Source: Tenacibaculum dicentrarchi
GTDB taxonomy: Bacteria; Bacteroidota; Bacteroidia; Flavobacteriales; Flavobacteriaceae
Direction: 5' to 3'
Assembly (NCBI RefSeq): GCF_900239345.1
Contig: NZ_OESZ01000023.1
Span: forward strand, 1-64,000
DNA length: 64,000 nucleotides
Part shown: positions 1 to 64,000 of the stretch, piece by piece
Numbering within the stretch: the first letter of the stretch is position 1
Layout of the letters: each line of letters begins with the position of its first letter
Position numbers and translations under genes: made by a program
Notes under the pieces: generated by a model
Database searches by the model: none
Told to the model about the DNA's origin: nothing
What the model saw: only the letters and a program-made list of their open reading frames with translations

Positions 1-92
1 GATGAGGCTTTTAAATGAACTCTCGGAAGTAGATATTTATGTAATATATAAAAACCTAAAATACTTGTAATATATTTTAAACATAATTGTAA

Positions 93-1382
93 CTATTTAG
101 CCAATCTTAGCGGGGCTTTTGTTGGGTTTTCTTTTTCTTGCTGATTGTATAATTTCTGTAAATTATCAGCGTGTTTTGTTGGTGTAACTTTTATATATTT
201 TAAAAACTCTTTTTCTGTTTTATGCCCTGTTATGCCCATTATTGTATTATTGTCAATTTTACTGTATAAGTTAGTAGCAAATGAACGTCTGCAAGTATGC
301 GAGGTTATTAATTCACACTTTGGAAAATTACCAAATTCTTTACGCTTTGTTTTTGGGTTTTGTTTCCCACCCTCTACAATTTGAGTAATACCAACCTTTA
401 AACATATTTCTTTGATGTAATCGTTAAAACGTTGGTCGGATATTGCTTTCGGAAAATTGCCGTTATTTTGAGCTAAAATATATTTAACTTGCTGATGTAA
501 CGGAACTACAACTGTCGCCCCTGTTTTTTGGGTTTTAATGGTGACCATATCGTTAGCAATATCTTTTTTATTTAATCGCATAATATCAGAAACACGCAAA
601 CCCGTACGAGTACCAATAATTAATAAATTACGAGCGTTTAGCAATCTTAAATTATCATTAAAATTGAACTCAAATATTTTATTAATTTCTGTATTTGTCA
701 AATAAACATCCTTAGTTTCGTTTGTCATTCCTTTAAAATCAGATAAATCAATATTACAAAAGCCCCTTTTATTGGCATCATTCAGCCACATCCTAAGCCC
801 TCTTATTTTCGTGCCTGTTGTATTTTGTGTATAACCTTTTTTATTAATACAGAAACTTACAAAATCTTTATAAAAGCTGTAATTTATTTCTTTTAATTGG
901 ATGCTTCTTTTTAAATGTTTTTCAAAAGAAACCAATGTATTTAAAATACTTTTATTTTTTCGTTTAGTTCCATCGGTAATTGGTTTACCTGTTTTCTTGT
1001 TTAGGGTTTCAGTAGCTATGTAGTAATTAATCCAATCAATTAAGAACTTTTTATATTTGTCGTTATCTTCCACACGATTAAAAAACTTATCTACATTATT
1101 TTTTAACCAACCTTTATAAAAATTATTGTCATTTGCTACTGTATAATTATAAGAATCTGTTAAGTACTCGCTTAGTACCGATAATTTTTTATTTATATCG
1201 GTACGGTTCTTAATGGTACTTTTATTTTTAAGTTTTTGGTACGTATTAGAAAAATCGCCTTTATTTATTTTAAAACCTGTTGAAGTACTTTCATCTAATT
1301 TTTTACTAATCCAAATACGGACGTATATTTTCTGATTTTGGTAATTTTCACGAACAAAAAATTTAACTTTCATAACAAACAT
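93..1382 (-). CDS. Tyrosine recombinase (phage-type integrase) of an integrated element
   Basis: This is a 429-residue tyrosine site-specific recombinase of the Bacteroidota mobile-element type. The N-terminal third is an arm-binding region, followed by a SAM-like core-binding domain (about 110-220). The catalytic domain shows the first Arg in GLRVSD (about 262), the HxxR box in SHTCRRSF (about 365), the second His in TGHKTEKEF (about 387) and the nucleophilic Tyr in LKYIK (about 397). ATG codons at 1382 and 1373 both fit the start; the second (MKVKFF) resembles relatives. It reads toward the window edge, so the rest of its element probably lies to the left. Its sequence resembles the second integrase at 59660-60922, but the two are clearly different proteins. 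Role in integration and excision is known for the family; the element it serves is not visible here. Confidence 0.92.
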   Translation of the reverse strand: MFVMKVKFFVRENYQNQKIYVRIWISKKLDESTSTGFKINKGDFSNTYQKLKNKSTIKNRTDINKKLSVLSEYLTDSYNYTVANDNNFYKGWLKNNVDKFFNRVEDNDKYKKFLIDWINYYIATETLNKKTGKPITDGTKRKNKSILNTLVSFEKHLKRSIQLKEINYSFYKDFVSFCINKKGYTQNTTGTKIRGLRMWLNDANKRGFCNIDLSDFKGMTNETKDVYLTNTEINKIFEFNFNDNLRLLNARNLLIIGTRTGLRVSDIMRLNKKDIANDMVTIKTQKTGATVVVPLHQQVKYILAQNNGNFPKAISDQRFNDYIKEICLKVGITQIVEGGKQNPKTKRKEFGNFPKCELITSHTCRRSFATNLYSKIDNNTIMGITGHKTEKEFLKYIKVTPTKHADNLQKLYNQQEKENPTKAPLRLAK

Positions 1383-1404
1383 TTTTACAGGGGCTAAATT
1401 AGTG

Positions 1405-1426
1405 TTATTCCGAAATAATCCCGAAA
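1405..1426. repeat. Tandem 11-bp repeat upstream of integrase
   Basis: Two adjacent imperfect 11-bp units, TTATTCCGAAA and TAATCCCGAAA, lie 23 bases upstream of the integrase start. The position suits a binding site for the recombinase or a regulator. This is inference; a chance repeat in AT-rich DNA cannot be excluded. Confidence 0.4.
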
Positions 1427-1562
1427 AAAACTTAACTTATTGTAATTTATGTTAATCTAACTTAATGCTTTTTTAATTTAAAATTAACTCTAAGTAGTTA
1501 ATTTTACTACATTTATAAAGGTTTTAGTGATTTTGCTAATTACTGTAAATTAAGTGGGTTTG

Positions 1563-1580
1563 GTTACTGCCATGGTCACA
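1563..1580 (+). other. Possible attachment-site remnant at element boundary
   Basis: The short stretch ending CTGCCATGGTCAC sits directly before a strong hairpin terminator and about 180 bases from the integrase start. That is the mirror image of the clearer tRNA-derived site at 59466-59480. It could be the 3' end of a plus-strand RNA gene duplicated on integration. I cannot identify the tRNA, and no T-loop is present, so this is a geometric argument only. Confidence 0.25.
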
Positions 1581-1614
1581 AAAACGCTAAGATTTTTTCT
1601 TAGTGTTTTTTTTT
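1581..1614. terminator. Intrinsic terminator, bidirectional
   Basis: Arms AAACGCTAAG (1582-1591) and CTTAGTGTTT (1599-1608) form a 10-bp stem with one G-U pair and a 7-base loop. A run of Ts follows on the plus strand, and a shorter T run follows on the minus strand. It can end the lipoprotein gene at 1620-2096. On the plus strand no gene precedes it in the window, apart from the possible RNA-gene remnant. Confidence 0.75.
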
Positions 1615-1619
1615 GCTTA

Positions 1620-2096
1620 TTATTTTCCCACAGACACTGTTTTAATAAATATTTTATAAAACCTAGTGTTTTCGGTTAACTCGTACGCAGCTTGCTTAAT
1701 TTGAATTTCTTTATACTCAGTATATTCACAACAGCCCTTTGTTTTTCTTTGTGAATTTACATAGACCTCGAAAATATTTTTATCAGCTATTTGAATCGTA
1801 TAATTAACAATTGCTGTTTTCCATCCAATAGAAGTCATTTCGATAATATTATAATTATTCTTATCGATAAAACGAAATTCGATAGGTTTTTTAGTAGTAC
1901 TATTTAATATTTTAATATCTTTTGAATTGAATTTTCCTGTGGTAAATAAATTTTCCCCTGTTAACTTATCAACTAATTCAAATTGGAATGGATCTGGCGA
2001 TGTAAAACAATCTATATCTTCACATTCGCTTATAATATTACAAGATTGCATAAAAAGTAAAAAAGTAAACGTTAAAACTAAACCTATCTTTTTCAT
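1620..2096 (-). CDS. Hypothetical lipoprotein
   Basis: A 158-residue protein with a type II signal peptide: Lys-Lys at positions 2-3, a hydrophobic stretch and a lipobox ending MQSC near residue 19, so it is probably anchored to a membrane. The mature part has several Cys residues (CEDIDC near 26-31, a CC pair near 123) and is otherwise rich in beta-forming residues. I do not recognise the family. It stands alone between the integrase-bearing edge and the clpS operon, and shares the 1581-1614 terminator. It could be a core gene or cargo of the neighbouring element; the terminator and possible attachment site on its far side favour core. Confidence 0.75.
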   Translation of the reverse strand: MKKIGLVLTFTFLLFMQSCNIISECEDIDCFTSPDPFQFELVDKLTGENLFTTGKFNSKDIKILNSTTKKPIEFRFIDKNNYNIIEMTSIGWKTAIVNYTIQIADKNIFEVYVNSQRKTKGCCEYTEYKEIQIKQAAYELTENTRFYKIFIKTVSVGK

Positions 2097-2205
2097 CGTA
2101 TTATTTTTAGCTGTTTTTTATAGCAATAAATGTAACCTAATTTAAAAAAAACAATATTTCTATTACTTTATTTTTAAGTTAATAAATCGACACAATAAAA
2201 AATAG

Positions 2206-2237
2206 AAAAGACCCTAAGCTTTCGCTTAAGGCCTTTT
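2206..2237 (-). terminator. Hairpin, probable back-up terminator
   Basis: A 14-bp stem with two mismatches (AAAAGACCCTAAGC against GCTTAAGGCCTTTT) around a TTTC loop is followed on the minus strand by a T-rich stretch. It lies about 180 bases beyond the end of the clpS operon and may act as a second terminator. The rest of the 2097-2416 gap is AT-rich with no gene that I can support. Confidence 0.5.
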
Positions 2238-2382
2238 CATCTAACCAAACTTAGTATAAAAACTAACTACTACTATTTTAATACTCTTAAAAAATATTTA
2301 TTTAAAATTTTTATTTCAATTATTTACAAATAATACACACTACTATGACACGCTTATTTTTTAAACGTCACATTAAACCAAA

Positions 2383-2418
2383 AAAAAACTCAAAATAAGT
2401 TTTTTTTTTGAGTTTTTT
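2383..2418 (-). terminator. Terminator of the clpS operon
   Basis: Arms of 13 bp (AAAAAACTCAAAA and TTTTGAGTTTTTT, 2383-2395 and 2406-2418) are followed by Ts on the minus strand. The hairpin overlaps the stop codon of the last gene of the operon. Confidence 0.75.
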
Positions 2419-2689
2419 AATATAAATACTTCCTTAAAAATACACGGTGAGCAGGTATTGCTTTATCGTAACCTTCAACTAAAATCTCTAGTATTTCAGG
2501 GGGCTTAACCCCTATTTCATTTTTTTTATTATATTTAGAAACATATAAATTATAGATTTCTTTATCCTTTTCAAAAATTAAAAAATGCTGTTCATTTAAT
2601 ATCGCATAACAAATTTCATTTCCTGAAAAAGCAACTGATACATCCTTGATAAAATCAGAAAATTCGTAATACCTAAAAATACTTTCCAT
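2417..2689 (-). CDS. Small protein of unknown function, downstream of clpS
   Basis: A 90-residue protein starting one base after clpS, so it is translated from the same transcript. It has no signal peptide or clear membrane segment. It contains many aromatic residues (MESIFRYYEFSDF at the N-terminus) and a basic C-terminus ending in RKYLY. I do not recognise the family. The tight spacing to clpS suggests co-expression; a role in protein turnover would be guesswork. Confidence 0.7.
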   Translation of the reverse strand: MESIFRYYEFSDFIKDVSVAFSGNEICYAILNEQHFLIFEKDKEIYNLYVSKYNKKNEIGVKPPEILEILVEGYDKAIPAHRVFLRKYLY

Positions 2690-2690
2690 C

Positions 2691-2966
2691 TTAAATTATT
2701 TCTGCTGATAAACCTAATTGTAACAACTTAGCACATCTTGGTTCTAAATCTTTATACTCACCTGTTTTAACGGCGCATTTACCTTTGTAATGAACTAAAA
2801 CAGAACATTGCTCTGCTTGCTCTAATGTATGATCACAAACATCAACTAGACTATCAATTACAAAATCGAATGAATTTACATCGTCATTATGTAAAATAAT
2901 TTCATGCTTTTTTGTTTCTTGCGTTAAAACGTCTAAATCTTCTTGTATTTTTTCTATCGTGCTCAT
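2691..2966 (-). CDS. clpS: ATP-dependent Clp protease adaptor ClpS
   Basis: A 91-residue cytosolic adaptor that delivers N-degron substrates to the Clp AAA+ unfoldase. The family signature is visible: HNDDVNSFDFVIDSL near 26-40, corresponding to the NDDxxxxxFV motif, then the region VCDHTLEQAEQCSVLVHYKGKCAVKTG, whose His and hydrophobic residues form the N-end residue pocket. The length is normal for the family. The start abuts the prmA stop with no gap, so the two are translationally coupled. No clpA or clpC lies in this window. Confidence 0.93.
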   Translation of the reverse strand: MSTIEKIQEDLDVLTQETKKHEIILHNDDVNSFDFVIDSLVDVCDHTLEQAEQCSVLVHYKGKCAVKTGEYKDLEPRCAKLLQLGLSAEII

Positions 2967-3806
2967 TTATGCTGTTTTTTGATACTGCAAAGCTACCCAA
3001 TTATTTCTTTTAATTGTTTTTTGTAATGCTAAACCGTGTTTTGAGACTTCTGTATCTATAACAGGAATATCTTCGCTATAAAAACCACTTAGCAATAAAA
3101 TACCTGATTTATTTAAGCAATTTGTATATATTTCCATGTCACTTAATAAAATATTACGATTGATATTTGCTATAATAACATCATATTTTTTATCAGCTAA
3201 AAGCGATGAATCTCCTTCAAAAACTGAAATATTTTCACATTCATTTCTTTGTACATTTTCTACAGAATTTTCATAACACCAAGCATCAATATCAATGGCA
3301 TCAATAGGATTTGCTCCTTTCATTTCAGCAAAAATTGCTAAAATCCCTGTTCCGCAGCCCATATCTAACACTTTTTTATTGGTTACATCTAAATCAATTA
3401 AATGCTGTACCATCATATGTGTTGTTTCATGATGCCCTGTTCCAAAACTCATTTTTGGCTCAATAACAATGTCGTATTTTAAATGAGGATTTTCATGAAA
3501 CGGCGCTCTGATACTTACCAAATCATCTACTTGAATTTGATTAAAATTCTTTTCCCATTCGGCATTCCAATTGGTTTGCTCAATTTCTTTATGATCAAAA
3601 CGAATAGAAAAATCTTCCGATTTCAAAATAAAAAGATCTTCTAGCATGTTTTCTTTCCAGTCATTTTTCTGGATGTATGCCGTTACACCGTTATCAAGTT
3701 CGACAAAACTCTCAAAACCAACCTCACCTAATTCTGCTATTAAAATTTCAGTTGCCGGGTTTTTAGGGCTTACTTCAAAATTATATTCTATATAAATATT
3801 ATCCAT
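2967..3806 (-). CDS. prmA: Ribosomal protein L11 methyltransferase PrmA
   Basis: A 279-residue class I SAM-dependent methyltransferase that trimethylates ribosomal protein L11. An N-terminal substrate-recognition domain (about 1-100) is followed by the Rossmann domain with motif I VLDMGCGTGILAI (about 146-158) and the conserved segment EPKMSFGTGHHETT just before it, typical of PrmA. ANINRNIL (about 214) corresponds to the catalytic motif IV (N-I-L type). The gene lies 19 bases after tpiA and directly abuts clpS. The prmA-clpS pairing is common in Bacteroidota as far as I recall. Confidence 0.95.
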   Translation of the reverse strand: MDNIYIEYNFEVSPKNPATEILIAELGEVGFESFVELDNGVTAYIQKNDWKENMLEDLFILKSEDFSIRFDHKEIEQTNWNAEWEKNFNQIQVDDLVSIRAPFHENPHLKYDIVIEPKMSFGTGHHETTHMMVQHLIDLDVTNKKVLDMGCGTGILAIFAEMKGANPIDAIDIDAWCYENSVENVQRNECENISVFEGDSSLLADKKYDVIIANINRNILLSDMEIYTNCLNKSGILLLSGFYSEDIPVIDTEVSKHGLALQKTIKRNNWVALQYQKTA

Positions 3807-3825
3807 TACTCTTGTTTATTCTTAA

Positions 3826-4584
3826 TTATATTGCTTTAATAATTGTTACAAAATCAGCTGCTTTTAAAGCCGCTCCTCCAATTAATCCTCCGTCTACATC
3901 TGTTTTTGAAAAAATTTCTGCGGCATTTTCAGGTTTTACACTTCCACCGTATAAAATTGAAATATCGTTTGCAATTGCATCACCATATTGTTTTGCAATA
4001 GTTTCTCTTACAAAAGCGTGCATTTCTTGTGCTTGTTCTGCCGATGCTGTTTCACCAGTTCCTATTGCCCAAACAGGCTCGTAGGCTAAAATAATATTCG
4101 AAAAATCAGCTTTATTTAAATGAAATAAGCTATTTTTCAATTGATTTTCTACTACTTTAAAATGATTTTCAGCTTTTCTATCTTCTAAAACCTCTCCGAA
4201 ACAAAAAATAATTTCTAAATTATTTTCAAGAGCTGCTGATACTTTTTTAGCTAAAATAGCCGCTGTTTCACCAAAATATTCTCTTCGTTCAGAATGTCCT
4301 AAAACAACTAAATTCAATCCTAAAGAAGTTAACATATCGGCAGATATTTCTCCCGTAAAAGCACCGCTTTTAGCAAAATACATATTTTGAGCTGCTACTT
4401 CAATTTTAGTTTTCTTTGCTTTTTTAACTGCCGTGTTTAAATTCACAAAACTAGGCGCTATAATTACTCTAGTATCATCTGATACTCCTTCTTTTGTTCC
4501 CTTATTTATTTGCTTGATTAACTTTTTAGTTTCATCAAGGTTTACATTCATTTTCCAGTTACCTGCAATGATATTTTTTCTCAA
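3826..4584 (-). CDS. tpiA: Triosephosphate isomerase, TTG start
   Basis: A 252-residue TIM-barrel enzyme interconverting dihydroxyacetone phosphate and glyceraldehyde 3-phosphate in glycolysis. Signature pieces: AGNWKMN with catalytic Asn and Lys (7-13), VLGHSERREYF with the catalytic His (about 95-100), YEPVWAIGTG with the catalytic Glu (about 167-176), and YGGSVKPENA (phosphate-binding, about 210). The frame is open to a stop at 4597-4599, and the only start that keeps the catalytic AGNWK motif is TTG at 4582-4584; the first ATG would remove it. Placed 35 bases after the thioredoxin-like gene and 19 bases before prmA. Confidence 0.96.
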   Translation of the reverse strand: MRKNIIAGNWKMNVNLDETKKLIKQINKGTKEGVSDDTRVIIAPSFVNLNTAVKKAKKTKIEVAAQNMYFAKSGAFTGEISADMLTSLGLNLVVLGHSERREYFGETAAILAKKVSAALENNLEIIFCFGEVLEDRKAENHFKVVENQLKNSLFHLNKADFSNIILAYEPVWAIGTGETASAEQAQEMHAFVRETIAKQYGDAIANDISILYGGSVKPENAAEIFSKTDVDGGLIGGAALKAADFVTIIKAI

Positions 4585-4619
4585 AATTACACTCTTTTAT
4601 GTTCTTAATTTCTATTTTA

Positions 4620-5111
4620 CTACTCTTGTAATGCAGTTGCCAACCTTGGGTCAAATGGCTCTGTTACATTTCCTAATGAAATAATACCTCGCTCATTAAC
4701 AACCATATAACTTGGCACATCTTTAATCCCTAACCCTTTTGCATATCCACCTTTAAGTGCCGCAGGTAGAAAATAATGATCTCCTTTAATATTAAAAAAA
4801 CGTGTTATTCCTTTTTTCCACTGTGCTACTGTTTTATCTATTGATAAAAAAACAAAAACAACCTCAGGGTTTTTAGCTTTTAATTCCTTTATTTTTGGTG
4901 TTCCTGACACGCACTCGGCACACCAAGAAGCACATACTTCAAACATTACTTTTTTTCCTTTATATTTTGCCAGAATTTCTTTAAAAGTAATTGCTTTATC
5001 GTTGGTTGTTAAAAATTTTTCTTGTAAAATACCCTCTGAAAAAGCCGCAGGTTTTTCGGTATTACAAGATGCAAATAAAACAATAACAAATAGGTAAATA
5101 AGTTTTTTCAT
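4620..5111 (-). CDS. Thioredoxin-like lipoprotein (TlpA/ResA type), WCAEC
   Basis: A 163-residue thioredoxin-fold protein with a lipobox (LFASC, Cys near 16), so it is probably membrane-anchored outside the cytoplasm. The active site CASWCAEC carries a dithiol CxxC near residues 64-67, and the cis-Pro loop is DVPSYMVV near 137. TlpA/ResA-like proteins reduce or shuffle disulfides of exported proteins. It is the last of three tandem paralogues and precedes tpiA by 35 bases. Its exact substrate cannot be told. Confidence 0.85.
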   Translation of the reverse strand: MKKLIYLFVIVLFASCNTEKPAAFSEGILQEKFLTTNDKAITFKEILAKYKGKKVMFEVCASWCAECVSGTPKIKELKAKNPEVVFVFLSIDKTVAQWKKGITRFFNIKGDHYFLPAALKGGYAKGLGIKDVPSYMVVNERGIISLGNVTEPFDPRLATALQE

Positions 5112-5140
5112 GAGTTTATTTTTTTTGCACTAAAAATACG

Positions 5141-5650
5141 TTATTTTTTAACATTTTTAGCCATTAAAATTGCAGAAACTTTTGTTTGATTAAAAACAAT
5201 AATTTTACCCTGTTCGTCAATTAATAAATAACGAGGAATCCAACTTAACCCTAAAAATTTAGCAAAACTTCCTTCCCATCCTGATTGCATAAAATAATGC
5301 TGTCCTTTTATATTCAAGCGTTCAACACTTGAATGCCAATCTTCTAGTTTTCTATCTAGAGATAAATATAAAAAGACCATTTCAGGGTTTTCTTCTTGTG
5401 CTTTTTTAACCGCAGGTAAATTCTCTAAACAATCTGTACACCAAGAAGCCCAAACATCTATCAATATTTTCTTTCCTTTATTTTTATCTAAAATATCTTT
5501 AAATGGCACTTCTTCTTTAGTGTTTATAGCTACAAAAACATCAGCCAAAGCTTCTTTTGAAAATTCTGTCGGGCTTTGAGTCGAACAACTAAGTAAGGCT
5601 AAACTTACTGCAAAAATAACGCCTATTTTTTTTATCATCTTTTTTATCAT
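5141..5650 (-). CDS. Thioredoxin-like lipoprotein (TlpA/ResA type), WCTDC
   Basis: A 169-residue paralogue of its two neighbours with a lipobox (ALLSC) and the active site VWASWCTDC near residues 67-75, a complete dithiol pair. The cis-Pro loop is SWIPRYLLID near 135-144. Two in-frame ATG codons, at 5650 and 5638, both precede the signal peptide in a repeated MIKK sequence; the shorter form gives a more usual signal. It is probably an extracytoplasmic thiol-disulfide reductase. Spacing to the flanking genes is 14 and 29 bases. Confidence 0.85.
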   Translation of the reverse strand: MIKKMIKKIGVIFAVSLALLSCSTQSPTEFSKEALADVFVAINTKEEVPFKDILDKNKGKKILIDVWASWCTDCLENLPAVKKAQEENPEMVFLYLSLDRKLEDWHSSVERLNIKGQHYFMQSGWEGSFAKFLGLSWIPRYLLIDEQGKIIVFNQTKVSAILMAKNVKK

Positions 5651-5664
5651 CTTTGTTTGTTTTT

Positions 5665-6159
5665 TTAATGTGTTTTATCTTTAACTTTTTTAGAAATACT
5701 CGAAGCTTTAAAAAGTGTAATTTTCCCTTTTTTATCAACAATTAAAAACCTCGGAATTGTTTTTAATTTTAAAAAATTCGCCAATGCTCCTTTCCCTTTT
5801 TTAGGAATATAATAATACGCGCCTTTTAACTTATTCTTTTTTTTAATATTTTCAAGCCCTCTTTTCCAATCAAAATAAGAATGATCTACCGATAAAAAAA
5901 TATAATTTACCAATGGATTTTCGGCTTGAAACGCTATCACATCTTTAAAACTACGCTGACTAAAAGGGCAATAGGTTGCAAAAACTTGTATAAATTGGGC
6001 TTGTCCTCTATTTTTATCAAAAATTTCTTTTAGAGTAATCGAATCTCTGCTTGTAGTTACTAATTTTTCATTTAAAGCTTGCCCTGTAAAAACTTTAGGC
6101 TGAAAAATAGCACAACTTTGCAATACTAAAAATGCTATAAAACATAAAAAATATTTCAT
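5665..6159 (-). CDS. Thioredoxin-like lipoprotein with degenerate active site (YCPFS)
   Basis: A 164-residue protein with a lipobox (VLQSC, Cys near 16) and overall similarity to the two neighbouring thioredoxin-like lipoproteins. The active-site loop reads VFATYCPFSQRS: the first Cys is kept but the second is Ser, so it is monothiol. The cis-Pro loop TIPRFLIVD is retained. A monothiol protein of this fold cannot reduce disulfides by the standard dithiol route; it may act in mixed-disulfide exchange, in binding, or be drifting. It begins one base after the permease stop. Confidence 0.82.
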   Translation of the reverse strand: MKYFLCFIAFLVLQSCAIFQPKVFTGQALNEKLVTTSRDSITLKEIFDKNRGQAQFIQVFATYCPFSQRSFKDVIAFQAENPLVNYIFLSVDHSYFDWKRGLENIKKKNKLKGAYYYIPKKGKGALANFLKLKTIPRFLIVDKKGKITLFKASSISKKVKDKTH

Positions 6160-6160
6160 A

Positions 6161-7237
6161 TTAATTTAATTTAATTCGCGGATCTAACCAACTGTAAATA
6201 ATATCTACCAATATATTAATACCTATAAATAAAGTTGCCACAACCAATACACTTCCCATAATTACAGGTAAATCAAGCGTATTTAAGGAGTTTACAATTT
6301 CTTTTCCTAAGCCATTCCAATTAAAAATATACTCTACAAAAACCGCACCAGCTAACATCGAAGCAAACCATCCTGAAATTGCTGTTACCACCGGATTTAA
6401 CGAATTTTTTAAAGCGTGTTTTTTAAGCATTTGATACTTGGTTAATCCTTTTGCATTTGCCGTTCGTATATAATCTTGATTTAAGGTTTCTAATAATGAG
6501 TTTCGCATTAATTGAATAACTACCGCCAACGGACGAACTCCTAAAACAATGGCTGGCAATAGTAAATTTTTCCATTTTAAACGTATTTCTTCGCCAAAAT
6601 CATCAACTTCATATAAACTTCCTGTCATTTCTAAGCCCGTAAGTTCATGTAATATAAAACCAAAAAACCACGCCACTAAAATTGCCGAAAAGAAAGACGG
6701 AACACTCATTCCTAAAGTACTTAATATAGCAATTATTTTATCAAAAAAAGTATCTTTATATAAAGCTGATAAAATTCCTAAAAATATTCCTAAAAATAAT
6801 GCAATGGTAATGGCAAAAATAGCTAAAATAGCCGTATTTGGTAAGGTTTCAGTAATTACTTCGGATACATTTTTACCATTTTTTTGAAATGATTGCCTTA
6901 AATATGGGTATTTAAGCACCAAATTTACAGAACTTATGCCAATTATTTTTTGAAACGTATATTTTCCTTCGGATAAAAAAGTATAATCTTCCTCTTTATT
7001 ACTGTGTAACGACATCGGCGAAACATCATTTAAATAATATAAATATTGCGTAAAAATAGGCTTATCGAAACCGTATTTTTTTCTGATATTCTCAAGCTGT
7101 TCGGTGTCTTCTCGTTGGTCTAACATCATTCTTGCTGGGTCGCCAGGCAATACGTTAAACAAAAAGAAAATTACCGTAACTACGCCAAAAAGTGTTAAAA
7201 ATCCGTAGAAAAATTTATTGATTACATATTGAAACAT
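6161..7237 (-). CDS. DppB/OppB-family ABC transporter permease
   Basis: An inner-membrane permease of the peptide/nickel ABC importer type, about 358 residues from the ATG at 7235-7237 (MFQYVINKFF); a TTG three codons upstream is less likely. The first membrane segment is followed by FNVLPGDPARMM, typical of the family. The ABC-contact (EAA) loop is visible in YIRTANAKGLTKYQMLKKHA (about 260-280), and the C-terminus ends DPRIKLN. Several hydrophobic segments fill the region between. No second permease, ATPase or binding protein lies beside it, which is unusual; the partners must be elsewhere. It seems to open an eight-gene minus-strand operon. Confidence 0.9.
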   Translation of the reverse strand: MFQYVINKFFYGFLTLFGVVTVIFFLFNVLPGDPARMMLDQREDTEQLENIRKKYGFDKPIFTQYLYYLNDVSPMSLHSNKEEDYTFLSEGKYTFQKIIGISSVNLVLKYPYLRQSFQKNGKNVSEVITETLPNTAILAIFAITIALFLGIFLGILSALYKDTFFDKIIAILSTLGMSVPSFFSAILVAWFFGFILHELTGLEMTGSLYEVDDFGEEIRLKWKNLLLPAIVLGVRPLAVVIQLMRNSLLETLNQDYIRTANAKGLTKYQMLKKHALKNSLNPVVTAISGWFASMLAGAVFVEYIFNWNGLGKEIVNSLNTLDLPVIMGSVLVVATLFIGINILVDIIYSWLDPRIKLN

Positions 7238-7272
7238 ATCTAACAAAGATAATGTAAAGTCTTAAAAAAGTG

Positions 7273-7280
7273 TACTTTTG
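7273..7280 (+). promoter_or_regulatory. Candidate -7 element for pyrF (TACTTTTG)
   Basis: TACTTTTG matches the Bacteroidota TAnnTTTG consensus and lies 20 bases before the pyrF ATG. No clear -33 TTG is seen at the usual distance, so this is a partial match. Confidence 0.45.
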
Positions 7281-7300
7281 CTTAACTTTTACAACAACAC

Positions 7301-8128
7301 ATGACTACACAAGAATTAGTTACGCAAATTAACAAAAAGAAATCGTTTTTATGCATCGGTTTAGATGTCGATTTAACTAAAATCCCTGCCCATTTATTAA
7401 AGGAAGAAGACCCTATTTTTGCCTTCAATAAAGCGATTATTGACGCTACGCATCATCTATGTGTTTCTTATAAGCCAAACACCGCTTTTTATGAAGCTTA
7501 CGGTATAAAAGGTTGGAAATCGCTTGAAAAAACTATCAAATACATCAACGAAAAACATCCTGAAATTTTTACCATTGCCGATGCCAAACGTGGCGATATT
7601 GGCAATACCTCAACCATGTATGCCAAAGCTTTTTTTGAAGATTTAGCCTTCGATTCGGTAACGGTTGCACCTTATATGGGAAAAGATTCGGTAGAACCTT
7701 TTTTAGCTTTTGATGATAAACATACCATTATGCTGGCGTTAACCTCTAACCAAGGAGCGTTTGATTTTCAAACAAAAATGGTAGTAGAAACAGACAAGAA
7801 AGAGCTTTACAAACAGGTTTTAGAAACGTCTAAAAATTGGAAAAATTCAGAAAACTTAATGTACGTTGTTGGGGCTACCAAAGCGGAATATTTTACAGAA
7901 ATACGCAAAATTGTGCCTGACAGTTTTTTATTAGTTCCAGGGGTTGGAGCGCAAGGTGGTAATTTACAAGATGTTTGCAAATACGGAATGAACAAAAACG
8001 TTGGATTATTAATTAATTCATCTAGAGGAATTATTTATGCTTCGGATAAAGAAGATTTTGCACAAGCAGCAGCTAAAAATGCTGCAGTTTTACAAGAGCA
8101 GATGAAGGAGGTTTTAAATACTTTATAA
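7301..8128 (+). CDS. pyrF: Orotidine 5'-phosphate decarboxylase
   Basis: A 275-residue decarboxylase that makes UMP, the last step of de novo pyrimidine synthesis. It belongs to the longer (type 2) family: the N-terminus has FLCIGLDVD and the catalytic Asp-Lys-Asp cluster lies in [12 protein letters not shown] (about 92-103). The phosphate-binding end shows [10 protein letters not shown] (about 212-221). It is divergent from the permease operon, with 63 bases between the coding starts, and is followed by its own terminator. No other pyrimidine gene is near. Confidence 0.95.
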
Positions 8129-8173
8129 AAATATATTTGATACAAATAGCTTACTATTTGAATTAAAAACAAA

Positions 8174-8202
8174 AAAAGCACTCAATAAATTGAGTGCTTT
8201 TT
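8174..8202. terminator. Bidirectional terminator between pyrF and susD
   Basis: A perfect 9-bp stem GCACTCAAT/ATTGAGTGC with a 2-base apex, flanked by As on one side and Ts on the other, serves the convergent pyrF and susD genes. Confidence 0.85.
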
Positions 8203-8222
8203 CGTTTTATAGTATAAAGCTA

Positions 8223-9692
8223 TTAGTTTATAAAAGGATTGTTTTGAATTTCTGATTGTGGAATTTCAAAAGTTAATCTCTCATCGTTATAAGGAATTTC
8301 TTTTCCTACTAAACTTAAGTGATTATCACCTCTTTTAATAGTTGCCTTATTACGTTTCATTGCTAAGTAACTTTTCCCTTCACCCCAAAGCTCTACACGA
8401 GTCTGGAAATAAATTTCATCTAAAAGAGCTTTTCCTGATAAAGCATCAATATAAGAAGCATCTGGCATTCTTTTACTAACGATAGCTTTTAATCTGTCTT
8501 TAGCTAAAGTTTCGTTTCCTGTTTTTGCTGCCATCTCTGCACTTAATAAATAGATTTCACTAATTCTCATGAAAACATAATCAGTAGTTACTACTTGCTG
8601 ACCTCCAATTTTTTTATCTTGGTGATAAAATTTATTGTTAGGTATTAAGTGATTTGAAGTTCCTTTATTATCGTTAAACTGTGTTTTACGAATATCGGTA
8701 GCATCAATTGCATCATATAAATCTTGGTCAATTGATTTTTTATCACCTGCCCATTGGTAGCTATAGGTATAAACATCCATTTGCCCCCACCAAGATACTA
8801 AACCGAAGTTCATATCTGTAGTAAGATCGGCACCCCAGATCCATCCGTTAATATTTACATCGTCAAAACCTCCAACAACTTCATCTTTAGACATTACTTT
8901 AAAACTTCCAGTGTTTACCACTTCGTTCAATAATGCTAACGATTTTGCATTTGATTCCGTAGTGTTCATTGCTCCGTAAACGTATGCTAATAAACCTTTA
9001 GCTACTTCGCTATTTACTTGATTTTTAGTTCCTCTTACAAAACCGTTTAATAAAGTAATTGACGATTCTAAATCGCTAATCATTTGCTCGTACACTTCTT
9101 TAGTAGTGCTTTGTGCTACGTTTGGCGTTTTAGGGTTTGTATAAATAGGTAAAACCTTCGTGCTAGGGTTGTACTCTTTCATATAGAATTGACTTAAATA
9201 AAAGTACGCATAAGCTCTTAATGCTTTTGCTTGCCCAAGCGCATATTTAGCTTCTACAGTTTCTTGCGCATCACCTAAACCCTTAATAATTAAATTAGCT
9301 CCTCTTACAATTCTGTAGTAATATCTCCAAGGCCTGTAATTTGTCAATCTTGTATAGTCAACCGTATCTTCTAAAGTTGTAAGACTTCTATAATATCCGT
9401 ACGAACTTAATGATAAAGCCATATCTCCAGATAACATATCACTATAGATATCATATCCTTTTTGACCAAAATCACCACCGTTTGTAGTTCCACCTGTTTC
9501 AGGGTTAATCATTGTAGAATAAACACCTCTAAGGGTACCATCTAATACATCAGGATTAAGACTACCTGAAAGATTGTAATCTTCTACGTTAATAAATCCT
9601 GTAGGTGATTTTTCTAAGAAATCATTACCACATCCAACAGATATCGTTAAGATAGCTACTGCTGCAATAGATTTTAATATTGTTTTTTTCAT
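8223..9692 (-). CDS. SusD/RagB-family outer-membrane lipoprotein
   Basis: A 489-residue surface lipoprotein that forms the lid of a SusC-type importer and binds its glycan or peptide ligand. The signal peptide ends in a lipobox (SVGCGNDFLEKSP, Cys near 21). The N-terminal SusD-like domain has the TPR-like segment ALRAYAYFYLSQFY (about 155-170). The C-terminal RagB/SusD domain contains MRISEIYLLSAEMAAKTG (about 377-394) and ends in the common FEIPQSEIQNNPFIN. It follows susC by 20 bases. No polysaccharide-degrading enzyme or sensor is adjacent, so the substrate is unknown. Confidence 0.95.
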   Translation of the reverse strand: MKKTILKSIAAVAILTISVGCGNDFLEKSPTGFINVEDYNLSGSLNPDVLDGTLRGVYSTMINPETGGTTNGGDFGQKGYDIYSDMLSGDMALSLSSYGYYRSLTTLEDTVDYTRLTNYRPWRYYYRIVRGANLIIKGLGDAQETVEAKYALGQAKALRAYAYFYLSQFYMKEYNPSTKVLPIYTNPKTPNVAQSTTKEVYEQMISDLESSITLLNGFVRGTKNQVNSEVAKGLLAYVYGAMNTTESNAKSLALLNEVVNTGSFKVMSKDEVVGGFDDVNINGWIWGADLTTDMNFGLVSWWGQMDVYTYSYQWAGDKKSIDQDLYDAIDATDIRKTQFNDNKGTSNHLIPNNKFYHQDKKIGGQQVVTTDYVFMRISEIYLLSAEMAAKTGNETLAKDRLKAIVSKRMPDASYIDALSGKALLDEIYFQTRVELWGEGKSYLAMKRNKATIKRGDNHLSLVGKEIPYNDERLTFEIPQSEIQNNPFIN

Positions 9693-9712
9693 CTTTTTTA
9701 AATTTTCAATGA

Positions 9713-12700
9713 TTAGAATTTAATTCTTACTCCTAAAGCAAATGTTGTTAAAGGAGAATATCTGTATTGATCTGAAGAACCAGTTTCTGAAGTTGCTGGA
9801 TTAAATCCATCTCTTTTACTTAATAAAAATAAGTTATCTCCAGAAGCATATAAGTTTACGCTACCTAAACCTGCTTTTTTAATGTATTGTACAGGAATTG
9901 TATATCCTACTCTTATATTATTTAACGCCAAGTAATCTGTAGATGTTAAAAATCTGGTAGAAGAACTTATAACAGCAGTAACTTCGTTACTATATAATCT
10001 AGGAACATTTGTAATGTCACCTTTCTTTTGCCATCTGTCTCTCATATCAGTAGACCAGTTGTTACCTCCAATTTGACCGTTCGACATTAAGTTTGCATAG
10101 GCACCGTCATAAGCATAACCTCCTAAGCTATATGCAAATTGAGAACTAATATCAAAATCATAAATTTTAGCAGATAATCTGAAAGCTCCTCTTACTGTCG
10201 GAATTGCCGATTTATCTACATATTTCTGTGTAGCTTGTGAATATACTTTAGTAGTTCCTTGTGATATTTTAGCATCTGGGTTGTCTGTTAAAAACTTATT
10301 ATAGTTTTTAATTTCTTCTCCTTTATCAAAAGCATCATTTTTGTTTGCATCTACATAGTTTACATTCCACATTGCAGCACCGTCGTTAGCATCAACACCA
10401 GCCCATTCTCTCATGTAGTAATCAAATAATGAATGCCCTTTTGAACGTCCGTAGTTACCACTTTGATCTAATAACTTAGCCTTTCCTGTTGACGGGTCAA
10501 TAGGCATTTGCGTTAATTCATTCTTTAAAAACTCTCCGTTTAAAGAAACATCGAACGTATAGTTTTTCTTATTAATAATATGCGTAGTAATATCAAATTC
10601 AAAACCAGCATTTTTTAATTTACCATCATTTACCTTTTCTAAAGCATCTCCTATAGAAGGTCCTAAACGTCTGTCAAAAATTAAATCTTCTGTATTTTTA
10701 ACGTAGTAATCAAAAGAAGCATCAACTAAGTTATCAAACAAAGTAAACTCAACACCTGTTTGAAACATTTTAGAAGTTTCCCAAGTTAATTCAGCATTTT
10801 GTCTTGCACGTACAGGAAGTGAAATTTGTCCTCCTAAGTTTTCAATATCGTATCCGTTTTGACCAGCATAAAGATCACTTAATTCTGAACCGATAGATTG
10901 ATCACCTAAAATACCATAACTTACTTTTACTTTAAGATTGTTTACAAACTCAACATCGTTCATAAAGTTTTCTTTAGTTACAATCCATGAACCACCGATA
11001 GAACCGAAAGTACCCCATTTATTGTTTTTAAATCTTGATGTACCATCTCTTCTTACAGAGGTAGTAAAAAAGTATTTACCATCATAATTATAGTTTGCCT
11101 GCCCGAAGAAACTTTCAATAGCTATTTCTTCTCTATATCCTGTTGATTTACCAGCAGTTTCTACATAGTTTGTAGGATCATCTAAACCATTATTAAGGTT
11201 TACAACTCTTTTTACATCAGTATAACCTCTTTGTCTTTTCCATTGATTAGACTCATGAGCTGCGATAAAATCAACTTTATGATCACCAAAAGAAGTATTA
11301 TACTTAAACATGTTTAAGAAGTTTTGCGTAACCGCATACCTGTTTTGTTTAAATAAACGACCTTTAGTATCTCCTCCAGATGCCGATCCGTAGAAAGGGT
11401 TTTGAATATCATTATCAATAAAACTATAATATTGAGCTCCATATCTAGATTCAAAACTTAAGTTTTCTGCTAATTGAAAGTTAAAAGAGAAATTCGCGTT
11501 TAACGAATGTCTTTCTGATTGTTTTAAGTTATACTTAGCATTTGCAATTGAGTTTGTTAAAGCTCCAAAACCACGTCCTGCATCTCCAAAATCGTAAATA
11601 TGACCTCCATAAATAGGATCATCAATTTTTTTACCATTGGTATCTCTAGTAAATAATGGGTAAATTGAAGGAATATTATCAACAAACCAAAAAACACTTC
11701 CTGAATCTTCAGACTGTCCGTTTGAAGTCGTTTTTCCAAAAGTATATCCTAAATTAACACTTGCTTTTAACCAATCAGTTGGGTTATGTGTTAAATTTAA
11801 ACGAGAAGTATATCTTTTATAATCTGAATTAAGTACATATCCTTTATCTTCTAAATAACCAAAAGAAGAAAAGTATTTTGTTTTATCATCACCACCACTC
11901 ATTTTTAAGTTTGCCTCTGTTCTAATAGAAGTTTGGAAACCATAATCAGCCCAGTTTTCTGGCGTGTATTTTCTAGCAACACCTGCTCTAACTTTTCCTG
12001 TAGCAGGATCAATTAATTTAGAAATATCAGAAACATTCCATAAATTATAAGCACTGTTAATACTTTTCTTTGAAAAAAGATTCGCATTTGCATACGCAGT
12101 TGCATCAGCTTCACCATTAAAGTCTCCTTTATTTCTCATTGCTTCCCAAGAAAGACCAATGTATTCTTCTGGTGATTTAATAGTGCTATATCTAGCTAAA
12201 TTGCTAAAATTAACACCAGTTTTAACATCAAATTCAATTGATGAAACCCCATTTTTACCTGATTTTGTTGTAATTAAAACAACTCCATTCGCCCCTCTAG
12301 AACCATAAATTGCAGTTGCCGTAGCATCTTTTAATATCGTTGTAGATGCTATATCAGATGGATTAATCGTATTAAGTGCTCCGTCAAAAGGAACACCATC
12401 AACTACAAATAAAGGATCTCTGTTTCCGTTTACAGAACCAAAACCTCTAATTCTAATTGTTGCCGATTTACCTGGCTGACCTGAAGTATTTATAACCTGT
12501 ACCCCTGCAGCCTCACCTGCTAAAGCTTGTGAAATATTTGAAACACTTTTTGCCGCTAATACCTCAGCCTTTACAACTTTTGCAGTACCTGTAAATGCCG
12601 ATTTAGTTGATGTTCCATACCCAACAACAACAACCTCTTCTAATACATTTGCATCTTCTTGCATTACTACGTTAATCGTAGTTTTTGCACCTACTAATTT

Positions 12701-12946
12701 AGTAACATTTTGCATACCTACAAAGCTAAACACTAAGCTTTGATTTGCTTCCGCTTTAACAGTATATGTACCATCAAAGTCAGTTTCAACACCTGATACC
12801 GTACCTTTTATTACAACATTAACTCCTGGTAATGGACCAGCACTATCTGACACAGTACCTGTAATCATCTTTTGTTGTGCAGTTACATTTACTAGAAAAC
12901 CTAGAAAAAATAAAATACACAATACGTTTTTGTAACGTGGATTCAT
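9713..12946 (-). CDS. SusC/RagA-family TonB-dependent outer-membrane receptor
   Basis: A receptor of about 1077 residues that imports SusD-captured ligands across the outer membrane. From the ATG at 12944-12946 (MNPRYKNVLC) it has a signal peptide ending NVTAQ, a carboxypeptidase-like domain (ITGTVSDSAGPLPGVNV), the plug domain with the SusC signature region (GYGTSTKSAFTG, then RIRGFGSVNGNRDPLFVVDG) and a long beta-barrel ending in an aromatic-poor ALGVRIKF. An upstream in-frame TTG at 12991 is rejected, because a candidate promoter overlaps that stretch. Forms an operon with susD. Confidence 0.95.
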   Translation of the reverse strand: MNPRYKNVLCILFFLGFLVNVTAQQKMITGTVSDSAGPLPGVNVVIKGTVSGVETDFDGTYTVKAEANQSLVFSFVGMQNVTKLVGAKTTINVVMQEDANVLEEVVVVGYGTSTKSAFTGTAKVVKAEVLAAKSVSNISQALAGEAAGVQVINTSGQPGKSATIRIRGFGSVNGNRDPLFVVDGVPFDGALNTINPSDIASTTILKDATATAIYGSRGANGVVLITTKSGKNGVSSIEFDVKTGVNFSNLARYSTIKSPEEYIGLSWEAMRNKGDFNGEADATAYANANLFSKKSINSAYNLWNVSDISKLIDPATGKVRAGVARKYTPENWADYGFQTSIRTEANLKMSGGDDKTKYFSSFGYLEDKGYVLNSDYKRYTSRLNLTHNPTDWLKASVNLGYTFGKTTSNGQSEDSGSVFWFVDNIPSIYPLFTRDTNGKKIDDPIYGGHIYDFGDAGRGFGALTNSIANAKYNLKQSERHSLNANFSFNFQLAENLSFESRYGAQYYSFIDNDIQNPFYGSASGGDTKGRLFKQNRYAVTQNFLNMFKYNTSFGDHKVDFIAAHESNQWKRQRGYTDVKRVVNLNNGLDDPTNYVETAGKSTGYREEIAIESFFGQANYNYDGKYFFTTSVRRDGTSRFKNNKWGTFGSIGGSWIVTKENFMNDVEFVNNLKVKVSYGILGDQSIGSELSDLYAGQNGYDIENLGGQISLPVRARQNAELTWETSKMFQTGVEFTLFDNLVDASFDYYVKNTEDLIFDRRLGPSIGDALEKVNDGKLKNAGFEFDITTHIINKKNYTFDVSLNGEFLKNELTQMPIDPSTGKAKLLDQSGNYGRSKGHSLFDYYMREWAGVDANDGAAMWNVNYVDANKNDAFDKGEEIKNYNKFLTDNPDAKISQGTTKVYSQATQKYVDKSAIPTVRGAFRLSAKIYDFDISSQFAYSLGGYAYDGAYANLMSNGQIGGNNWSTDMRDRWQKKGDITNVPRLYSNEVTAVISSSTRFLTSTDYLALNNIRVGYTIPVQYIKKAGLGSVNLYASGDNLFLLSKRDGFNPATSETGSSDQYRYSPLTTFALGVRIKF

Positions 12947-12976
12947 AAAATATTTAATTTTAATTATTATTGGATG

Positions 12977-13009
12977 TAAATTTAAAGGCAATAGTTATTC
13001 GTTAACAAG
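12977..13009 (-). promoter_or_regulatory. Candidate promoter of susCD
   Basis: On the minus strand CTTG (13006-13009) is followed after 21 bases by TAAATTTA (12977-12984), one mismatch from the TAnnTTTG -7 element. The predicted transcript would start around 12970, about 25 bases before the ATG at 12946. Confidence 0.45.
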
Positions 13010-13228
13010 CTTTTGACGCTAAAGACCTTTATTTTGATGTAAAAAACCTTTAAAAAGTGGCTAACACCCATTTTAAAACCAAAAAAAATGTTAATTTTTA
13101 ACAATAAATTGGTACTTTAGTATCTAAAATAACCATTGATTGTTTAAATTTGTAAACTTATGTAGTATAACCTATACTATTATTAAATAGCTTTTACTAC
13201 TAATTTTTATAAAATATTTCCTCAAAAT

Positions 13229-14023
13229 ATGAAAAAATCAGTCTTAATTATAGATAGCGACCAACAAGCTATCGACAACTTAAAAGAACTATTAACTGAA
13301 TTTAATTTTTTAAAAGTAATAGATCAATGCACTACAACTATTGATGGTATTAATAAAATTAACACACTAAAACCTGATATTGTGTATCTTGATACACAGC
13401 TAAATGATGTTACTACAGGCTTTGATGTTATTGATAAAATAACTCTATCTGAAAAACCTGTTTTTATCTTTACATCTTCATCAAATAAAGATGCTTTAAA
13501 AGCTTTTGATTATGGTGTATTTGATTATTTATTAAAGCCCTTGAATAAAATCCGTTTTTTTAATTCTATAGATAAATTAATAGCAAGTAAGAAAATTGAA
13601 AATCAATTTAGTCTTAAAAGTAACTTAGATAATATTTTAAATTTTATAAAAGAAAAATCTGAAGAAAAACCTAAAATAAACACTACTGTAAAAGGCACTA
13701 AAATCAATATAAAATCAGGTAATAAAGTAATTTTACTTGAAAGAAGTATGATTAAATATATATCGGCCTCGGGTTATTATATTGAAATTTTCACAACCGA
13801 TAACCGTAAATTTTTACTACGAGAATCTTTATCTAGTATCATAAAACGATTAAATGCTAGTAACTTTATAAGAATACACCGTTCAACAATCATCAACACT
13901 AATTTTATTGATGAAATAATTGCTTCTAATTACGGAGAGACTGATGTAAAAATAAATGACAATAAAACATTTCGTATCAGTAAAAGTTATAAAAAAGAAT
14001 TTCAAGAAATTATAGGATTTTAG
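13229..14023 (+). CDS. LytTR-family response regulator
   Basis: A 264-residue two-component response regulator. The receiver domain (1-115) has the acidic pair near D9/D11, the phospho-acceptor D55 in VYLDTQL, and the conserved Lys in LLKPLNK near 109. A linker of about 40 residues leads to a LytTR DNA-binding domain (about 160-264) with LERSMIKYISASGYYIEIFT and RIHRSTIINTNFI. No histidine kinase lies beside it, so its partner is unlinked. It is divergent from susCD across about 280 bases; control of that pair is possible but only positional inference. Confidence 0.92.
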   Translation: MKKSVLIIDSDQQAIDNLKELLTEFNFLKVIDQCTTTIDGINKINTLKPDIVYLDTQLNDVTTGFDVIDKITLSEKPVFIFTSSSNKDALKAFDYGVFDYLLKPLNKIRFFNSIDKLIASKKIENQFSLKSNLDNILNFIKEKSEEKPKINTTVKGTKINIKSGNKVILLERSMIKYISASGYYIEIFTTDNRKFLLRESLSSIIKRLNASNFIRIHRSTIINTNFIDEIIASNYGETDVKINDNKTFRISKSYKKEFQEIIGF

Positions 14024-14103
14024 AACATCCTAAGCAAGTGAAATTAATTTAGAAGTCCCCATTTCTACTCATTTTTTTATTTTTCAAAATAAAATAGCCA
14101 CAA

Positions 14104-14141
14104 AAAAACACCTCATTAATTTTAAAAATCAACGAGGTGCT
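14104..14141 (-). terminator. Terminator of the DUF4197 gene
   Basis: Arms CACCTC and GAGGTG enclose a mostly paired AT-rich interior, and a run of Ts follows on the minus strand (TGAGGTGTTTTTTTG). The hairpin lies 34 bases after the DUF4197 stop codon. Confidence 0.75.
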
Positions 14142-14174
14142 TATAGTATTCTTTTAAGCCTAATTTATATTTTT

Positions 14175-14894
14175 TTAATACTTATCTTGTAACGCAAATA
14201 CCTGACGTAATAATGCAGTATTTCGCAATCCTGCTTTTTCACGAATTCCTTTTTCTTCTACAGCAATCATGGTAAAAACACCTTGTAAAGCTTGGGTTGT
14301 AACATAATCTGTTAAATTCGGATTTACTCTTTTTACAAAAGGAATACTATTATATCTATTGATTAAATTCGTCCAAATTTTATCAGCACCTACTTTTGAA
14401 AATGATTTTTTAATCACCGGGTTAAATTTACTGTATAAAGCAGTAGTTGTTTTTCCTTTCAAATAAGAAGTTGCCGCGTTTTTATCGCCTAATAAAATAG
14501 TTTTTGCATCGTTAAAAGACATCTGTTTTACAGCATTTACAAAAATTGGCGTTGCCGTTTTAACAGCATCTTCGGCGGTGTTATTAATTGCTCTTAATCC
14601 TTGGTCAGCTAATTTACTTAAACCGATTTTACGCAATCCTTTATCTACTTTTTTCAACTCTTCTGGTAAGGCAATTTTCACCAATTGGTTGTTGTAAAAA
14701 CCATCTTTAGCAGTTAATTTTTTTACTTGATTTTTAATTCCGTTGTCTAAAGCCTGACGCAAACCATTTCCTATTTGCTGTTGTGACAATCCACCGCCAA
14801 GAGTTCCTTGTGGCAATTGGCTTACAACTTTTTGTAATTCGGCACAACCTGTTAAAGAAATTGCTAGTACTGCTACTGCTATAATTTTTTTCAT
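14175..14894 (-). CDS. DUF4197 lipoprotein
   Basis: A 239-residue lipoprotein (lipobox SLTGC, Cys near 17) of the DUF4197 family, recognised by the pattern GLRQALDNGIKNQVKKLTAKDGFYNN near the N-terminus and the C-terminal YVTTQALQGVFTMIAVEEKGIREKAG. It is largely helical, and the function of the family is unknown to me. The gene has its own terminator, and a small DUF5522 gene reads toward it from 15133. Confidence 0.85.
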   Translation of the reverse strand: MKKIIAVAVLAISLTGCAELQKVVSQLPQGTLGGGLSQQQIGNGLRQALDNGIKNQVKKLTAKDGFYNNQLVKIALPEELKKVDKGLRKIGLSKLADQGLRAINNTAEDAVKTATPIFVNAVKQMSFNDAKTILLGDKNAATSYLKGKTTTALYSKFNPVIKKSFSKVGADKIWTNLINRYNSIPFVKRVNPNLTDYVTTQALQGVFTMIAVEEKGIREKAGLRNTALLRQVFALQDKY

Positions 14895-14968
14895 TTTAAA
14901 TCTTTATTTTATTTGGTTTCTATCTTTTAAGATACCTTTTATTAGTAATTGTCACACTCTTTTCTATT

Positions 14969-15133
14969 CTACTTAAAGCTATCTGTTTTTTTATCATATC
15001 CAAAAGGACAATGTTTACAGCCACTTTTACAGCAGTATCCACGTCTTAAATGATAGGCTTCTTTAAAAACCCGATAGCCTTGCTCATTTACATAATACTC
15101 ATCGGGAGTTGCTTTTAAAATTTTATTTATCAT
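14969..15133 (-). CDS. DUF5522-like small Cys-rich protein
   Basis: A 54-residue protein too short for most gene callers. Starting at ATG 15131-15133, it reads MINKILKATPDEYYVNEQ and ends at TAG 14969-14971. The centre holds FKEAYHLRRGYCCKSGCKHC followed by PFGY. The CC-x(3)-C-x(2)-C cluster and the preceding H-x-R-x-G pattern are typical of the small DUF5522 family of Bacteroidota, which presumably binds a metal. It occupies the middle of the otherwise empty 14895-15236 gap. Function unknown. Confidence 0.82.
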   Translation of the reverse strand: MINKILKATPDEYYVNEQGYRVFKEAYHLRRGYCCKSGCKHCPFGYDKKTDSFK

Positions 15134-15236
15134 AATTTATCGTACTGCAAATATCAAAAAAAGATACGTTAATAAGAATGTTTTAGTTTCTTTAATTAAC
15201 GCATCTTTTTATAAATATTATAAATGTCTTAACTTT

Positions 15237-15782
15237 CTACTTTTTACTTTCTAGCGGATATTCAGCTAATATCTCTTTTACAAACTCTTTAATTCTAGCT
15301 TGCTTTCTTTCAACACTACGACTACTTAATGCACCAGTACCAATACCCTGCCAAACCAATGCTTTATTTTGAGTATCTAAAACATCAATAAATAAAGTTC
15401 CTTCGGTATATTGAGATACATTTATTCGGTTCATGCCGTTCATTCCAATCATGCCATAATAATATGGATAATAAAAACCGCCATACATCCTATCATTTAC
15501 ATTAATTCGTTCTCTTGATTTTGTAAACAAGCTCACTAAAACATCCGGCGATGAAGATTTAGCCATCCCTTTTGCCGTTAATTCTTGTTCAATAGCACGC
15601 ATAATACGTTTTTTATCTAAATCAGAAATAGCCGCTTTGTCAATTCCTTTTTTATAAAAAGCAAATGTTTTATAACTATTAAAATCAGCTTCTGTATCGT
15701 AATCGGTTGTTACTCTTACCGAACTACACGAGGTTATCATTAAAGCGATAATTGGCAAAAAAAATAGGCTAGATAATTTCAT
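15237..15782 (-). CDS. DUF4136 lipoprotein
   Basis: A 181-residue lipoprotein (lipobox MITSC, Cys near 19) of the DUF4136 family. The N-terminal part has the family pattern VTTDYDTEADFNSYKTFAFY directly after the lipidated Cys region, and the C-terminal part carries EGTLFIDVLDTQNKALVWQG. A Gly/Tyr/Met-rich segment around 100-120 (MYGGFYYPYYYG) looks like a flexible loop. The biochemical role of the family is unknown. It follows hutU by about 11 bases on the same strand, so it may be on the hut transcript, without an obvious functional link. Confidence 0.88.
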   Translation of the reverse strand: MKLSSLFFLPIIALMITSCSSVRVTTDYDTEADFNSYKTFAFYKKGIDKAAISDLDKKRIMRAIEQELTAKGMAKSSSPDVLVSLFTKSRERINVNDRMYGGFYYPYYYGMIGMNGMNRINVSQYTEGTLFIDVLDTQNKALVWQGIGTGALSSRSVERKQARIKEFVKEILAEYPLESKK

Positions 15783-15793
15783 TTTAGTAGGAT

Positions 15794-17833
15794 TTATTCT
15801 TGTTTAAAATCAGTATTAAATAAGGCATCATCTACAAAATTAGGAACAGTAACTTGCAATTCTTTTTCAGACTTCATAGCACGTTTAATTGTAAAAACAG
15901 CGCCCTGATTTCTCGCCCAACTTCTTCTTGCAATTCCATTATTTACATCCCAAAAAAGCATTGATTTTAAGCGTTTTGATGCTGCCTTAGAACCATCAAG
16001 AAGCATGCCAAAACCACCGTTAATAACTTCACCCCAGCCAACGCCACCACCGTTATGAATAGAAACCCAAGTAGCACCTCTAAAGCTATCGCCAATTACA
16101 TTTTGAATTGCCATATCAGCGGTATAACGAGAACCGTCGTAAATATTTGAAGTTTCACGATATGGCGAATCGGTACCCGAAACATCATGATGATCACGCC
16201 CTAAAACAACCTTTCCTATCTTCCCTTTTTTAATCGCTTTATTAAAAGCTTCGGCAATTTTTGCACGTCCTTGTGCATCGGCATATAAAATACGTGCCTG
16301 CGAACCGACGACTAATTTATTTTCTTGTGCGCCTTTAATCCATTGGATATTATCCGCCATTTGCTGTTGAATTTCAACAGGAGAATTCTTTCTAATTTTC
16401 TCTAAAACTTTACAAGCAATCGCATCTGTTTTGGCTAAATCTTCAGGATTTCCCGAAGCACAAACCCAACGAAAAGGACCAAAACCATAATCGAAACACA
16501 TCGGTCCCATAATATCTTGCACATAACTAGAATAGGCAAAAACTTCGCTTCCTAATTTTGAATTATCCACCGTACAAAAAGCATCATTTTCATCTTTATG
16601 AACCGTTGCTCCTGCTCTACTTGCTTCTAATAAAAAGGCATTTCCGTAATCAAAGAAATATGTTCCTTTTTCAGTATGTTTATTAATCGCTTTTGCATGA
16701 CGACGCAAGGTTTCCTGTACTTTTTCTTTGAATAATTCAGGCTCATTTGCCATCATTTCATTGGCATCATCAAAAGAAATATCGGCAGGATAATAACCAC
16801 CCGCCCAAGGATTATGTAACGATGTTTGATCTGAACCTAAATCGACAGGTACATTTTCTTTGTCAAATTTCTCCCAAACATCTACGATATTTCCTAAATA
16901 AGCAATTGAAACAGTTTCTTGGTTTTCTTTTGCAAGGCGAACACGAGAAACTAAAACATCTAAATCGGTGATTTTTTCATCAATCCAACCTTGCGATAAA
17001 CGTATTTCTGTAATCTTTGGGTTTACCTCAGCACAAACCGTAATACAACCTGCAATGCTTCCTGCTTTTGGTTGTGCGCCACTCATTCCGCCTAAACCTG
17101 CGGTTAAAAAGACATTTCCTTTAGGTGATTTTTTAATTTTTCGAAACGCATTTAATACCGTAATTGTAGTTCCATGCACAATTCCTTGTGGACCAATATA
17201 CATATAACTACCTGCGGTCATTTGCCCATATTGGGTAACTCCTAAGGCGTTGAATTTCTCTAAATCATCAGGTTTTGAATAATTTGGAATCATCATTCCG
17301 TTAGTAACAACTACTCTTGGAGCGTCTTTATGCGAAGGAAATAAACCCATCGGATGCCCAGAATACATGGTTAATGTTTGAGTATCTGTCATTTCAGACA
17401 AATATTTCATAGTTAATAAATATTGCGCCCAGTTAGAAAAAACACCTCCATTTCCGCCGTAGGTAATTAATTCATGCGGATGCTGTGCCACCGCATAATC
17501 TAAATTATTCTGAATCATTAACATGATTGCTTTTGCTTGGCTACATTTCCCTGGATATTCCTTAATATCTCTGGCGTGCATTTTATAAGTAGGGCGAAAA
17601 CGATACATATATATTCGTCCGTAATCTTCTAATTCTTTGGCAAATTCAGGCAATAAAACAGCGTGATGTTTTGCATCAAAATAACGCAAAGCATTTTTTA
17701 GCGCTAATTTTTTTTCTTCGGATGTTAAAATATCTTTACGTTTCGGAGCCCTATTTATTGACGACTCGTACACGGGCATTTCAGGTAATTCATTAGGAAT
17801 ACCTTGCTTAATTTGTTTTTTAAATGACATCAT
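15794..17833 (-). CDS. hutU: Urocanate hydratase
   Basis: Converts urocanate to imidazolone propionate, the second step of histidine breakdown, using tightly bound NAD as electrophile. The protein is about 679 residues from the ATG at 17831-17833 (MMSFKKQIK), longer than the roughly 560 residues of proteobacterial enzymes but, as I recall, normal for Bacteroidota. The NAD-binding loop TAGLGGMSGAQPKA lies near 250, and the active-site region includes YNHGGGVGWGEV-like SIHNGGGVGWGE near 600. An upstream TTG at 17851 would overlap hutH and is less likely. It follows hutH by 11 bases. Confidence 0.94.
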   Translation of the reverse strand: MMSFKKQIKQGIPNELPEMPVYESSINRAPKRKDILTSEEKKLALKNALRYFDAKHHAVLLPEFAKELEDYGRIYMYRFRPTYKMHARDIKEYPGKCSQAKAIMLMIQNNLDYAVAQHPHELITYGGNGGVFSNWAQYLLTMKYLSEMTDTQTLTMYSGHPMGLFPSHKDAPRVVVTNGMMIPNYSKPDDLEKFNALGVTQYGQMTAGSYMYIGPQGIVHGTTITVLNAFRKIKKSPKGNVFLTAGLGGMSGAQPKAGSIAGCITVCAEVNPKITEIRLSQGWIDEKITDLDVLVSRVRLAKENQETVSIAYLGNIVDVWEKFDKENVPVDLGSDQTSLHNPWAGGYYPADISFDDANEMMANEPELFKEKVQETLRRHAKAINKHTEKGTYFFDYGNAFLLEASRAGATVHKDENDAFCTVDNSKLGSEVFAYSSYVQDIMGPMCFDYGFGPFRWVCASGNPEDLAKTDAIACKVLEKIRKNSPVEIQQQMADNIQWIKGAQENKLVVGSQARILYADAQGRAKIAEAFNKAIKKGKIGKVVLGRDHHDVSGTDSPYRETSNIYDGSRYTADMAIQNVIGDSFRGATWVSIHNGGGVGWGEVINGGFGMLLDGSKAASKRLKSMLFWDVNNGIARRSWARNQGAVFTIKRAMKSEKELQVTVPNFVDDALFNTDFKQE

Positions 17834-17844
17834 AATTTCTTTTT

Positions 17845-19332
17845 TTAACAAACTTTAAACTCTTGATTTTTAACCATCTTAATTAGCGCATTAATATCAT
17901 CTTTTAAAACACGATCTTCTTCTAATTTGGCTACTTTATTTCTGATCAACTTAAAATTCTCTTCAATAATTGGCGAAAAAGTATTTGGTCTTCTAAAATC
18001 CATTGCTTGTGCTGCGTACATTAATTCGATGGCTAATATTTTATCTAAATTTCCTAATATTTGATTGAATTTTCTTCCTGAAATACTTCCCATAGATACA
18101 TGGTCTTCTTGCCCTAATGAGGTTGGCACACTATCTGCCGAAGGCGGAAAACACAATGATTTATTTTCGGTAACCAAAGCTGCTGTTGTATATTGAGGAA
18201 TCATAAAACCAGAATTTAAACCACCTGCCGATGTTAATAATCTTGGCAAACCGTGCTTTCCTTCTAGCAATAAATAACAACGTCTGTCAGCTATATTTCC
18301 TAATTCAGAAACTGCAATTGATGTATAATCTAACGCCATTGCTAAAGGTTGTCCGTGAAAATTACCTCCCGAAATTGCTTCGGTTTCACTCAGTACAATA
18401 GGGTTATCGGTTACAGAATTCATTTCTATTTCTGCCAATTCTTTTAAATGTGCATAGGCATTTCTCGATGCTCCATGAACCTGTGGCATACAACGAATCG
18501 AATACGGATCTTGCACTCTTGGAAAACTATTATCAGTCGCATTTTCAGAATCTTTTAAAAGCATTCTCATGCGTTCTGCTACTTTTAAATTCCCTTTAAA
18601 CGGACGAATTAAATGCAATTCTTCTTTAAACGGCGATACATTTCCTGAATATCCTTCTAAGGTCATTACACCCGTAACGTCGGCTAAATCTAACACATAT
18701 TCCATTTTTTTCAAGCCTAAAATAGCGTGCGATAATATAAATTGCGTACCATTAATTAAGCCTAATCCTTCTTTTGCCATTAATGTTAAAGGCTGTAAAT
18801 CATGCTTTTTTAATACTTCTCTTGCTGAAATAATTTCTTCGGATTGCCAAAACTCTCCTTCACCTAATAACGGTAAAAACAAGTGTGATAACGGCGCTAA
18901 ATCACCAGAAGCTCCTACCGAACCTTGCTCAGGAACAACAGGCAATAAATCGTTTTCAATAAAATAAATAATACGTTCAATTAGCTCTAAACGAACCCCT
19001 GAAAAACCTTGACAAAGTGCATGAACCTTACAAATCATCATCATTTTTGACAATTCTTTATCAATAGGATTACCAACACCAACAGCATGGGTTATCAATA
19101 AATTTTCTTGCAATTTACTGGTTTCCTCAGGTGATATTTGCACATCACACAAAGGACCAAAACCTGTATTAATTCCGTAAACAGCAGCGGTTGAATTTGC
19201 CATTACCTCTACCTTTCTTCTACATTCCTTTATTTTAATTGCAGCATCGCTTGTAACCACCGCTTTTAAAGTTCCTTCTGATATTTCAATGACTTTATTT
19301 ACCGTTAAGGTATCTATTCCGTACTTAAACAT
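17845..19332 (-). CDS. hutH: Histidine ammonia-lyase
   Basis: A 495-residue lyase that deaminates L-histidine to urocanate. The MIO prosthetic group forms from the Ala-Ser-Gly in GSVGASGDLAPLSHL (about 140-154). Other family residues appear in NTGFGPLCD-type INTGFGPL (about 54-61) and in GNFHGQPLA (about 330). It leads a hutH-hutU unit transcribed divergently from a LysR regulator. hutI and hutG, which would finish the pathway, are not in the window and must be elsewhere, or the pathway may stop early. Confidence 0.95.
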   Translation of the reverse strand: MFKYGIDTLTVNKVIEISEGTLKAVVTSDAAIKIKECRRKVEVMANSTAAVYGINTGFGPLCDVQISPEETSKLQENLLITHAVGVGNPIDKELSKMMMICKVHALCQGFSGVRLELIERIIYFIENDLLPVVPEQGSVGASGDLAPLSHLFLPLLGEGEFWQSEEIISAREVLKKHDLQPLTLMAKEGLGLINGTQFILSHAILGLKKMEYVLDLADVTGVMTLEGYSGNVSPFKEELHLIRPFKGNLKVAERMRMLLKDSENATDNSFPRVQDPYSIRCMPQVHGASRNAYAHLKELAEIEMNSVTDNPIVLSETEAISGGNFHGQPLAMALDYTSIAVSELGNIADRRCYLLLEGKHGLPRLLTSAGGLNSGFMIPQYTTAALVTENKSLCFPPSADSVPTSLGQEDHVSMGSISGRKFNQILGNLDKILAIELMYAAQAMDFRRPNTFSPIIEENFKLIRNKVAKLEEDRVLKDDINALIKMVKNQEFKVC

Positions 19333-19353
19333 TGGTATCTATTTTATTTTACA

Positions 19354-19361
19354 CAAAGTTA
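19354..19361 (-). promoter_or_regulatory. Candidate -7 element for hutH (TAACTTTG)
   Basis: On the minus strand TAACTTTG fits TAnnTTTG and lies 21 bases before the hutH ATG. No convincing -33 element is seen, which would suit an activator-dependent promoter. Confidence 0.45.
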
Positions 19362-19365
19362 TTTA

Positions 19366-19373
19366 TATTTTTG
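19366..19373 (+). promoter_or_regulatory. Candidate -7 element for the LysR gene (TATTTTTG)
   Basis: TATTTTTG fits TAnnTTTG on the plus strand and lies 38 bases before the LysR ATG. It almost abuts the hutH element on the opposite strand, so the two promoters overlap. Confidence 0.4.
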
Positions 19374-19396
19374 ATACCTAATAAGACTTAAAAAGT

Positions 19397-19408
19397 TATC
19401 AATTGATA
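19397..19408. promoter_or_regulatory. Palindrome upstream of the LysR gene, possible operator
   Basis: TATCAATTGATA is a perfect 12-bp palindrome three bases before the LysR ATG. Related GGTATC (19334-19339) and GATACC (19373-19378, 19405-19410) half-sites flank the divergent promoters. This layout suits self-regulation by the LysR protein, but no footprint can be read from sequence. Confidence 0.4.
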
Positions 19409-19411
19409 CCC

Positions 19412-20296
19412 ATGAGTAATCAAATAGAACTACGCCATCTTCGTTATTTTTTAGCAGTTGCCGAATGTTTACACTTTCGAAAAGCAGCCGAACGCTTGTT
19501 TATTTCGCAACCAGGATTAAGCCGACAAATTAAACAAATGGAAGCCGATTTAGAAGTACAATTATTTGTGCGTCATAACAGAAAAGTAGCATTAACCGAA
19601 GCGGGAAGTTATTTAAAAACGGCGCTTACTCAAAATTTAAAAAACCTAACACATATTTTTGAACATGCCAAATTATTACAGGAAGGTAAAAATGGGCATT
19701 TGAATTTTGGTTATGTAGGTTCTGCAATGCAAGAAATTATCCCTAATTTATTAATTAAATTTAAAAAAGACCACCCAAATGTGCAATTCGGATTGCAAGA
19801 AATGGATAATCAAAAACAAATTGACAGCCTGCTTTCTAAAGATATTGATATTGGTTTTGTAAGGCTAGATAGAGTGCCTAGAGGACTTGCCATTCAGCCG
19901 ATTTTAAAAGAGCCTTTTTGCTTGGTTTTACCGAAAAACCATCCTGTAAACACGGCTAATTTTAAAGGATTATCAGCATTAAAAAACGAATCTTTTATTC
20001 TTTTTGATCCGTCTTATAGTCCTTCTTATCATGAAAAAGTAATGCAAATTTTTGATGATGCTAAATTCGCTCCTATAATATCGCACAATACCATTCATGC
20101 TGCTTCAATTTATAAATTGGTGGAAAATAATTTTGGTTTATCAATTGTTCCCAAATCGTTACAATATGGCTACGATATGGGCGTGCAATTTATTGACCTC
20201 ACCACTATCAAACAACGTACTACCTTGTCAGTTGTTTGGCATAAAAACAATAGCAACCCTATTTTAAAATCGCTACTAGAAAAAACAATACCTTAA
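19412..20296 (+). CDS. LysR-family transcriptional regulator, divergent from hutHU
   Basis: A regulator of about 294 residues from the ATG at 19412 (MSNQIELRHLRYF); an upstream TTG at 19403 is less likely. The winged HTH (1-60) reads LRHLRYFLAVAECLHFRKAAERLF followed by QPGLSRQIKQMEADLEVQLF, and a two-lobed substrate-binding domain (about 90-294) follows. Divergence from hutHU with shared half-sites suggests that it controls histidine breakdown and itself, probably sensing urocanate or histidine; this is inferred from position only. Confidence 0.92.
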   Translation: MSNQIELRHLRYFLAVAECLHFRKAAERLFISQPGLSRQIKQMEADLEVQLFVRHNRKVALTEAGSYLKTALTQNLKNLTHIFEHAKLLQEGKNGHLNFGYVGSAMQEIIPNLLIKFKKDHPNVQFGLQEMDNQKQIDSLLSKDIDIGFVRLDRVPRGLAIQPILKEPFCLVLPKNHPVNTANFKGLSALKNESFILFDPSYSPSYHEKVMQIFDDAKFAPIISHNTIHAASIYKLVENNFGLSIVPKSLQYGYDMGVQFIDLTTIKQRTTLSVVWHKNNSNPILKSLLEKTIP

Positions 20297-20373
20297 CCAC
20301 TAGCTTACTAAAACAATATACTCTCCAAAATATAAATGCTTATTTTTACACACAAACCACCCCTTATAATTTT

Positions 20374-20697
20374 ATGATTTTTATTTCAAAATTTCTTATT
20401 CCTAAAGGATTTGTTGGGCTCGCTTTATTTCCTTTTATCTTTTTAAAAAAAGAAGAATTAAGAGAAAATTACATTTTAATAAATCACGAAAAAATTCACC
20501 TAAAACAACAGCTAGAATTACTCGTTATTTTCTTTTATCTTTTTTATGGCATTGAGTGGCTTGTAAAATATATCAAATACAAAAATGGTTATTTAGCCTA
20601 TAAAAACATCAGTTTTGAAAGAGAATCTTACCACAATGAAGATAATTTATACTACCTTGAATCTCGGAAAAAATGGGCTTTTATTCATTATTTATAA
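20374..20697 (+). CDS. Small membrane protein with HEKIH motif, putative zinc metallopeptidase-like
   Basis: A 107-residue protein with an N-terminal hydrophobic segment (about 5-25), the sequence LINHEKIHLKQQLELL near 36-51, a membrane segment (about 48-66) and SFERESYHNED near 78-88. HExxH followed by a downstream Glu-rich segment is the zinc-ligand pattern of gluzincin-type peptidases, here in a very short protein. I recall related short proteins in other Flavobacteria but know no function. The gene stands alone between the LysR gene and icmF. Peptidase activity is untested inference. Confidence 0.7.
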   Translation: MIFISKFLIPKGFVGLALFPFIFLKKEELRENYILINHEKIHLKQQLELLVIFFYLFYGIEWLVKYIKYKNGYLAYKNISFERESYHNEDNLYYLESRKKWAFIHYL

Positions 20698-20768
20698 ATC
20701 GTAAAGAATTGCTGTCTTTTTTAATAAATTCGTAGATTGCTTCATTAATTTGATTTAAAGCACTACGG

Positions 20769-23700
20769 ATGAGAAAAATAACACCCTATAAGCCAACAAA
20801 CAAAATACGAATTGTAACTGCTGCTTCATTATTTGACGGGCACGATGCTGCCATAAATATTATGCGTAGAATTATTCAATCCACAGGGGTTGAAGTTATT
20901 CATTTAGGACACGACAGAAGCGTTGAAGAGGTTGTAAATTGTGCAATTCAAGAAGATGCCAATGCTATTGCAATGACTTCTTACCAAGGTGGGCATATCG
21001 AGTATTTTAAATATATGTTCGATTTATTAAAGGAAAAAGCTGCTAGTCATATCAAAATATTTGGTGGTGGTGGCGGTGTAATTCTTCCTGAAGAGATTAA
21101 AGAATTGATGGATTATGGAATTACTCGTATTTATGCTCCTGATGATGGACGCGCACTAGGATTGCAAGGAATGATTAACGATTTAGTGAAAACCGCTGAT
21201 TTTGCCATTGGCGATGTTTTAAAAGATGAAATAAATCATCTATCAAAAAAAGAAATTGGAAGTATTGCCCGAATTATTTCTTCCGCAGAAAATTTTCCTG
21301 AAGTAGCAAAAGAAACGTTACAAGCAATTCATCAAAAAAATAAAAATTCGAAAATACCTGTTTTAGGTATTACAGGAACGGGTGGTGCTGGAAAATCATC
21401 TTTAGTTGATGAATTAGTACGCAGGTTTTTAATAGATTTCCCTAAAAAAACTATCGGAATTATTTCTGTTGACCCTTCAAAAAGAAAAACTGGAGGTGCT
21501 TTATTAGGCGACCGTATTCGTATGAATGCCATTAATAACGACCGTGTTTATATGCGTTCGTTAGCAACTCGTCAATCTAATTTGGCATTATCAAAATATG
21601 TAAATCAAGCTATCGAGGTTTTAAAAGCCGCAGAATTTGATTTAATCATTTTAGAAACCTCTGGAATTGGGCAATCTGATACCGAAATTATAGAACATTC
21701 TGATACCTCATTATATGTAATGACACCAGAATTTGGTGCTGCAACACAATTAGAAAAAATCGATATGCTTGATTTTGCTGATTTAGTAGCGATCAATAAA
21801 TTTGACAAACGTGGCGCTTTAGATGCCATTCGTGATGTCAAAAAACAATATATGCGCAACAATAATTTGTGGGATATTCATATGGATGATATGCCTGTTT
21901 TTGGAACTATTGCTTCTCAATTTAACGACCCAGGAATGAATACGTTGTACAAACGTATTATGGATAAAATAGTTGAAAAAACAGGCGTTGATTTAAAATC
22001 AGAAATGGAAATCACCAAAGAAATGTCTGAAAAAATCTTTGTAATTCCACCAAGAAGAGTTCGTTATTTATCTGAAATATCAGAAAGTAATAGAGCCTAT
22101 GATCAAAAAGTAGATAGCCAAGTTCTTGTTGCTCAAAAATTATATGGTATTGTTCAAACTATTTTATCTATTCTTCCCAAGGAAATAAAAGAAGATTTTC
22201 TATCTAAAAATGGATTAGAACAAGATAAAATTTTAAAAGAAACTCCAGAGGATGAAATTGATTTTGCAAAATTATTAATAGCGCAATTTGATAAAGTAAA
22301 ACTAAATCTTGATCCACATAATTGGGAAATAATTTTAAACTGGAAAGCCAAAGTTCAAAAATATAAAGACCCTGTTTATAGCTTTAAAGTAAGAAATAAA
22401 ATAATTAATATTGATACACACAGTGAATCTTTATCGCATACACAAATTCCGAAAGTAGCCTTGCCAAAATACCAAGCTTGGGGCGATTTATTAGGTTGGA
22501 ATTTACAAGAAAACGTTCCTGGAGAGTTTCCTTATACCGCAGGATTATATCCATTTAAAAGAACTGGTGAAGACCCAACACGAATGTTTGCTGGTGAAGG
22601 AGGCCCAGAACGTACCAACAGACGTTTTCATTATGTAAGTTTAGGAATGCCCGCAAAGCGCTTATCAACTGCTTTTGATTCGGTTACTTTATACGGAAAT
22701 GACCCTGGTAGAAGACCCGATATTTACGGGAAAATTGGAAATGCTGGAGTTTCTATTTGTTGTTTAGATGATGCTAAAAAATTATTTTCTGGTTTCGAAT
22801 TAACACACGCTTTAACTTCTGTAAGTTTAACAATTAATGGTCCTGCGCCAATGTTGTTAGGTTTTTTTATGAATGCGGCAATCGATCAGAATTGTGAAAA
22901 ACACATCAAAGAAAATAATTTAGAAGATTTAGTTGAAGCTAAATTCGATGAAATTTATGATTCAAAAGATTTAGAAAGACCAACTTATCAAGGAGATTTA
23001 CCTCAAGGAAATGATGGTTTAGGATTGATGTTGCTCGGTTTAACTGGTGATATGATTTTACCTGCGGATGTCTATGCTGAAATCAAAAAAACTACTTTAG
23101 CGCAAGTTAGAGGTACGGTTCAAGCGGATATTTTAAAAGAAGATCAAGCGCAAAATACCTGTATATTTTCAACAGAATTTGCCTTGCGTTTAATGGGTGA
23201 TGTGCAAGAATATTTTATAAAAGAACAAGTACGTAATTTTTATTCGGTTTCAATTTCTGGATATCATATTGCTGAAGCTGGTGCAAATCCGATTACACAG
23301 CTTGCATTAACATTATCCAATGGTTTTACTTATGTCGAATATTATTTAGCACGTGGAATGGACATTAATAAATTTGGACCTAATTTATCTTTCTTTTTCT
23401 CTAACGGAATTGACCCTGAATATTCGGTAATTGGTCGTGTTGCTCGTAAAATTTGGGCGAAAGCAATGAAACATAAATACGGAGCAAACTCAAGAGCACA
23501 AATGTTAAAATATCATATTCAAACTTCTGGGCGGTCTTTACATGCTCAAGAAATTGATTTTAATGATATCCGTACAACTTTACAAGCTTTATATGCGATT
23601 AACGATAATTGTAATTCTTTGCACACCAACGCATACGATGAAGCAATTACAACGCCAACCGAAGAATCGGTGCGTAGAGCGATGGCAATTCAGTTGATTA

Positions 23701-24209
23701 TCAATAAAGAATTAGGATTAACTAAAAATGAAAACCCTATTCAAGGGACGTTTATTATTGAAGAATTAACCGATTTAGTGGAAGAAGCTGTATTAACTGA
23801 ATTTGATAGAATTACAGAGCGTGGCGGTGTTTTAGGGGCAATGGAAACCATGTATCAGCGTTCTAAAATACAAGAAGAAAGCTTGTATTATGAAACGTTA
23901 AAACATACGGGAGAATTTCCAATTATCGGTGTAAATACTTTTTTAAGTTCGAAAGGTTCGCCAACAGTTCAACCTGCGGAAATAATCCGTGCAACCGAAC
24001 AGGAAAAACAATTTCAAATTCAAACCAAAGAATTAGTAAACAAAGCCAATGAGATAAAAGCGCAAAATCAGCTAGTTATTTTACAAAAATCCGCTGTTCA
24101 AAATGAAAATTTATTCGATAAATTAATGGAAGCTACTAAATACTGTTCGTTAGGACAAATTACAAATACTTTATTTAAAGTTGGTGGTCAATACAGACGA
24201 AATATGTAA
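20769..24209 (+). CDS. icmF: Fused acyl-CoA mutase with G-protein chaperone (isobutyryl-CoA mutase, IcmF type)
   Basis: An 1146-residue three-part protein. A B12-binding domain (about 10-145) has the lower-ligand motif [12 protein letters not shown], where cobalamin His is in DxHD. A MeaI-type GTPase (about 195-420) has P-loop [17 protein letters not shown] and the base-recognition NKFDKRG. A mutase TIM barrel (about 560-1146) has the IcmF-type [18 protein letters not shown]. This order is that of IcmF, which interconverts isobutyryl- and butyryl-CoA, rather than of stand-alone methylmalonyl-CoA mutase. Substrate choice depends on active-site residues that I cannot align reliably. No adjoining acyl-CoA genes or B12 riboswitch are visible. 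Confidence 0.93.
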
Positions 24210-24328
24210 GCTTATATTTAGTTATAAAAAAATTAAAAACAATGATAAATATCATTAATTAAAAGTAATAGTAAGCCTAAATTTATACTAGTAATTAAAA
24301 GTTATATTAATATATTAAAAAATAAATT

Positions 24329-24751
24329 ATGATATTAAACGCAACAGAAGGACAGTTAGAAATTACAATGGATAAACCAGCTTTTAACAAGTTTTCTTTT
24401 AAAGATGCTGGCTTGAAAGAAGATTCATATACTGTTGAAGGTGGTAACTTACGTTTAAAAATAGCATTAGGATATATTCAAGATTATCGTTTTTATAAAA
24501 TGCCTGTTATCGAATTAGAATACGAGAATAACATCAAAGAAAGCGGATGGATTGTAGAATTTAATGGTGAAAACATTTTAGAAGCAAAAGACCATTCTGG
24601 TAGTAAAACTGTTTTATTATTAAACCGTAATAAAATGAGTAAACTAGTTAATCGTCATGAAAATACTTTAATTATTCATGGTGATTTCTCTGAAGAAGTA
24701 AAAATTAAAAATACTAGTACGCTTAATTTATTAGAAGCACCTAGTCATTAA
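24329..24751 (+). CDS. Hypothetical protein, 140 residues
   Basis: A 140-residue acidic protein with no signal peptide or membrane segment, starting at MILNATEGQLEITMD. It is rich in alternating hydrophobic residues and in NGEN/DHSGS-type turns, suggesting a beta fold. I do not recognise the family. The gene follows icmF by 119 bases, with an AT-rich gap between, and is followed by a bidirectional terminator shared with recQ. Its codon usage looks like that of the neighbouring core genes. Confidence 0.75.
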   Translation: MILNATEGQLEITMDKPAFNKFSFKDAGLKEDSYTVEGGNLRLKIALGYIQDYRFYKMPVIELEYENNIKESGWIVEFNGENILEAKDHSGSKTVLLLNRNKMSKLVNRHENTLIIHGDFSEEVKIKNTSTLNLLEAPSH

Positions 24752-24786
24752 TATAGTAATATTTTATTATAAATTGGGGATAAAAG

Positions 24787-24817
24787 GCTCAGGTAATTAA
24801 TTATCTGAGCTTTTTTT
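24787..24817. terminator. Bidirectional terminator between the hypothetical gene and recQ
   Basis: GCTCAG (24787-24792) and CTGAGC (24805-24810) are linked by a mostly paired AT-rich interior, with Ts following on the plus strand and As preceding. The hairpin lies two bases from the recQ stop. Confidence 0.8.
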
Positions 24818-24818
24818 A

Positions 24819-26927
24819 TTACCCTTTCTTTTGCAAAATAGTAAGACCTATTCTTATTTGTTCATACGGAACTTTTTCGCCTAAAAATTCAAAATATGGC
24901 TTTAAAGCAATTTCATTTTTAAGTACTTTTTTAGCATTTGATATTAATTTAATAGTATTTGCATCTATAAATTTATCTAAATTTACATCTTTTCCTTCTA
25001 AATATAATTTTGATAAATGAGAAAAAATTGTTTGTGCTTTTAAACTTCGTTTATCAGCTATTTCATCAATAGAAAAACCTTCTTTATATAAATTATACGT
25101 TTCTAAAGTCGTATCTTTTTTTCCTTTCTTTTTTTCTTTTATAAAAGCCCTAATTTCTTCCATAAACTCACCTCCATATACTTCTAATTTACGTTGCCCT
25201 ACTCCACTAATACTTAAAAAAGCACTATCCGTTTGCGGACGTTCATTGTCTAAGGCACGTAAAGTGGCATCACTAAAAATTAAATAGGCAGCAATATCTT
25301 CTTCTTGTGCAATACGATAACGCAACTTTCGTAAACGCTCGAATAAAGTGTCTTTTACAATTGATTTTTTTCGCCCTTTAGTACTGCTAACTTTTACTTC
25401 TTTTTTAAACTCAACAGGAGTTGTTAATTGAACTTTTTCACCTTCAAAAAGTACTTTTTTAGAAAAATCGGTTAATTGTAAATTATTATTTAAATGAAAT
25501 GCTATTTGACAAAATCCTTGATTTATTAACTGAACAATATAATGTTGCCAATCTTTCCATGAAATATCAGCACCAATACCATACGTTTTTAAGGTTTGAT
25601 AATTCTTATCTAAAACGCCTGCATTTTTTGCCCCTCGTAACACATCAACAACAGTTCCCATCGCTTCTTTTTCTCGTAATCTGTAAATTGCCGAAAGTGC
25701 TTTTTGAGCGATAATAGTTCCATCAAAATACTGAACTGGATTTTTACAAACATCACAATTTCCGCAATTTTTCTCGATTAATTCACCAAAATAACTCAAC
25801 AAAATTTTCCTTCTACAAACAGTTGCTTCCGAAAACTGTTTCATACGGTCTAATTTTGCTGTTTGTACTTCTTGATTACTACTATTTGCTATAAATTGAC
25901 GTAACTGAATTACATCAGAATAACTATGAAAAAGTAACGCTTCGGCTGGTAAACCATCTCTTCCTGCACGACCTATTTCCTGATAATATCCTTCAATGTT
26001 TTTGGGCATATTATAATGAATTACCCAACGCACATTCGATTTATCGATTCCCATTCCAAAAGCAACCGTTGCACAAATAATTTGCACATCATCTTTTATA
26101 AAATCTTCTTGAGTTTTAGCACGTTCTTCAAAAGCTAAACCTGCATGATATGCTTTTGCATTAATATTTTGTTGCTTTAATTTACTTGCTAATTGTTCGG
26201 TCGCTTTTCTACTTAAACAATAAATAATTCCAGCATCATTTGGTTTTTTATTAATAAATTTAATAATCTGCTGTACTCTATCATTTGCCGAACGCACCTC
26301 TAAACTGATATTTTCTCTATTAAAAGAACTTACATATTTTGTAGCATTAGGCACTGCTAATTGTGTTAAAATATCTTCTTGAGTTGCTTTATCTGCCGTT
26401 GCAGTTAGGGCTACAATAGGTACTTCTGGCAACGTTTTTTTAAGAAAAGATAACTGTTTATACGATGGTCTAAAATCATGACCCCAAGAAGAAATACAAT
26501 GTGCTTCATCAATAGCAACACAACTAATATATTGTTGATTTAATACATTTTGAAGCAAGGCTAAACTCTCAGGAGCTACATATACTAATTTTACTGTTTT
26601 ATTAATAATGGCATCAAAAACCTTTTCTTGTTCTTCAGATGATTGACTACTATTATAATACGTTGCAGGTATTCCGTTTGCTTTTAAGCTATCAACTTGG
26701 TCTTTCATCAATGCAATTAATGGCGATATTACCAATGTAATTCCATCAAAAAATAATGCAGGCAACTGAAAACAAATAGATTTCCCTCCTCCTGTTGGCA
26801 TTATTACTAAGGTATCTTTTTTAGCTAAAACATTTTCAATAATTGCTTTTTGCTGTAACCGAAAGCTGTCGTATCCAAAATTAGTTTTTAATTTTACTAA
26901 TAAATCTTTTTCTGTTAGCTGTATCAT
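24819..26927 (-). CDS. recQ: ATP-dependent DNA helicase RecQ
   Basis: A 702-residue 3'-5' DNA helicase of recombination and repair. Helicase motifs: Walker A MPTGGGKSICFQLP (about 43-56), DEAH in AIDEAHCISSWGHDFRPSY (about 138), motif VI GYYQEIGRAGRDG (about 310-322). The zinc-binding RecQ-Ct segment has Cys in CRRKILLSYFGE and NCGNCDVC (about 370-395). An HRDC domain follows (about 530-610), with an extra helical C-terminal extension. It is a full-length family member. A -7 match (26932-26939) lies only four bases before the ATG. Confidence 0.96.
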   Translation of the reverse strand: MIQLTEKDLLVKLKTNFGYDSFRLQQKAIIENVLAKKDTLVIMPTGGGKSICFQLPALFFDGITLVISPLIALMKDQVDSLKANGIPATYYNSSQSSEEQEKVFDAIINKTVKLVYVAPESLALLQNVLNQQYISCVAIDEAHCISSWGHDFRPSYKQLSFLKKTLPEVPIVALTATADKATQEDILTQLAVPNATKYVSSFNRENISLEVRSANDRVQQIIKFINKKPNDAGIIYCLSRKATEQLASKLKQQNINAKAYHAGLAFEERAKTQEDFIKDDVQIICATVAFGMGIDKSNVRWVIHYNMPKNIEGYYQEIGRAGRDGLPAEALLFHSYSDVIQLRQFIANSSNQEVQTAKLDRMKQFSEATVCRRKILLSYFGELIEKNCGNCDVCKNPVQYFDGTIIAQKALSAIYRLREKEAMGTVVDVLRGAKNAGVLDKNYQTLKTYGIGADISWKDWQHYIVQLINQGFCQIAFHLNNNLQLTDFSKKVLFEGEKVQLTTPVEFKKEVKVSSTKGRKKSIVKDTLFERLRKLRYRIAQEEDIAAYLIFSDATLRALDNERPQTDSAFLSISGVGQRKLEVYGGEFMEEIRAFIKEKKKGKKDTTLETYNLYKEGFSIDEIADKRSLKAQTIFSHLSKLYLEGKDVNLDKFIDANTIKLISNAKKVLKNEIALKPYFEFLGEKVPYEQIRIGLTILQKKG

Positions 26928-26931
26928 TTCA

Positions 26932-26939
26932 CAAAAATA
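26932..26939 (-). promoter_or_regulatory. Candidate -7 element for recQ (TATTTTTG)
   Basis: TATTTTTG on the minus strand ends four bases before the recQ ATG. If used, the transcript would be essentially leaderless. No -33 element is visible, and the match could be chance in AT-rich DNA. Confidence 0.25.
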
Positions 26940-26950
26940 ATCATAAAAAA

Positions 26951-26976
26951 AAACGTAGAAATTAAATTCTACGTTT
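26951..26976 (-). terminator. Probable trp operon terminator
   Basis: Arms AAACGTAGAA and TTCTACGTTT (10 bp, 6-base loop) are followed by a T run on the minus strand. It lies 165 bases after the trpA stop, beyond the dispersed repeat. Confidence 0.75.
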
Positions 26977-26999
26977 CTTTTAAGTACTTATTAAAATAT

Positions 27000-27090
27000 T
27001 TTGAAGCTATTTCCCGCTTTCCGCACTCGCTTTTTTTGTTTGAAAAAAACAAAAAAGAGCTCAAACAATTGCTTCAATCGGGGCTAAACA
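27000..27090. repeat. Dispersed intergenic repeat, copy 1
   Basis: A roughly 90-bp block containing TTCCCGCTTTCCGCACTCGC, then T- and A-rich variable sequence, GAGCTCAAACAA, and GCTTCAATCGGGGCTA. A second copy in inverted orientation lies at 59312-59402. The ends are conserved and the middle varies. I recall similar GC-rich blocks between genes in other Flavobacteria. It has no coding potential. Confidence 0.8.
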
Positions 27091-27141
27091 TTTTTACTAT
27101 ATTATTTACAACTATTAAAACAGATTGCATCTTTATAAAAA

Positions 27142-27909
27142 TTAAGAATTGATAACAGTACTAACAAAATTAGAAATACCTGCTACGCCATTTTTATCTA
27201 AATCTTTAATAAAAGCCGAACCAATAATTGCACCATCGGCATAATTACAAGCTGTTGTAAATGTTTTGTTATCAGAAATACCAAAACCAACCACTAATTT
27301 ACTTTTTAAATTCATTGCTTCAATTCGCTTAAAGTAATCAATTTGCTCGGTTGATATTTCTCCTTTTGCTCCTGTAATAGATGCCGAAGCAACTACATAA
27401 ATAAATGCATCTGTAAGTGCATCAATTTTTCGAATACGTTCTTCTGATGTATGAGGTGTAATTAAAAATACGTTAGTAATTCCGTATTTTTCGAATAACG
27501 CTTTATAATGATTTTCATATTCAATCATTGGCAAATCAGGAAAAATAACAGTTTTCATACCGCAATCTTTTACTGCTTGACAAAATTTATCCTCACCATA
27601 TTTAATAAGCTGATTCAAATATCCCATTAAAACTAATGGTGTTTTATTGGTGTCTTTTACTGATTTTAGTTGCTCAAAAACAACATCTAAATTCATTCCA
27701 TTTTGCAAAGCTCTATGACTACTATCTTGTATCGTAGTTCCATCTGCTAAAGGATCAGAATATGGTAAACCAACTTCTATAAAATCAACACCATTTTCAC
27801 TTAAATCGTGTATAATTTTAGTTGTATCATTTAAATTTGGAAAACCTGCTGTAAAAAATATAGAAAGTAAATTCTTCTTTTCTTGAAATATTTCTTTTAA
27901 TAATTTCAT
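27142..27909 (-). CDS. trpA: Tryptophan synthase alpha subunit
   Basis: A 255-residue TIM-barrel subunit that cleaves indole-3-glycerol phosphate and passes indole to TrpB. Visible signatures are FFTAGFPNL (near 19), the catalytic-Glu segment FIEVGLPYSDPLADG (about 39-53) containing the second acidic residue, and YVVASASITGAKGE (about 171). It is the last gene of the trp operon, four bases after trpB. A stretch without a gene between it and recQ holds the dispersed repeat and the probable operon terminator. Confidence 0.96.
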   Translation of the reverse strand: MKLLKEIFQEKKNLLSIFFTAGFPNLNDTTKIIHDLSENGVDFIEVGLPYSDPLADGTTIQDSSHRALQNGMNLDVVFEQLKSVKDTNKTPLVLMGYLNQLIKYGEDKFCQAVKDCGMKTVIFPDLPMIEYENHYKALFEKYGITNVFLITPHTSEERIRKIDALTDAFIYVVASASITGAKGEISTEQIDYFKRIEAMNLKSKLVVGFGISDNKTFTTACNYADGAIIGSAFIKDLDKNGVAGISNFVSTVINS

Positions 27910-27913
27910 CTCC

Positions 27914-29092
27914 TTACGCTTTTAAATACTTCATATACGTTTCTAAATCTTTATCACCTCTTCCAGATAAGTTTATAATAATTACTTGATCTTTTTTCAA
28001 ATCCATTTTAGATAAAACAGCTAATGCGTGTGCTGTTTCTAAAGCAGGAATAATTCCTTCTAATTTGGTTAATTCAAAAGCAGCTTCTAAAGCTTCATTA
28101 TCTGTTGCGTTTAAAAACTGTGCACGCTTAGTTTCGTGTAAAAATGCATGTAAAGGACCAACTCCTGGATAATCTAATCCTGCAGAAATAGAATATGGCT
28201 CTGTAATTTGTCCGTATTCATCTTGCATTAAAATAGTTTTACTTCCGTGAATTACACCAACTTGCCCTAATTGAGATGTTGCTGCACTTTCACCAGAATC
28301 AACTCCTAAACCACCAGCTTCAACAGCTATTAAACCAACTTCTTCATCTTCTAAGTAATGATAAAAAGCACCAGCCGCATTAGAACCTCCACCAACACAA
28401 GCAATAACTGTATCAGGGTTTTCTTTTCCTGTTTTTTCTTTTAGTTGCCATTTCATTTCTTCTGAAATAATAGCTTGTAAACGTGCTACCATATCAGGAT
28501 ACGGAGCAGGACCAACAACAGAACCAATTAAATAATAACTATCTGGATGCTGAATCCAATAACGAATTGCTTCGTTTGTAGCATCTTTTAAGGTTTTACT
28601 TCCACTTAAAGCAGGCACAACTGTTGCTCCTAACATTTTCATTCGAGCAACATTAGGTGCTTGTCTTTCAATGTCTTTTTCACCCATAAAAACAATACAC
28701 TCTAAGCCCATTAAAGCACAAACTGTAGCCGTTGCAACACCATGTTGTCCTGCACCTGTTTCTGCTATAATTTTTGTTTTACCTAGCTTTTTTGCTATTA
28801 AAATCTGTCCAACAGTATTGTTTACTTTGTGTGCTCCTGTATGATTTAAATCTTCACGTTTTAAATAAATAGTAGCACCATATTTTTCTGATAATCTTTC
28901 TGCCAAATACAACGGAGTAGGACGTCCAACATAGTCTTTTAATAAAGCTTTATATTCGTCTTGAAACTCTTTAGATTCGATAATTTTAATATAATTATCT
29001 TCTAATTCTAGTACGTTTGGATGTAATAATTCAGGAATAAATGCACCACCGAATTGCCCGTAATATCCTTCTTTAGTTGGTTGATATTTCAT
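27914..29092 (-). CDS. trpB: Tryptophan synthase beta subunit
   Basis: A 392-residue pyridoxal-phosphate enzyme joining indole and serine to make tryptophan. The N-terminus [15 protein letters not shown] and the cofactor Lys in [16 protein letters not shown] (about 82-97) are diagnostic of TrpB1. The phosphate loop is [11 protein letters not shown] (about 230), and the C-terminal NLSGRGDKD is conserved. It lies four bases upstream of trpA, consistent with a coupled alpha2-beta2 complex. Confidence 0.97.
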
Positions 29093-29121
29093 TTTTTATC
29101 TATTTATTATTCCTCACGGGT

Positions 29122-29784
29122 TTAAAAAACATTGAGGTCTTTTTTAAATTTTGTTATATCTTTTACTGATTTTAAACCAGCTTCAATTTCAAATTTACTA
29201 TTTACATCTAAAGCATAAATAGGTAAATTTAATGCTCGTAATTTTTTAATTTCTGATACTTCTTCTAACCCAATTCCACCACTTAAAAAAAATGGTTTTG
29301 TTAAATTATATTTCTGAAGAACAGACCAATCAAAAGTAATTCCGTTTCCTCCTCGTTCTTTTCCTTTAGTATCGAATAAAAAGAAATCAACCAATGATTC
29401 GTAGGGTTTTAAAACTTCAAATTCGAAACTATCTTTAATTCCAAATACTTTTATCAATTCTGGAATTTTATATTTAAGATGTTGCTTTTTTTCAGCAATA
29501 CTTTCTTCAAAAATAGTTCTTAAACGCTGTACATATTCTGATGATTCATCGCCATGTAATTGCAACGTATTTAAACCATATTCTTCGGTTAATGAAACTA
29601 CTATTTCTGGAAGTTCGTTTACAAAAACACCTACTTTTTTAATTTCCTTAGGTAAATCGGGAATAATTCCTTCAAAATTTCTTTTTGATTTTTCATAGAA
29701 AATAAATCCTAAATAATCAGGTTGCAATTGGGCAACTTGTTGGATATTTTCTACATATTTCATTCCACAAACTTTCAGTTTCAT
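29122..29784 (-). CDS. trpF: Phosphoribosylanthranilate isomerase
   Basis: A 220-residue TIM-barrel isomerase catalysing the Amadori rearrangement in tryptophan synthesis. Catalytic Cys and context KVCGMKYVENI (about 3-13), then QPDYLGFIFYEKSKR (about 19-33) and the catalytic Asp region FFLFDTKGKERGGNG (about 134-148) with the family's FDT. The phosphate site reads FFLSGGIGLEEV. The middle has a few extra charged residues compared with the compact family core. It follows trpC by two bases. Confidence 0.93.
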   Translation of the reverse strand: MKLKVCGMKYVENIQQVAQLQPDYLGFIFYEKSKRNFEGIIPDLPKEIKKVGVFVNELPEIVVSLTEEYGLNTLQLHGDESSEYVQRLRTIFEESIAEKKQHLKYKIPELIKVFGIKDSFEFEVLKPYESLVDFFLFDTKGKERGGNGITFDWSVLQKYNLTKPFFLSGGIGLEEVSEIKKLRALNLPIYALDVNSKFEIEAGLKSVKDITKFKKDLNVF

Positions 29785-29786
29785 AT

Positions 29787-30575
29787 TTATCTTATTTGAG
29801 CGATAAAATCTTTACAAGCTTCTCCAGGATTTTTTGTTTTCATAAAATTTTCTCCTATTAAAAACCCTTGAAAACCGTGTTCTTTTAATCCTGTAATAAT
29901 TCTTGGGTCTGAAATCCCACTTTCTGAAACTTTAATTGCAGTATCAGGAATTTGCCCTGCCAAGTTGATAGAATGTTCTAAATCAACTTCAAAAGTTTTT
30001 AAATTTCTATTATTAATTCCGATAATTTTATTATCCAAATCACTAATTTTATCTAAATCCTCTTGTGTGTGTATTTCGTATAAAACTTCTAAACCTAAAT
30101 CGTTGGCTAATTGTCCGTAATTTTTAAGTTCTTGTTTTGTTAAACAAGCTGCAATTAACAATATAACGTCTGCTCCTATTGCTTTTGCTTCCACAATTTG
30201 AAAACCATCAACAATAAAATCTTTTCTTAAAATTGGTATTTGCTGATTTACAGTTCTAGCCTCTAACAAATCGGCCATAGTTCCACCAAAAAAATTCGTA
30301 TCAGTTAAAATAGATTGTGCTGCTACGTTAGCATTTAAATAACCTTCTGTTACTTCTAATATTGATGATGTATCGTTAATAATTCCTTTTGATGGAGATT
30401 TACGTTTATACTCTGCAATAATACCTGTTGAACCTACCGTTAATAATGACTTTTTTAATGAAAAAGGAGCATTTTTAAAGTTAGGACTTTCCACTAATTT
30501 ACTAACAGGAACTTCTGCTTTAATTTTAGCAACTTCTGTTTTTTTAAAGGCTATTATTTTATCTAATATTGTCAT
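29787..30575 (-). CDS. trpC: Indole-3-glycerol phosphate synthase
   Basis: A 262-residue enzyme closing the indole ring from carboxyphenylaminodeoxyribulose phosphate. Motifs: IIAEYKRKSPSKGII (about 52-66) with catalytic Lys and substrate contacts, VLTDTNFFGG-like SILTDTNFFGGT (about 89), PILRKDFIVDGFQI (about 113-126) with the catalytic Lys, IIGINNRNLKTF (about 181), and VSESGI (about 214). It is a stand-alone TrpC, not fused to TrpF. A four-helix-bundle gene separates it from trpD. Confidence 0.96.
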   Translation of the reverse strand: MTILDKIIAFKKTEVAKIKAEVPVSKLVESPNFKNAPFSLKKSLLTVGSTGIIAEYKRKSPSKGIINDTSSILEVTEGYLNANVAAQSILTDTNFFGGTMADLLEARTVNQQIPILRKDFIVDGFQIVEAKAIGADVILLIAACLTKQELKNYGQLANDLGLEVLYEIHTQEDLDKISDLDNKIIGINNRNLKTFEVDLEHSINLAGQIPDTAIKVSESGISDPRIITGLKEHGFQGFLIGENFMKTKNPGEACKDFIAQIR

Positions 30576-30604
30576 ATAAATAATTATGAATTCAAAATTA
30601 TGAA

Positions 30605-30964
30605 TTACGATTTAGTGTTTCTAATGGTTTTTTGAATACTTCCGATAATCTTTAATATTTCTTCAATATCCTTTAATAATGATTCTGATTCTTTATCAGA
30701 TAAAAAATCAGTATCTTTTAATAAACGAATCCAATAATGAGATTCTCTTGCTTCTTTATAAGCTATTGTTAATTTAGCAAAAAAATCTTTTCTGCTTTGA
30801 CCTCCAATTGCTTCTTCTACATTCGCTCCTATTGAAGTTCCTGAACGTAATAATTGTTTACTTAATACAAATTCTTTCTTTTCTTGAGATAAATGCTTAT
30901 ATAATTTGACCATCCTCACAGCAAAATTATAGCTCTTTGTTTGAATTACATTATCTTTTTTCAT
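30605..30964 (-). CDS. Four-helix bundle protein (23S rRNA intervening-sequence type) inside the trp operon
   Basis: A 119-residue protein from the ATG at 30962-30964 (MKKDNVIQTKSYNFAVRMVK). The SYNFAVRMVKLYKHL start, the RSGTSIGANVEEAIGGQSRKDF block and KEARESHYWIRLLKDTD are typical of the S23/four-helix-bundle family, first known from intervening sequences in 23S rRNA genes. A longer reading from 31018 would overlap trpD and gains only repeat-encoded residues (NYELAITNYKF). It has no known role in tryptophan synthesis and probably arrived as an insertion between trpD and trpC. Confidence 0.88.
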   Translation of the reverse strand: MKKDNVIQTKSYNFAVRMVKLYKHLSQEKKEFVLSKQLLRSGTSIGANVEEAIGGQSRKDFFAKLTIAYKEARESHYWIRLLKDTDFLSDKESESLLKDIEEILKIIGSIQKTIRNTKS

Positions 30965-30990
30965 CACAAGAAATTTATAATTCGTAATTG
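30965..30990. repeat. AATTCGTAATT-type repeats beside the four-helix bundle gene
   Basis: AATTCGTAATT occurs twice in this gap (ATAATTCGTAATT, CTAATTCGTAATT), and related ATTATGAATT/ATGAATTACGATT copies follow the gene at 30580-30612 in the opposite sense. Such short repeats commonly flank four-helix bundle genes in Bacteroidota, as I recall. Confidence 0.5.
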
Positions 30991-31980
30991 CTAATTCGTA
31001 ATTAACTTTTTTAAACATTCTTTTGCTTTCAATCCTAATAAAGAATCTTTTGCTTCTTGATATGCTTGTTCAAAACTCTTTTGATTATCAACAATTTTTA
31101 AAGCAAATGCAGCATTTGTAAGCACAACACTGTTTTGTGCTTCTGTACCATTTCCTTCAATAATATTTTTGAATATTTTAGCTGCATCAGCAACGGATTT
31201 ACCGCCAAAAATAGCTGATTGTTGTACTCTTTTTTGCCCTAAATCTTCTGGATTAATTAATTGTTCTCCATTTTTAGTGAATAACTTAAATCCGCTTGTT
31301 AATGAAATTTCATCATAACCATCAAGCGCATGTACAATTCCGTAATTAGTACCTTCTTCTTGTAAAATATAATTGTACAAACGGGCAACTTCTAAATTAA
31401 ACGTTCCTAATAATTGATTTTTAGGCGAACTCGGATTTACCAAAGGACCTAAAATATTAAAAAACGTTTTTAACGCTAATTCTTTTCTTGTTGCACTCAC
31501 CGCTTTCATTGCTGGATGAAATTTCGGAGCGTGTAAAAAACAAATATTTGCACGTTCTAAATGCGATTTTAAAACAGCCTCATCATTTGTAAATTGATAT
31601 CCGAAACTCTCTAACATATCCGAAGAACCCGATTTTGAAGACACCGAATAATTTCCATGTTTTGCTACTTTTTGCCCTGTTCCTGCAACTACAAAAGAGG
31701 TCATTGTTGAAATATTGAATGTATCTTTTCCATCGCCTCCAGTTCCTACAATATCAATGGTATTATATTCTGATAAATCAACTTTTATAGCCAACTCTAT
31801 TAAAGCATTTCTAAAACCCGCAAGCTCATCAACAGAAATTGGACGCATCATAAAAACAGTCATAAAAGACGCTAAATGTGCTTCGTTAAATTTTCCTGAA
31901 GCAATATCAATTAAAACCTGTTTTGCTTCAAGTTTTGTTAATCTTTTATGTTGATATAAATTATTTAAAATTTCTTTCAT
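30991..31980 (-). CDS. trpD: Anthranilate phosphoribosyltransferase
   Basis: A 329-residue enzyme transferring phosphoribose from PRPP to anthranilate. The signature VGTGGDGKDTFNIST (about 79-93) binds PRPP, KHGNYSVSSKSGSSDMLES (about 109-127) carries the metal and anthranilate contacts, and FLHAPKFHPAM (about 151) the catalytic area. It is the third structural gene of the operon, 13 bases after trpG. The four-helix bundle gene follows with a 26-base gap. Full length. Confidence 0.96.
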   Translation of the reverse strand: MKEILNNLYQHKRLTKLEAKQVLIDIASGKFNEAHLASFMTVFMMRPISVDELAGFRNALIELAIKVDLSEYNTIDIVGTGGDGKDTFNISTMTSFVVAGTGQKVAKHGNYSVSSKSGSSDMLESFGYQFTNDEAVLKSHLERANICFLHAPKFHPAMKAVSATRKELALKTFFNILGPLVNPSSPKNQLLGTFNLEVARLYNYILQEEGTNYGIVHALDGYDEISLTSGFKLFTKNGEQLINPEDLGQKRVQQSAIFGGKSVADAAKIFKNIIEGNGTEAQNSVVLTNAAFALKIVDNQKSFEQAYQEAKDSLLGLKAKECLKKLITN

Positions 31981-31993
31981 ATTCTAAAAGATT

Positions 31994-32572
31994 TTATTTT
32001 TTAACGTTGTTTAAAAAATTTCTAACAAGTTGTTCACCTACATCTGTTAATATTGATTCTGGGTGAAATTGAACTGCTGATAAATTAAATTCTTTATGCT
32101 GAATTGCTTGGATTCCTCCTTGCTCATCTTTTGCCGTAATCATTAATTCTGATGGAAAATTCTCGTAAGAAGCTGTCCAAGAATGATATCTTGCTGCTTT
32201 AAATTTAGTTGAAACATCTTTAAATATTACAGCATCTTTTTTGATGATTTCCATTTCGGTAGCAACACCATGAAATACTTCTCCCATGTTTTCGATTACT
32301 CCACCAAAAACTTCGGTAATTGCTTGTAAACCTAAACAAACTCCAAAAATAGGTTTTTTACCTGCGTATTGTTTTATAACATCTTTTAAAATACCTGCTT
32401 CGTCAGGAATTCCTGGGCCTGGTGATAAAATAATAACGTCATATCTGTCAATTTCTGCAACAGAAATTTCATCATTTCTAAATACATCTGGCAAATTACC
32501 TGTAATATCTTCTACCATGTGTACCAAATTATAGGTAAACGAATCGTAGTTATCGAGTATTAATATGTTCAT
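31994..32572 (-). CDS. trpG: Anthranilate synthase glutamine amidotransferase subunit
   Basis: A 192-residue class I amidotransferase that supplies ammonia to TrpE. N-terminus ILILDNYDSFTYNLVH is characteristic. LSPGPGIPDEAG (about 50) is followed by the nucleophile Cys in GVCLGLQAI (about 77-85), and HPESIL (about 171) supplies the catalytic His and Glu. The same subunit can serve folate synthesis (PabA) in some bacteria. Position directly after trpE, 27 bases away, makes trpG the primary role. Confidence 0.95.
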   Translation of the reverse strand: MNILILDNYDSFTYNLVHMVEDITGNLPDVFRNDEISVAEIDRYDVIILSPGPGIPDEAGILKDVIKQYAGKKPIFGVCLGLQAITEVFGGVIENMGEVFHGVATEMEIIKKDAVIFKDVSTKFKAARYHSWTASYENFPSELMITAKDEQGGIQAIQHKEFNLSAVQFHPESILTDVGEQLVRNFLNNVKK

Positions 32573-32599
32573 TTTTTTCTAATTATTATAAAGAATTTA

Positions 32600-34000
32600 C
32601 TAAATATTTTCTGCCAAAATCAATGCTTTTTTCAAAGCGGCTAATTTATTATTAACCTCTTGTAATTCTTTTTCTTGATCAGAATGAATTACAATTCCTG
32701 CGCCCGCCTGATAATACAACACATTATTTTTACTAACAAACGAGCGAATGGCAATGGCTAAATTTACAGAACCGTCTAAACCAATAATTCCAACTGCACC
32801 TCCGTAAAAACCTCGTGATTGATTTTCGTAGGTATCAATTAATTGCATCGCTTTATATTTTGGCGCTCCACTCAAAGTTCCTGCAGGGAAAGTATCTCCA
32901 ACTATTTCAATCGGATTTCCTTTTATTTTTCCTTGCACAGTCGATACCAAATGAATTACGTGACTAAAATATTGAACTTCTTTAAATACCTCAACTTTTA
33001 CATTATCGGCATGTTTACTTAAATCATTTCGAGCTAAATCGACTAACATTACGTGTTCCGCCGTTTCTTTTTTATCTTCGGATAATTTTTTACCTAGCTT
33101 AATATCTTGCGCCATATCGCCAGTTCTTCGGAAAGTCCCTGCAATTGGATTTATAGTTGCTTTTCCTTCGTTTATTTTAATTTGAGCTTCTGGTGAAGAA
33201 CCCATTAATTTAAACGAACCATAATCGAAATAAAATAAATAAGGTGATGGATTTATGGAACGTAATGCTCTGTATACGTTAAATTCATCTCCTTTAAATT
33301 TTTGTTGAAATTGACGAGATAATACTAATTGAAAAACATCTCCTCTTTTACAGTGCGATTTTGCTTTTACAACATATTCTTTAAAATCTTCATTGGTACA
33401 ATTTGAAGTTTCTTGTCCGTCTATTTCAAATTTTTGAGTATTGAAAGCTTGTGCTTCAATTATAGTTTCTATTTCTGAAATTCTTGACTCGCCTCCTGCT
33501 TCTACGTTTTCAAGTATCGTCATTTCATCATTAAAATGATTGATAGCGATAATAAATCGGTAAAAACTATACTGCATTAAAGGAATTTTTGACGGAGCGT
33601 CTTTTACGTTTAGTGCGATATTTTCAAAATACTGAACACTATCGTATGTTGAGTAACCGTATAATCCGTTGAATGATTTTAAGGCTGGTTCGCAATCTAA
33701 ATTGATAGATTTTGAAAAGTTATCAAATAAGCTATAAAAATTTTTATCCTTTTTATCTATCTTATTTTTTTCGATAATTTTTCCTTGTTTAGAAACAACA
33801 AAATCATGATTTTCTACTTTCATTGTTACCACAGGCTCGATAGCAATAAAAGAAAAACTCTCTTCTTTACTATGATAATCGGAACTTTCTAGCAATAAAG
33901 TATTAGCATATTTATCTCTAAATCGTAAATACAAACCTACTGGAGTAATTGTATCTGCAATTCGTTTTTTACTAATTGTTTTGAATGTCGTTTTATTCAT
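32600..34000 (-). CDS. trpE: Anthranilate synthase component I
   Basis: A 466-residue chorismate-using enzyme, the committed step of tryptophan synthesis. The C-terminal chorismate-binding domain has LSRQFQQKFKGDEFNVYRALR (220s), SPYLFYFDYGSFKLMGSSPE (about 250-270), INPIAGTFRRTGD (about 284) with the conserved R-R-G, and FPAGTLSGAPKYKAM (about 370). The N-terminal regulatory domain (1-190) includes LLESSDYHSKEESFSF, where the LLES segment belongs to the tryptophan feedback site in relatives. It is the first structural gene after the leader peptide. Confidence 0.96.
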   Translation of the reverse strand: MNKTTFKTISKKRIADTITPVGLYLRFRDKYANTLLLESSDYHSKEESFSFIAIEPVVTMKVENHDFVVSKQGKIIEKNKIDKKDKNFYSLFDNFSKSINLDCEPALKSFNGLYGYSTYDSVQYFENIALNVKDAPSKIPLMQYSFYRFIIAINHFNDEMTILENVEAGGESRISEIETIIEAQAFNTQKFEIDGQETSNCTNEDFKEYVVKAKSHCKRGDVFQLVLSRQFQQKFKGDEFNVYRALRSINPSPYLFYFDYGSFKLMGSSPEAQIKINEGKATINPIAGTFRRTGDMAQDIKLGKKLSEDKKETAEHVMLVDLARNDLSKHADNVKVEVFKEVQYFSHVIHLVSTVQGKIKGNPIEIVGDTFPAGTLSGAPKYKAMQLIDTYENQSRGFYGGAVGIIGLDGSVNLAIAIRSFVSKNNVLYYQAGAGIVIHSDQEKELQEVNNKLAALKKALILAENI

Positions 34001-34023
34001 TTTAATTTTAGTCTTAAAAACAA

Positions 34024-34051
34024 AAAAGGCTTATCGTGAGATAAGCCTTTT
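34024..34051 (-). terminator. trp attenuator terminator
   Basis: Perfect 12-bp arms AAAAGGCTTATC (34024-34035) and GATAAGCCTTTT (34040-34051) with a GTGA loop are followed on the minus strand by Ts. It lies between the Trp-rich leader peptide and trpE, the position of a classical attenuator. The loop-side CTCAC is complementary to GTGAG at the leader's stop codon (34081-34085), a possible alternative pairing. Confidence 0.88.
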
Positions 34052-34085
34052 CTTTATATAATATAACATACAGGTTTCCGCTCAC

Positions 34086-34130
34086 TTATTTTTTAAGAGA
34101 GTTCCACCACCATATGTTGTTTTGTTTCAT
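34086..34130 (-). CDS. trpL: trp leader peptide (three consecutive Trp codons)
   Basis: A 14-residue open frame reading MKQNNIWWWNSLKK and stopping at TAA 34086-34088; a second ATG directly upstream (34131-34133) could also start it. Three Trp codons in a row in so short a frame, 86 bases before trpE and followed by a strong terminator, are the hallmark of ribosome-mediated attenuation. When charged tRNA-Trp is scarce, ribosomes stall at the Trp codons and transcription should read into trpE. The mechanism is known from other bacteria; its operation here is inferred from layout. Too short for routine gene callers. Confidence 0.9.
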   Translation of the reverse strand: MKQNNIWWWNSLKK

Positions 34131-34140
34131 CATTATGAGA

Positions 34141-34148
34141 CAAATATA
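34141..34148 (-). promoter_or_regulatory. Candidate -7 element of the trp operon (TATATTTG)
   Basis: TATATTTG on the minus strand fits TAnnTTTG and ends seven bases before the first possible trpL ATG, which would leave a leader of only a few bases. No good -33 TTG is visible. The remaining 34149-34372 stretch up to asnB is AT-rich, and I see nothing else in it. Confidence 0.35.
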
Positions 34149-34372
34149 AGAAAGTTATTTTAATAATTTATTTTCTTCTTTTAAATTTTAAGTAATTTAT
34201 TATCAAACAACATTAGAACTACTTAAAAGCAAGCTTTAAAATTTCATTTAACAACAAAAAACATATTTAAAGTTAAATTATGTAACCATATTATACATTC
34301 TAGTTTATAAAAACAAACATATATCTAATATTTGCAACGTAATTAGAACAAGAAAATTAAAAATATAAAATT

Positions 34373-36037
34373 ATGTGTGGAATTGTATGTGCGTTTGATT
34401 TAAAGCAACCTTCGGATAGTTTAAGACCTCAAGTTTTAGAAATGGCTAAAAAAATCAGACATCGTGGACCCGATTGGAGCGGAATTTATAGCGATGATAA
34501 AGTAATTATGGCACACGAAAGATTGGCAATTGTAGATCCTGCTTCAGGACAACAACCTTTATTTAGTGCCGATAAAAAACTAATTTTAGCAGCAAACGGA
34601 GAAATATACAACCACAGAGAATTAGCTAAAAGCCTTACTAATCCTTATGAATTTCAAACAGCTTCTGACTGTGAAGTAATTTTAGCACTTTACAAAGAAA
34701 AAGGTGTTGATTTTGTAGATGATTTAAACGGAATTTTTGGTTTCGCTTTATATGATGCTGAAAAAGATGAGTACTTTGTTGCTCGTGACCACATGGGAAT
34801 TATTCCTTTATATATTGGTTGGGACCAAAACGGAACTTTTTATGTTGCTTCGGAATTAAAAGCCTTAGAAGGTGTTTGTGCGAAAATCGAATTATTTCCT
34901 CCAGGACATTATATGTCTAGTAAAGATGGAAAATTCGTACAATGGTACAAAAGAGATTGGAGAGATTACGATGCTGTAAAAGATAACGAAACAAGTATTG
35001 CAGAAGTTAAAGAAGCTTTAGAAGCGGCTGTACACAGACAATTAATGAGTGATGTTCCTTACGGTGTGTTACTTTCTGGAGGATTAGATTCTTCAGTAAT
35101 ATCGGCAATTGCGAAGAAATACTCACAAAAAAGAATTGAATCTGATGATACATCAACTGCTTGGTATCCGCAATTACATTCTTTTTCTGTAGGATTAGAA
35201 GGTTCACCCGATTTGGCTGCCGCTCAAAAAGTTGCCGATCATATTGGAACGGTTCATCATGAGATAAAATTTACCATTCAAGAAGGTTTAGATGCTATTA
35301 AAGATGTTATCTACAACATAGAAACATACGATATTACTACCATTCGTTCTTCTACGCCAATGTATTTAATGGCACGTGTTATTAAGTCGATGGGTGTTAA
35401 AATGGTATTATCTGGTGAAGGTGCTGATGAAATTTTTGGAGGATATTTATATTTCCACAAAGCTCCAAATGCAAAAGAATTTCATGAAGAAACGGTTCGT
35501 AAATTAGATAAATTACATATGTATGATTGTTTAAGAGCCAACAAAAGTTTAATGGCTTGGGGAATTGAAGGTCGTGTACCATTTTTAGACAAAGAGTTTA
35601 TGGATGTTGCAATGCGTATCAATCCACAGGATAAAATGATTAACGGTGAACGCATGGAAAAATGGGTTATCCGTAAGGCTTTTGAAGATATGTTACCTGA
35701 AAGTGTTGCTTGGCGACAAAAAGAACAATTTTCTGATGGTGTAGGTTATAGTTGGATTGATACTTTAAAAGAAGTTGTTGATAAAGAAGTTACCGATGAA
35801 CAATTAGCAAACGCTAAATTCAGATTCCCAATTCAAACACCAACAAACAAAGAAGAGTTTTACTATAGATCAATTTTTGAAGAGTACTTCCCTAGTGATA
35901 CCGCTGCATTAAGTGTTCCTCAAGAAGCAAGTGTAGCTTGTAGTACCGCTATTGCATTAGAATGGGATGAAGCATTTAAAAACATGAACGAACCATCTGG
36001 TAGAGCAATTATGAGTGTTCATGATGATGCTTATTAA
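34373..36037 (+). CDS. asnB: Asparagine synthase B (glutamine-hydrolysing)
   Basis: A 554-residue two-domain enzyme converting aspartate to asparagine with ATP and glutamine. The N-terminal glutaminase domain exposes the Cys2 nucleophile in MCGIVCAF, with RHRGPDWSGI and NGEIYNHREL following. The synthetase domain has the pyrophosphate-binding LLSGGLDSSVISAIA (about 232) and LSGEGADEIFGGYLYFHKAP (about 345-365). Length matches E. coli AsnB. It stands alone with its own terminator, divergent from trp. Confidence 0.96.
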   Translation: MCGIVCAFDLKQPSDSLRPQVLEMAKKIRHRGPDWSGIYSDDKVIMAHERLAIVDPASGQQPLFSADKKLILAANGEIYNHRELAKSLTNPYEFQTASDCEVILALYKEKGVDFVDDLNGIFGFALYDAEKDEYFVARDHMGIIPLYIGWDQNGTFYVASELKALEGVCAKIELFPPGHYMSSKDGKFVQWYKRDWRDYDAVKDNETSIAEVKEALEAAVHRQLMSDVPYGVLLSGGLDSSVISAIAKKYSQKRIESDDTSTAWYPQLHSFSVGLEGSPDLAAAQKVADHIGTVHHEIKFTIQEGLDAIKDVIYNIETYDITTIRSSTPMYLMARVIKSMGVKMVLSGEGADEIFGGYLYFHKAPNAKEFHEETVRKLDKLHMYDCLRANKSLMAWGIEGRVPFLDKEFMDVAMRINPQDKMINGERMEKWVIRKAFEDMLPESVAWRQKEQFSDGVGYSWIDTLKEVVDKEVTDEQLANAKFRFPIQTPTNKEEFYYRSIFEEYFPSDTAALSVPQEASVACSTAIALEWDEAFKNMNEPSGRAIMSVHDDAY

Positions 36038-36080
36038 ACTTAATATTAAGTATCAAAATAAATTATAATCCCTCATTAAA

Positions 36081-36110
36081 AAGCGTAAGTTTATCTACAA
36101 ACTTACGCTT
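36081..36110 (+). terminator. asnB terminator
   Basis: AAGCGTAAGTTT and AAACTTACGCTT form a 12-bp perfect stem with a 6-base loop, followed by a T-rich stretch. Confidence 0.8.
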
Positions 36111-36236
36111 CTTTCATTAAAAAACACTACTAAAAAACAAATAACACACAACATAACAATACTTTAAGTTATTTTTAATTTTATATTTATTACCTTGTTA
36201 ACATTCATTAACATGTTTTAAAATTCACTATAAAAA

Positions 36237-39200
36237 ATGAAAATAAAAAAAGTCCTTGTCGCAAATAGAAGTGAAATTGCCATTAGAATATTTAGAGCCT
36301 GTACCGAAATAAATATAAAAACAGTCGGTATTTTTACCTTTGAAGATCGATATTCTTTACACAGATATAAAGCAGATGAATCTTATCAAATAGGCGCCGA
36401 TAACGAACCCTTGAAGCCTTATTTAAATATTGATGAAATTATTCGCGTTGCCCTAGAAACTGGTGCCGATGCCATTCATCCTGGCTATGGTTTTTTATCT
36501 GAAAACCCGCAATTAGCTAAAAAATGTGAAGACAATGGACTTATTTTTATTGGACCAAAAGTATCGGTTTTAAAATCTCTAGGCGATAAAATAACAGCAA
36601 AAGAAGTAGCAATTGCTAATAACATTCCTGTTATAAAAAGTAACGAAAAACCTTTAATAAACGTTGAAACTGCTTTAAATGAAGCAGAAATAATCGGCTA
36701 CCCAATTATGCTAAAAGCAGCTTCTGGTGGTGGCGGACGAGGAATGCGGGTTATCAGAAAATCCGAAGAATTAAAAGGTGCTTTTAATGAAAGTAAACGA
36801 GAGGCTTTAAATGCTTTTGGCGATGATACCGTATTTCTTGAAAAATTTGTAGAAAACCCGAAACATATAGAAATTCAAATAGTTGCCGATAACTACGGGA
36901 ATACCGTGCATCTTTTTGAGCGTGACTGTTCGGTGCAACGCCGCTATCAAAAGGTCATTGAATTTGCCCCTTCTTTCGATTTAAAACAAAGCATAAAAGA
37001 CGATTTATATAAGTATGCAATCGCTATTTGTAAAGCGGTAGATTACAACAATATTGGTACGGTAGAATTTTTAGTTGATGATGATGCTATTTATTTTATC
37101 GAAGTAAACCCACGTATTCAGGTAGAACACACCGTTACCGAAGTAGTTACAAATATCGACCTTGTAAAAGCACAATTATTTATTGCAGGTGGTTATAAAT
37201 TAACCGATCAGCAAATAAAAATAAAAAATCAAGCGGCTATAAAAGTAAACGGTTACGCCCTACAATGTCGAATTACAACCGAAGATCCTCAAAATGATTT
37301 TAAGCCCGATTACGGTGAAATTACCACCTACAGAAGTGCTTCAGGTTTTGGAATTCGCTTAGATGCAGGAAGTGTGTATCAGGGTGCAATTATTTCGCCT
37401 TTTTTCGATTCGATGCTCGTAAAAGTAACTGCAAATAGTCGAACTTTAGACGGCGCTTGTAGAAAAATACGTAGAGCCTTGGCGGAATTTAGAATTCGAG
37501 GAGTTAAAACAAATATGCCGTTTTTAAATAATATTCTGCAACATCAAACTTTTCGAAAAGGTGAAGTTACGGTTAATTTCATCCAACAAAACCCTAATTT
37601 ATTTGTTTTTAAAGCAGCTAAAAATAGGGCTACAAAATTAGTTACTTATTTAGGAGATGTTATTGTAAATGGAAATTCAGATGTTAAAAAAATAGAGGTA
37701 ACTAAAAAGTTTATTCAACCTGTTGTCCCTAAATTTAATAAAAATGCAAGTTTTCCTTTAGGAACTAAAGATTTACTAACAAAACTAGGTCCTGAAAAAT
37801 TTTCAGAGTGGTTAAAAAATGAACAAAAAATTCATTTTACAGATACCACTATGCGAGATGCGCATCAAAGTTTATTAGCAACACGAATGCGAACTTTTGA
37901 CATGCTAAAAGTTGCCCAAGGATACGCCAAAAACAATCCTACTATTTTTAGTATGGAAGTTTGGGGAGGCGCAACTTTTGATGTTTGTATGCGTTTTTTA
38001 CAAGAAAACCCTTGGGAGCGCTTGCGTTTATTGCGTAAAGCGATGCCCAATGTGTTATTACAAATGTTAATTAGAGGTTCTAACGGTGTCGGTTACACTG
38101 CGTATTCAGATAATTTAATTGAAAAATTTGTAGCTGAATCTTGGGAAAATGGTGTCGATATTTTTAGAATTTTTGACTCCTTAAACTGGATGAAATCAAT
38201 TGCCCCTTGTATTGAGCACGTTCGCACAAAAACAAATGGTTTAGCCGAAGGATCAATTTGTTATACTGGCGATATTCTAAACCCTGAAAACACCAAATAC
38301 AACCTTAAATACTATACGCAATTAGCCAAAGATATTGAAAATGCTGGAGCGCACATTCTTGCCATTAAAGACATGGCTGGTTTGCTAAAACCGTATGCCG
38401 CTTTCGAATTAGTTTCGGCATTAAAACAAAAAATTAACATTCCAATTCATTTACATACCCACGATACTTCTTCCATTCAATCGGCTACTTATTTGAAAGC
38501 TATTGAGGCTGGCGTTGATGTGGTTGATGTAGCGCTTGGTGGTTTATCGGGCTTAACATCGCAGCCTAATTTCAATTCGATTGTCGAAATGATGAAATTC
38601 AACGAGCGTGAAAGTGATTTAAATATTGATTCTTTAAACAAATATTCTAATTATTGGGAAACCGTTAGAGAATATTACTATCCTTTTGAATCTGGTTTAA
38701 AAGCAGGTTCTGGAGAGATTTTTAAACATGAAATTCCTGGGGGGCAATATTCAAATTTAAAACCACAAGCACAGGCTTTAGGTTTGGAAGATCGTTTTTA
38801 TGAAATTACCAAAATGTATGGCGATGTAAATCATCTTTTTGGCGATATCGTAAAAGTTACCCCAAGTTCAAAAGTTGTGGGCGATATGGCACAATATCTA
38901 GTAAGTAATAACTTAACGGTACAAGATGTATTAGAACGTGGCGATACTATTTCGTTTCCGCAGTCGGTAGTGAGTTTTTTTAGAGGAGATTTAGGGCAGC
39001 CTGTTGGCGGATTTCCAAAAGAGCTTCAAAAACTTATTTTAAAAGATGAAAAACCCTATACCGACAGACCAAACGCACATATTAAAACTTTAGATTTTGA
39101 TAAAGAATACAAGGATTTTAAGAAAATATTCGAAAAAGATTTAAGCAGACCTATTGATATTACTGATTTTTTATCCTATAAATTATATCCAAAAGTTTTT

Positions 39201-39686
39201 ACCGATGCTTACAATAAGCGTTTAAAATATGATAGTTTAATCAATTTACCAACCAAAAATTTCTTTTATGGAATGGAAATTGGCGAAGAAATTAATGTTG
39301 AAATAGACAAAGGAAAAACATTGTTAATTACCTTAGATTCTGTCGGTAAGGCTAACCAAGACGGAATGGTTACTGTTTATTTTAAAGTAAATGGTCAAGG
39401 TAGATCGGTTCAAATAAAAGATACTTCTATTAAAATAGATAAAGTAATTCACGCTAAAGCGGATAAAAATAACAGTAAAGAAATTGGCGCGCCCTTACAA
39501 GGAATGCTTTCTACTATTTTAGTGAAAAAAGGAGATAAAATAACCAAAAATCAACCCTTATTTATCATTGAAGCCATGAAAATGGAAACCACCATTACGG
39601 CTACCGAAAATACAAGTATCGATGAAATTATTCTAAAAGCAGGAAACATGGTATATGCTGATGATTTAATTATTAAATTAAAATAA
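36237..39686 (+). CDS. pyc: Pyruvate carboxylase
   Basis: An 1149-residue single-chain biotin enzyme making oxaloacetate from pyruvate and bicarbonate, an anaplerotic step. The biotin-carboxylase domain (1-450) begins KKVLVANRSEIAIRIFRA and has the ATP lid KAASGGGGRGMRVI. The carboxyltransferase domain (about 525-800) begins HFTDTTMRDAHQSLLATRMR, with the metal-binding pair in HLHTHDTSS. The biotin carrier domain at the C-terminus has the lysine to be biotinylated in IIEAMKMETTI (about 1110). Length and domain order are those of the alpha4-type enzyme. Monocistronic, with its own terminator. Confidence 0.97.
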   Translation: MKIKKVLVANRSEIAIRIFRACTEINIKTVGIFTFEDRYSLHRYKADESYQIGADNEPLKPYLNIDEIIRVALETGADAIHPGYGFLSENPQLAKKCEDNGLIFIGPKVSVLKSLGDKITAKEVAIANNIPVIKSNEKPLINVETALNEAEIIGYPIMLKAASGGGGRGMRVIRKSEELKGAFNESKREALNAFGDDTVFLEKFVENPKHIEIQIVADNYGNTVHLFERDCSVQRRYQKVIEFAPSFDLKQSIKDDLYKYAIAICKAVDYNNIGTVEFLVDDDAIYFIEVNPRIQVEHTVTEVVTNIDLVKAQLFIAGGYKLTDQQIKIKNQAAIKVNGYALQCRITTEDPQNDFKPDYGEITTYRSASGFGIRLDAGSVYQGAIISPFFDSMLVKVTANSRTLDGACRKIRRALAEFRIRGVKTNMPFLNNILQHQTFRKGEVTVNFIQQNPNLFVFKAAKNRATKLVTYLGDVIVNGNSDVKKIEVTKKFIQPVVPKFNKNASFPLGTKDLLTKLGPEKFSEWLKNEQKIHFTDTTMRDAHQSLLATRMRTFDMLKVAQGYAKNNPTIFSMEVWGGATFDVCMRFLQENPWERLRLLRKAMPNVLLQMLIRGSNGVGYTAYSDNLIEKFVAESWENGVDIFRIFDSLNWMKSIAPCIEHVRTKTNGLAEGSICYTGDILNPENTKYNLKYYTQLAKDIENAGAHILAIKDMAGLLKPYAAFELVSALKQKINIPIHLHTHDTSSIQSATYLKAIEAGVDVVDVALGGLSGLTSQPNFNSIVEMMKFNERESDLNIDSLNKYSNYWETVREYYYPFESGLKAGSGEIFKHEIPGGQYSNLKPQAQALGLEDRFYEITKMYGDVNHLFGDIVKVTPSSKVVGDMAQYLVSNNLTVQDVLERGDTISFPQSVVSFFRGDLGQPVGGFPKELQKLILKDEKPYTDRPNAHIKTLDFDKEYKDFKKIFEKDLSRPIDITDFLSYKLYPKVFTDAYNKRLKYDSLINLPTKNFFYGMEIGEEINVEIDKGKTLLITLDSVGKANQDGMVTVYFKVNGQGRSVQIKDTSIKIDKVIHAKADKNNSKEIGAPLQGMLSTILVKKGDKITKNQPLFIIEAMKMETTITATENTSIDEIILKAGNMVYADDLIIKLK

Positions 39687-39705
39687 ATAAGATATTTTAA
39701 CAACT

Positions 39706-39731
39706 AAAAATGGCGCTTTTGCGCCATTTTT
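39706..39731 (+). terminator. pyc terminator
   Basis: AAAAATGGCGC and GCGCCATTTTT form a perfect 11-bp stem with a TTTT loop, 20 bases after the pyc stop. Confidence 0.88.
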
Positions 39732-39862
39732 ATATTAATTTATTTTATACGCTTTTGAAAAACAACAAACACCTCTTCTAAGTCTTTTTAAGCCGTTTTA
39801 AAGCATTATAATAAAAAATACAAATTACTTTAAATGAACATATCAATCGCTAAAAAGCTTTT

Positions 39863-39944
39863 AAATCAGCTTGGTTTTTCGTATTTTTGTATGCTAGGTT
39901 TTATAGATAGATTCAACTTTATATTTTATAAAACAAGCTGATTT
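39863..39944 (+). promoter_or_regulatory. Long-range inverted repeat before gyrB ending in a T run
   Basis: AAATCAGCTTG (39863-39873), then G, then TTTT pairs with AAAACAAGCTGATTT (39930-39944), with a 51-base loop and seven Ts starting in the right arm. It looks like a terminator, or the upstream half of a switch, whose T run is shared with the next hairpin. If the -7 match at 39882 is the real promoter, the left arm would not be transcribed. Confidence 0.4.
39882..39889 (+). promoter_or_regulatory. Candidate -7 element for gyrB (TATTTTTG)
   Basis: TATTTTTG matches TAnnTTTG, leaving a 5' leader of about 140 bases before the gyrB ATG. No clear -33 element is visible. Confidence 0.4.
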
Positions 39945-39991
39945 TTTTATCCGAAGAAAAATATTTTAATATTTATTTTCGGATAAAAAAA
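39942..39991 (+). promoter_or_regulatory. Strong hairpin in the gyrB leader
   Basis: Perfect 14-bp arms TTTTTTTATCCGAA (39942-39955) and TTCGGATAAAAAAA (39978-39991) enclose an AT-rich, partly paired interior. No T run follows, so it is not a standard terminator. It ends 45 bases before the gyrB ATG and could influence mRNA stability, translation, or pairing with the upstream inverted repeat, whose right arm overlaps its left arm. Confidence 0.6.
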
Positions 39992-40024
39992 GGAAGAAAC
40001 AAAACTTAATTAACTCTTTTTTAG

Positions 40025-41974
<1,950 letters not shown>

Positions 41975-42012
41975 TAATATTTAATATTACATGAAAATTT
42001 ATAAATAAAAAC

Positions 42013-42041
42013 AAACCCTATTGAAAACTTCAATAGGGTTT
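42013..42041 (+). terminator. gyrB terminator
   Basis: AAACCCTATTGAA and TTCAATAGGGTTT form a perfect 13-bp stem with an AAC loop, followed by a T-rich stretch. Confidence 0.88.
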
Positions 42042-42075
42042 TGTTTTTATTTCGGTGTTCAAATCGTTATTTTTG
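42040..42075 (+). promoter_or_regulatory. Candidate promoter of mdh
   Basis: TTTG (42040-42043) is followed after 24 bases by TATTTTTG (42068-42075), a full match to the -7 consensus with a slightly long spacer. It lies 38 bases before the mdh ATG. The -33 element overlaps the end of the gyrB terminator. Confidence 0.45.
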
Positions 42076-42113
42076 TACAACTAAATTAATCATCACAATT
42101 AAAATATAAAAAT

Positions 42114-43040
42114 ATGAAAGTAACAGTTGTAGGAGCAGGTGCTGTAGGTGCAAGTTGTGCAGAGTACATTGCAATTAAAAATTTCGCATCAGAAGTTGTA
42201 CTAGTTGATATTAAAGAGGGTTTTGCGGAAGGTAAAGCCATGGATTTAATGCAAACAGCCTCTTTAAATGGTTTTGATACTAAAATTACTGGTACCACTG
42301 GTGATTATAGTAAAACTGCGGGTTCTGATGTTTGTGTGATTACCTCTGGTATTGCTCGTAAACCAGGAATGTCTCGTGATGAATTATTAGGAATTAATGC
42401 TGGTATCGTAAAAATGGTAGCCTCTAGTTTAGTTGAGCAATCACCAAACACGATTATTATTGTAGTATCTAACCCAATGGATACTATGACTTATTTAGTA
42501 CACAAAGCTACTGGTTTACCTAAAAATAGAATTATCGGAATGGGTGGAGCGTTAGATTCTGCACGTTTTAAATACCGTTTAGCAGAAGCTTTAGGTGCGC
42601 CTATTTCTGATGTTGATGGAATGGTTATTGGTGGTCATTCTGATAAAGGAATGCTTCCTTTAACACGTTTAGCTACTCGTAATTCTGTGCCTGTTTCTGA
42701 GTTTTTATCAGAAGAAAGATTAGAAAAAGTATTGCAAGACACCAAAGTTGGAGGTGCTACTTTAACTGGTTTATTAGGTACTTCTGCTTGGTATGCACCA
42801 GGAGCAGCAGTTTCAGGAATGGTTCAGGCGATTGCTTGTGATACTAAAAAAATATTTCCTTGTTCAGCATTATTAGATGGTGAATTTGGTTTATCTGATT
42901 TATGTATCGGAGTTCCTGTTGTTTTAGGAAAAGACGGGATTGAAAAAATCGTTGAAATTAATTTATCTGACGATGAAAAAACAAAATTAGCTTCTTCTGC
43001 TGAAGCTGTTAAAAATAATAATGCTGCATTAAACTTATAA
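42114..43040 (+). CDS. mdh: Malate dehydrogenase
   Basis: A 308-residue NAD-dependent dehydrogenase interconverting malate and oxaloacetate in the TCA cycle. The Rossmann nucleotide-binding loop is VTVVGAGAVGASCAEYIA (about 2-20), with an Asp (VLVDIKEG) selecting NAD. Substrate-binding Arg residues appear in RKPGMSRDELL (about 83-93), the catalytic Asp in LDSARFKYRLAEAL (about 145) and the catalytic His in VIGGHSDKGMLPL (about 170-182). It is of the LDH-like MDH type. Monocistronic. Confidence 0.96.
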   Translation: MKVTVVGAGAVGASCAEYIAIKNFASEVVLVDIKEGFAEGKAMDLMQTASLNGFDTKITGTTGDYSKTAGSDVCVITSGIARKPGMSRDELLGINAGIVKMVASSLVEQSPNTIIIVVSNPMDTMTYLVHKATGLPKNRIIGMGGALDSARFKYRLAEALGAPISDVDGMVIGGHSDKGMLPLTRLATRNSVPVSEFLSEERLEKVLQDTKVGGATLTGLLGTSAWYAPGAAVSGMVQAIACDTKKIFPCSALLDGEFGLSDLCIGVPVVLGKDGIEKIVEINLSDDEKTKLASSAEAVKNNNAALNL

Positions 43041-43061
43041 AAAAGTTTCTTATGTCGATAA

Positions 43062-43093
43062 AAAACCCGTATAATTTGAATTATACGGGTTTT
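43062..43093. terminator. Bidirectional terminator between mdh and ftsE
   Basis: AAAACCCGTATAATT and AATTATACGGGTTTT form a 15-bp perfect stem with a 2-base apex, flanked by As and Ts. It serves the convergent mdh and ftsE genes. Confidence 0.9.
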
Positions 43094-43139
43094 TATTTTT
43101 GATACTATTTTAATCTAAAATTACTCGAATTAATAAAGG

Positions 43140-43823
43140 TTAAACAGATTGTTGTATTACTTCAAAAAGTTCTCCCCCCTCACATTTTAATGTCTTTTGC
43201 TTAAACTTTACTATTAACTGATAATCGTGAGTTGCCATTAAAATAGTTTTTCCACTTTTATGAATTTCATTTAACAACTCCATTACTTCTAACGATGTTT
43301 TAGGGTCTAAATTTCCTGTTGGTTCATCTGCTAAAATTAATTCAGGGTCATTTAATAAAGCTCTTGCAATTGCAACTCGTTGTTGCTCTCCTCCTGAAAG
43401 TTCAAAGGTGTTTTTATGCTGTTTTTGCTTCATCCCTACTTTATCTAAAACCTCATAGATTTTATTTTCTATATCCATTTTATTTTTCCAACCAGTGGCT
43501 TTTAGCACAAATTCTAAATTTTTAAAAACATTTCTATCGTTTAAAAGTTTAAAGTCCTGAAAAACAACACCTAGATTTCGCCTCAAAAAAGGAATATCTT
43601 TTTCCTTAATTTTATTTAAATCAAAACCTACTATTTCGCCAATACCTTCTTGTAGTTGCAAATCAGCGTATAAGGTTTTTAACAGGCTACTTTTTCCACT
43701 TCCTGTTTTTCCTATCAAATAATAAAAATCTCCTTTATTTAATGTGAAATTTACTTTTGATAATACCAAATTTTCTTGCTGATAAATAGCCGCATTTTCA
43801 AGATGTAAAACAGGTTTTTCCAT
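43140..43823 (-). CDS. ftsE: Cell division ATP-binding protein FtsE
   Basis: A 227-residue ABC ATPase of the FtsEX type, which couples cell division to peptidoglycan hydrolysis. Walker [16 protein letters not shown] (about 37-51), Q-loop VVFQDFKLL (about 87), signature [16 protein letters not shown] (about 139) and Walker [14 protein letters not shown] (about 160-172) are all intact. FVFQDF-type Q-loop and total length favour FtsE over lipoprotein exporters of the LolD type. ftsX is not adjacent and must be elsewhere. Single gene with a shared terminator. Confidence 0.88.
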
Positions 43824-43959
43824 AATTAATTGATTTTTACAAATCTAAAATTTTATTACTTAATTATATAACATTTCTTACTTTTGATGCGTATTTTAAC
43901 ACATCGTTTTCCAACAAAAATAAAAAAAGAACGTTATACTTCTTAGATACTTAAAAAAT

Positions 43960-46900
43960 ATGAAATTTAGTTATTATAAAAAGAGCTGTTATCTATTGTT
44001 ATTTATGGCTTTTCCAAGCATTATTATAGCACAAGAGTCTGCTATTAATTCAGCGAATACCGCCACCTATTACAAGGCTGTAAAGCTATACAATAACAAG
44101 GCGTATTCAGCTGCACAAGAATTATTTAAAGAAGTTTCTGAAAATGCAAAAACACACCGAAATAGCAAAGCTGATGCTGATTACTACGATGCTATGTGCG
44201 CCATAAAATTAACACAAAGTAACGCTAATAATAAAGTGCTGGCTTTTGTACGAAACTACCCATATCATAGCAAAAAAGAAAAAGCTTTTTTAAAAGTTGG
44301 TAACTATTATTTTGCCAATAGAAAAGCTGCACATGCCTTAAAATGGTATCAAAAAGTAAATGAAGACCTTTTAAGTAGTCCTGAAAGAGACGAATTAAAT
44401 TATAAAATGGGCTATGCCCTATTAGTTTCTAATTATTTAAAAGATGCAAAAGAGCATTTTAAAGGCTTATTAGGTAATCCTATTTATGGTAATGATGCAC
44501 GATATTACTTCGGATATATTGCCTACAAACAAGAAAATTTTGGCGAAGCAGAAAATAATTTAAGTAAATTAGCTAATGATGCTACCTACCAAGCAAAAGC
44601 AAATTATTATATTTTAGATATTAGTTTTAAGGCAGGGCGTTTTGATAAATCAGTAAAAATTGGAGAAGAACTTTTAACGAAATCAAAAGATAAAAAAGAA
44701 ATTTCTCAAGTATCTAAAATTATTGGAGAAAGTTATTTCAACTTAAAAAAATACGATGCTGCAATTCCATATTTAAAAGCCTACAAAGGAACTAAAGGAA
44801 AATGGACAAATACCGATTATTATTATTTAGGATACGCCTATTATCAGCAAAAAAACTATAAAGAAGCTATCGGTAATTTCAATAAAATTATTGATGGAAA
44901 TAATAAAGTAGCACAAAATGCCTATTATCATTTAGGCGAATGTTATTTAGAATTACTAAAAAAAATGGAAGCTTTAAATGCGTTTAAAAATGCTAGCGAA
45001 ATGGATTTTGATGCAAAAATAACTCAAAGTGCCTCGTTAAATTATGCTAAATTAAGTTATGAATTAGGAAATCCTTACCAAAGCGTCCCTGAGGTTTTAA
45101 AAGGGTTTTTAGCTAAATACCCAAACAATGAAAGCGCTAATGAAATTAGTAATTTATTAATTACCTCGTATTTACATCAGCAAGATTATCAAGGAGCTTT
45201 AACCTATTTAGCAACCACAAAATCAGCCAAAAACAAAGAACTTGCCAAAGAGGTTTCTTTATATAGAGGAATTCAATTATTTAATGAAAACACCTTAAAA
45301 ATAGCAAAACCTTATTTTGAAAAAGCAAGTTTATCGCAAAATGAAACCGTTCATAGCAAAGGGCTTTTTTGGTTAGCAGAAACCGATTATTTATTAGGAA
45401 ATTATCAAAATTCTTTGACTAATTTCTTACAAATTACTAGTACTAATTTTGACGAATCTAAAAAACTAACCTACCATATTGCCTACACCTACTTTAAATT
45501 AAAAGACTATCAAAATTCGGCTATTTATTTTCAGGCTTTTCTAGATAAAAAAACAGAAAACACCGATTTAAACGATGATGCTTCGAACCGACTAGGCGAT
45601 TCTTTTTATGCTTCCAAAGGGTTTTTAAAAGCGATCCGCTCGTATAAAAAAGTAATTGATCAGGGTGGTGTTGGCGCTGATTATTCGCAATATCAAACCG
45701 CTATGAGTTACGGGTTTATGGGTAAGAATAATCAGAAAATTAAAGCCTTACAAACCCTTATTAATACTTATCAAGATTCGCAATTACAAGATGATGCCTT
45801 GTTTCAATTAGCAACAACCTACACCACGATTAATAACCCGACAAAAGCACAAGAAAGCTATAATAACTTGTTATCAAAACATAAAAATAGCCATTATATA
45901 CCTAGTGTTCTTTTACGTCAAGGATTGTTATATAATAATGAAAATCAAAATGAAAAAGCCTTGGTAAAATACAAGGAAATTGTAGCAAAACACCCTAATT
46001 CAAAAGAGGCATCCCAGGCAGTTAGCAATGTTAAAAACATATATATTGACCTTGGTAAGGTAGATCAATATGCCACATGGGCTAAAGATATCAGCTTTAT
46101 AAATATTACCGATGCAGAGCTTGACAACGCCACGTATCAGGCGGCTGAAAATAAATTCTTAGAGAATAATAACAACAAAGCAATTGCAGGTTTTAACAAA
46201 TACCTTCGCACTTTTCCTTCAGGAATACACACTTTAAAAGCCCATTTTTACTTAGCTCAATCGTACAATAACACCAAAAAACATCAAAATAGCATACCTC
46301 ATTATAACTATGTAATTGGTAAAGATAAAAACGCCTTTACAGAAGAATCTTTAATTAAGCTTGCTAAAATATACTTAGAAAAAGAGGATTGGAAAAATGG
46401 GATACCTATTTTAGAAAAACTAGAAAAAGCAGCAAATTACCCTCAGAATATTGTTTTTTCTCAAAGTAATTTAATGAAGGGTTATTATAAAAAACAAGCC
46501 TATTCAAAAGCAATTTCTTATGCCGAAAAAGTATTGGCAACTTCAAAAATAGACGCCAATATTTCTAATGATGCAAAAATAATTATTGCCCGTTCGGCTT
46601 TTAAAACAAATGATTTTACCACTGCTCAAGAATATTTTAATGAGGTAAGTAAAAATGCTACTGGCGAATTAAAAGCAGAAAGTTTATATTATAAAGCCTT
46701 CTTTTTAAACGAACATAAAGATTTTGAAAACTCTAATAAAGCAGTACAAAATTTAATTGCCAATTATTCCTCTTATAAATATTGGGGGGTTAAAAGTTAT
46801 GTTATTATGGCGAAAAATTACAATGCCTTAAATGATGCTTATCAGGCAACCTATATTTTAGAAAATATTATTAAAAATTTCACCCAATATAAAGACATTA

Positions 46901-46983
46901 CAGAGCAGGCTAGTAATGAGCTTCGAGCAATTAAAAATAAAGAAGCTAAAACTAACGAATCAATTAACAATAGCCAACAGTAA
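43960..46983 (+). CDS. Large TPR-repeat protein, exported
   Basis: A 1007-residue protein with a signal peptide (hydrophobic residues about 10-24, likely cleavage after IIIAQ) and then TPR-type helical repeats through almost its whole length. Typical repeat turns are YYLGYAYYQQKNYKEAIGNF (about 287-306), YKEIVAKHPNSKEASQ and AHFYLAQSYNNTKKHQNSI. It is probably periplasmic or envelope-associated, acting as a scaffold. It begins a four-gene run with an outer-membrane barrel protein 27 bases downstream; this pairing is common in Flavobacteria as I recall. Its partner is unknown. Confidence 0.88.
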   Translation: MKFSYYKKSCYLLLFMAFPSIIIAQESAINSANTATYYKAVKLYNNKAYSAAQELFKEVSENAKTHRNSKADADYYDAMCAIKLTQSNANNKVLAFVRNYPYHSKKEKAFLKVGNYYFANRKAAHALKWYQKVNEDLLSSPERDELNYKMGYALLVSNYLKDAKEHFKGLLGNPIYGNDARYYFGYIAYKQENFGEAENNLSKLANDATYQAKANYYILDISFKAGRFDKSVKIGEELLTKSKDKKEISQVSKIIGESYFNLKKYDAAIPYLKAYKGTKGKWTNTDYYYLGYAYYQQKNYKEAIGNFNKIIDGNNKVAQNAYYHLGECYLELLKKMEALNAFKNASEMDFDAKITQSASLNYAKLSYELGNPYQSVPEVLKGFLAKYPNNESANEISNLLITSYLHQQDYQGALTYLATTKSAKNKELAKEVSLYRGIQLFNENTLKIAKPYFEKASLSQNETVHSKGLFWLAETDYLLGNYQNSLTNFLQITSTNFDESKKLTYHIAYTYFKLKDYQNSAIYFQAFLDKKTENTDLNDDASNRLGDSFYASKGFLKAIRSYKKVIDQGGVGADYSQYQTAMSYGFMGKNNQKIKALQTLINTYQDSQLQDDALFQLATTYTTINNPTKAQESYNNLLSKHKNSHYIPSVLLRQGLLYNNENQNEKALVKYKEIVAKHPNSKEASQAVSNVKNIYIDLGKVDQYATWAKDISFINITDAELDNATYQAAENKFLENNNNKAIAGFNKYLRTFPSGIHTLKAHFYLAQSYNNTKKHQNSIPHYNYVIGKDKNAFTEESLIKLAKIYLEKEDWKNGIPILEKLEKAANYPQNIVFSQSNLMKGYYKKQAYSKAISYAEKVLATSKIDANISNDAKIIIARSAFKTNDFTTAQEYFNEVSKNATGELKAESLYYKAFFLNEHKDFENSNKAVQNLIANYSSYKYWGVKSYVIMAKNYNALNDAYQATYILENIIKNFTQYKDITEQASNELRAIKNKEAKTNESINNSQQ

Positions 46984-47010
46984 AAGTTGTTAAAAACAAA
47001 AAATAGTTCA

Positions 47011-48810
47011 ATGATTAAATTAATAAAAAAACACCTTGTTTTACTTGTTTTATTTGTAACAACGATTGCTAATTCACAAGAAAAAACACCAACCGAAAAA
47101 CCAGTAGTTGTAAAAGATAGTATTATAAAAACAGAGGTTGTAAATGTTGTTACTTCCTATGTTCCTAAAATTACAGATGCTTTTAAAATACAACAAAAAC
47201 CATTTATAAAACACACCAAAGAAACTCAGAGAAAAGCCCTAGAATACACTATCTTTTCAGTACCTGTTGCCTCTACTTTTATTCCTAAAAGTGGCGTTAT
47301 GAAAAAAGTTGATTTAGGTAAAAAAGAAGAATTATATCCTAATTATTTTTCGCTTGGTTTTGGTACAAAAATGACGCCTTTTGCAGAAGCCTATATCAAA
47401 AATAATGATGGATATGGTGGTGAATTTGGTGCCTATTTAAAATTTTTACTTTCCGCTAATCCTGTTGTAGAAAAACCACTTAGCAGCACTTATTACTCTA
47501 TGGGATTGAAATTATTTTACGTACAAGACGAACGATATTACAATTGGAAAGCTGGTATTGATGCAAATCGAAATAAACATAATTGGTATGGTTTACCAAA
47601 AAACATAACCTTTACAGATGCTACAACTAGCCGTATAGAACCCGAACAAGCTTACAACTTTTTTAATCTTTTCGGAGAAATTAACATAGAAGATTCTTCT
47701 TTAGAGCACGCAAAAATTTCAGGATCATTTTTTTCTGATATTTTAAGCAGTAGTGAATTTTTAGTTGATGGAAATGCCCTTTTAAAATTCCCTTTAGATA
47801 ACATACATCGCGAATTAAATGACCTATATATCAATACAACTTTAAGTTATTTAGGTACTAATTTCAATAATAATTACCAAACACAAGACCAATTAAAACA
47901 TGGTTTTTTTACCGCAGGAATACATCCTAGTTATAATTTTTTAGCACATAATTTTTCGGTTAGAATAGGGGCAAAAAGTTATTTTTCTATGGATATAGAA
48001 AAAAGTACCAATCAATTTTTAATCTATCCTGATATTCAAATTTCCTACCCTATTATAACAAATACACTAGATATGTATATAGGTGCTTCTGGTAATTTAA
48101 AAACCAATAATTATCATGATTTAGCCACTAAAAACCCTTATATTTCTCCTACGCAAAAATTATTACAAACTAGTAAATATGAAGCTTTCGCAGGTTTTAG
48201 AGGGAAGTTAAAGCATCAATTTAGTTATCATTTAAAAGCAAGCTATGCTGATATTGAAAACAAGGCTTTTTTATCTTTAAACCAATCAAAATCTAACGGA
48301 AAAAACAATGCAGGAAGCAATGCTTTTTCTTTCTTTGGATATGAATACGGAAACTCTTTTAATACCAATTACGATAATGTTAGCGTTATTTCGGGCTTTG
48401 GTGAACTTGCTTTTGATGGTATTAAAAACTTAAGCATTGGTTTAAACGGGCAATACAATCAATTTACTTTAACTACCCAACTAGAAGCTTGGAATACACC
48501 TAATATAAAAGGAGAATTATTTGGAACTTATAAAACTGATAAATGGTTTGCGGGTACAAACTTATTTTTTGTAGGACAACGAAAAGGAAAATTACACGAT
48601 ATACTACCCCAAAAAACGTTTACAACGGTAAATTTAGACAGTTATTTTGACATCAACTTTAATGGTGGTTATCATTTTAGCGATTCATTTTCGGTGTTTT
48701 TAAACCTGAATAATGTGTTAAACAACGAATATCAGCGCTTCCATAATTTTAACGTACAAGGCTTTCAAGCTATGGCAGGATTAACATGGAAATTTGATAC
48801 TATTTTATAA
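47011..48810 (+). CDS. Outer-membrane beta-barrel protein, TonB-receptor-like without plug
   Basis: About 599 residues from the ATG at 47011 (MIKLIKKHLVLLVLF); a TTG at 46987 is less likely. A signal peptide ends at ANSQ, followed by a short N-terminal segment (VNVVTSYVPKITDAFKI) and then a long series of amphipathic strands rich in aromatic residues. The end, QGFQAMAGLTWKF, is typical of an outer-membrane barrel whose final aromatic pair is recognised by the Bam machinery. The C-terminal half resembles TonB-dependent receptors, but no carboxypeptidase-like or plug domain is seen. Follows the TPR gene in one transcription unit. Confidence 0.82.
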   Translation: MIKLIKKHLVLLVLFVTTIANSQEKTPTEKPVVVKDSIIKTEVVNVVTSYVPKITDAFKIQQKPFIKHTKETQRKALEYTIFSVPVASTFIPKSGVMKKVDLGKKEELYPNYFSLGFGTKMTPFAEAYIKNNDGYGGEFGAYLKFLLSANPVVEKPLSSTYYSMGLKLFYVQDERYYNWKAGIDANRNKHNWYGLPKNITFTDATTSRIEPEQAYNFFNLFGEINIEDSSLEHAKISGSFFSDILSSSEFLVDGNALLKFPLDNIHRELNDLYINTTLSYLGTNFNNNYQTQDQLKHGFFTAGIHPSYNFLAHNFSVRIGAKSYFSMDIEKSTNQFLIYPDIQISYPIITNTLDMYIGASGNLKTNNYHDLATKNPYISPTQKLLQTSKYEAFAGFRGKLKHQFSYHLKASYADIENKAFLSLNQSKSNGKNNAGSNAFSFFGYEYGNSFNTNYDNVSVISGFGELAFDGIKNLSIGLNGQYNQFTLTTQLEAWNTPNIKGELFGTYKTDKWFAGTNLFFVGQRKGKLHDILPQKTFTTVNLDSYFDINFNGGYHFSDSFSVFLNLNNVLNNEYQRFHNFNVQGFQAMAGLTWKFDTIL

Positions 48811-48847
48811 GCAAAATAGCTAGCTCTAAAAAAAAACTAAATTCTAC

Positions 48848-50461
48848 ATGAAAAAAACACTATTTTACGGGCTTATTTTTAGCCTTTTACTGTCTTGTAA
48901 AACCCATAAAAAAGCCGATTTAATTGTTATTAATGCAACCATATACACTGTTAATAAAAACTTTGATAAAGCCCAAAGTTTTGCTATTAAAGACGGTAAA
49001 TTTATCAGTATAGGAAGCAATAATGATATTCAAAAAAAGTACAGCGCACCCCAAATTATAGATGCTAAAAACAAGCCTATATACCCTGGTTTTATCGATG
49101 GGCATTGTCATTTTTATGGCTTAGGATTACAACAGCAAAAAGTAAATTTAGTCGGCACAAAAAGTTATGATGAAGTACTTGAAAAATTGGTAGCATTTCA
49201 AAAAGAAAAAAATACCGATTTTATAACAGGTCGTGGATGGGATCAAAACGACTGGGAAGTAAAAGAATTTCCTACCAAAGAAAAATTAGATAAATTATTC
49301 CCTACAATTCCTGTGGCTATCCGTCGAATTGACGGACATGCAATGTTGGTAAATCAGGTGGCTATTGATATGGCTAAAATTAACATTGATTCAAAAATTG
49401 AAGGTGGTGAATTTCTTCAGAAAAAAGGAAAACTCACTGGCGTATTAATTGACAATGCTATGAACTTTATCAATGTTCCTAAACCTAGTAAAAAAGCACA
49501 AATTCAAGCGTTAAAAGATGCTGAAAAAATTTGTTTTAAAGTTGGGTTAACTACCGTTGACGATGCTGGTTTAGACAAACAAGTTATTGAATTAATTGAT
49601 AGTTTACAGCAAGTAGGCGCTTTAAAAATGCGTGTTTATGCCATGATTTCTAATAATAAAACCAACTTAGATTATTATCTAAATAAAGGAGTTGTAAAAA
49701 CCGACAGACTCCATGTACGTTCTGTAAAAGTATATGCTGATGGAGCTTTAGGTTCTCGTGGTGCGGCTTTAAAAAGTGAATATACTGATAAAAAAGGGCA
49801 TTTTGGAGCGTTGGTTAATTCGTATGAAAACTTACAGAATTTAGCTCAAAAAATTGCCGATTCAGACTACCAAATGAACACCCACGCTATTGGCGATTCT
49901 GCCAATTATGTAATGTTAAAAACTTATAACAAAGCGTTAAAAAACAAAAAAGACCGTCGTTGGAGAATTGAACACGCTCAAATTGTCGCTCCGCAAGATT
50001 TTCATCATTTTAAAAACATTTTACCTTCTATTCAGCCAACACATGCTACAAGCGATATGTATTGGGCAGAAAACCGTGTGGGCGCTCAAAGAATAAAAGG
50101 TGCTTACGCCTATAACGATTTATTAAATCAATATGGTAAAGTTGCCTTAGGAACTGATTTTCCGATTGAAAATGTAAGCCCACTTTATACCTATTACGCC
50201 GCTACTATCAGAAAAGATTTAAAAGGGTTTCCTAAAGATGGATATCAAATAAAAAATGCCTTATCTAGAGAAAATGCCTTAAAAGGAATGACTATTTGGA
50301 ATGCCTACGCTAACTTTGAAGAAACCGAAAAAGGAAGTATTGAAATTGGTAAAATTGCCGATTTTATCATCCTTGAAAATGATATTATGACTGTCACAGC
50401 CGATAAAATTCCCAATACAAAAGTTATGGCAACGTATGTAAATGGTCAAAAAGTACACTAA
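48848..50461 (+). CDS. Amidohydrolase family 3 lipoprotein (YtcJ-like)
   Basis: A 537-residue predicted metal-dependent hydrolase with a lipobox (LLLSC, Cys near 17). The metal-binding HxH is in IDGHCHFYGLG (about 84-94); further ligands appear in MNTHAIGDSANY (about 343) and HAQIVAP (about 378), and the closing Asp in ALGTDFPIENVSP (about 436). This is the pattern of the YtcJ/NfdA amidohydrolases, which cleave N-formyl or amide bonds. The substrate is unknown. It is placed 37 bases after the barrel gene and 41 before the FKBP gene. Confidence 0.9.
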   Translation: MKKTLFYGLIFSLLLSCKTHKKADLIVINATIYTVNKNFDKAQSFAIKDGKFISIGSNNDIQKKYSAPQIIDAKNKPIYPGFIDGHCHFYGLGLQQQKVNLVGTKSYDEVLEKLVAFQKEKNTDFITGRGWDQNDWEVKEFPTKEKLDKLFPTIPVAIRRIDGHAMLVNQVAIDMAKINIDSKIEGGEFLQKKGKLTGVLIDNAMNFINVPKPSKKAQIQALKDAEKICFKVGLTTVDDAGLDKQVIELIDSLQQVGALKMRVYAMISNNKTNLDYYLNKGVVKTDRLHVRSVKVYADGALGSRGAALKSEYTDKKGHFGALVNSYENLQNLAQKIADSDYQMNTHAIGDSANYVMLKTYNKALKNKKDRRWRIEHAQIVAPQDFHHFKNILPSIQPTHATSDMYWAENRVGAQRIKGAYAYNDLLNQYGKVALGTDFPIENVSPLYTYYAATIRKDLKGFPKDGYQIKNALSRENALKGMTIWNAYANFEETEKGSIEIGKIADFIILENDIMTVTADKIPNTKVMATYVNGQKVH

Positions 50462-50502
50462 TCTTAACCTTTAATATTTATAGTAATTTAAAACAATCAA
50501 TA

Positions 50503-50961
50503 ATGAAAAAAATAGTATGTTTATTAACACTTATCGCTTCATTCTTTTCTTGTGGCTCATCATCATCAAATGATGTTCGTGATTTTGATGCGCAAAACCA
50601 AGCTGATATTATTAAATATATTGCCGATAATAATTTAAAAGCAACAAAAACTGAGTCAGGTTTATACTATATTGTAAATAAGGAAGGCTCAGGAGCAAAA
50701 CCTGTTAGCAACTCACAAGTAACCGTGGCATATAAAGGTTATTTTTTAAATGGTAACGTTTTCGATCAAAATAGCAATGGTATTTCATTTAACTTACAAC
50801 AAGTTATTGCTGGTTGGACCGAAGGAATTACCTATTTTAAAGAAGGTGGCGAAGGAATGCTTTTAGTACCTTCTAAATTAGGGTATGGTAGTCAAAATAG
50901 GTCAAGAATTCCTGGTGGCTCTGTTTTAATTTTCGATATCAAACTTTTAAAAGTAAAATAA
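50503..50961 (+). CDS. FKBP-type peptidyl-prolyl isomerase lipoprotein
   Basis: A 152-residue lipoprotein (lipobox FFSC, Cys near 17) with a C-terminal FKBP domain that speeds prolyl cis-trans isomerisation in exported proteins. Domain residues include VTVAYKGYFLNGNVFDQN (about 73-90), the hydrophobic pocket VIAGWTEGITYFKEGG (about 102-117) and IPGGSVLIFDIKLLKV at the end. Active-site Tyr, Asp and Trp are present. It closes the envelope operon and is followed by a strong terminator. Confidence 0.93.
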   Translation: MKKIVCLLTLIASFFSCGSSSSNDVRDFDAQNQADIIKYIADNNLKATKTESGLYYIVNKEGSGAKPVSNSQVTVAYKGYFLNGNVFDQNSNGISFNLQQVIAGWTEGITYFKEGGEGMLLVPSKLGYGSQNRSRIPGGSVLIFDIKLLKVK

Positions 50962-50987
50962 TTTTAGCAAAAAGCATAACATCTACA

Positions 50988-51027
50988 AAAAAGACACTTT
51001 AAAACAATCGTTTTAAAGTGTCTTTTT
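50988..51027 (+). terminator. Terminator of the envelope operon
   Basis: An 18-bp perfect stem, AAAAAGACACTTTAAAAC against GTTTTAAAGTGTCTTTTT, with an AATC loop and a T-rich tail. Confidence 0.9.
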
Positions 51028-51121
51028 ATTTTAATTTAAGGTTTAAAAAATATTTCATCAAAAAAGTGCATCTTTTTAAGCTTTTTAAAGTCTATTATAT
51101 GAACTTTAAAAACAAATTACC

Positions 51122-51235
51122 ATGACCAACTATAAAAATCAATGTAACTGTAACTGTAATTGTGACGGATGTAAAACAGGAAACTGTGCTAATTGTACCT
51201 GTGAAAACTGTACCTGCAATAATTGTAATTGCTAA
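51122..51235 (+). CDS. Cys-rich 37-residue peptide, metallothionein-like
   Basis: A short open frame from ATG 51122 to TAA 51233-51235 with 12 Cys in 37 residues. The order is MTNYKNQ, then CNCNCNCDGC, then KTGNCANCTCENCTC and NNCNC. CxC and CxxC repeats with Asn, Thr and Asp between them, no aromatic residue after Tyr4 and no hydrophobic core are typical of metal-thiolate clusters. An A-rich leader precedes the ATG. It lies between the FKBP terminator and a SigZ-like sigma factor, itself Cys-rich at its end. I know no exact family match; metal storage or sensing is inferred from composition. The gap around it, 50962-51315, holds nothing else but hairpins. Confidence 0.8.
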   Translation: MTNYKNQCNCNCNCDGCKTGNCANCTCENCTCNNCNC

Positions 51236-51255
51236 ATAAACTAGGTATTAATTTT

Positions 51256-51297
51256 TGTCATTACAAAGTAGCAAGTAGTGTTGACTTTGTAATGACA
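51256..51297 (+). terminator. Hairpin between the Cys-rich gene and the sigma factor
   Basis: Perfect 14-bp arms TGTCATTACAAAGT and ACTTTGTAATGACA with a 14-base loop, followed by ATTTTCG. It is probably a terminator for the Cys-rich gene. Its right arm overlaps the candidate sigma factor promoter. Confidence 0.6.
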
Positions 51298-51311
51298 TTT
51301 TCGTAAATTTA
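51281..51311 (+). promoter_or_regulatory. Candidate promoter of the sigma factor gene
   Basis: TTG (51281-51283) is followed after 20 bases by TAAATTTA (51304-51311), one mismatch from the -7 consensus. The element ends only four bases before the ATG, so transcription from it would give an almost leaderless mRNA. Confidence 0.4.
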
Positions 51312-51315
51312 GAAG

Positions 51316-51867
51316 ATGACAACAAAGCAAGTTTGGGCTACATACGCAAGCGATGTAAAATATTTTATTTTAAGTAAGGTAAAAAATACTGCCGTTACCG
51401 ATGATATTCTACAAGATACTTTTATTAAAATACACACAAAACTTCACAGCTTAAAAGATATTACCAAGTTAAAACCTTGGATTTTTACCATTGCTAGAAA
51501 TACTATAATCGATTATTTTAAAAGCAATAATCAAACAGCTAAATTAGCCAATGAATTGGCTAATTTAAAAACAGAAACACTCCAAAAATCAGACACACAT
51601 ACCGAAAAAGATTGTTTACAAGGGATTTTAAAAAACTTACCTAAAAAATATAGAGATCCGTTGTTTTTATCCGATATTAAAGGACTCAAACAACAAGAAG
51701 TTGCCGATACCTTAAAACAAAGCTTACCCACCACAAAATCGCAAATTCAACGAGCTCGTAAACTCATAGCAAAAGGATTTATGGATTGTTGCGGATTTGT
51801 TTTAAATGAAAATGGTAAACTTGTTGGCGAAATACAAGACAAAGACGACTGCAAAGTTTGTGGGTAA
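51316..51867 (+). CDS. ECF-type RNA polymerase sigma factor, SigZ-like
   Basis: A 183-residue sigma-70 family factor. Region 2 (about 8-75) includes DDILQDTFIKIHTKLHSLKD followed by LKPWIFTIARNTIIDYFKS. Region 4 (about 100-155) includes LPKKYRDPLFLSDIKGLKQQ and the recognition helix LPTTKSQIQRARKLI. The C-terminal extension MDCCGFVLNENGKLVGEIQD ends DDCKVCG. A conserved C-terminal Cys set (CC, then CxxC) marks the SigZ group as I recall it, and suggests metal or thiol sensing without an anti-sigma factor; none is adjacent. It follows the Cys-rich peptide gene by 80 bases. Confidence 0.9.
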   Translation: MTTKQVWATYASDVKYFILSKVKNTAVTDDILQDTFIKIHTKLHSLKDITKLKPWIFTIARNTIIDYFKSNNQTAKLANELANLKTETLQKSDTHTEKDCLQGILKNLPKKYRDPLFLSDIKGLKQQEVADTLKQSLPTTKSQIQRARKLIAKGFMDCCGFVLNENGKLVGEIQDKDDCKVCG

Positions 51868-51889
51868 AAATCAAAAAATAAGGCATAAA

Positions 51890-51922
51890 AAAACTTTCAG
51901 CTTTATAAAAGATGAAAGTTTT
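51890..51922 (-). terminator. Terminator downstream of tRNA-Tyr
   Basis: AAAACTTTCA and TGAAAGTTTT form a 10-bp stem with a 13-base loop, followed by a T run on the minus strand. It lies one base after the tRNA-Tyr 3' end. Confidence 0.8.
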
Positions 51923-51923
51923 G

Positions 51924-52006
51924 TGGGGAGAGCAGGATTCGAACCTGCGAAGTCGTAAGACAACGGAGTTACAGTCCGTCCCAGTTGGCCGCTTTGGTAT
52001 CTCCCC
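51924..52006 (-). tRNA. tRNA-Tyr (GTA)
   Basis: An 83-base type II tRNA: acceptor arms GGGGAGA and TCTCCCC with discriminator A, D-arm AAGCGGCCAACTGGG, anticodon GTA (complement at 51970-51972) in loop CTGTAAC, a long variable arm and the T-arm with GGTTCGAATCC. CCA is not encoded. The long variable arm is expected for bacterial tRNA-Tyr. Confidence 0.95.
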
Positions 52007-52028
52007 AAAGCTTTTGCATAAAAAATAA

Positions 52029-52058
52029 TAAAGCTCCTCTTTTAACAAGAGAAGCTTT
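52029..52058 (-). terminator. Terminator between tRNA-Lys and tRNA-Tyr
   Basis: AAAGCTTCTCTT pairs with AAGAGGAGCTTT with a single-base bulge or mismatch and a 5-base loop, followed by a T-rich run on the minus strand. It suggests that the two tRNAs are transcribed separately. Confidence 0.6.
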
Positions 52059-52060
52059 AG

Positions 52061-52133
52061 TGACCGGGCTGGGGCTCGAACCCAGGACCCTCTCCTTAAA
52101 AGGGAGATGCTCTACCAACTGAGCTACCAGGTC
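52061..52133 (-). tRNA. tRNA-Lys (TTT), one acceptor-stem mismatch
   Basis: A 73-base tRNA with anticodon TTT in loop CTTTTAA, D-arm TAGCTCAGTTGGTAGAGC, T-arm CTGGGTTCGAGCCCCAG and discriminator A. Acceptor arms are GACCTGG and CCCGGTC: six pairs plus a T-C mismatch at the fifth position (5-68). All other stems pair perfectly. It is probably functional. Confidence 0.93.
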
Positions 52134-52267
52134 ATTATATTGTTTTCTGCTTAGCGGTTGCAAATATACAAGCTTTTTAGAGTTCTACCAAACTTTTTAA
52201 CAAAAAAAAATAAGTTTTTTTTAAGTTTTTTGATAGCTGTTTGTTTTTCAATTATTTATCTTTTAAA

Positions 52268-53032
52268 TTATTTTTCTAATAAATAGGCTTCCCGTACTTT
52301 TTTAAACAAATTAGACGAATATACAAAGTTTACTACAGCCTCGTTATCTGTTCTAAAAATTTCTTTATGCGATCCTTCCCACTCTTTGAAGCCATTTTTC
52401 AAGAAAACAATCTTCTCCCCTATTTCCATCACCGAGTTCATATCGTGTGTATTGATAATGGTTGTTATTTGATATTCATCGGTAATTTCTTTAATTAAAT
52501 TATCGATAACCGTTGCGGTTTGCGGGTCTAAACCTGAATTAGGCTCATCACAAAACAAATATTTAGGATTCATTACAATAGCTCTTGCAATTGCCACCCT
52601 TTTTTGCATTCCTCCTGATAATTCGGCAGGAAATTTTTTATTCGAATTTTCTAGGTTTACTCGTTTTAAAACAACATTTACCCTGTCTAACATTTCACTT
52701 TCTATCTGCTTGGTGAACATTTTTAAAGGAAACATTACATTTTCTTCTACGGTTTGTGAGTCAAACAAGGCACTTCCTTGAAAAACCATGCCTATTTCTT
52801 TACGAAAATTTCGTTTTTCAGCTGCTGTCATTCCTGTATTTACCAAACCATCATAAGTAACAGTTCCTGATTCGGGAATGTGTAATCCTATTAACGATTT
52901 TAAAAAAACTGTTTTTCCAGAGCCACTTGTTCCTATAATTAAGCTGGTTTCTCCTGGTAAAAAAGTGGTGCTTATTCCTTTTAAAATTTCAACACCATTA
53001 AATCCTTTATGTAAGTTTTTTACTTCTATCAT
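52268..53032 (-). CDS. mlaF: ABC transporter ATP-binding protein, MlaF-like
   Basis: A 254-residue ABC ATPase of the Mla/Ttg2A type, which powers phospholipid movement between inner and outer membranes. Walker A IIGTSGSGKTVFLKSLIGL (about 32-50), Q-loop MVFQGSALFDSQTVEENVMFPL (about 82), signature LSGGMQKRVAIARAIV (about 138) and Walker B YLFCDEPNSGLDP (about 158-170); the Asn in DEPNSGLDP is a frequent Mla-type variant of DEPTSGLDP. It abuts the permease gene with no gap. mlaD is not present here. Confidence 0.9.
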   Translation of the reverse strand: MIEVKNLHKGFNGVEILKGISTTFLPGETSLIIGTSGSGKTVFLKSLIGLHIPESGTVTYDGLVNTGMTAAEKRNFRKEIGMVFQGSALFDSQTVEENVMFPLKMFTKQIESEMLDRVNVVLKRVNLENSNKKFPAELSGGMQKRVAIARAIVMNPKYLFCDEPNSGLDPQTATVIDNLIKEITDEYQITTIINTHDMNSVMEIGEKIVFLKNGFKEWEGSHKEIFRTDNEAVVNFVYSSNLFKKVREAYLLEK

Positions 53033-53776
53033 TTACGTTAATAACATTTGTGTTAATAAATAATTGGCGATTACAATAAGTACGGTTGTCCAAACTACCG
53101 ATTGCGTACTTGCCTTACCCACCTCTAACGAGCCTCCTTTTACATAGTATCCGTGGTATGCAGGCACAGTAGCTATTAAAAATGCAAAAATTAAGGTTTT
53201 TATCATCGCATAAGTTATTAAAAATGGGTCAAATTCCATTTGTAAGCCTATAATATAATCTACTCCTGAAAACAGCCCCGAAAGCATTCCGGTAAGCCAT
53301 CCTCCAAAAATCCCTAAGAACATCGCTAATATTATCAGAAAAGGATAAAAACATACCGTGGCTATTATTTTAGGTAATACCAAGTAATTTAAAGAGTTAA
53401 TTCCCATTACCTCTAAGGCATCAATTTGTTCGGTAACACGCATAGATCCGATACTTGATGTAATATATGACCCTACTTTTCCTGCTAAAATAATAGAACA
53501 AAATGTGGGTGCAAATTCTAAAATCATCGAGCGTTTTGCGGCAAATCCGATTAATGAATCAGGTATAAAAGGGCTGTCTAAACTCAGGGCGGTTTGCAAG
53601 GCAATTACACCACCTATAAAAAAGGAAATAAAGGAAATAATTCCTAATGATTTAAGCCCCAATTCATCAACTTCTCTAAACAATGCTTCTTTAAAAACAC
53701 GTGCACGCTGTGGCTTTGTAAAAACTTGCTTTAGCATTAAAATATACGTACCTATATGCTCAATGTAGTTCTTCAT
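53033..53776 (-). CDS. mlaE: ABC transporter permease, MlaE-like
   Basis: A 247-residue inner-membrane permease of the MlaE/YrbE family. Several membrane segments are visible, including LGIISFISFFIGGVIALQTAL (about 40-60), the conserved EFAPTFCSIILAGKVGSYITSSIGSMRVTEQIDALEVMGINSLNYLVLP core (about 86-134) containing the GSMRVTEQIDALEVMG signature, and three C-terminal segments. With MlaF it forms a phospholipid transporter core. The substrate-binding MlaD is probably encoded elsewhere. Confidence 0.92.
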   Translation of the reverse strand: MKNYIEHIGTYILMLKQVFTKPQRARVFKEALFREVDELGLKSLGIISFISFFIGGVIALQTALSLDSPFIPDSLIGFAAKRSMILEFAPTFCSIILAGKVGSYITSSIGSMRVTEQIDALEVMGINSLNYLVLPKIIATVCFYPFLIILAMFLGIFGGWLTGMLSGLFSGVDYIIGLQMEFDPFLITYAMIKTLIFAFLIATVPAYHGYYVKGGSLEVGKASTQSVVWTTVLIVIANYLLTQMLLT

Positions 53777-53895
53777 TTAAACGAATCTATTTTTTCTTTT
53801 GGCTAAAGTATTAAAAAACCATTAACTCTTGGCTTTATTATTAGTTTTAGTGTGCATTTACCTACCTTTGATTTTATAACTTTTTAAATTTTATA

Positions 53896-55536
53896 ATGAA
53901 AAAATTCATACCCTTAGCTACTTTGGCTATCGTTTGCTTATGTAGTTTTACTTCTCCTAAAAAAAAGACTCCTAAAAAACCAAAATTAGTCGTAGGCGTT
54001 GTTATCGACCAAATGCGTTACGATTATCTTACCCGTTTTGCTAGTAAATATGGTACTGATGGTTTTAATCGCTTATTAAATGAAGGATTTTCGCTTGAAA
54101 ACGCTCATTACAACTACATTCCTACTTATACCGCTGTTGGACATACCTCTATTTACACAGGAACAACACCTATAAATCATGCTATTATCAGTAATAATTG
54201 GTATGATAAATACTTAAAAAAATCGGTGTATTGTGTTGACGATAGCACTTATAAAACTGTTGGAAACAATGGCGATGGCGGAAAAAAATCGCCTAAAAGA
54301 ATGCTAACAACCACCATTACCGACCAATTACGATTGGCACAAAATATGAACGGAAAAACCATCGGTATTGCTATTAAAGACCGTTCGGCAATTTTACCTG
54401 CGGGGCATACTGCAAACGGTGCATATTGGTTTGATGGCGGTAGTAAAGGTGATTGGATTACCTCGTCATATTATATGGATAAATTGCCAAAATGGGTACA
54501 GAAATTTAATAAGGCGAAAATTGCAGATACTTATTTAAGCCAGCCATGGGAAACCTTATACAACATAAATACCTACACCGAAAGTATTGCTGATGACAAC
54601 AATTTTGAACAAGCTTTTAAGGGTGAAAAAAAACCTGTATTTCCGCATAATATTCCTAAATTAAGAGCTAAAAACAATAATTACAGTATTATAAAAGGGC
54701 TTCCTGCAGGAAATTCTTTAACTACCGATTTTGCAAAAGCAGCCATTATTGGCGAAAACTTAGGGCAATCTGATTATACCGATTTTTTAACTGTTAGTTA
54801 TTCATCTACCGATTATGTTGGGCATCAATTTGGTGTTGCATCTAAAGAAATTGAAGATACTTATTTACGCTTAGACAAAGATTTAGCCTCTTTATTTCAA
54901 TTTTTAGATGCTAAAGTTGGTAAAGGAAATTACACCTTATTTTTAACAGCCGACCACGCAGCAGTTCAAGTGCCTGCTTATTTGCAGTCGGTTAAAATTC
55001 CTGCCAATTATTTTAGCTATAAAAAATTTACTGCTTTTGTAAATAATATCACCAAAAAATATTTTAATTCAGATGCCTTGGTTGAAAATATTTCAAACTT
55101 TCAGATTTTTTTAGATAAAAATAAAATTGAAGCTTTAAAATTAAATAAAAATGAAGTAGCTCAAAAAATAGCCGATGAAGTAATTAATTACAAAGGAATT
55201 TACAAAACTGCAACCGCTAGAACTTTACAAACAACCTCGTTTACTACGGGTATTTTAAACTCGTTACAAAACGGATATAATCAAAAATTTTCAGGTGATG
55301 TAATGCTTGTTCCTACCCCATCAACGGTTAGTTACCCTAAAAAAGGAACTACCCACGGCTCAGGATATTCATATGACACACATATTCCTGTAATTTTTTA
55401 CGGAAACGGTATTAAAAAAGGGGCATCAAAAAAGAAATATGAAATTGTTGATATTGCTCCTACACTTTCTAATTTACTTCAAATTGAGTTTCCTAATGGT
55501 AGCACAGGAAAAGTTATAGAAGAAGTTTTAAACTAA
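53896..55536 (+). CDS. Alkaline phosphatase, PafA-like
   Basis: A 546-residue exported phosphatase of the alkaline phosphatase superfamily. A signal peptide (about 1-21) is followed by VVGVVIDQMRYDYLTRF (metal-binding Asp, about 33-49) and the nucleophile Thr in PTYTAVGHTSIYTGTTP (about 75-91). Further metal ligands are in SSTDYVGHQFG (about 302) and TADHAAVQVP (about 352), and the terminal His is in KKGTTHGSGYSYDTHIPV (about 477-494). This is the pattern of Flavobacterium PafA, a broad phosphomonoesterase that is not strongly phosphate-repressed. Single gene. Confidence 0.93.
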   Translation: MKKFIPLATLAIVCLCSFTSPKKKTPKKPKLVVGVVIDQMRYDYLTRFASKYGTDGFNRLLNEGFSLENAHYNYIPTYTAVGHTSIYTGTTPINHAIISNNWYDKYLKKSVYCVDDSTYKTVGNNGDGGKKSPKRMLTTTITDQLRLAQNMNGKTIGIAIKDRSAILPAGHTANGAYWFDGGSKGDWITSSYYMDKLPKWVQKFNKAKIADTYLSQPWETLYNINTYTESIADDNNFEQAFKGEKKPVFPHNIPKLRAKNNNYSIIKGLPAGNSLTTDFAKAAIIGENLGQSDYTDFLTVSYSSTDYVGHQFGVASKEIEDTYLRLDKDLASLFQFLDAKVGKGNYTLFLTADHAAVQVPAYLQSVKIPANYFSYKKFTAFVNNITKKYFNSDALVENISNFQIFLDKNKIEALKLNKNEVAQKIADEVINYKGIYKTATARTLQTTSFTTGILNSLQNGYNQKFSGDVMLVPTPSTVSYPKKGTTHGSGYSYDTHIPVIFYGNGIKKGASKKKYEIVDIAPTLSNLLQIEFPNGSTGKVIEEVLN

Positions 55537-55544
55537 AAAAATAA

Positions 55545-55565
55545 GAGGCGCTCAATGAGCGCCTC
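55545..55565. terminator. Hairpin downstream of the phosphatase gene
   Basis: GAGGCGCTC and GAGCGCCTC form a perfect GC-rich 9-bp stem with an AAT loop. Ts follow only on the minus strand; on the plus strand, after the phosphatase gene, As follow. It could protect the 3' end of the phosphatase mRNA or stop minus-strand transcription. The remaining 55566-55740 bases hold nothing that I can identify. Confidence 0.5.
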
Positions 55566-55740
55566 AAAAAAAACTACAATATAAGAGGGGGCATAATTAT
55601 TTTTTTAATGTTTTGTTTACGCAATAACTCTCGCTAAGCATCTTTCTAAATTATTAGACACCTTTTTTACAAAAAGTCACATTTTATACTTATTTAAAAG
55701 GATTCGCTCAATATATTATTTGTTGTAAGCCTTACCTTTA

Positions 55741-55779
55741 AAAACTTAAAAAGCTCCCATTAGGAGCTTTTTAAGTTTT
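55741..55779. terminator. Terminator of the restriction-modification gene
   Basis: A 17-bp perfect stem, AAAACTTAAAAAGCTCC against GGAGCTTTTTAAGTTTT, with a 5-base loop, 18 bases after the gene's stop codon. Confidence 0.85.
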
Positions 55780-55797
55780 ATTGTTTAATGAAAATAT

Positions 55798-58700
55798 CTA
55801 ACTATTTTCTACAATCGCAATTTCAGCATCGGTTAAATTGTATAATTTATAAACCATTGCATCAATTTCTTTATCGGTTTGATTTATTTGAGTTTGTAAG
55901 GCTTGAGCTTCGGATTTTTTAACCGTAAAAACATCCATCCAATCCATTTCATCTAGTTTTGTAAGTACGGGAATTATTGGCAGTTCGTTTTTTACAAGTT
56001 CTTTATTATTGCTTTTTATCGCCTTGTTGAGTTCTTTTATAAAATCGCCAAATTCTAAATCGTGCCAGTTTTGAAGCTTTTTTGATAACTTTTCTAATTG
56101 AAATTTTTGCTTTACATACTTTTGGAATTTGTTATTTACTTTTTCAAAAAATTCATAATCAATTAAAATTCTACTTACATTTTGAGAAATATTATTGTTG
56201 CTACTTTTAACAATTGGAATCTTATTCAAATTTACTTTTTTTACTTCAGCAAATAATCTTCCTTTCTCTTGAGAAATATTTTGGTAAATAACTTTAATTA
56301 ATTTACTGTTTAAAATTCCTAAAAGATGTTTTATGTCAATATTTTCTGGAGCTTTAATATTATAAACATTATTAAGATTTATTCTCTTTTTATTATCTAT
56401 TGTAGCAATAATTCTATCAGAAGTTTGTCTTATAATTATTTTATTATCATCAAAAAAAGGAGCAATATTTCTTGGTTCTGCTAACCAAACTCCATAACTC
56501 AAATACATTTCTGGTTTTTGTACAAACCTATATTTATGAAAATCTTTTCCAATAACACAGTTTATATATGTTTCGTCAATTTTACTTGTAGAAGTGAACT
56601 TTTTCTCTTTTACATCTTCCTTAGTTTGTTTAGGCTTACCTTTATTAGTCTGATAAGGTTTAATACCTACTATTATTTGAGTTAACTCTCCTAATTTATT
56701 TCCTTTTTTTAAAATTTTTTGAATATTTAAATCTGAATCATTTAAATTATATGTCTCATCAGAATTAACTACATTTTCATATTTAAAAATCTTAGAGTTT
56801 AATGTTTCTGCTTCTAACTTGTTTTTACATTTTAAAACTGAAATATCACTTTTAATGTTTTTTTCTTTCGAAATAATTAATGTTATTCCATCTCCTATAT
56901 CTGCATCATCAAAAACTTCATAATAATATTTCACAAAATTTATTATAGAGTATTTATTAAAAATAGAACGAATTTTTTTAAAATAATGTTGATAAGTAAA
57001 TGTTGCAGGAGTAATAAATCCTAAAATACCTAAATCTTTTAATAAATCTATTCCTTTTTCATAAAAAACTACATATGTGTTAACTTGATATTCAAATGAT
57101 TTAAAATTTTTCTCTATAAAATATGAAGATTTAATATCCAATTCTGCACCATACGGCGGATTTCCAATAATGACATCAAAACCGCCATTTTCAAATATTT
57201 GAGGAAACTCATTTTCCCAATTAAAGGCTTTATCACCTGCAACGGTTTTACTATCAATTAAAGAATTTCCACATTTAATATTGCTGTTTAAGTTGTTTAA
57301 TTTACGTCTAGGTTGTGCGGTTCTTAGCCACAGCGAAAGTTTGGCAATTTCTACGGATTCTTCGTTTAAATCGACTCCAAAAATATTATTTTCAAGGATT
57401 TTATTTTCAATATCAGGAAAAACAAGAAAACCTCCTAAAAGCTTGGTTTTTAGCTCATCAATATAGGTATGTTCTTTAATTAGAAAATCTAACGCTTGGT
57501 TTAAAAATGCTCCCGAACCACAAGCGGGGTCGCAAATAGTCAGTTTTAACAGCCATTCTCTATAAACATCTAAGAACGAAACTAATTTAATAATCGTTGT
57601 TTTTGGTCTGTTTTTTCGTCCTTTAAAATAGTCATCTTCTTTGATACCGAGTTCTGTTTTCTTTTCGGTACAAAGTTTACCAACGGTATTATCTACAATA
57701 TATTTTGTGATGTATTTTGGCGTATAAAAAACACCATCTTTTTTACGTTTACTTGTTTGTTTATCAAAATTTGAACCTTGAATTTCGGCATTTACGCTTT
57801 CAATTTCATTTAACGAATTTTCAAAAATATGTCCTAAAATATTTACATCAACTTGGCTATCAAAATCATATTCCGATAATTTTTTAGTATGTTTATATAG
57901 TAATTTATCATCTAAAATAAGCGAATTTAAAACGGCATCAGGTTTAAAAAGTCCGCCATTATAAGCGAAAATTTCGGCTTTTTTATCTATTTTTTCTCTA
58001 CCAGTGTCTAAATATTTAAAATACCGTTTAAAGCGATTATATAACGGAACTTCAATATCTAAATCTTTTAATTTATCCCAATCTTTAAGAATTTCAAGTG
58101 TTGAATTTGGTGATAATAAACCTCTATCTTCGGCAAAGAAAATAAACAGAAACCTATCAATTAATTTTTGCGATTTTTTAAACAGACTTAATTTGATATT
58201 TTTATTAATACTATCAATATTTTCTTTTTCCTGTTCGGTTCTAAAAATAGGATTCTTTAAATTCTGTTTTACTAAATCTCGATATAATTCTCTTTTAAAA
58301 AGCGAATAATCGTTATAAAAATCTTTTGTAATTTGTTCTTCTTTAACTACGGATGCTTCTTTAATTTTTAAAGGAATATTATTTAAAATATTATCTTTTT
58401 GTAAACACAAATACAAGAATTGAAACTGTTCTTTAGTAAGTTCAAATAAATTAAACTCTTCAAATTCGGTGGCATCGTTTATATAGAATCGTAATTTTTC
58501 GAAATTTGAAGTAATCACATAAACACAGCCTTTTTGATTTGCTTTATAATCAAAAGCTTGTTTTCTGATGCTTTCTAAATCCTTAGTTTTTGTACCTTTT
58601 AATTCGATAACTGCAATAGCAATGTTATCGTTTAAAATAGCACCATCGGCTTTTCGTGCGTTGGTTTGATTTTTATATTCGGCAACTAAGTTAAAATCGG

Positions 58701-58908
58701 CATTTGGTTTTAGGGTATAATTTAAAATATTAACAAATAATTCCGTTAAAAAAATACCTTGATACTCTTCTTCTTTTGAGCTTCTGATATTTTCTTGTAT
58801 CGTAGGATTTAGAAAATATTTTGTATATTTTTTATAGGCTTTTTCTAGTACTTCTTTTTGCTGAAGTTTAAGATGTTTTTTTAATACGGATACTTGAAAT
58901 AATGACAT
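55798..58908 (-). CDS. Type IIG restriction-modification enzyme (Eco57I-like)
   Basis: A 1036-residue fused restriction and modification protein. The N-terminal nuclease has a PD-(D/E)xK pattern: Asp in KADGAILND (about 87-95) and AVIELKGTK (about 101-109). The adenine methyltransferase has motif I CDPACGSGAFLNQ (about 459-471) and motif IV IIGNPPYGAEL (about 585-595). The rest, about 690-1000, should be the DNA-specificity domain. All core motifs look intact, so one polypeptide may both cut and methylate. It has its own promoter and terminator and no separate methylase, and it lies beside an integrated element. Recognition sequence unknown. Confidence 0.9.
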   Translation of the reverse strand: MSLFQVSVLKKHLKLQQKEVLEKAYKKYTKYFLNPTIQENIRSSKEEEYQGIFLTELFVNILNYTLKPNADFNLVAEYKNQTNARKADGAILNDNIAIAVIELKGTKTKDLESIRKQAFDYKANQKGCVYVITSNFEKLRFYINDATEFEEFNLFELTKEQFQFLYLCLQKDNILNNIPLKIKEASVVKEEQITKDFYNDYSLFKRELYRDLVKQNLKNPIFRTEQEKENIDSINKNIKLSLFKKSQKLIDRFLFIFFAEDRGLLSPNSTLEILKDWDKLKDLDIEVPLYNRFKRYFKYLDTGREKIDKKAEIFAYNGGLFKPDAVLNSLILDDKLLYKHTKKLSEYDFDSQVDVNILGHIFENSLNEIESVNAEIQGSNFDKQTSKRKKDGVFYTPKYITKYIVDNTVGKLCTEKKTELGIKEDDYFKGRKNRPKTTIIKLVSFLDVYREWLLKLTICDPACGSGAFLNQALDFLIKEHTYIDELKTKLLGGFLVFPDIENKILENNIFGVDLNEESVEIAKLSLWLRTAQPRRKLNNLNSNIKCGNSLIDSKTVAGDKAFNWENEFPQIFENGGFDVIIGNPPYGAELDIKSSYFIEKNFKSFEYQVNTYVVFYEKGIDLLKDLGILGFITPATFTYQHYFKKIRSIFNKYSIINFVKYYYEVFDDADIGDGITLIISKEKNIKSDISVLKCKNKLEAETLNSKIFKYENVVNSDETYNLNDSDLNIQKILKKGNKLGELTQIIVGIKPYQTNKGKPKQTKEDVKEKKFTSTSKIDETYINCVIGKDFHKYRFVQKPEMYLSYGVWLAEPRNIAPFFDDNKIIIRQTSDRIIATIDNKKRINLNNVYNIKAPENIDIKHLLGILNSKLIKVIYQNISQEKGRLFAEVKKVNLNKIPIVKSSNNNISQNVSRILIDYEFFEKVNNKFQKYVKQKFQLEKLSKKLQNWHDLEFGDFIKELNKAIKSNNKELVKNELPIIPVLTKLDEMDWMDVFTVKKSEAQALQTQINQTDKEIDAMVYKLYNLTDAEIAIVENS

Positions 58909-58932
58909 TTATAGCTTTTTTTTTATCAACTA

Positions 58933-58962
58933 TAAAATTACTTTAAAAAAAATGATGTGCAA
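58933..58962 (-). promoter_or_regulatory. Candidate promoter of the restriction-modification gene
   Basis: On the minus strand TTG (58960-58962) is followed after 19 bases by TAATTTTA (58933-58940), one mismatch from the -7 consensus and 24 bases before the ATG. The stretch from 58963 to 59311 is AT-rich, and I see no gene in it. Confidence 0.4.
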
Positions 58963-59311
58963 TTATTATTTGTAATAAGTTATTCAGATAGTTTTAAAAA
59001 AAAGCACTAATAAAACACTAACAATCTTTAAAAATGCTTAGAAAATTTTTAAATTTCATCTAAAAAAAGTTTTATAACAGAAAAATAACAAATCGAATCT
59101 GTTAAAGGGATTTTATTTCAGGTTTGCATGCTGATTTACCGTATTTATTCCATTTTTTCTTGATGATTCTTGTCAATTCGAGTAATTTTAATGATTAAAA
59201 GTAATTAAAACTGTATCGATACAATTTTTTGAAAGAAAAAATCACTCGAACTTCCTCGGTAGAGTTTGGTATAATTATAGTTTATTTATGGATTTATCAA
59301 AATTAGCACAA

Positions 59312-59402
59312 ATGCCTAGCCCCGATTGAAGCTTTGTTTGAGCTCTTTTTTTGATTTTTCTTCAAAAAAAAGCGAGTGCGTAAAGCGGGAAATTGCTTCA
59401 AA
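59312..59402. repeat. Dispersed intergenic repeat, copy 2 (inverted relative to copy 1)
   Basis: Same block as at 27000-27090 on the opposite strand: TAGCCCCGATTGAAGC, then TTTGTTTGAGCTC, a variable T/A-rich centre, GCGAGTGCG, AAAGCGGGAAAT and GCTTCAAA. The outer parts are nearly identical between copies, and the centre differs while keeping its T-run/A-run character. A 66-residue reading frame across it is accidental. Confidence 0.8.
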
Positions 59403-59436
59403 AAAAATACAGATACAGAAACTAATAAACAACAAA

Positions 59437-59462
59437 AAACCTTACTATTTCTAGTAAGGTTT
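59437..59462 (-). terminator. Terminator left behind from the tRNA at the attachment site
   Basis: AAACCTTACTA and TAGTAAGGTTT form an 11-bp perfect stem with a 4-base loop, with A/T runs outside. It lies three bases from the tRNA-derived attachment site and would have ended transcription of the original minus-strand tRNA. Confidence 0.65.
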
Positions 59463-59465
59463 AAG

Positions 59466-59480
59466 TGAGCCCTGGAGGAT
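59466..59480 (-). other. Attachment site: 3' end of a tRNA gene
   Basis: TGAGCCCTGGAGGAT is, read on the minus strand, the last part of a tRNA: two T-loop bases (AT), T-stem CCTCC, acceptor arm AGGGCTC and discriminator A. Resemblance to a tRNA stops inside the T-loop, where GCAATAC replaces the expected TCGAACC pattern. This is the expected trace of integration into a tRNA 3' end; the intact tRNA should lie at the other end of the element, beyond the window. Confidence 0.65.
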
Positions 59481-59595
59481 GCAATACAAATATAACTAAA
59501 CATAACTAAACCCTTTTAAACACAAGCCTAAACACCTATTAAACCTACAAATAAAACACACTACAATACAGGTAGAATAAGATAAATGTATAAAT

Positions 59596-59619
59596 TGCTG
59601 ACACATTTGCTGACACATT
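59596..59619. repeat. Tandem 12-bp repeat upstream of the integrase
   Basis: TGCTGACACATT occurs twice, directly adjacent (59596-59607 and 59608-59619), 41 bases before the ATG at 59660. It is a good candidate for a recombinase or repressor binding site, and overlaps the candidate -33 element. Confidence 0.6.
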
Positions 59620-59640
59620 TAATAAAATAATGTACCTTTA
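59606..59640 (+). promoter_or_regulatory. Candidate integrase promoter
   Basis: TTTG (59606-59609) is followed after 23 bases by TACCTTTA (59633-59640), one mismatch from TAnnTTTG. A start near 59645 would favour the ATG at 59660 over the upstream one at 59630. Confidence 0.35.
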
Positions 59641-59659
59641 TATTATCAAAAAAAAGAGA

Positions 59660-60922
59660 ATGACTAAGATTAGTTTTTACATAAGAAATACTGATACAAA
59701 AAAAGAAACTCCTATTAATTTTCGTATCAATTTATCAAGAGATGAAAAATTAAGAGGAACTACAAAAATTAAAATAGCTCCCCTATTTTGGGATAAAGAA
59801 AAACAAAGAGTTAGAAACCGAGTTGAAGTTTCAAATATCAAAGATGTAATAAATAATAGATTAAGAGAATTTGAAAATTTTATTTTAAATAAAGTACTCT
59901 TATCTGATACTGAAAACCCTATTGAAATTAAACAAAATCTAAAAAATGATATTAAAGATTTTTTTGGAAGAAAAGAGGAGAAAATAGTTCCTACACTTTA
60001 CTCTCAAGCTGAACAATTTATTGAAGACTCTCAAAGAAGAACAATAAATGATAAACCAATATCTAAAACAACTATTTTAGCTTACAAAAGAACTATTAAA
60101 GTATTAAAAGAGTTTGAAGAATGTAATAAATACCCTATTTCTTTTGAATCAATAACAATGGATTTTTATTATGATTTTATAACTTTTTTAAAGGAAAAAA
60201 ATTTTACACCTAATACAATAGGAAATTATATTAAAACACTTAAAGTATTTTTAAGTGATGCCACTGAAAAAGGTATAAATACAAATTTAACGTACAAAAA
60301 CAAAAATTTTATAAAACCTACTGGAGAATCATTTCAAATATATCTGAATGAAGAAGAACTTAGTAGTATGATAAACTTAGATTTATCAAATGATAAAAAA
60401 CTAGATAACGCAAGAGATTTATTTATTATTGGTGCATATACAGGATTAAGAGTTTCAGATTTTAATAATTTATCTAAAGATAATATCGAAGTTCAAAATG
60501 GCTATCAATTATTAAACCTTATTGTTACTAAAACGAATAGACCTATTTCGATTCCTATTCATCCAAAAGTGGCAGATATTATAACTAAAAATAGCGGAAA
60601 CTTTCCAAAAAAAATGTCTGACCAACATATTAACAAATCATTAAAAGAAATAGGTAAATTAGCCAATATTAATACTAAAATAAGCTATAACACAAATAAA
60701 GGAGGTAATATTATTAAAGAAACAAAATATAAATATGAAATGATTACAAATCATACAGGAAGACGCTCTTTTTGTACTAATGCCTATATTAATAATATGC
60801 CAACACTTGATATAATGGCAATTAGCGGGCATACTACAGAAAAAGTATTTCTAACCTATATTAAAATTGGAGCAAAAGAAAGAGCTTTGAAAATTGCAGA
60901 TAATAATTTTTTTAAGAAATAA
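59660..60922 (+). CDS. Tyrosine recombinase (integrase) of the right-hand element
   Basis: About 420 residues from the ATG at 59660 (MTKISFYIRNT); an upstream ATG at 59630 adds ten lysine-rich residues and overlaps the candidate promoter. N-terminal arm-binding and SAM-like core-binding regions precede a catalytic domain with Arg in YTGLRVSDFNN (about 270), HTGRRSF (HxxR box, about 366), ISGHTTEKVF (His, about 388) and the nucleophile in LTYIKIG (about 400). It reads away from the attachment site, 180 bases distant. Most similar in this window to the integrase at 93-1382. It drives integration into a tRNA 3' end. Confidence 0.93.
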   Translation: MTKISFYIRNTDTKKETPINFRINLSRDEKLRGTTKIKIAPLFWDKEKQRVRNRVEVSNIKDVINNRLREFENFILNKVLLSDTENPIEIKQNLKNDIKDFFGRKEEKIVPTLYSQAEQFIEDSQRRTINDKPISKTTILAYKRTIKVLKEFEECNKYPISFESITMDFYYDFITFLKEKNFTPNTIGNYIKTLKVFLSDATEKGINTNLTYKNKNFIKPTGESFQIYLNEEELSSMINLDLSNDKKLDNARDLFIIGAYTGLRVSDFNNLSKDNIEVQNGYQLLNLIVTKTNRPISIPIHPKVADIITKNSGNFPKKMSDQHINKSLKEIGKLANINTKISYNTNKGGNIIKETKYKYEMITNHTGRRSFCTNAYINNMPTLDIMAISGHTTEKVFLTYIKIGAKERALKIADNNFFKK

Positions 60923-60927
60923 ATATA

Positions 60928-61890
60928 ATGGGAAAATATAAAGGTTTTTTTATAGGGAAAGAGAAATATTTTAAAACTGAAAAGATTCACGAATTATTTA
61001 TTGAGATGGATGTACTCGATAATAATGTTAAAATGGATTTAGATAGTAATCAAACTCGTTTTCAGCCAGAAGTTTTCAAAAAAGAATTTAGAGAGGAAGT
61101 TTTTAATGAAATAATAGAAGTATGTAAAAATATTGATGTCGAAAGAGAATGTTTCAATATAAAAGTTCAATTTGAAAATTGCATTGATTCTGAAACACAA
61201 AAAATATTTTTATCAAAAAAAATGAGTGAATATTCTAAAGAACTTAGTGATTCAATAGCTTATTTTTATTACAAAAAATCAGAAAAAGAGTTCCGTTCTT
61301 ATGCTATCAAAAATATCGGTATTGATGAAATATATCAGTACGTTCACGATAAGTTGAAAGATAATAGAAGAGGATATTTTTATATATCTTACTATCGTTT
61401 TTTGAGTAATACTTTAATTTTAGAGTATTTAAGAAACAGAGATGAATTGAATTATATTAATAATGAAAATTTAAACAGTAAAAATAAAAGTGATTTAACA
61501 ACAAGTCCTCAAATTAAATTAGAAGATAATCTTTCTAAAAAAGCATCTAAATATCCTTTAGTTTTTAAAAATTTAGAAACAGAAAAATTATTTGCCAATT
61601 TTTTAAAAGAACACTCAGCAGTAAATGAAAATAATGAACCTATTGATAGGAAGTTTAAACCTATTTGTCATGCTTTTTATACGGTATTAGCAGAAGAATA
61701 CAAACCTAAATCACCTACAAAAAAGTACCCTATATTTATTGTTAGAGTTAATCTAAAAGATTTTATAGATATGTTAGTTAAAGAATATAAAATTAAACCT
61801 ATAACAAAATTATCTAACGGAAATTCTTATTCAAGTATAGCTGATGATTTTTATAAAAAGATAGAAATGAAGTGTTTAAGCATTAAGTAG
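60928..61890 (+). CDS. Element protein of unknown function, next to the integrase
   Basis: A 320-residue, strongly charged and mostly helical protein beginning MGKYKGFFIGKEKYF, five bases after the integrase stop, so co-transcribed. The middle has KNIGIDEIYQYVHDKL and RRGYFYISYYRFLSNTL; the C-terminal part, about 215-315, has CHAFYTVLAEEY and ends with a helix rich in Lys. I do not recognise a family or a catalytic motif. Its stop codon TAG forms the first bases of the iteron array, so it could be the array's binding protein; this is guilt by position only. Confidence 0.75.
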   Translation: MGKYKGFFIGKEKYFKTEKIHELFIEMDVLDNNVKMDLDSNQTRFQPEVFKKEFREEVFNEIIEVCKNIDVERECFNIKVQFENCIDSETQKIFLSKKMSEYSKELSDSIAYFYYKKSEKEFRSYAIKNIGIDEIYQYVHDKLKDNRRGYFYISYYRFLSNTLILEYLRNRDELNYINNENLNSKNKSDLTTSPQIKLEDNLSKKASKYPLVFKNLETEKLFANFLKEHSAVNENNEPIDRKFKPICHAFYTVLAEEYKPKSPTKKYPIFIVRVNLKDFIDMLVKEYKIKPITKLSNGNSYSSIADDFYKKIEMKCLSIK

Positions 61891-61992
61891 AATTTTGAGA
61901 GAATAAATTAGAATTTTAAGAGAACAGATTAGAATTTTGAGAGAACAAAGTAGAATTTTGAGAGAATAAATTAGAGTTTTGAGAGAATAACA
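61888..61992. repeat. Five direct 21-bp repeats (iteron-like array)
   Basis: Five units start at 61888, 61909, 61930, 61951 and 61972, each exactly 21 bases apart. The core TAGAATTTTGAGAGAA is kept with one or two changes per unit (for example TAGAATTTTAAGAGAA in unit 2 and TAGAGTTTTGAGAGAA in unit 5); the last five bases vary. A period of two helical turns puts every unit on the same face of the DNA, as in replication-origin iterons or cooperative operators. The array fills the space before the HTH gene. There are no spacers, so it is not a CRISPR. Confidence 0.88.
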
Positions 61993-62041
61993 TTGCTTTT
62001 ATTTTTTTTGAACTTTGCATCATAATTAAAACCATAAAATT

Positions 62042-62329
62042 ATGATACAACAAAAAGCAACGCTAGTTTTACAGACAACAACACAAGATTTAACGCAATC
62101 AATTTTACAAGGTGTTGAAGAAAAATTAAATAATTTTAAAATACACTTTCAACCTAAAGAACCTACTATTTGGATTTCAAGGCAAGATGTAGCTGAAATT
62201 TTATCTATTTCTATTGTTACTGTTGATGACTGGACAAAAAAAGGAATTTTATCAGCCTACCGAATAGGAAATAAAAAAAGATTTAAACGCAATGAAGTAG
62301 AAAATTCTTTAACTAAAATCAGCAAGTAA
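62042..62329 (+). CDS. Excisionase-like helix-turn-helix protein
   Basis: A 95-residue protein. The second half (about 40-90) is a MerR/excisionase-type winged HTH: WISRQDVAEILSISIVTVDD, followed by WTKKGILSAYRIGNKKRFKR, where the wing recognises DNA. The first 40 residues look helical and may dimerise. In Bacteroidota elements, such proteins regulate excision or transfer genes. It starts 50 bases after the iteron array and is followed one base later by the next gene, so it could be controlled by the array. Confidence 0.87.
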   Translation: MIQQKATLVLQTTTQDLTQSILQGVEEKLNNFKIHFQPKEPTIWISRQDVAEILSISIVTVDDWTKKGILSAYRIGNKKRFKRNEVENSLTKISK

Positions 62330-62330
62330 A

Positions 62331-62648
62331 ATGGAAAATCAAAATATAACAAATACCCTATCCATTCTTGTTGATAAATTTGACGAAAACTTATACCGAA
62401 GATATAATTCTTTAACAGATTATTTTTTAATAAGAGAAAACGAAGCTCTTATTAATCAATTTTCAAATATCAAAAGATTTTTAAATAAAGACCCTCGATT
62501 TCCTTGGCAAATAATTCAAAATAATATTGATGAATTATACAAAAGAGACAATAGTCTTTTAGGAGTAAGAATAGAAATTCTTTTTGAAGATTTAAAAACT
62601 GATAAAAATCAATTTAATCCGAAAATGTATGGAATACCAAGAAATTAG
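62331..62648 (+). CDS. Small element protein of unknown function
   Basis: A 105-residue soluble protein, starting one base after the HTH gene's stop and overlapping the DUF3987 gene by 20 bases, which implies coupled translation. It is charged and helical (MENQNITNTLSILVDKFDEN at the start, RFPWQIIQNNIDELYKRDNS in the middle). I do not recognise it. Placement suggests a role linked to the following protein. Confidence 0.72.
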   Translation: MENQNITNTLSILVDKFDENLYRRYNSLTDYFLIRENEALINQFSNIKRFLNKDPRFPWQIIQNNIDELYKRDNSLLGVRIEILFEDLKTDKNQFNPKMYGIPRN

Positions 62649-63912
62649 CGATTTTCCGTATGATATTTTTCCTGATAGAATTGTTAAATTAATTCAAGAA
62701 GCAAATGAACATCTTAATTATCCTGTTGAATATTTTGCAAGCGCAATTTTATGCGCAATATCAAACGCAATAGGAAATTCCCATATATTAAAGTTTAAAG
62801 AGGGATTTAATGTAAAATGTAATCTATTTTTTGCGTTAGTTGGAAACGCAGGAGATGTAAAAACGCATCCTTTAAATTTAGCTTTTAAACCAATTTCAGA
62901 AAAAGAAGAACGAACATATAAAGAATATATATCTTTATTAAAAGAATACAATTCATTCGATTTAGACGAAAAAAAAACCAAAGAAAAACCGTTATATGTA
63001 AAATCATTATTAAATGATTTTACACCTGAATCACTTATCAAAATTCATGCAACAAATGGAAAAGGTGTTACCATTGTTGCTGATGAATTATTCGGGTGGA
63101 TTAATAGTTTCGGACGCTACAGTAAAAGCTCTGGAGAACAAGAAACTTATTTAAGTCTTTGGAGTGGTAATGCTATTTCAGTAGATAGAAAAGGGGATGA
63201 ACCTGTTAGATTAGATAATTCTTTTGTAAATATTATTGGAGGTGTTCAAAAAAAGTTATTACCCGATTTAGCAAAAGATAATAGAAGTAATAACGGTTTT
63301 ATAGAACGAATGTTATTTGCCATAAATAAAAAACCAAAACCTATTATTTGGAGCGATAAAGATATTGATAAATCATTGATGGACGATTATACACATCTAC
63401 TTAATAAATTAATGGATTTTTCGTGTATAAATGACCAACCCGAAGAAATGGTTTTAACATCAAAAGCAAAAGAATACTTAATTAAATGGCAAAATACAAA
63501 GAGAGTTGAGTATTTTGATTCAGAAGTTAAAACATCAATTCAAGCTAAATATGAAGTTTATGCTTTAAGATTTGCAATAATACTTCAATTAATATACTGG
63601 GGTAGTTTTGGAAGAATTAAAAATGAAATAGATTTCTTTATTATTCAATGTTCCATCAGATTAACAGAATATTATTTTGATAACGCAATAAAAGTAAATT
63701 CTTTAATGAATAAAAAAGACCCTTTAACAAAATTAAACGAACAACAACAAAGAATTTATAAAGGTTTAAACACTAAATTTAGAACAGATGAAATTGTTGC
63801 ATTAGCAAAATTAGAAGGTATTCCTGAAAGAACTATAAAAGATTTTTTAAGTAAAAATATTAATACTATTTTTAGTAAAATAGAAAGAGGTTTATATCGA
63901 AAAATCTATTAA
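62629..63912 (+). CDS. DUF3987 protein, predicted ATPase of mobile elements
   Basis: A 427-residue protein of the DUF3987 group. It has a P-loop-like VGNAGDVKTHPL (about 73-84) whose Gly-Asn-Ala-Gly-Asp-Val-Lys-Thr fits a Walker A variant, and a Walker B-like VTIVADELFGWI (about 147-158) with the Asp-Glu pair. A short C-terminal helical region resembles a wHTH (RTDEIVALAKLEGIPERTIKDF). DUF3987 proteins are common next to primases and replication genes of integrative elements; a helicase or primase-linked role is inferred. It starts inside the previous gene, and a large inverted repeat begins one base after its stop. Confidence 0.82.
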   Translation: MEYQEISDFPYDIFPDRIVKLIQEANEHLNYPVEYFASAILCAISNAIGNSHILKFKEGFNVKCNLFFALVGNAGDVKTHPLNLAFKPISEKEERTYKEYISLLKEYNSFDLDEKKTKEKPLYVKSLLNDFTPESLIKIHATNGKGVTIVADELFGWINSFGRYSKSSGEQETYLSLWSGNAISVDRKGDEPVRLDNSFVNIIGGVQKKLLPDLAKDNRSNNGFIERMLFAINKKPKPIIWSDKDIDKSLMDDYTHLLNKLMDFSCINDQPEEMVLTSKAKEYLIKWQNTKRVEYFDSEVKTSIQAKYEVYALRFAIILQLIYWGSFGRIKNEIDFFIIQCSIRLTEYYFDNAIKVNSLMNKKDPLTKLNEQQQRIYKGLNTKFRTDEIVALAKLEGIPERTIKDFLSKNINTIFSKIERGLYRKIY

Positions 63913-63987
63913 TTACCGTTGCATTACTTGCATTATCTGCACAACCTAAATTTGAAGTGCAACTAATGCAAGTAATGCAATAGGTAA
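63913..63987. repeat. Large nested inverted repeat after the DUF3987 gene
   Basis: TTGCATTACTTGCATTA (63919-63935) and TAATGCAAGTAATGCAA (63964-63980) are exact 17-bp inverted arms. Outside them TTACC (63913) pairs with GGTAA (63983), and inside GCAC (63939) pairs with GTGC (63957). Each arm also contains two TTGCATTA-type direct units. No T run follows, so a simple terminator is unlikely. An origin, a nicking site or a regulator binding site would fit. Confidence 0.85.
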
Positions 63988-64000
63988 AATTAAGATAAAA

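Follow-up and report, generated by a model that had tools for sequence, protein, structure and literature searches.

Introduction

In CTnDOT, the element-encoded activator RteC acts upstream of an operon whose first genes are those for excisionases, and in SaPI elements the repressor Stl is removed by a protein of the helper phage. In the PICMI satellites of Vibrionaceae, the integrase gene (int) is followed by a variable gene (iolg or icg, 13 families), alpA (PF05930/PF12728), often a small gene, and prim (DUF3987 or DUF5906) (PMC10803314). According to the accessible part of that report, phage-induced excision requires the int-adjacent gene, and its authors propose that the gene product has a role in the excision complex. 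A figure legend there names alpA, iolg and prim, and does not name up1, as induced at 15 min, and the authors list the way in which the helper phage activates the early regulon among the open questions (PMC10803314).

Here we describe an island of Tenacibaculum dicentrarchi (contig NZ_OESZ01000023.1) in which a tandem array lies between the integrase-adjacent gene, which we call X, and an operon containing HTH (excisionase-family) and DUF3987 (helicase) genes. We judge it on balance probable that the C-terminal domain of X binds this array and regulates the HTH-DUF3987 operon, probably as an activator. No description of such arrays was found in the literature searched, within which subscription papers were mostly out of reach.

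The Island and Its Genes

The window, i.e., the whole stretch of 64,000 nucleotides that was analysed, opens a 304-kb contig; window positions equal positions in L009 plus 55499. The island is 12.97 kb long and is bounded by an exact 23-bp direct repeat, GGTTTAAGTGAGCCCTGGAGGAT, with the attL core at 59458–59480 and attR at 72401–72423, beyond the window, where it overlaps the 3′ end of tRNA-Arg(TCT). Just inside attL, there are two TGCTGACACAT sites 12 bp apart (59596–59618, forward strand), a motif with four matches in 19.5 kb where 0.12 are expected. A second pair, with one mismatch in each site, is located just inside the right end (L009:16831–16853). These pairs are probably arm-type sites of the integrase and are distinct from the array. 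Since the attachment and arm-like sites stand elsewhere, an attachment site for integrase or excisionase is an unlikely role for the array.

The order of genes in the island is integrase, X, array, HTH, a 105-aa ORF, DUF3987 and then cargo. The integrase is a tyrosine recombinase (59630–60922, forward strand; Phage_int_SAM_5, 2.5e-13; Phage_integrase, 4.1e-11), and X, a 320-aa protein and candidate binder of the array, begins 5 bp after it (60928–61890, forward strand). Downstream of the array, on the same strand, are genes for a 95-aa AlpA/Xis-like protein of the HTH_17/excisionase family (62042–62329; HTH_17, 5.3e-9), which scores 31.5 bits against TIGR01764, above the curated cut-off of 28.8, and for a putative replicative helicase (62629–63912; DUF3987, 2.7e-43; phrog_2373 DNA helicase, 3.4e-48). 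Between them, the ORF list contains a 105-aa frame (62331–62648) to which no function is assigned and which has a relative in L059. Phage_integrase, HTH_17 and DUF3987 are thus found together within 4.3 kb.

The first cargo gene codes for a YgjP-like metallopeptidase on the reverse strand, its 3′ end occupying the last bases of the window (63990–64000). The cargo proteins were scanned, and past the window YgjP is followed by HsdR, HsdS, HsdM and a second, short HsdS of a type I restriction system, all on the strand opposite to the core. No relaxase was found among the five cargo and five core proteins of the island (ORFs above 80 aa were scanned), and Rfam yielded no match. The short HsdS (L009:15632–16219, reverse strand, 195 aa) is located beside HsdM and may provide for a switch of specificity; the repeats listed include no long one in common with the main HsdS. 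Past it, towards the island's right end, there is a repeat of three to four copies spaced 78–94 bp apart (L009:16396–16688). Directly outside the left end lies a gene for a 1036-aa Eco57I/MmeI-like restriction-methylase (55798–58908, reverse strand), which, together with the type I system of the island, suggests a defence hotspot.

The Array

The array occupies positions 61888–61992 of the forward strand, between the X and HTH genes. A reading made from the sequence alone had described it as five perfectly phased 21-base units, and this description is borne out: the five units follow each other at exact 21-base spacing, and with a Tandem Repeats Finder score of 164, they form the strongest of nine repeats reported for the window (the runner-up scores 59). 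Periodic self-similarity of the region is 67, while the maximum among 100 shuffles is 24. As that reading had also noted, the first unit opens with the stop codon of the preceding gene (TAG of X, 61888–61890) and an HTH gene follows about 50 bases on, its ATG at 62042 being 49 bases past the end of the array. A search of the 2.80-Mb genome with a 16-bp core of the array, allowing at most one mismatch, retrieved eight matches, which are the five array units and three lone copies with one mismatch each; the reversed pattern, used as a control, retrieved one.

The sequence-only reading had further assigned two helical turns to each unit. The array is better described as ten one-turn motifs than as five two-turn iterons. 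Each unit is a dimer of two half-units, and the ten AGA(A/G)(T/C) half-sites at 61889, 61900, 61910, 61921, 61931, 61942, 61952, 61963, 61973 and 61984 have spacings that alternate between 11 and 10 bp, i.e., one site per helical turn. A motif recurring at this interval would line up several neighbouring copies along the same face of the helix.

Phased Repeats in Related Elements

Relatives of the DUF3987 protein were found in 26 of 397 genomes of the family, including that of the window, and in 44 of 395 genomes of the phylum, several of these being partial or weak. Eighty loci were kept from a species-representative collection and eight from viral contigs, where DUF3987 as a single query had retrieved nothing, and more were added from searches of the phylum and class. 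In total, 144 loci were examined: sets of 20 and 88 relatives, 35 stronger matches picked by hand, and the window. X, HTH, DUF3987 and an X-HTH gap of at least 40 bp were present in 107 of them and not in the other 37, some of which are at contig ends. Removal of 20 near-duplicates left 87 non-redundant elements (earlier spacing counts used 59). Many relatives have the order int, X, gap, HTH, DUF3987, and the nearest named relatives of the island are Bacteroidota; by DUF3987, the closest is Lutibacter citreus (L059). Neighbouring ORFs of some DUF3987 relatives resemble, by eye, restriction or other anti-phage genes. Two groups of records were set aside. Among E. coli islands, CP4-57 and one relative carry a divergent gene ahead of alpA, and four others show a different order or broken genes, so these islands are not comparable. 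Faecal ‘Bacteriophage sp.’ records were rejected as evidence of packaging, being UNVERIFIED linear scaffolds, one of them with mobilization-like genes by eye.

The search for the array in related elements, which the sequence-only reading had named as a possible refutation, gave a mixed outcome: the array sequence itself is absent from every related element examined, whereas phased repeats are present there as a group. We defined a phased repeat as an exact direct repeat of at least 6 bp at an offset of 10, 11, 12 or 21. When exact direct repeats of this length are counted at all spacings, the gaps peak clearly at 10, 11 and 21 bp and more weakly at 9 and 12, with little else. Phased repeats occur in 62 of 87 gaps (61 of 86 when the window is left out), compared with 24.2 ± 3.7 in shuffles and 15 with control offsets, and 25 gaps have none. 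When a single element was taken from each relatedness cluster, the count was 16 of 26 against 7.5 ± 2.2 in shuffles and 4–8 with control offset sets. Other intergenic gaps between genes on the same strand, which are somewhat longer, contain phased repeats less often than X-HTH gaps at every length tried: 69 of 206 against 57 of 81 for at least 6 bp (p = 1.8e-8), 41 of 206 against 37 of 81 for at least 7 bp (p = 2.7e-5) and 31 of 206 against 23 of 81 for at least 8 bp (p = 0.012). In the earlier set of 59, other intergenic DNA also exceeds its own shuffles at 10–12 bp, more weakly than the X-HTH gaps do (1.26 vs. 2.56 for 6 bp; 1.95 vs. 3.47 for 7 bp). In the coding DNA of X, the 10–12-bp signal is absent (0.91), and the 21-bp one, whose spacing is divisible by three, is somewhat elevated.

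The phasing signal is collective. Taken singly, few gaps are significant (of 73 gaps, 7 have a best periodic self-match with P ≤ 0.05, as do, in a separate count, 4 of 20 relatives), and the array of the window is exceptional. The L. citreus gap carries CCGAACAAAGT twice, at exactly 21 bp and in the same place as the array; its best-scoring period is another one (P 0.14). A pattern of the array DNA had two matches in viral contigs, both set aside, one being by eye a 21-bp repeat in coding DNA (L038) and the other a single pair of copies (L037). Motifs vary among the gaps, and many, such as TACCC, GCCCC, CACC and TCCTAA (by eye), are not A-tracts; intrinsic curvature alone therefore does not explain the repeats.

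The array might also be functionless, a product of chance or of mutational tandem duplication in AT-rich DNA. Its confinement to one of the elements examined, the lack of a full-length X relative in the searches made, and the insignificance of most single gaps are all in keeping with such an origin, but helical phasing that is collective, family-wide and in the same place, together with the coupling to X described below, makes it highly improbable.

Position Relative to the HTH Promoter

The −7 promoter element has the consensus TAnnTTTG. When one mismatch was allowed, 62 of 87 gaps had a −7-like box within their final 60 bp, compared with 40.2 expected, at a median of 35 bp before the HTH start; in the window, the predicted box of the HTH operon is GAACTTTG (62010–62017, forward strand, one mismatch). 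In 44 loci, the repeats end at a median of 26 bp upstream of the box (25th percentile, 6 bp; 10th–90th percentile, −24 to 49) and thus adjoin the expected −33 element.

An inverted repeat, TTGCATCATAATT-10-AATTATGATACAA, spans the HTH start codon of the window (62015–62050, arms 62015–62027 and 62038–62050, score 10). Inverted repeats with a score of at least 8 cover the HTH start in 31 of 87 elements, compared with 4.5 expected in shuffles and 1 of 87 in a control with X coding DNA, and may represent an operator or an RNA hairpin. The case for an operator of HTH itself is weak: the region is kept in 3 of 14 pairs whose HTH proteins are at least 70% identical and whose X C-termini lack homology.

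The position of the repeats bears on the sign of control. Some of them overlap the −33/−7 region, as the 10th percentile indicates, and X could accordingly be imagined to silence the HTH-DUF3987 operon in the integrated island until a helper-phage protein lifts it, in the manner of Stl. A hypervariable DNA-binding specificity that is swapped together with its site is typical of immunity regions, and X, being beside int, may be co-expressed with it. Most of the 44 loci, however, have repeats that end upstream of the −7 box, and PICMI115 without the int-adjacent gene loses excision instead of excising constitutively, as stated in the accessible part of PMC10803314. We thus hold repression to be improbable.

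Origin iterons and a cooperative operator of the HTH/DUF3987 genes had both been offered by the sequence-only reading. The position of the repeats relative to the −7-like box favours the operator, and the origin is retained here as the main rival: X would be an iteron-binding initiator, the array the origin, and DUF3987 the helicase loaded there after excision. The two are compatible, and a single array may serve in both roles. Iterons usually measure 17–22 bp, a looser arrangement than a short motif at every turn; moreover, an N-terminal hydrophobic segment, present in 7 of the 87 X proteins, would be odd for an initiator. The array, on the other hand, is AT-rich repeated DNA that adjoins X, DUF3987 is a predicted replicative helicase (PMC5862659, in the part available; phrog_2373), and the PLE satellites combine RepA with three iterons of ~30 bp, with iteron changes and exchange of replication modules (accessible parts of PMC7145576 and PMC8263062). 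Given that the int-adjacent gene of PICMI115 is needed for excision, a step that survives deletion of the primase (PMC10803314, same part), and that the repeats are positioned with respect to the HTH promoter, we consider an origin unlikely, if less so than repression.

Coupling of the Gap Sequence to the X C-Terminus

Similarity of gaps was scored locally, with the promoter end left out and no coding bases included, and compared with the similarity of the flanking proteins. Judged in this way, the gap sequence tracks the C-terminal ~130 residues of X and not its N-terminus, and similarity of HTH adds little. The gap is shared in 15 of 33 pairs with homologous X C-termini and in 100 of 3708 other pairs (p = 5e-15), and the observed mean gap similarity was reached in none of 2000 label permutations. 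Homology in the X N-terminus alone is accompanied by a shared gap in 0 of 20 pairs. The association holds at different distances between the elements. Where DUF3987 is at least 75% identical, every pair with homologous X C-termini shares its gap (7 of 7) and none of the 34 other pairs does (7 of 7 and 4 of 34 in an earlier version that counted 12 coding bases); where it is below 60% identical, gaps are shared in 6 of 22 and 94 of 3562 pairs, respectively (p = 2e-5). Eighteen of the 33 pairs with homologous X C-termini, e.g., L046/L092, are below the threshold of gap similarity.

Two elements from genomes of one genus, L222 and L223, present a natural swap. They are 93–100% identical over the X N-terminal coding DNA, 77–93% over the HTH gene and 92–100% over DUF3987, while the X C-terminal coding DNA and the gap repeats between these segments are at background (32–42%); toward the integrase, the sequences diverge again (mostly 40–76%). 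Conversely, L040 and L041 have the X C-terminus and the gap in common, yet their DUF3987 proteins are 33% identical.

The X C-terminus adjoins the array, so the coupling may in part be physical linkage. Between X domains that are only 40–55% identical, however, unselected intergenic DNA would be expected to have lost its alignment. Because the gap sequence changes together with the end of X, X is the likely reader of the array.

The sequence-only reading had named both the 320-aa protein and the HTH protein as natural binders, and the coupling speaks for the former, since the gap hardly tracks HTH. Binding by HTH, at an excision-complex site or for autoregulation, would agree with its TIGR01764 domain and with the behaviour of lambda-type Xis, which binds tandem sites about one turn apart. 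Without homology in the X C-terminus, gap similarity is slightly commoner in pairs with similar HTH (4 of 42 vs. 161 of 3666), which is near background. When HTH is at least 70% identical in such pairs, 12 of 14 lack a common gap, and their mean SW score is 7.86 against 7.72 for dissimilar HTH. Together with the 2.4-kb distance from attL and the different motif, TGCTGACACAT, at both ends of the element, this leaves HTH a very doubtful candidate.

Protein X

The position of X is conserved and its sequence is little so, most pairs having no detectable similarity. In profile searches, X of the window falls into no family above the cut-off; in particular, no initiator family and no RepA_N were matched. 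A match to RteC was absent up to E 0.1 for the window X and 9 of 19 other X proteins in the Pfam library, which we take to contain an RteC model, a search that distant relatives could escape. Direct relatives of X were absent from 198 other genomes of the family, 395 genomes of the order gave two fragment matches (E~0.004), and genome contigs, plasmids and phages gave none; no search made retrieved a full-length relative. The C-terminal part is weakly similar to X of L. citreus (30% over 99 aa, E 2e-5). Comparison of X C-terminal families profile against profile gave two links above 25% probability, neither of them to the window X.

The structure model of the window X (pLDDT 31) was unusable, and no DNA-binding domain was recognised in X. 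The model of X from L108, taken together with 11 relatives, reached pLDDT 75 and has a helical C-terminal domain preceded at the N-terminus by two hydrophobic helices. Its fold had no usable match (best E 3.7 in Foldseek; best Z 5.7, on long helices, in VIA-align), and its sequence had none in PDB below E 0.24; the lack of a fold match is no evidence for a new fold. X proteins with the N-terminal hydrophobic segment, such as that of L108 (3642–4412), are possibly membrane-bound regulators, as far as the model goes, and the segment is compatible with a sensor.

Proposed Mechanism

We propose that the C-terminal domain of X would bind the short motif that recurs at every helical turn, immediately before the promoter from which HTH (excisionase) and DUF3987 (helicase) would be transcribed. 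With X bound, the array would most likely switch the operon on when the island is induced, leading to excision and then to replication. We infer binding by X and its activating rather than repressing action, the latter from the position of the repeats and from PICMI; the trigger would, by analogy with PICMI, be phage infection. X might alternatively act in an excision complex, as proposed for the PICMI gene product, but its putative array lies 2.4 kb from attL.

Tentatively, and with less confidence than in control of the operon by X, we suggest that the int-X-HTH-DUF3987 islands of Bacteroidota carry an interchangeable identity cassette, in which a hypervariable X C-terminus and its cognate array are exchanged together between islands whose flanking sequences on both sides of the cassette are near-identical. 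If so, each island would answer its own induction signal and escape cross-control by its relatives, which is a possible reason for the high variability of the integrase-adjacent gene. A swappable regulator domain with a phased array is a concrete candidate for the switch of island excision, and comparison of gaps would allow the motif bound by an uncharacterised protein family to be deduced.

Comparison with Known Systems

The layout proposed for X, a regulator acting upstream of an excisionase operon, is like that of RteC in CTnDOT, although no match to the RteC profile was obtained up to E 0.1. An iteron origin would have direct repeats next to an initiator gene; the array adjoins X, but X matches no initiator family in the profile searches.

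With NBU1, an IME of Bacteroidales (PMC5704250, in the part available), the island shares a tyrosine integrase, an excision factor distinct from it, and a tRNA end as the site of integration. IMEs of this type have a relaxase/mobilization gene of their own, and none was identified in the island. Two Bacteroides plasmid records (L238 and L239) contain the same HTH-DUF3987 core, there followed by DUF6371, MobC and a relaxase, from which it appears that the core is common to mobilizable elements and relaxase-free islands.

PLE satellites resemble the island in having a DNA-binding protein with cognate repeats that diversify and are exchanged, possibly under counter-attack by the phage; in the accessible parts of PMC7145576 and PMC8263062, a phage nuclease that targets the PLE iterons is a plausible selective force for such exchange. 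PLE has three semi-palindromic iterons of ~30 bp, a RepA_N fold and a serine recombinase, whereas the island has a short motif per turn and an X without a RepA_N match.

PICMI has the same gene order as the island, a similarly small size and an anti-phage gene, a likeness that concerns gene order and domain names only. The PICMI combination of int, AlpA/HTH_17 and DUF3987/DUF5906 is present in the island, and X fits the variable gene that lies next to or overlaps int before alpA: it varies across relatives and overlaps an int-like ORF in 7 of the 57 relatives that have one beside X. In contrast to PICMI, which in the published detection model integrates next to fis and has Vibrionaceae hosts, the island is located at tRNA-Arg and its relatives are Bacteroidota; its cargo, a type I restriction system, is also unlike that of PICMI, and the accessible text of PMC10803314 makes no mention of a repeat array. 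If true, an exchangeable pair of X and array could fill the step from helper infection to the alpA-primase operon in satellites of the PICMI type.
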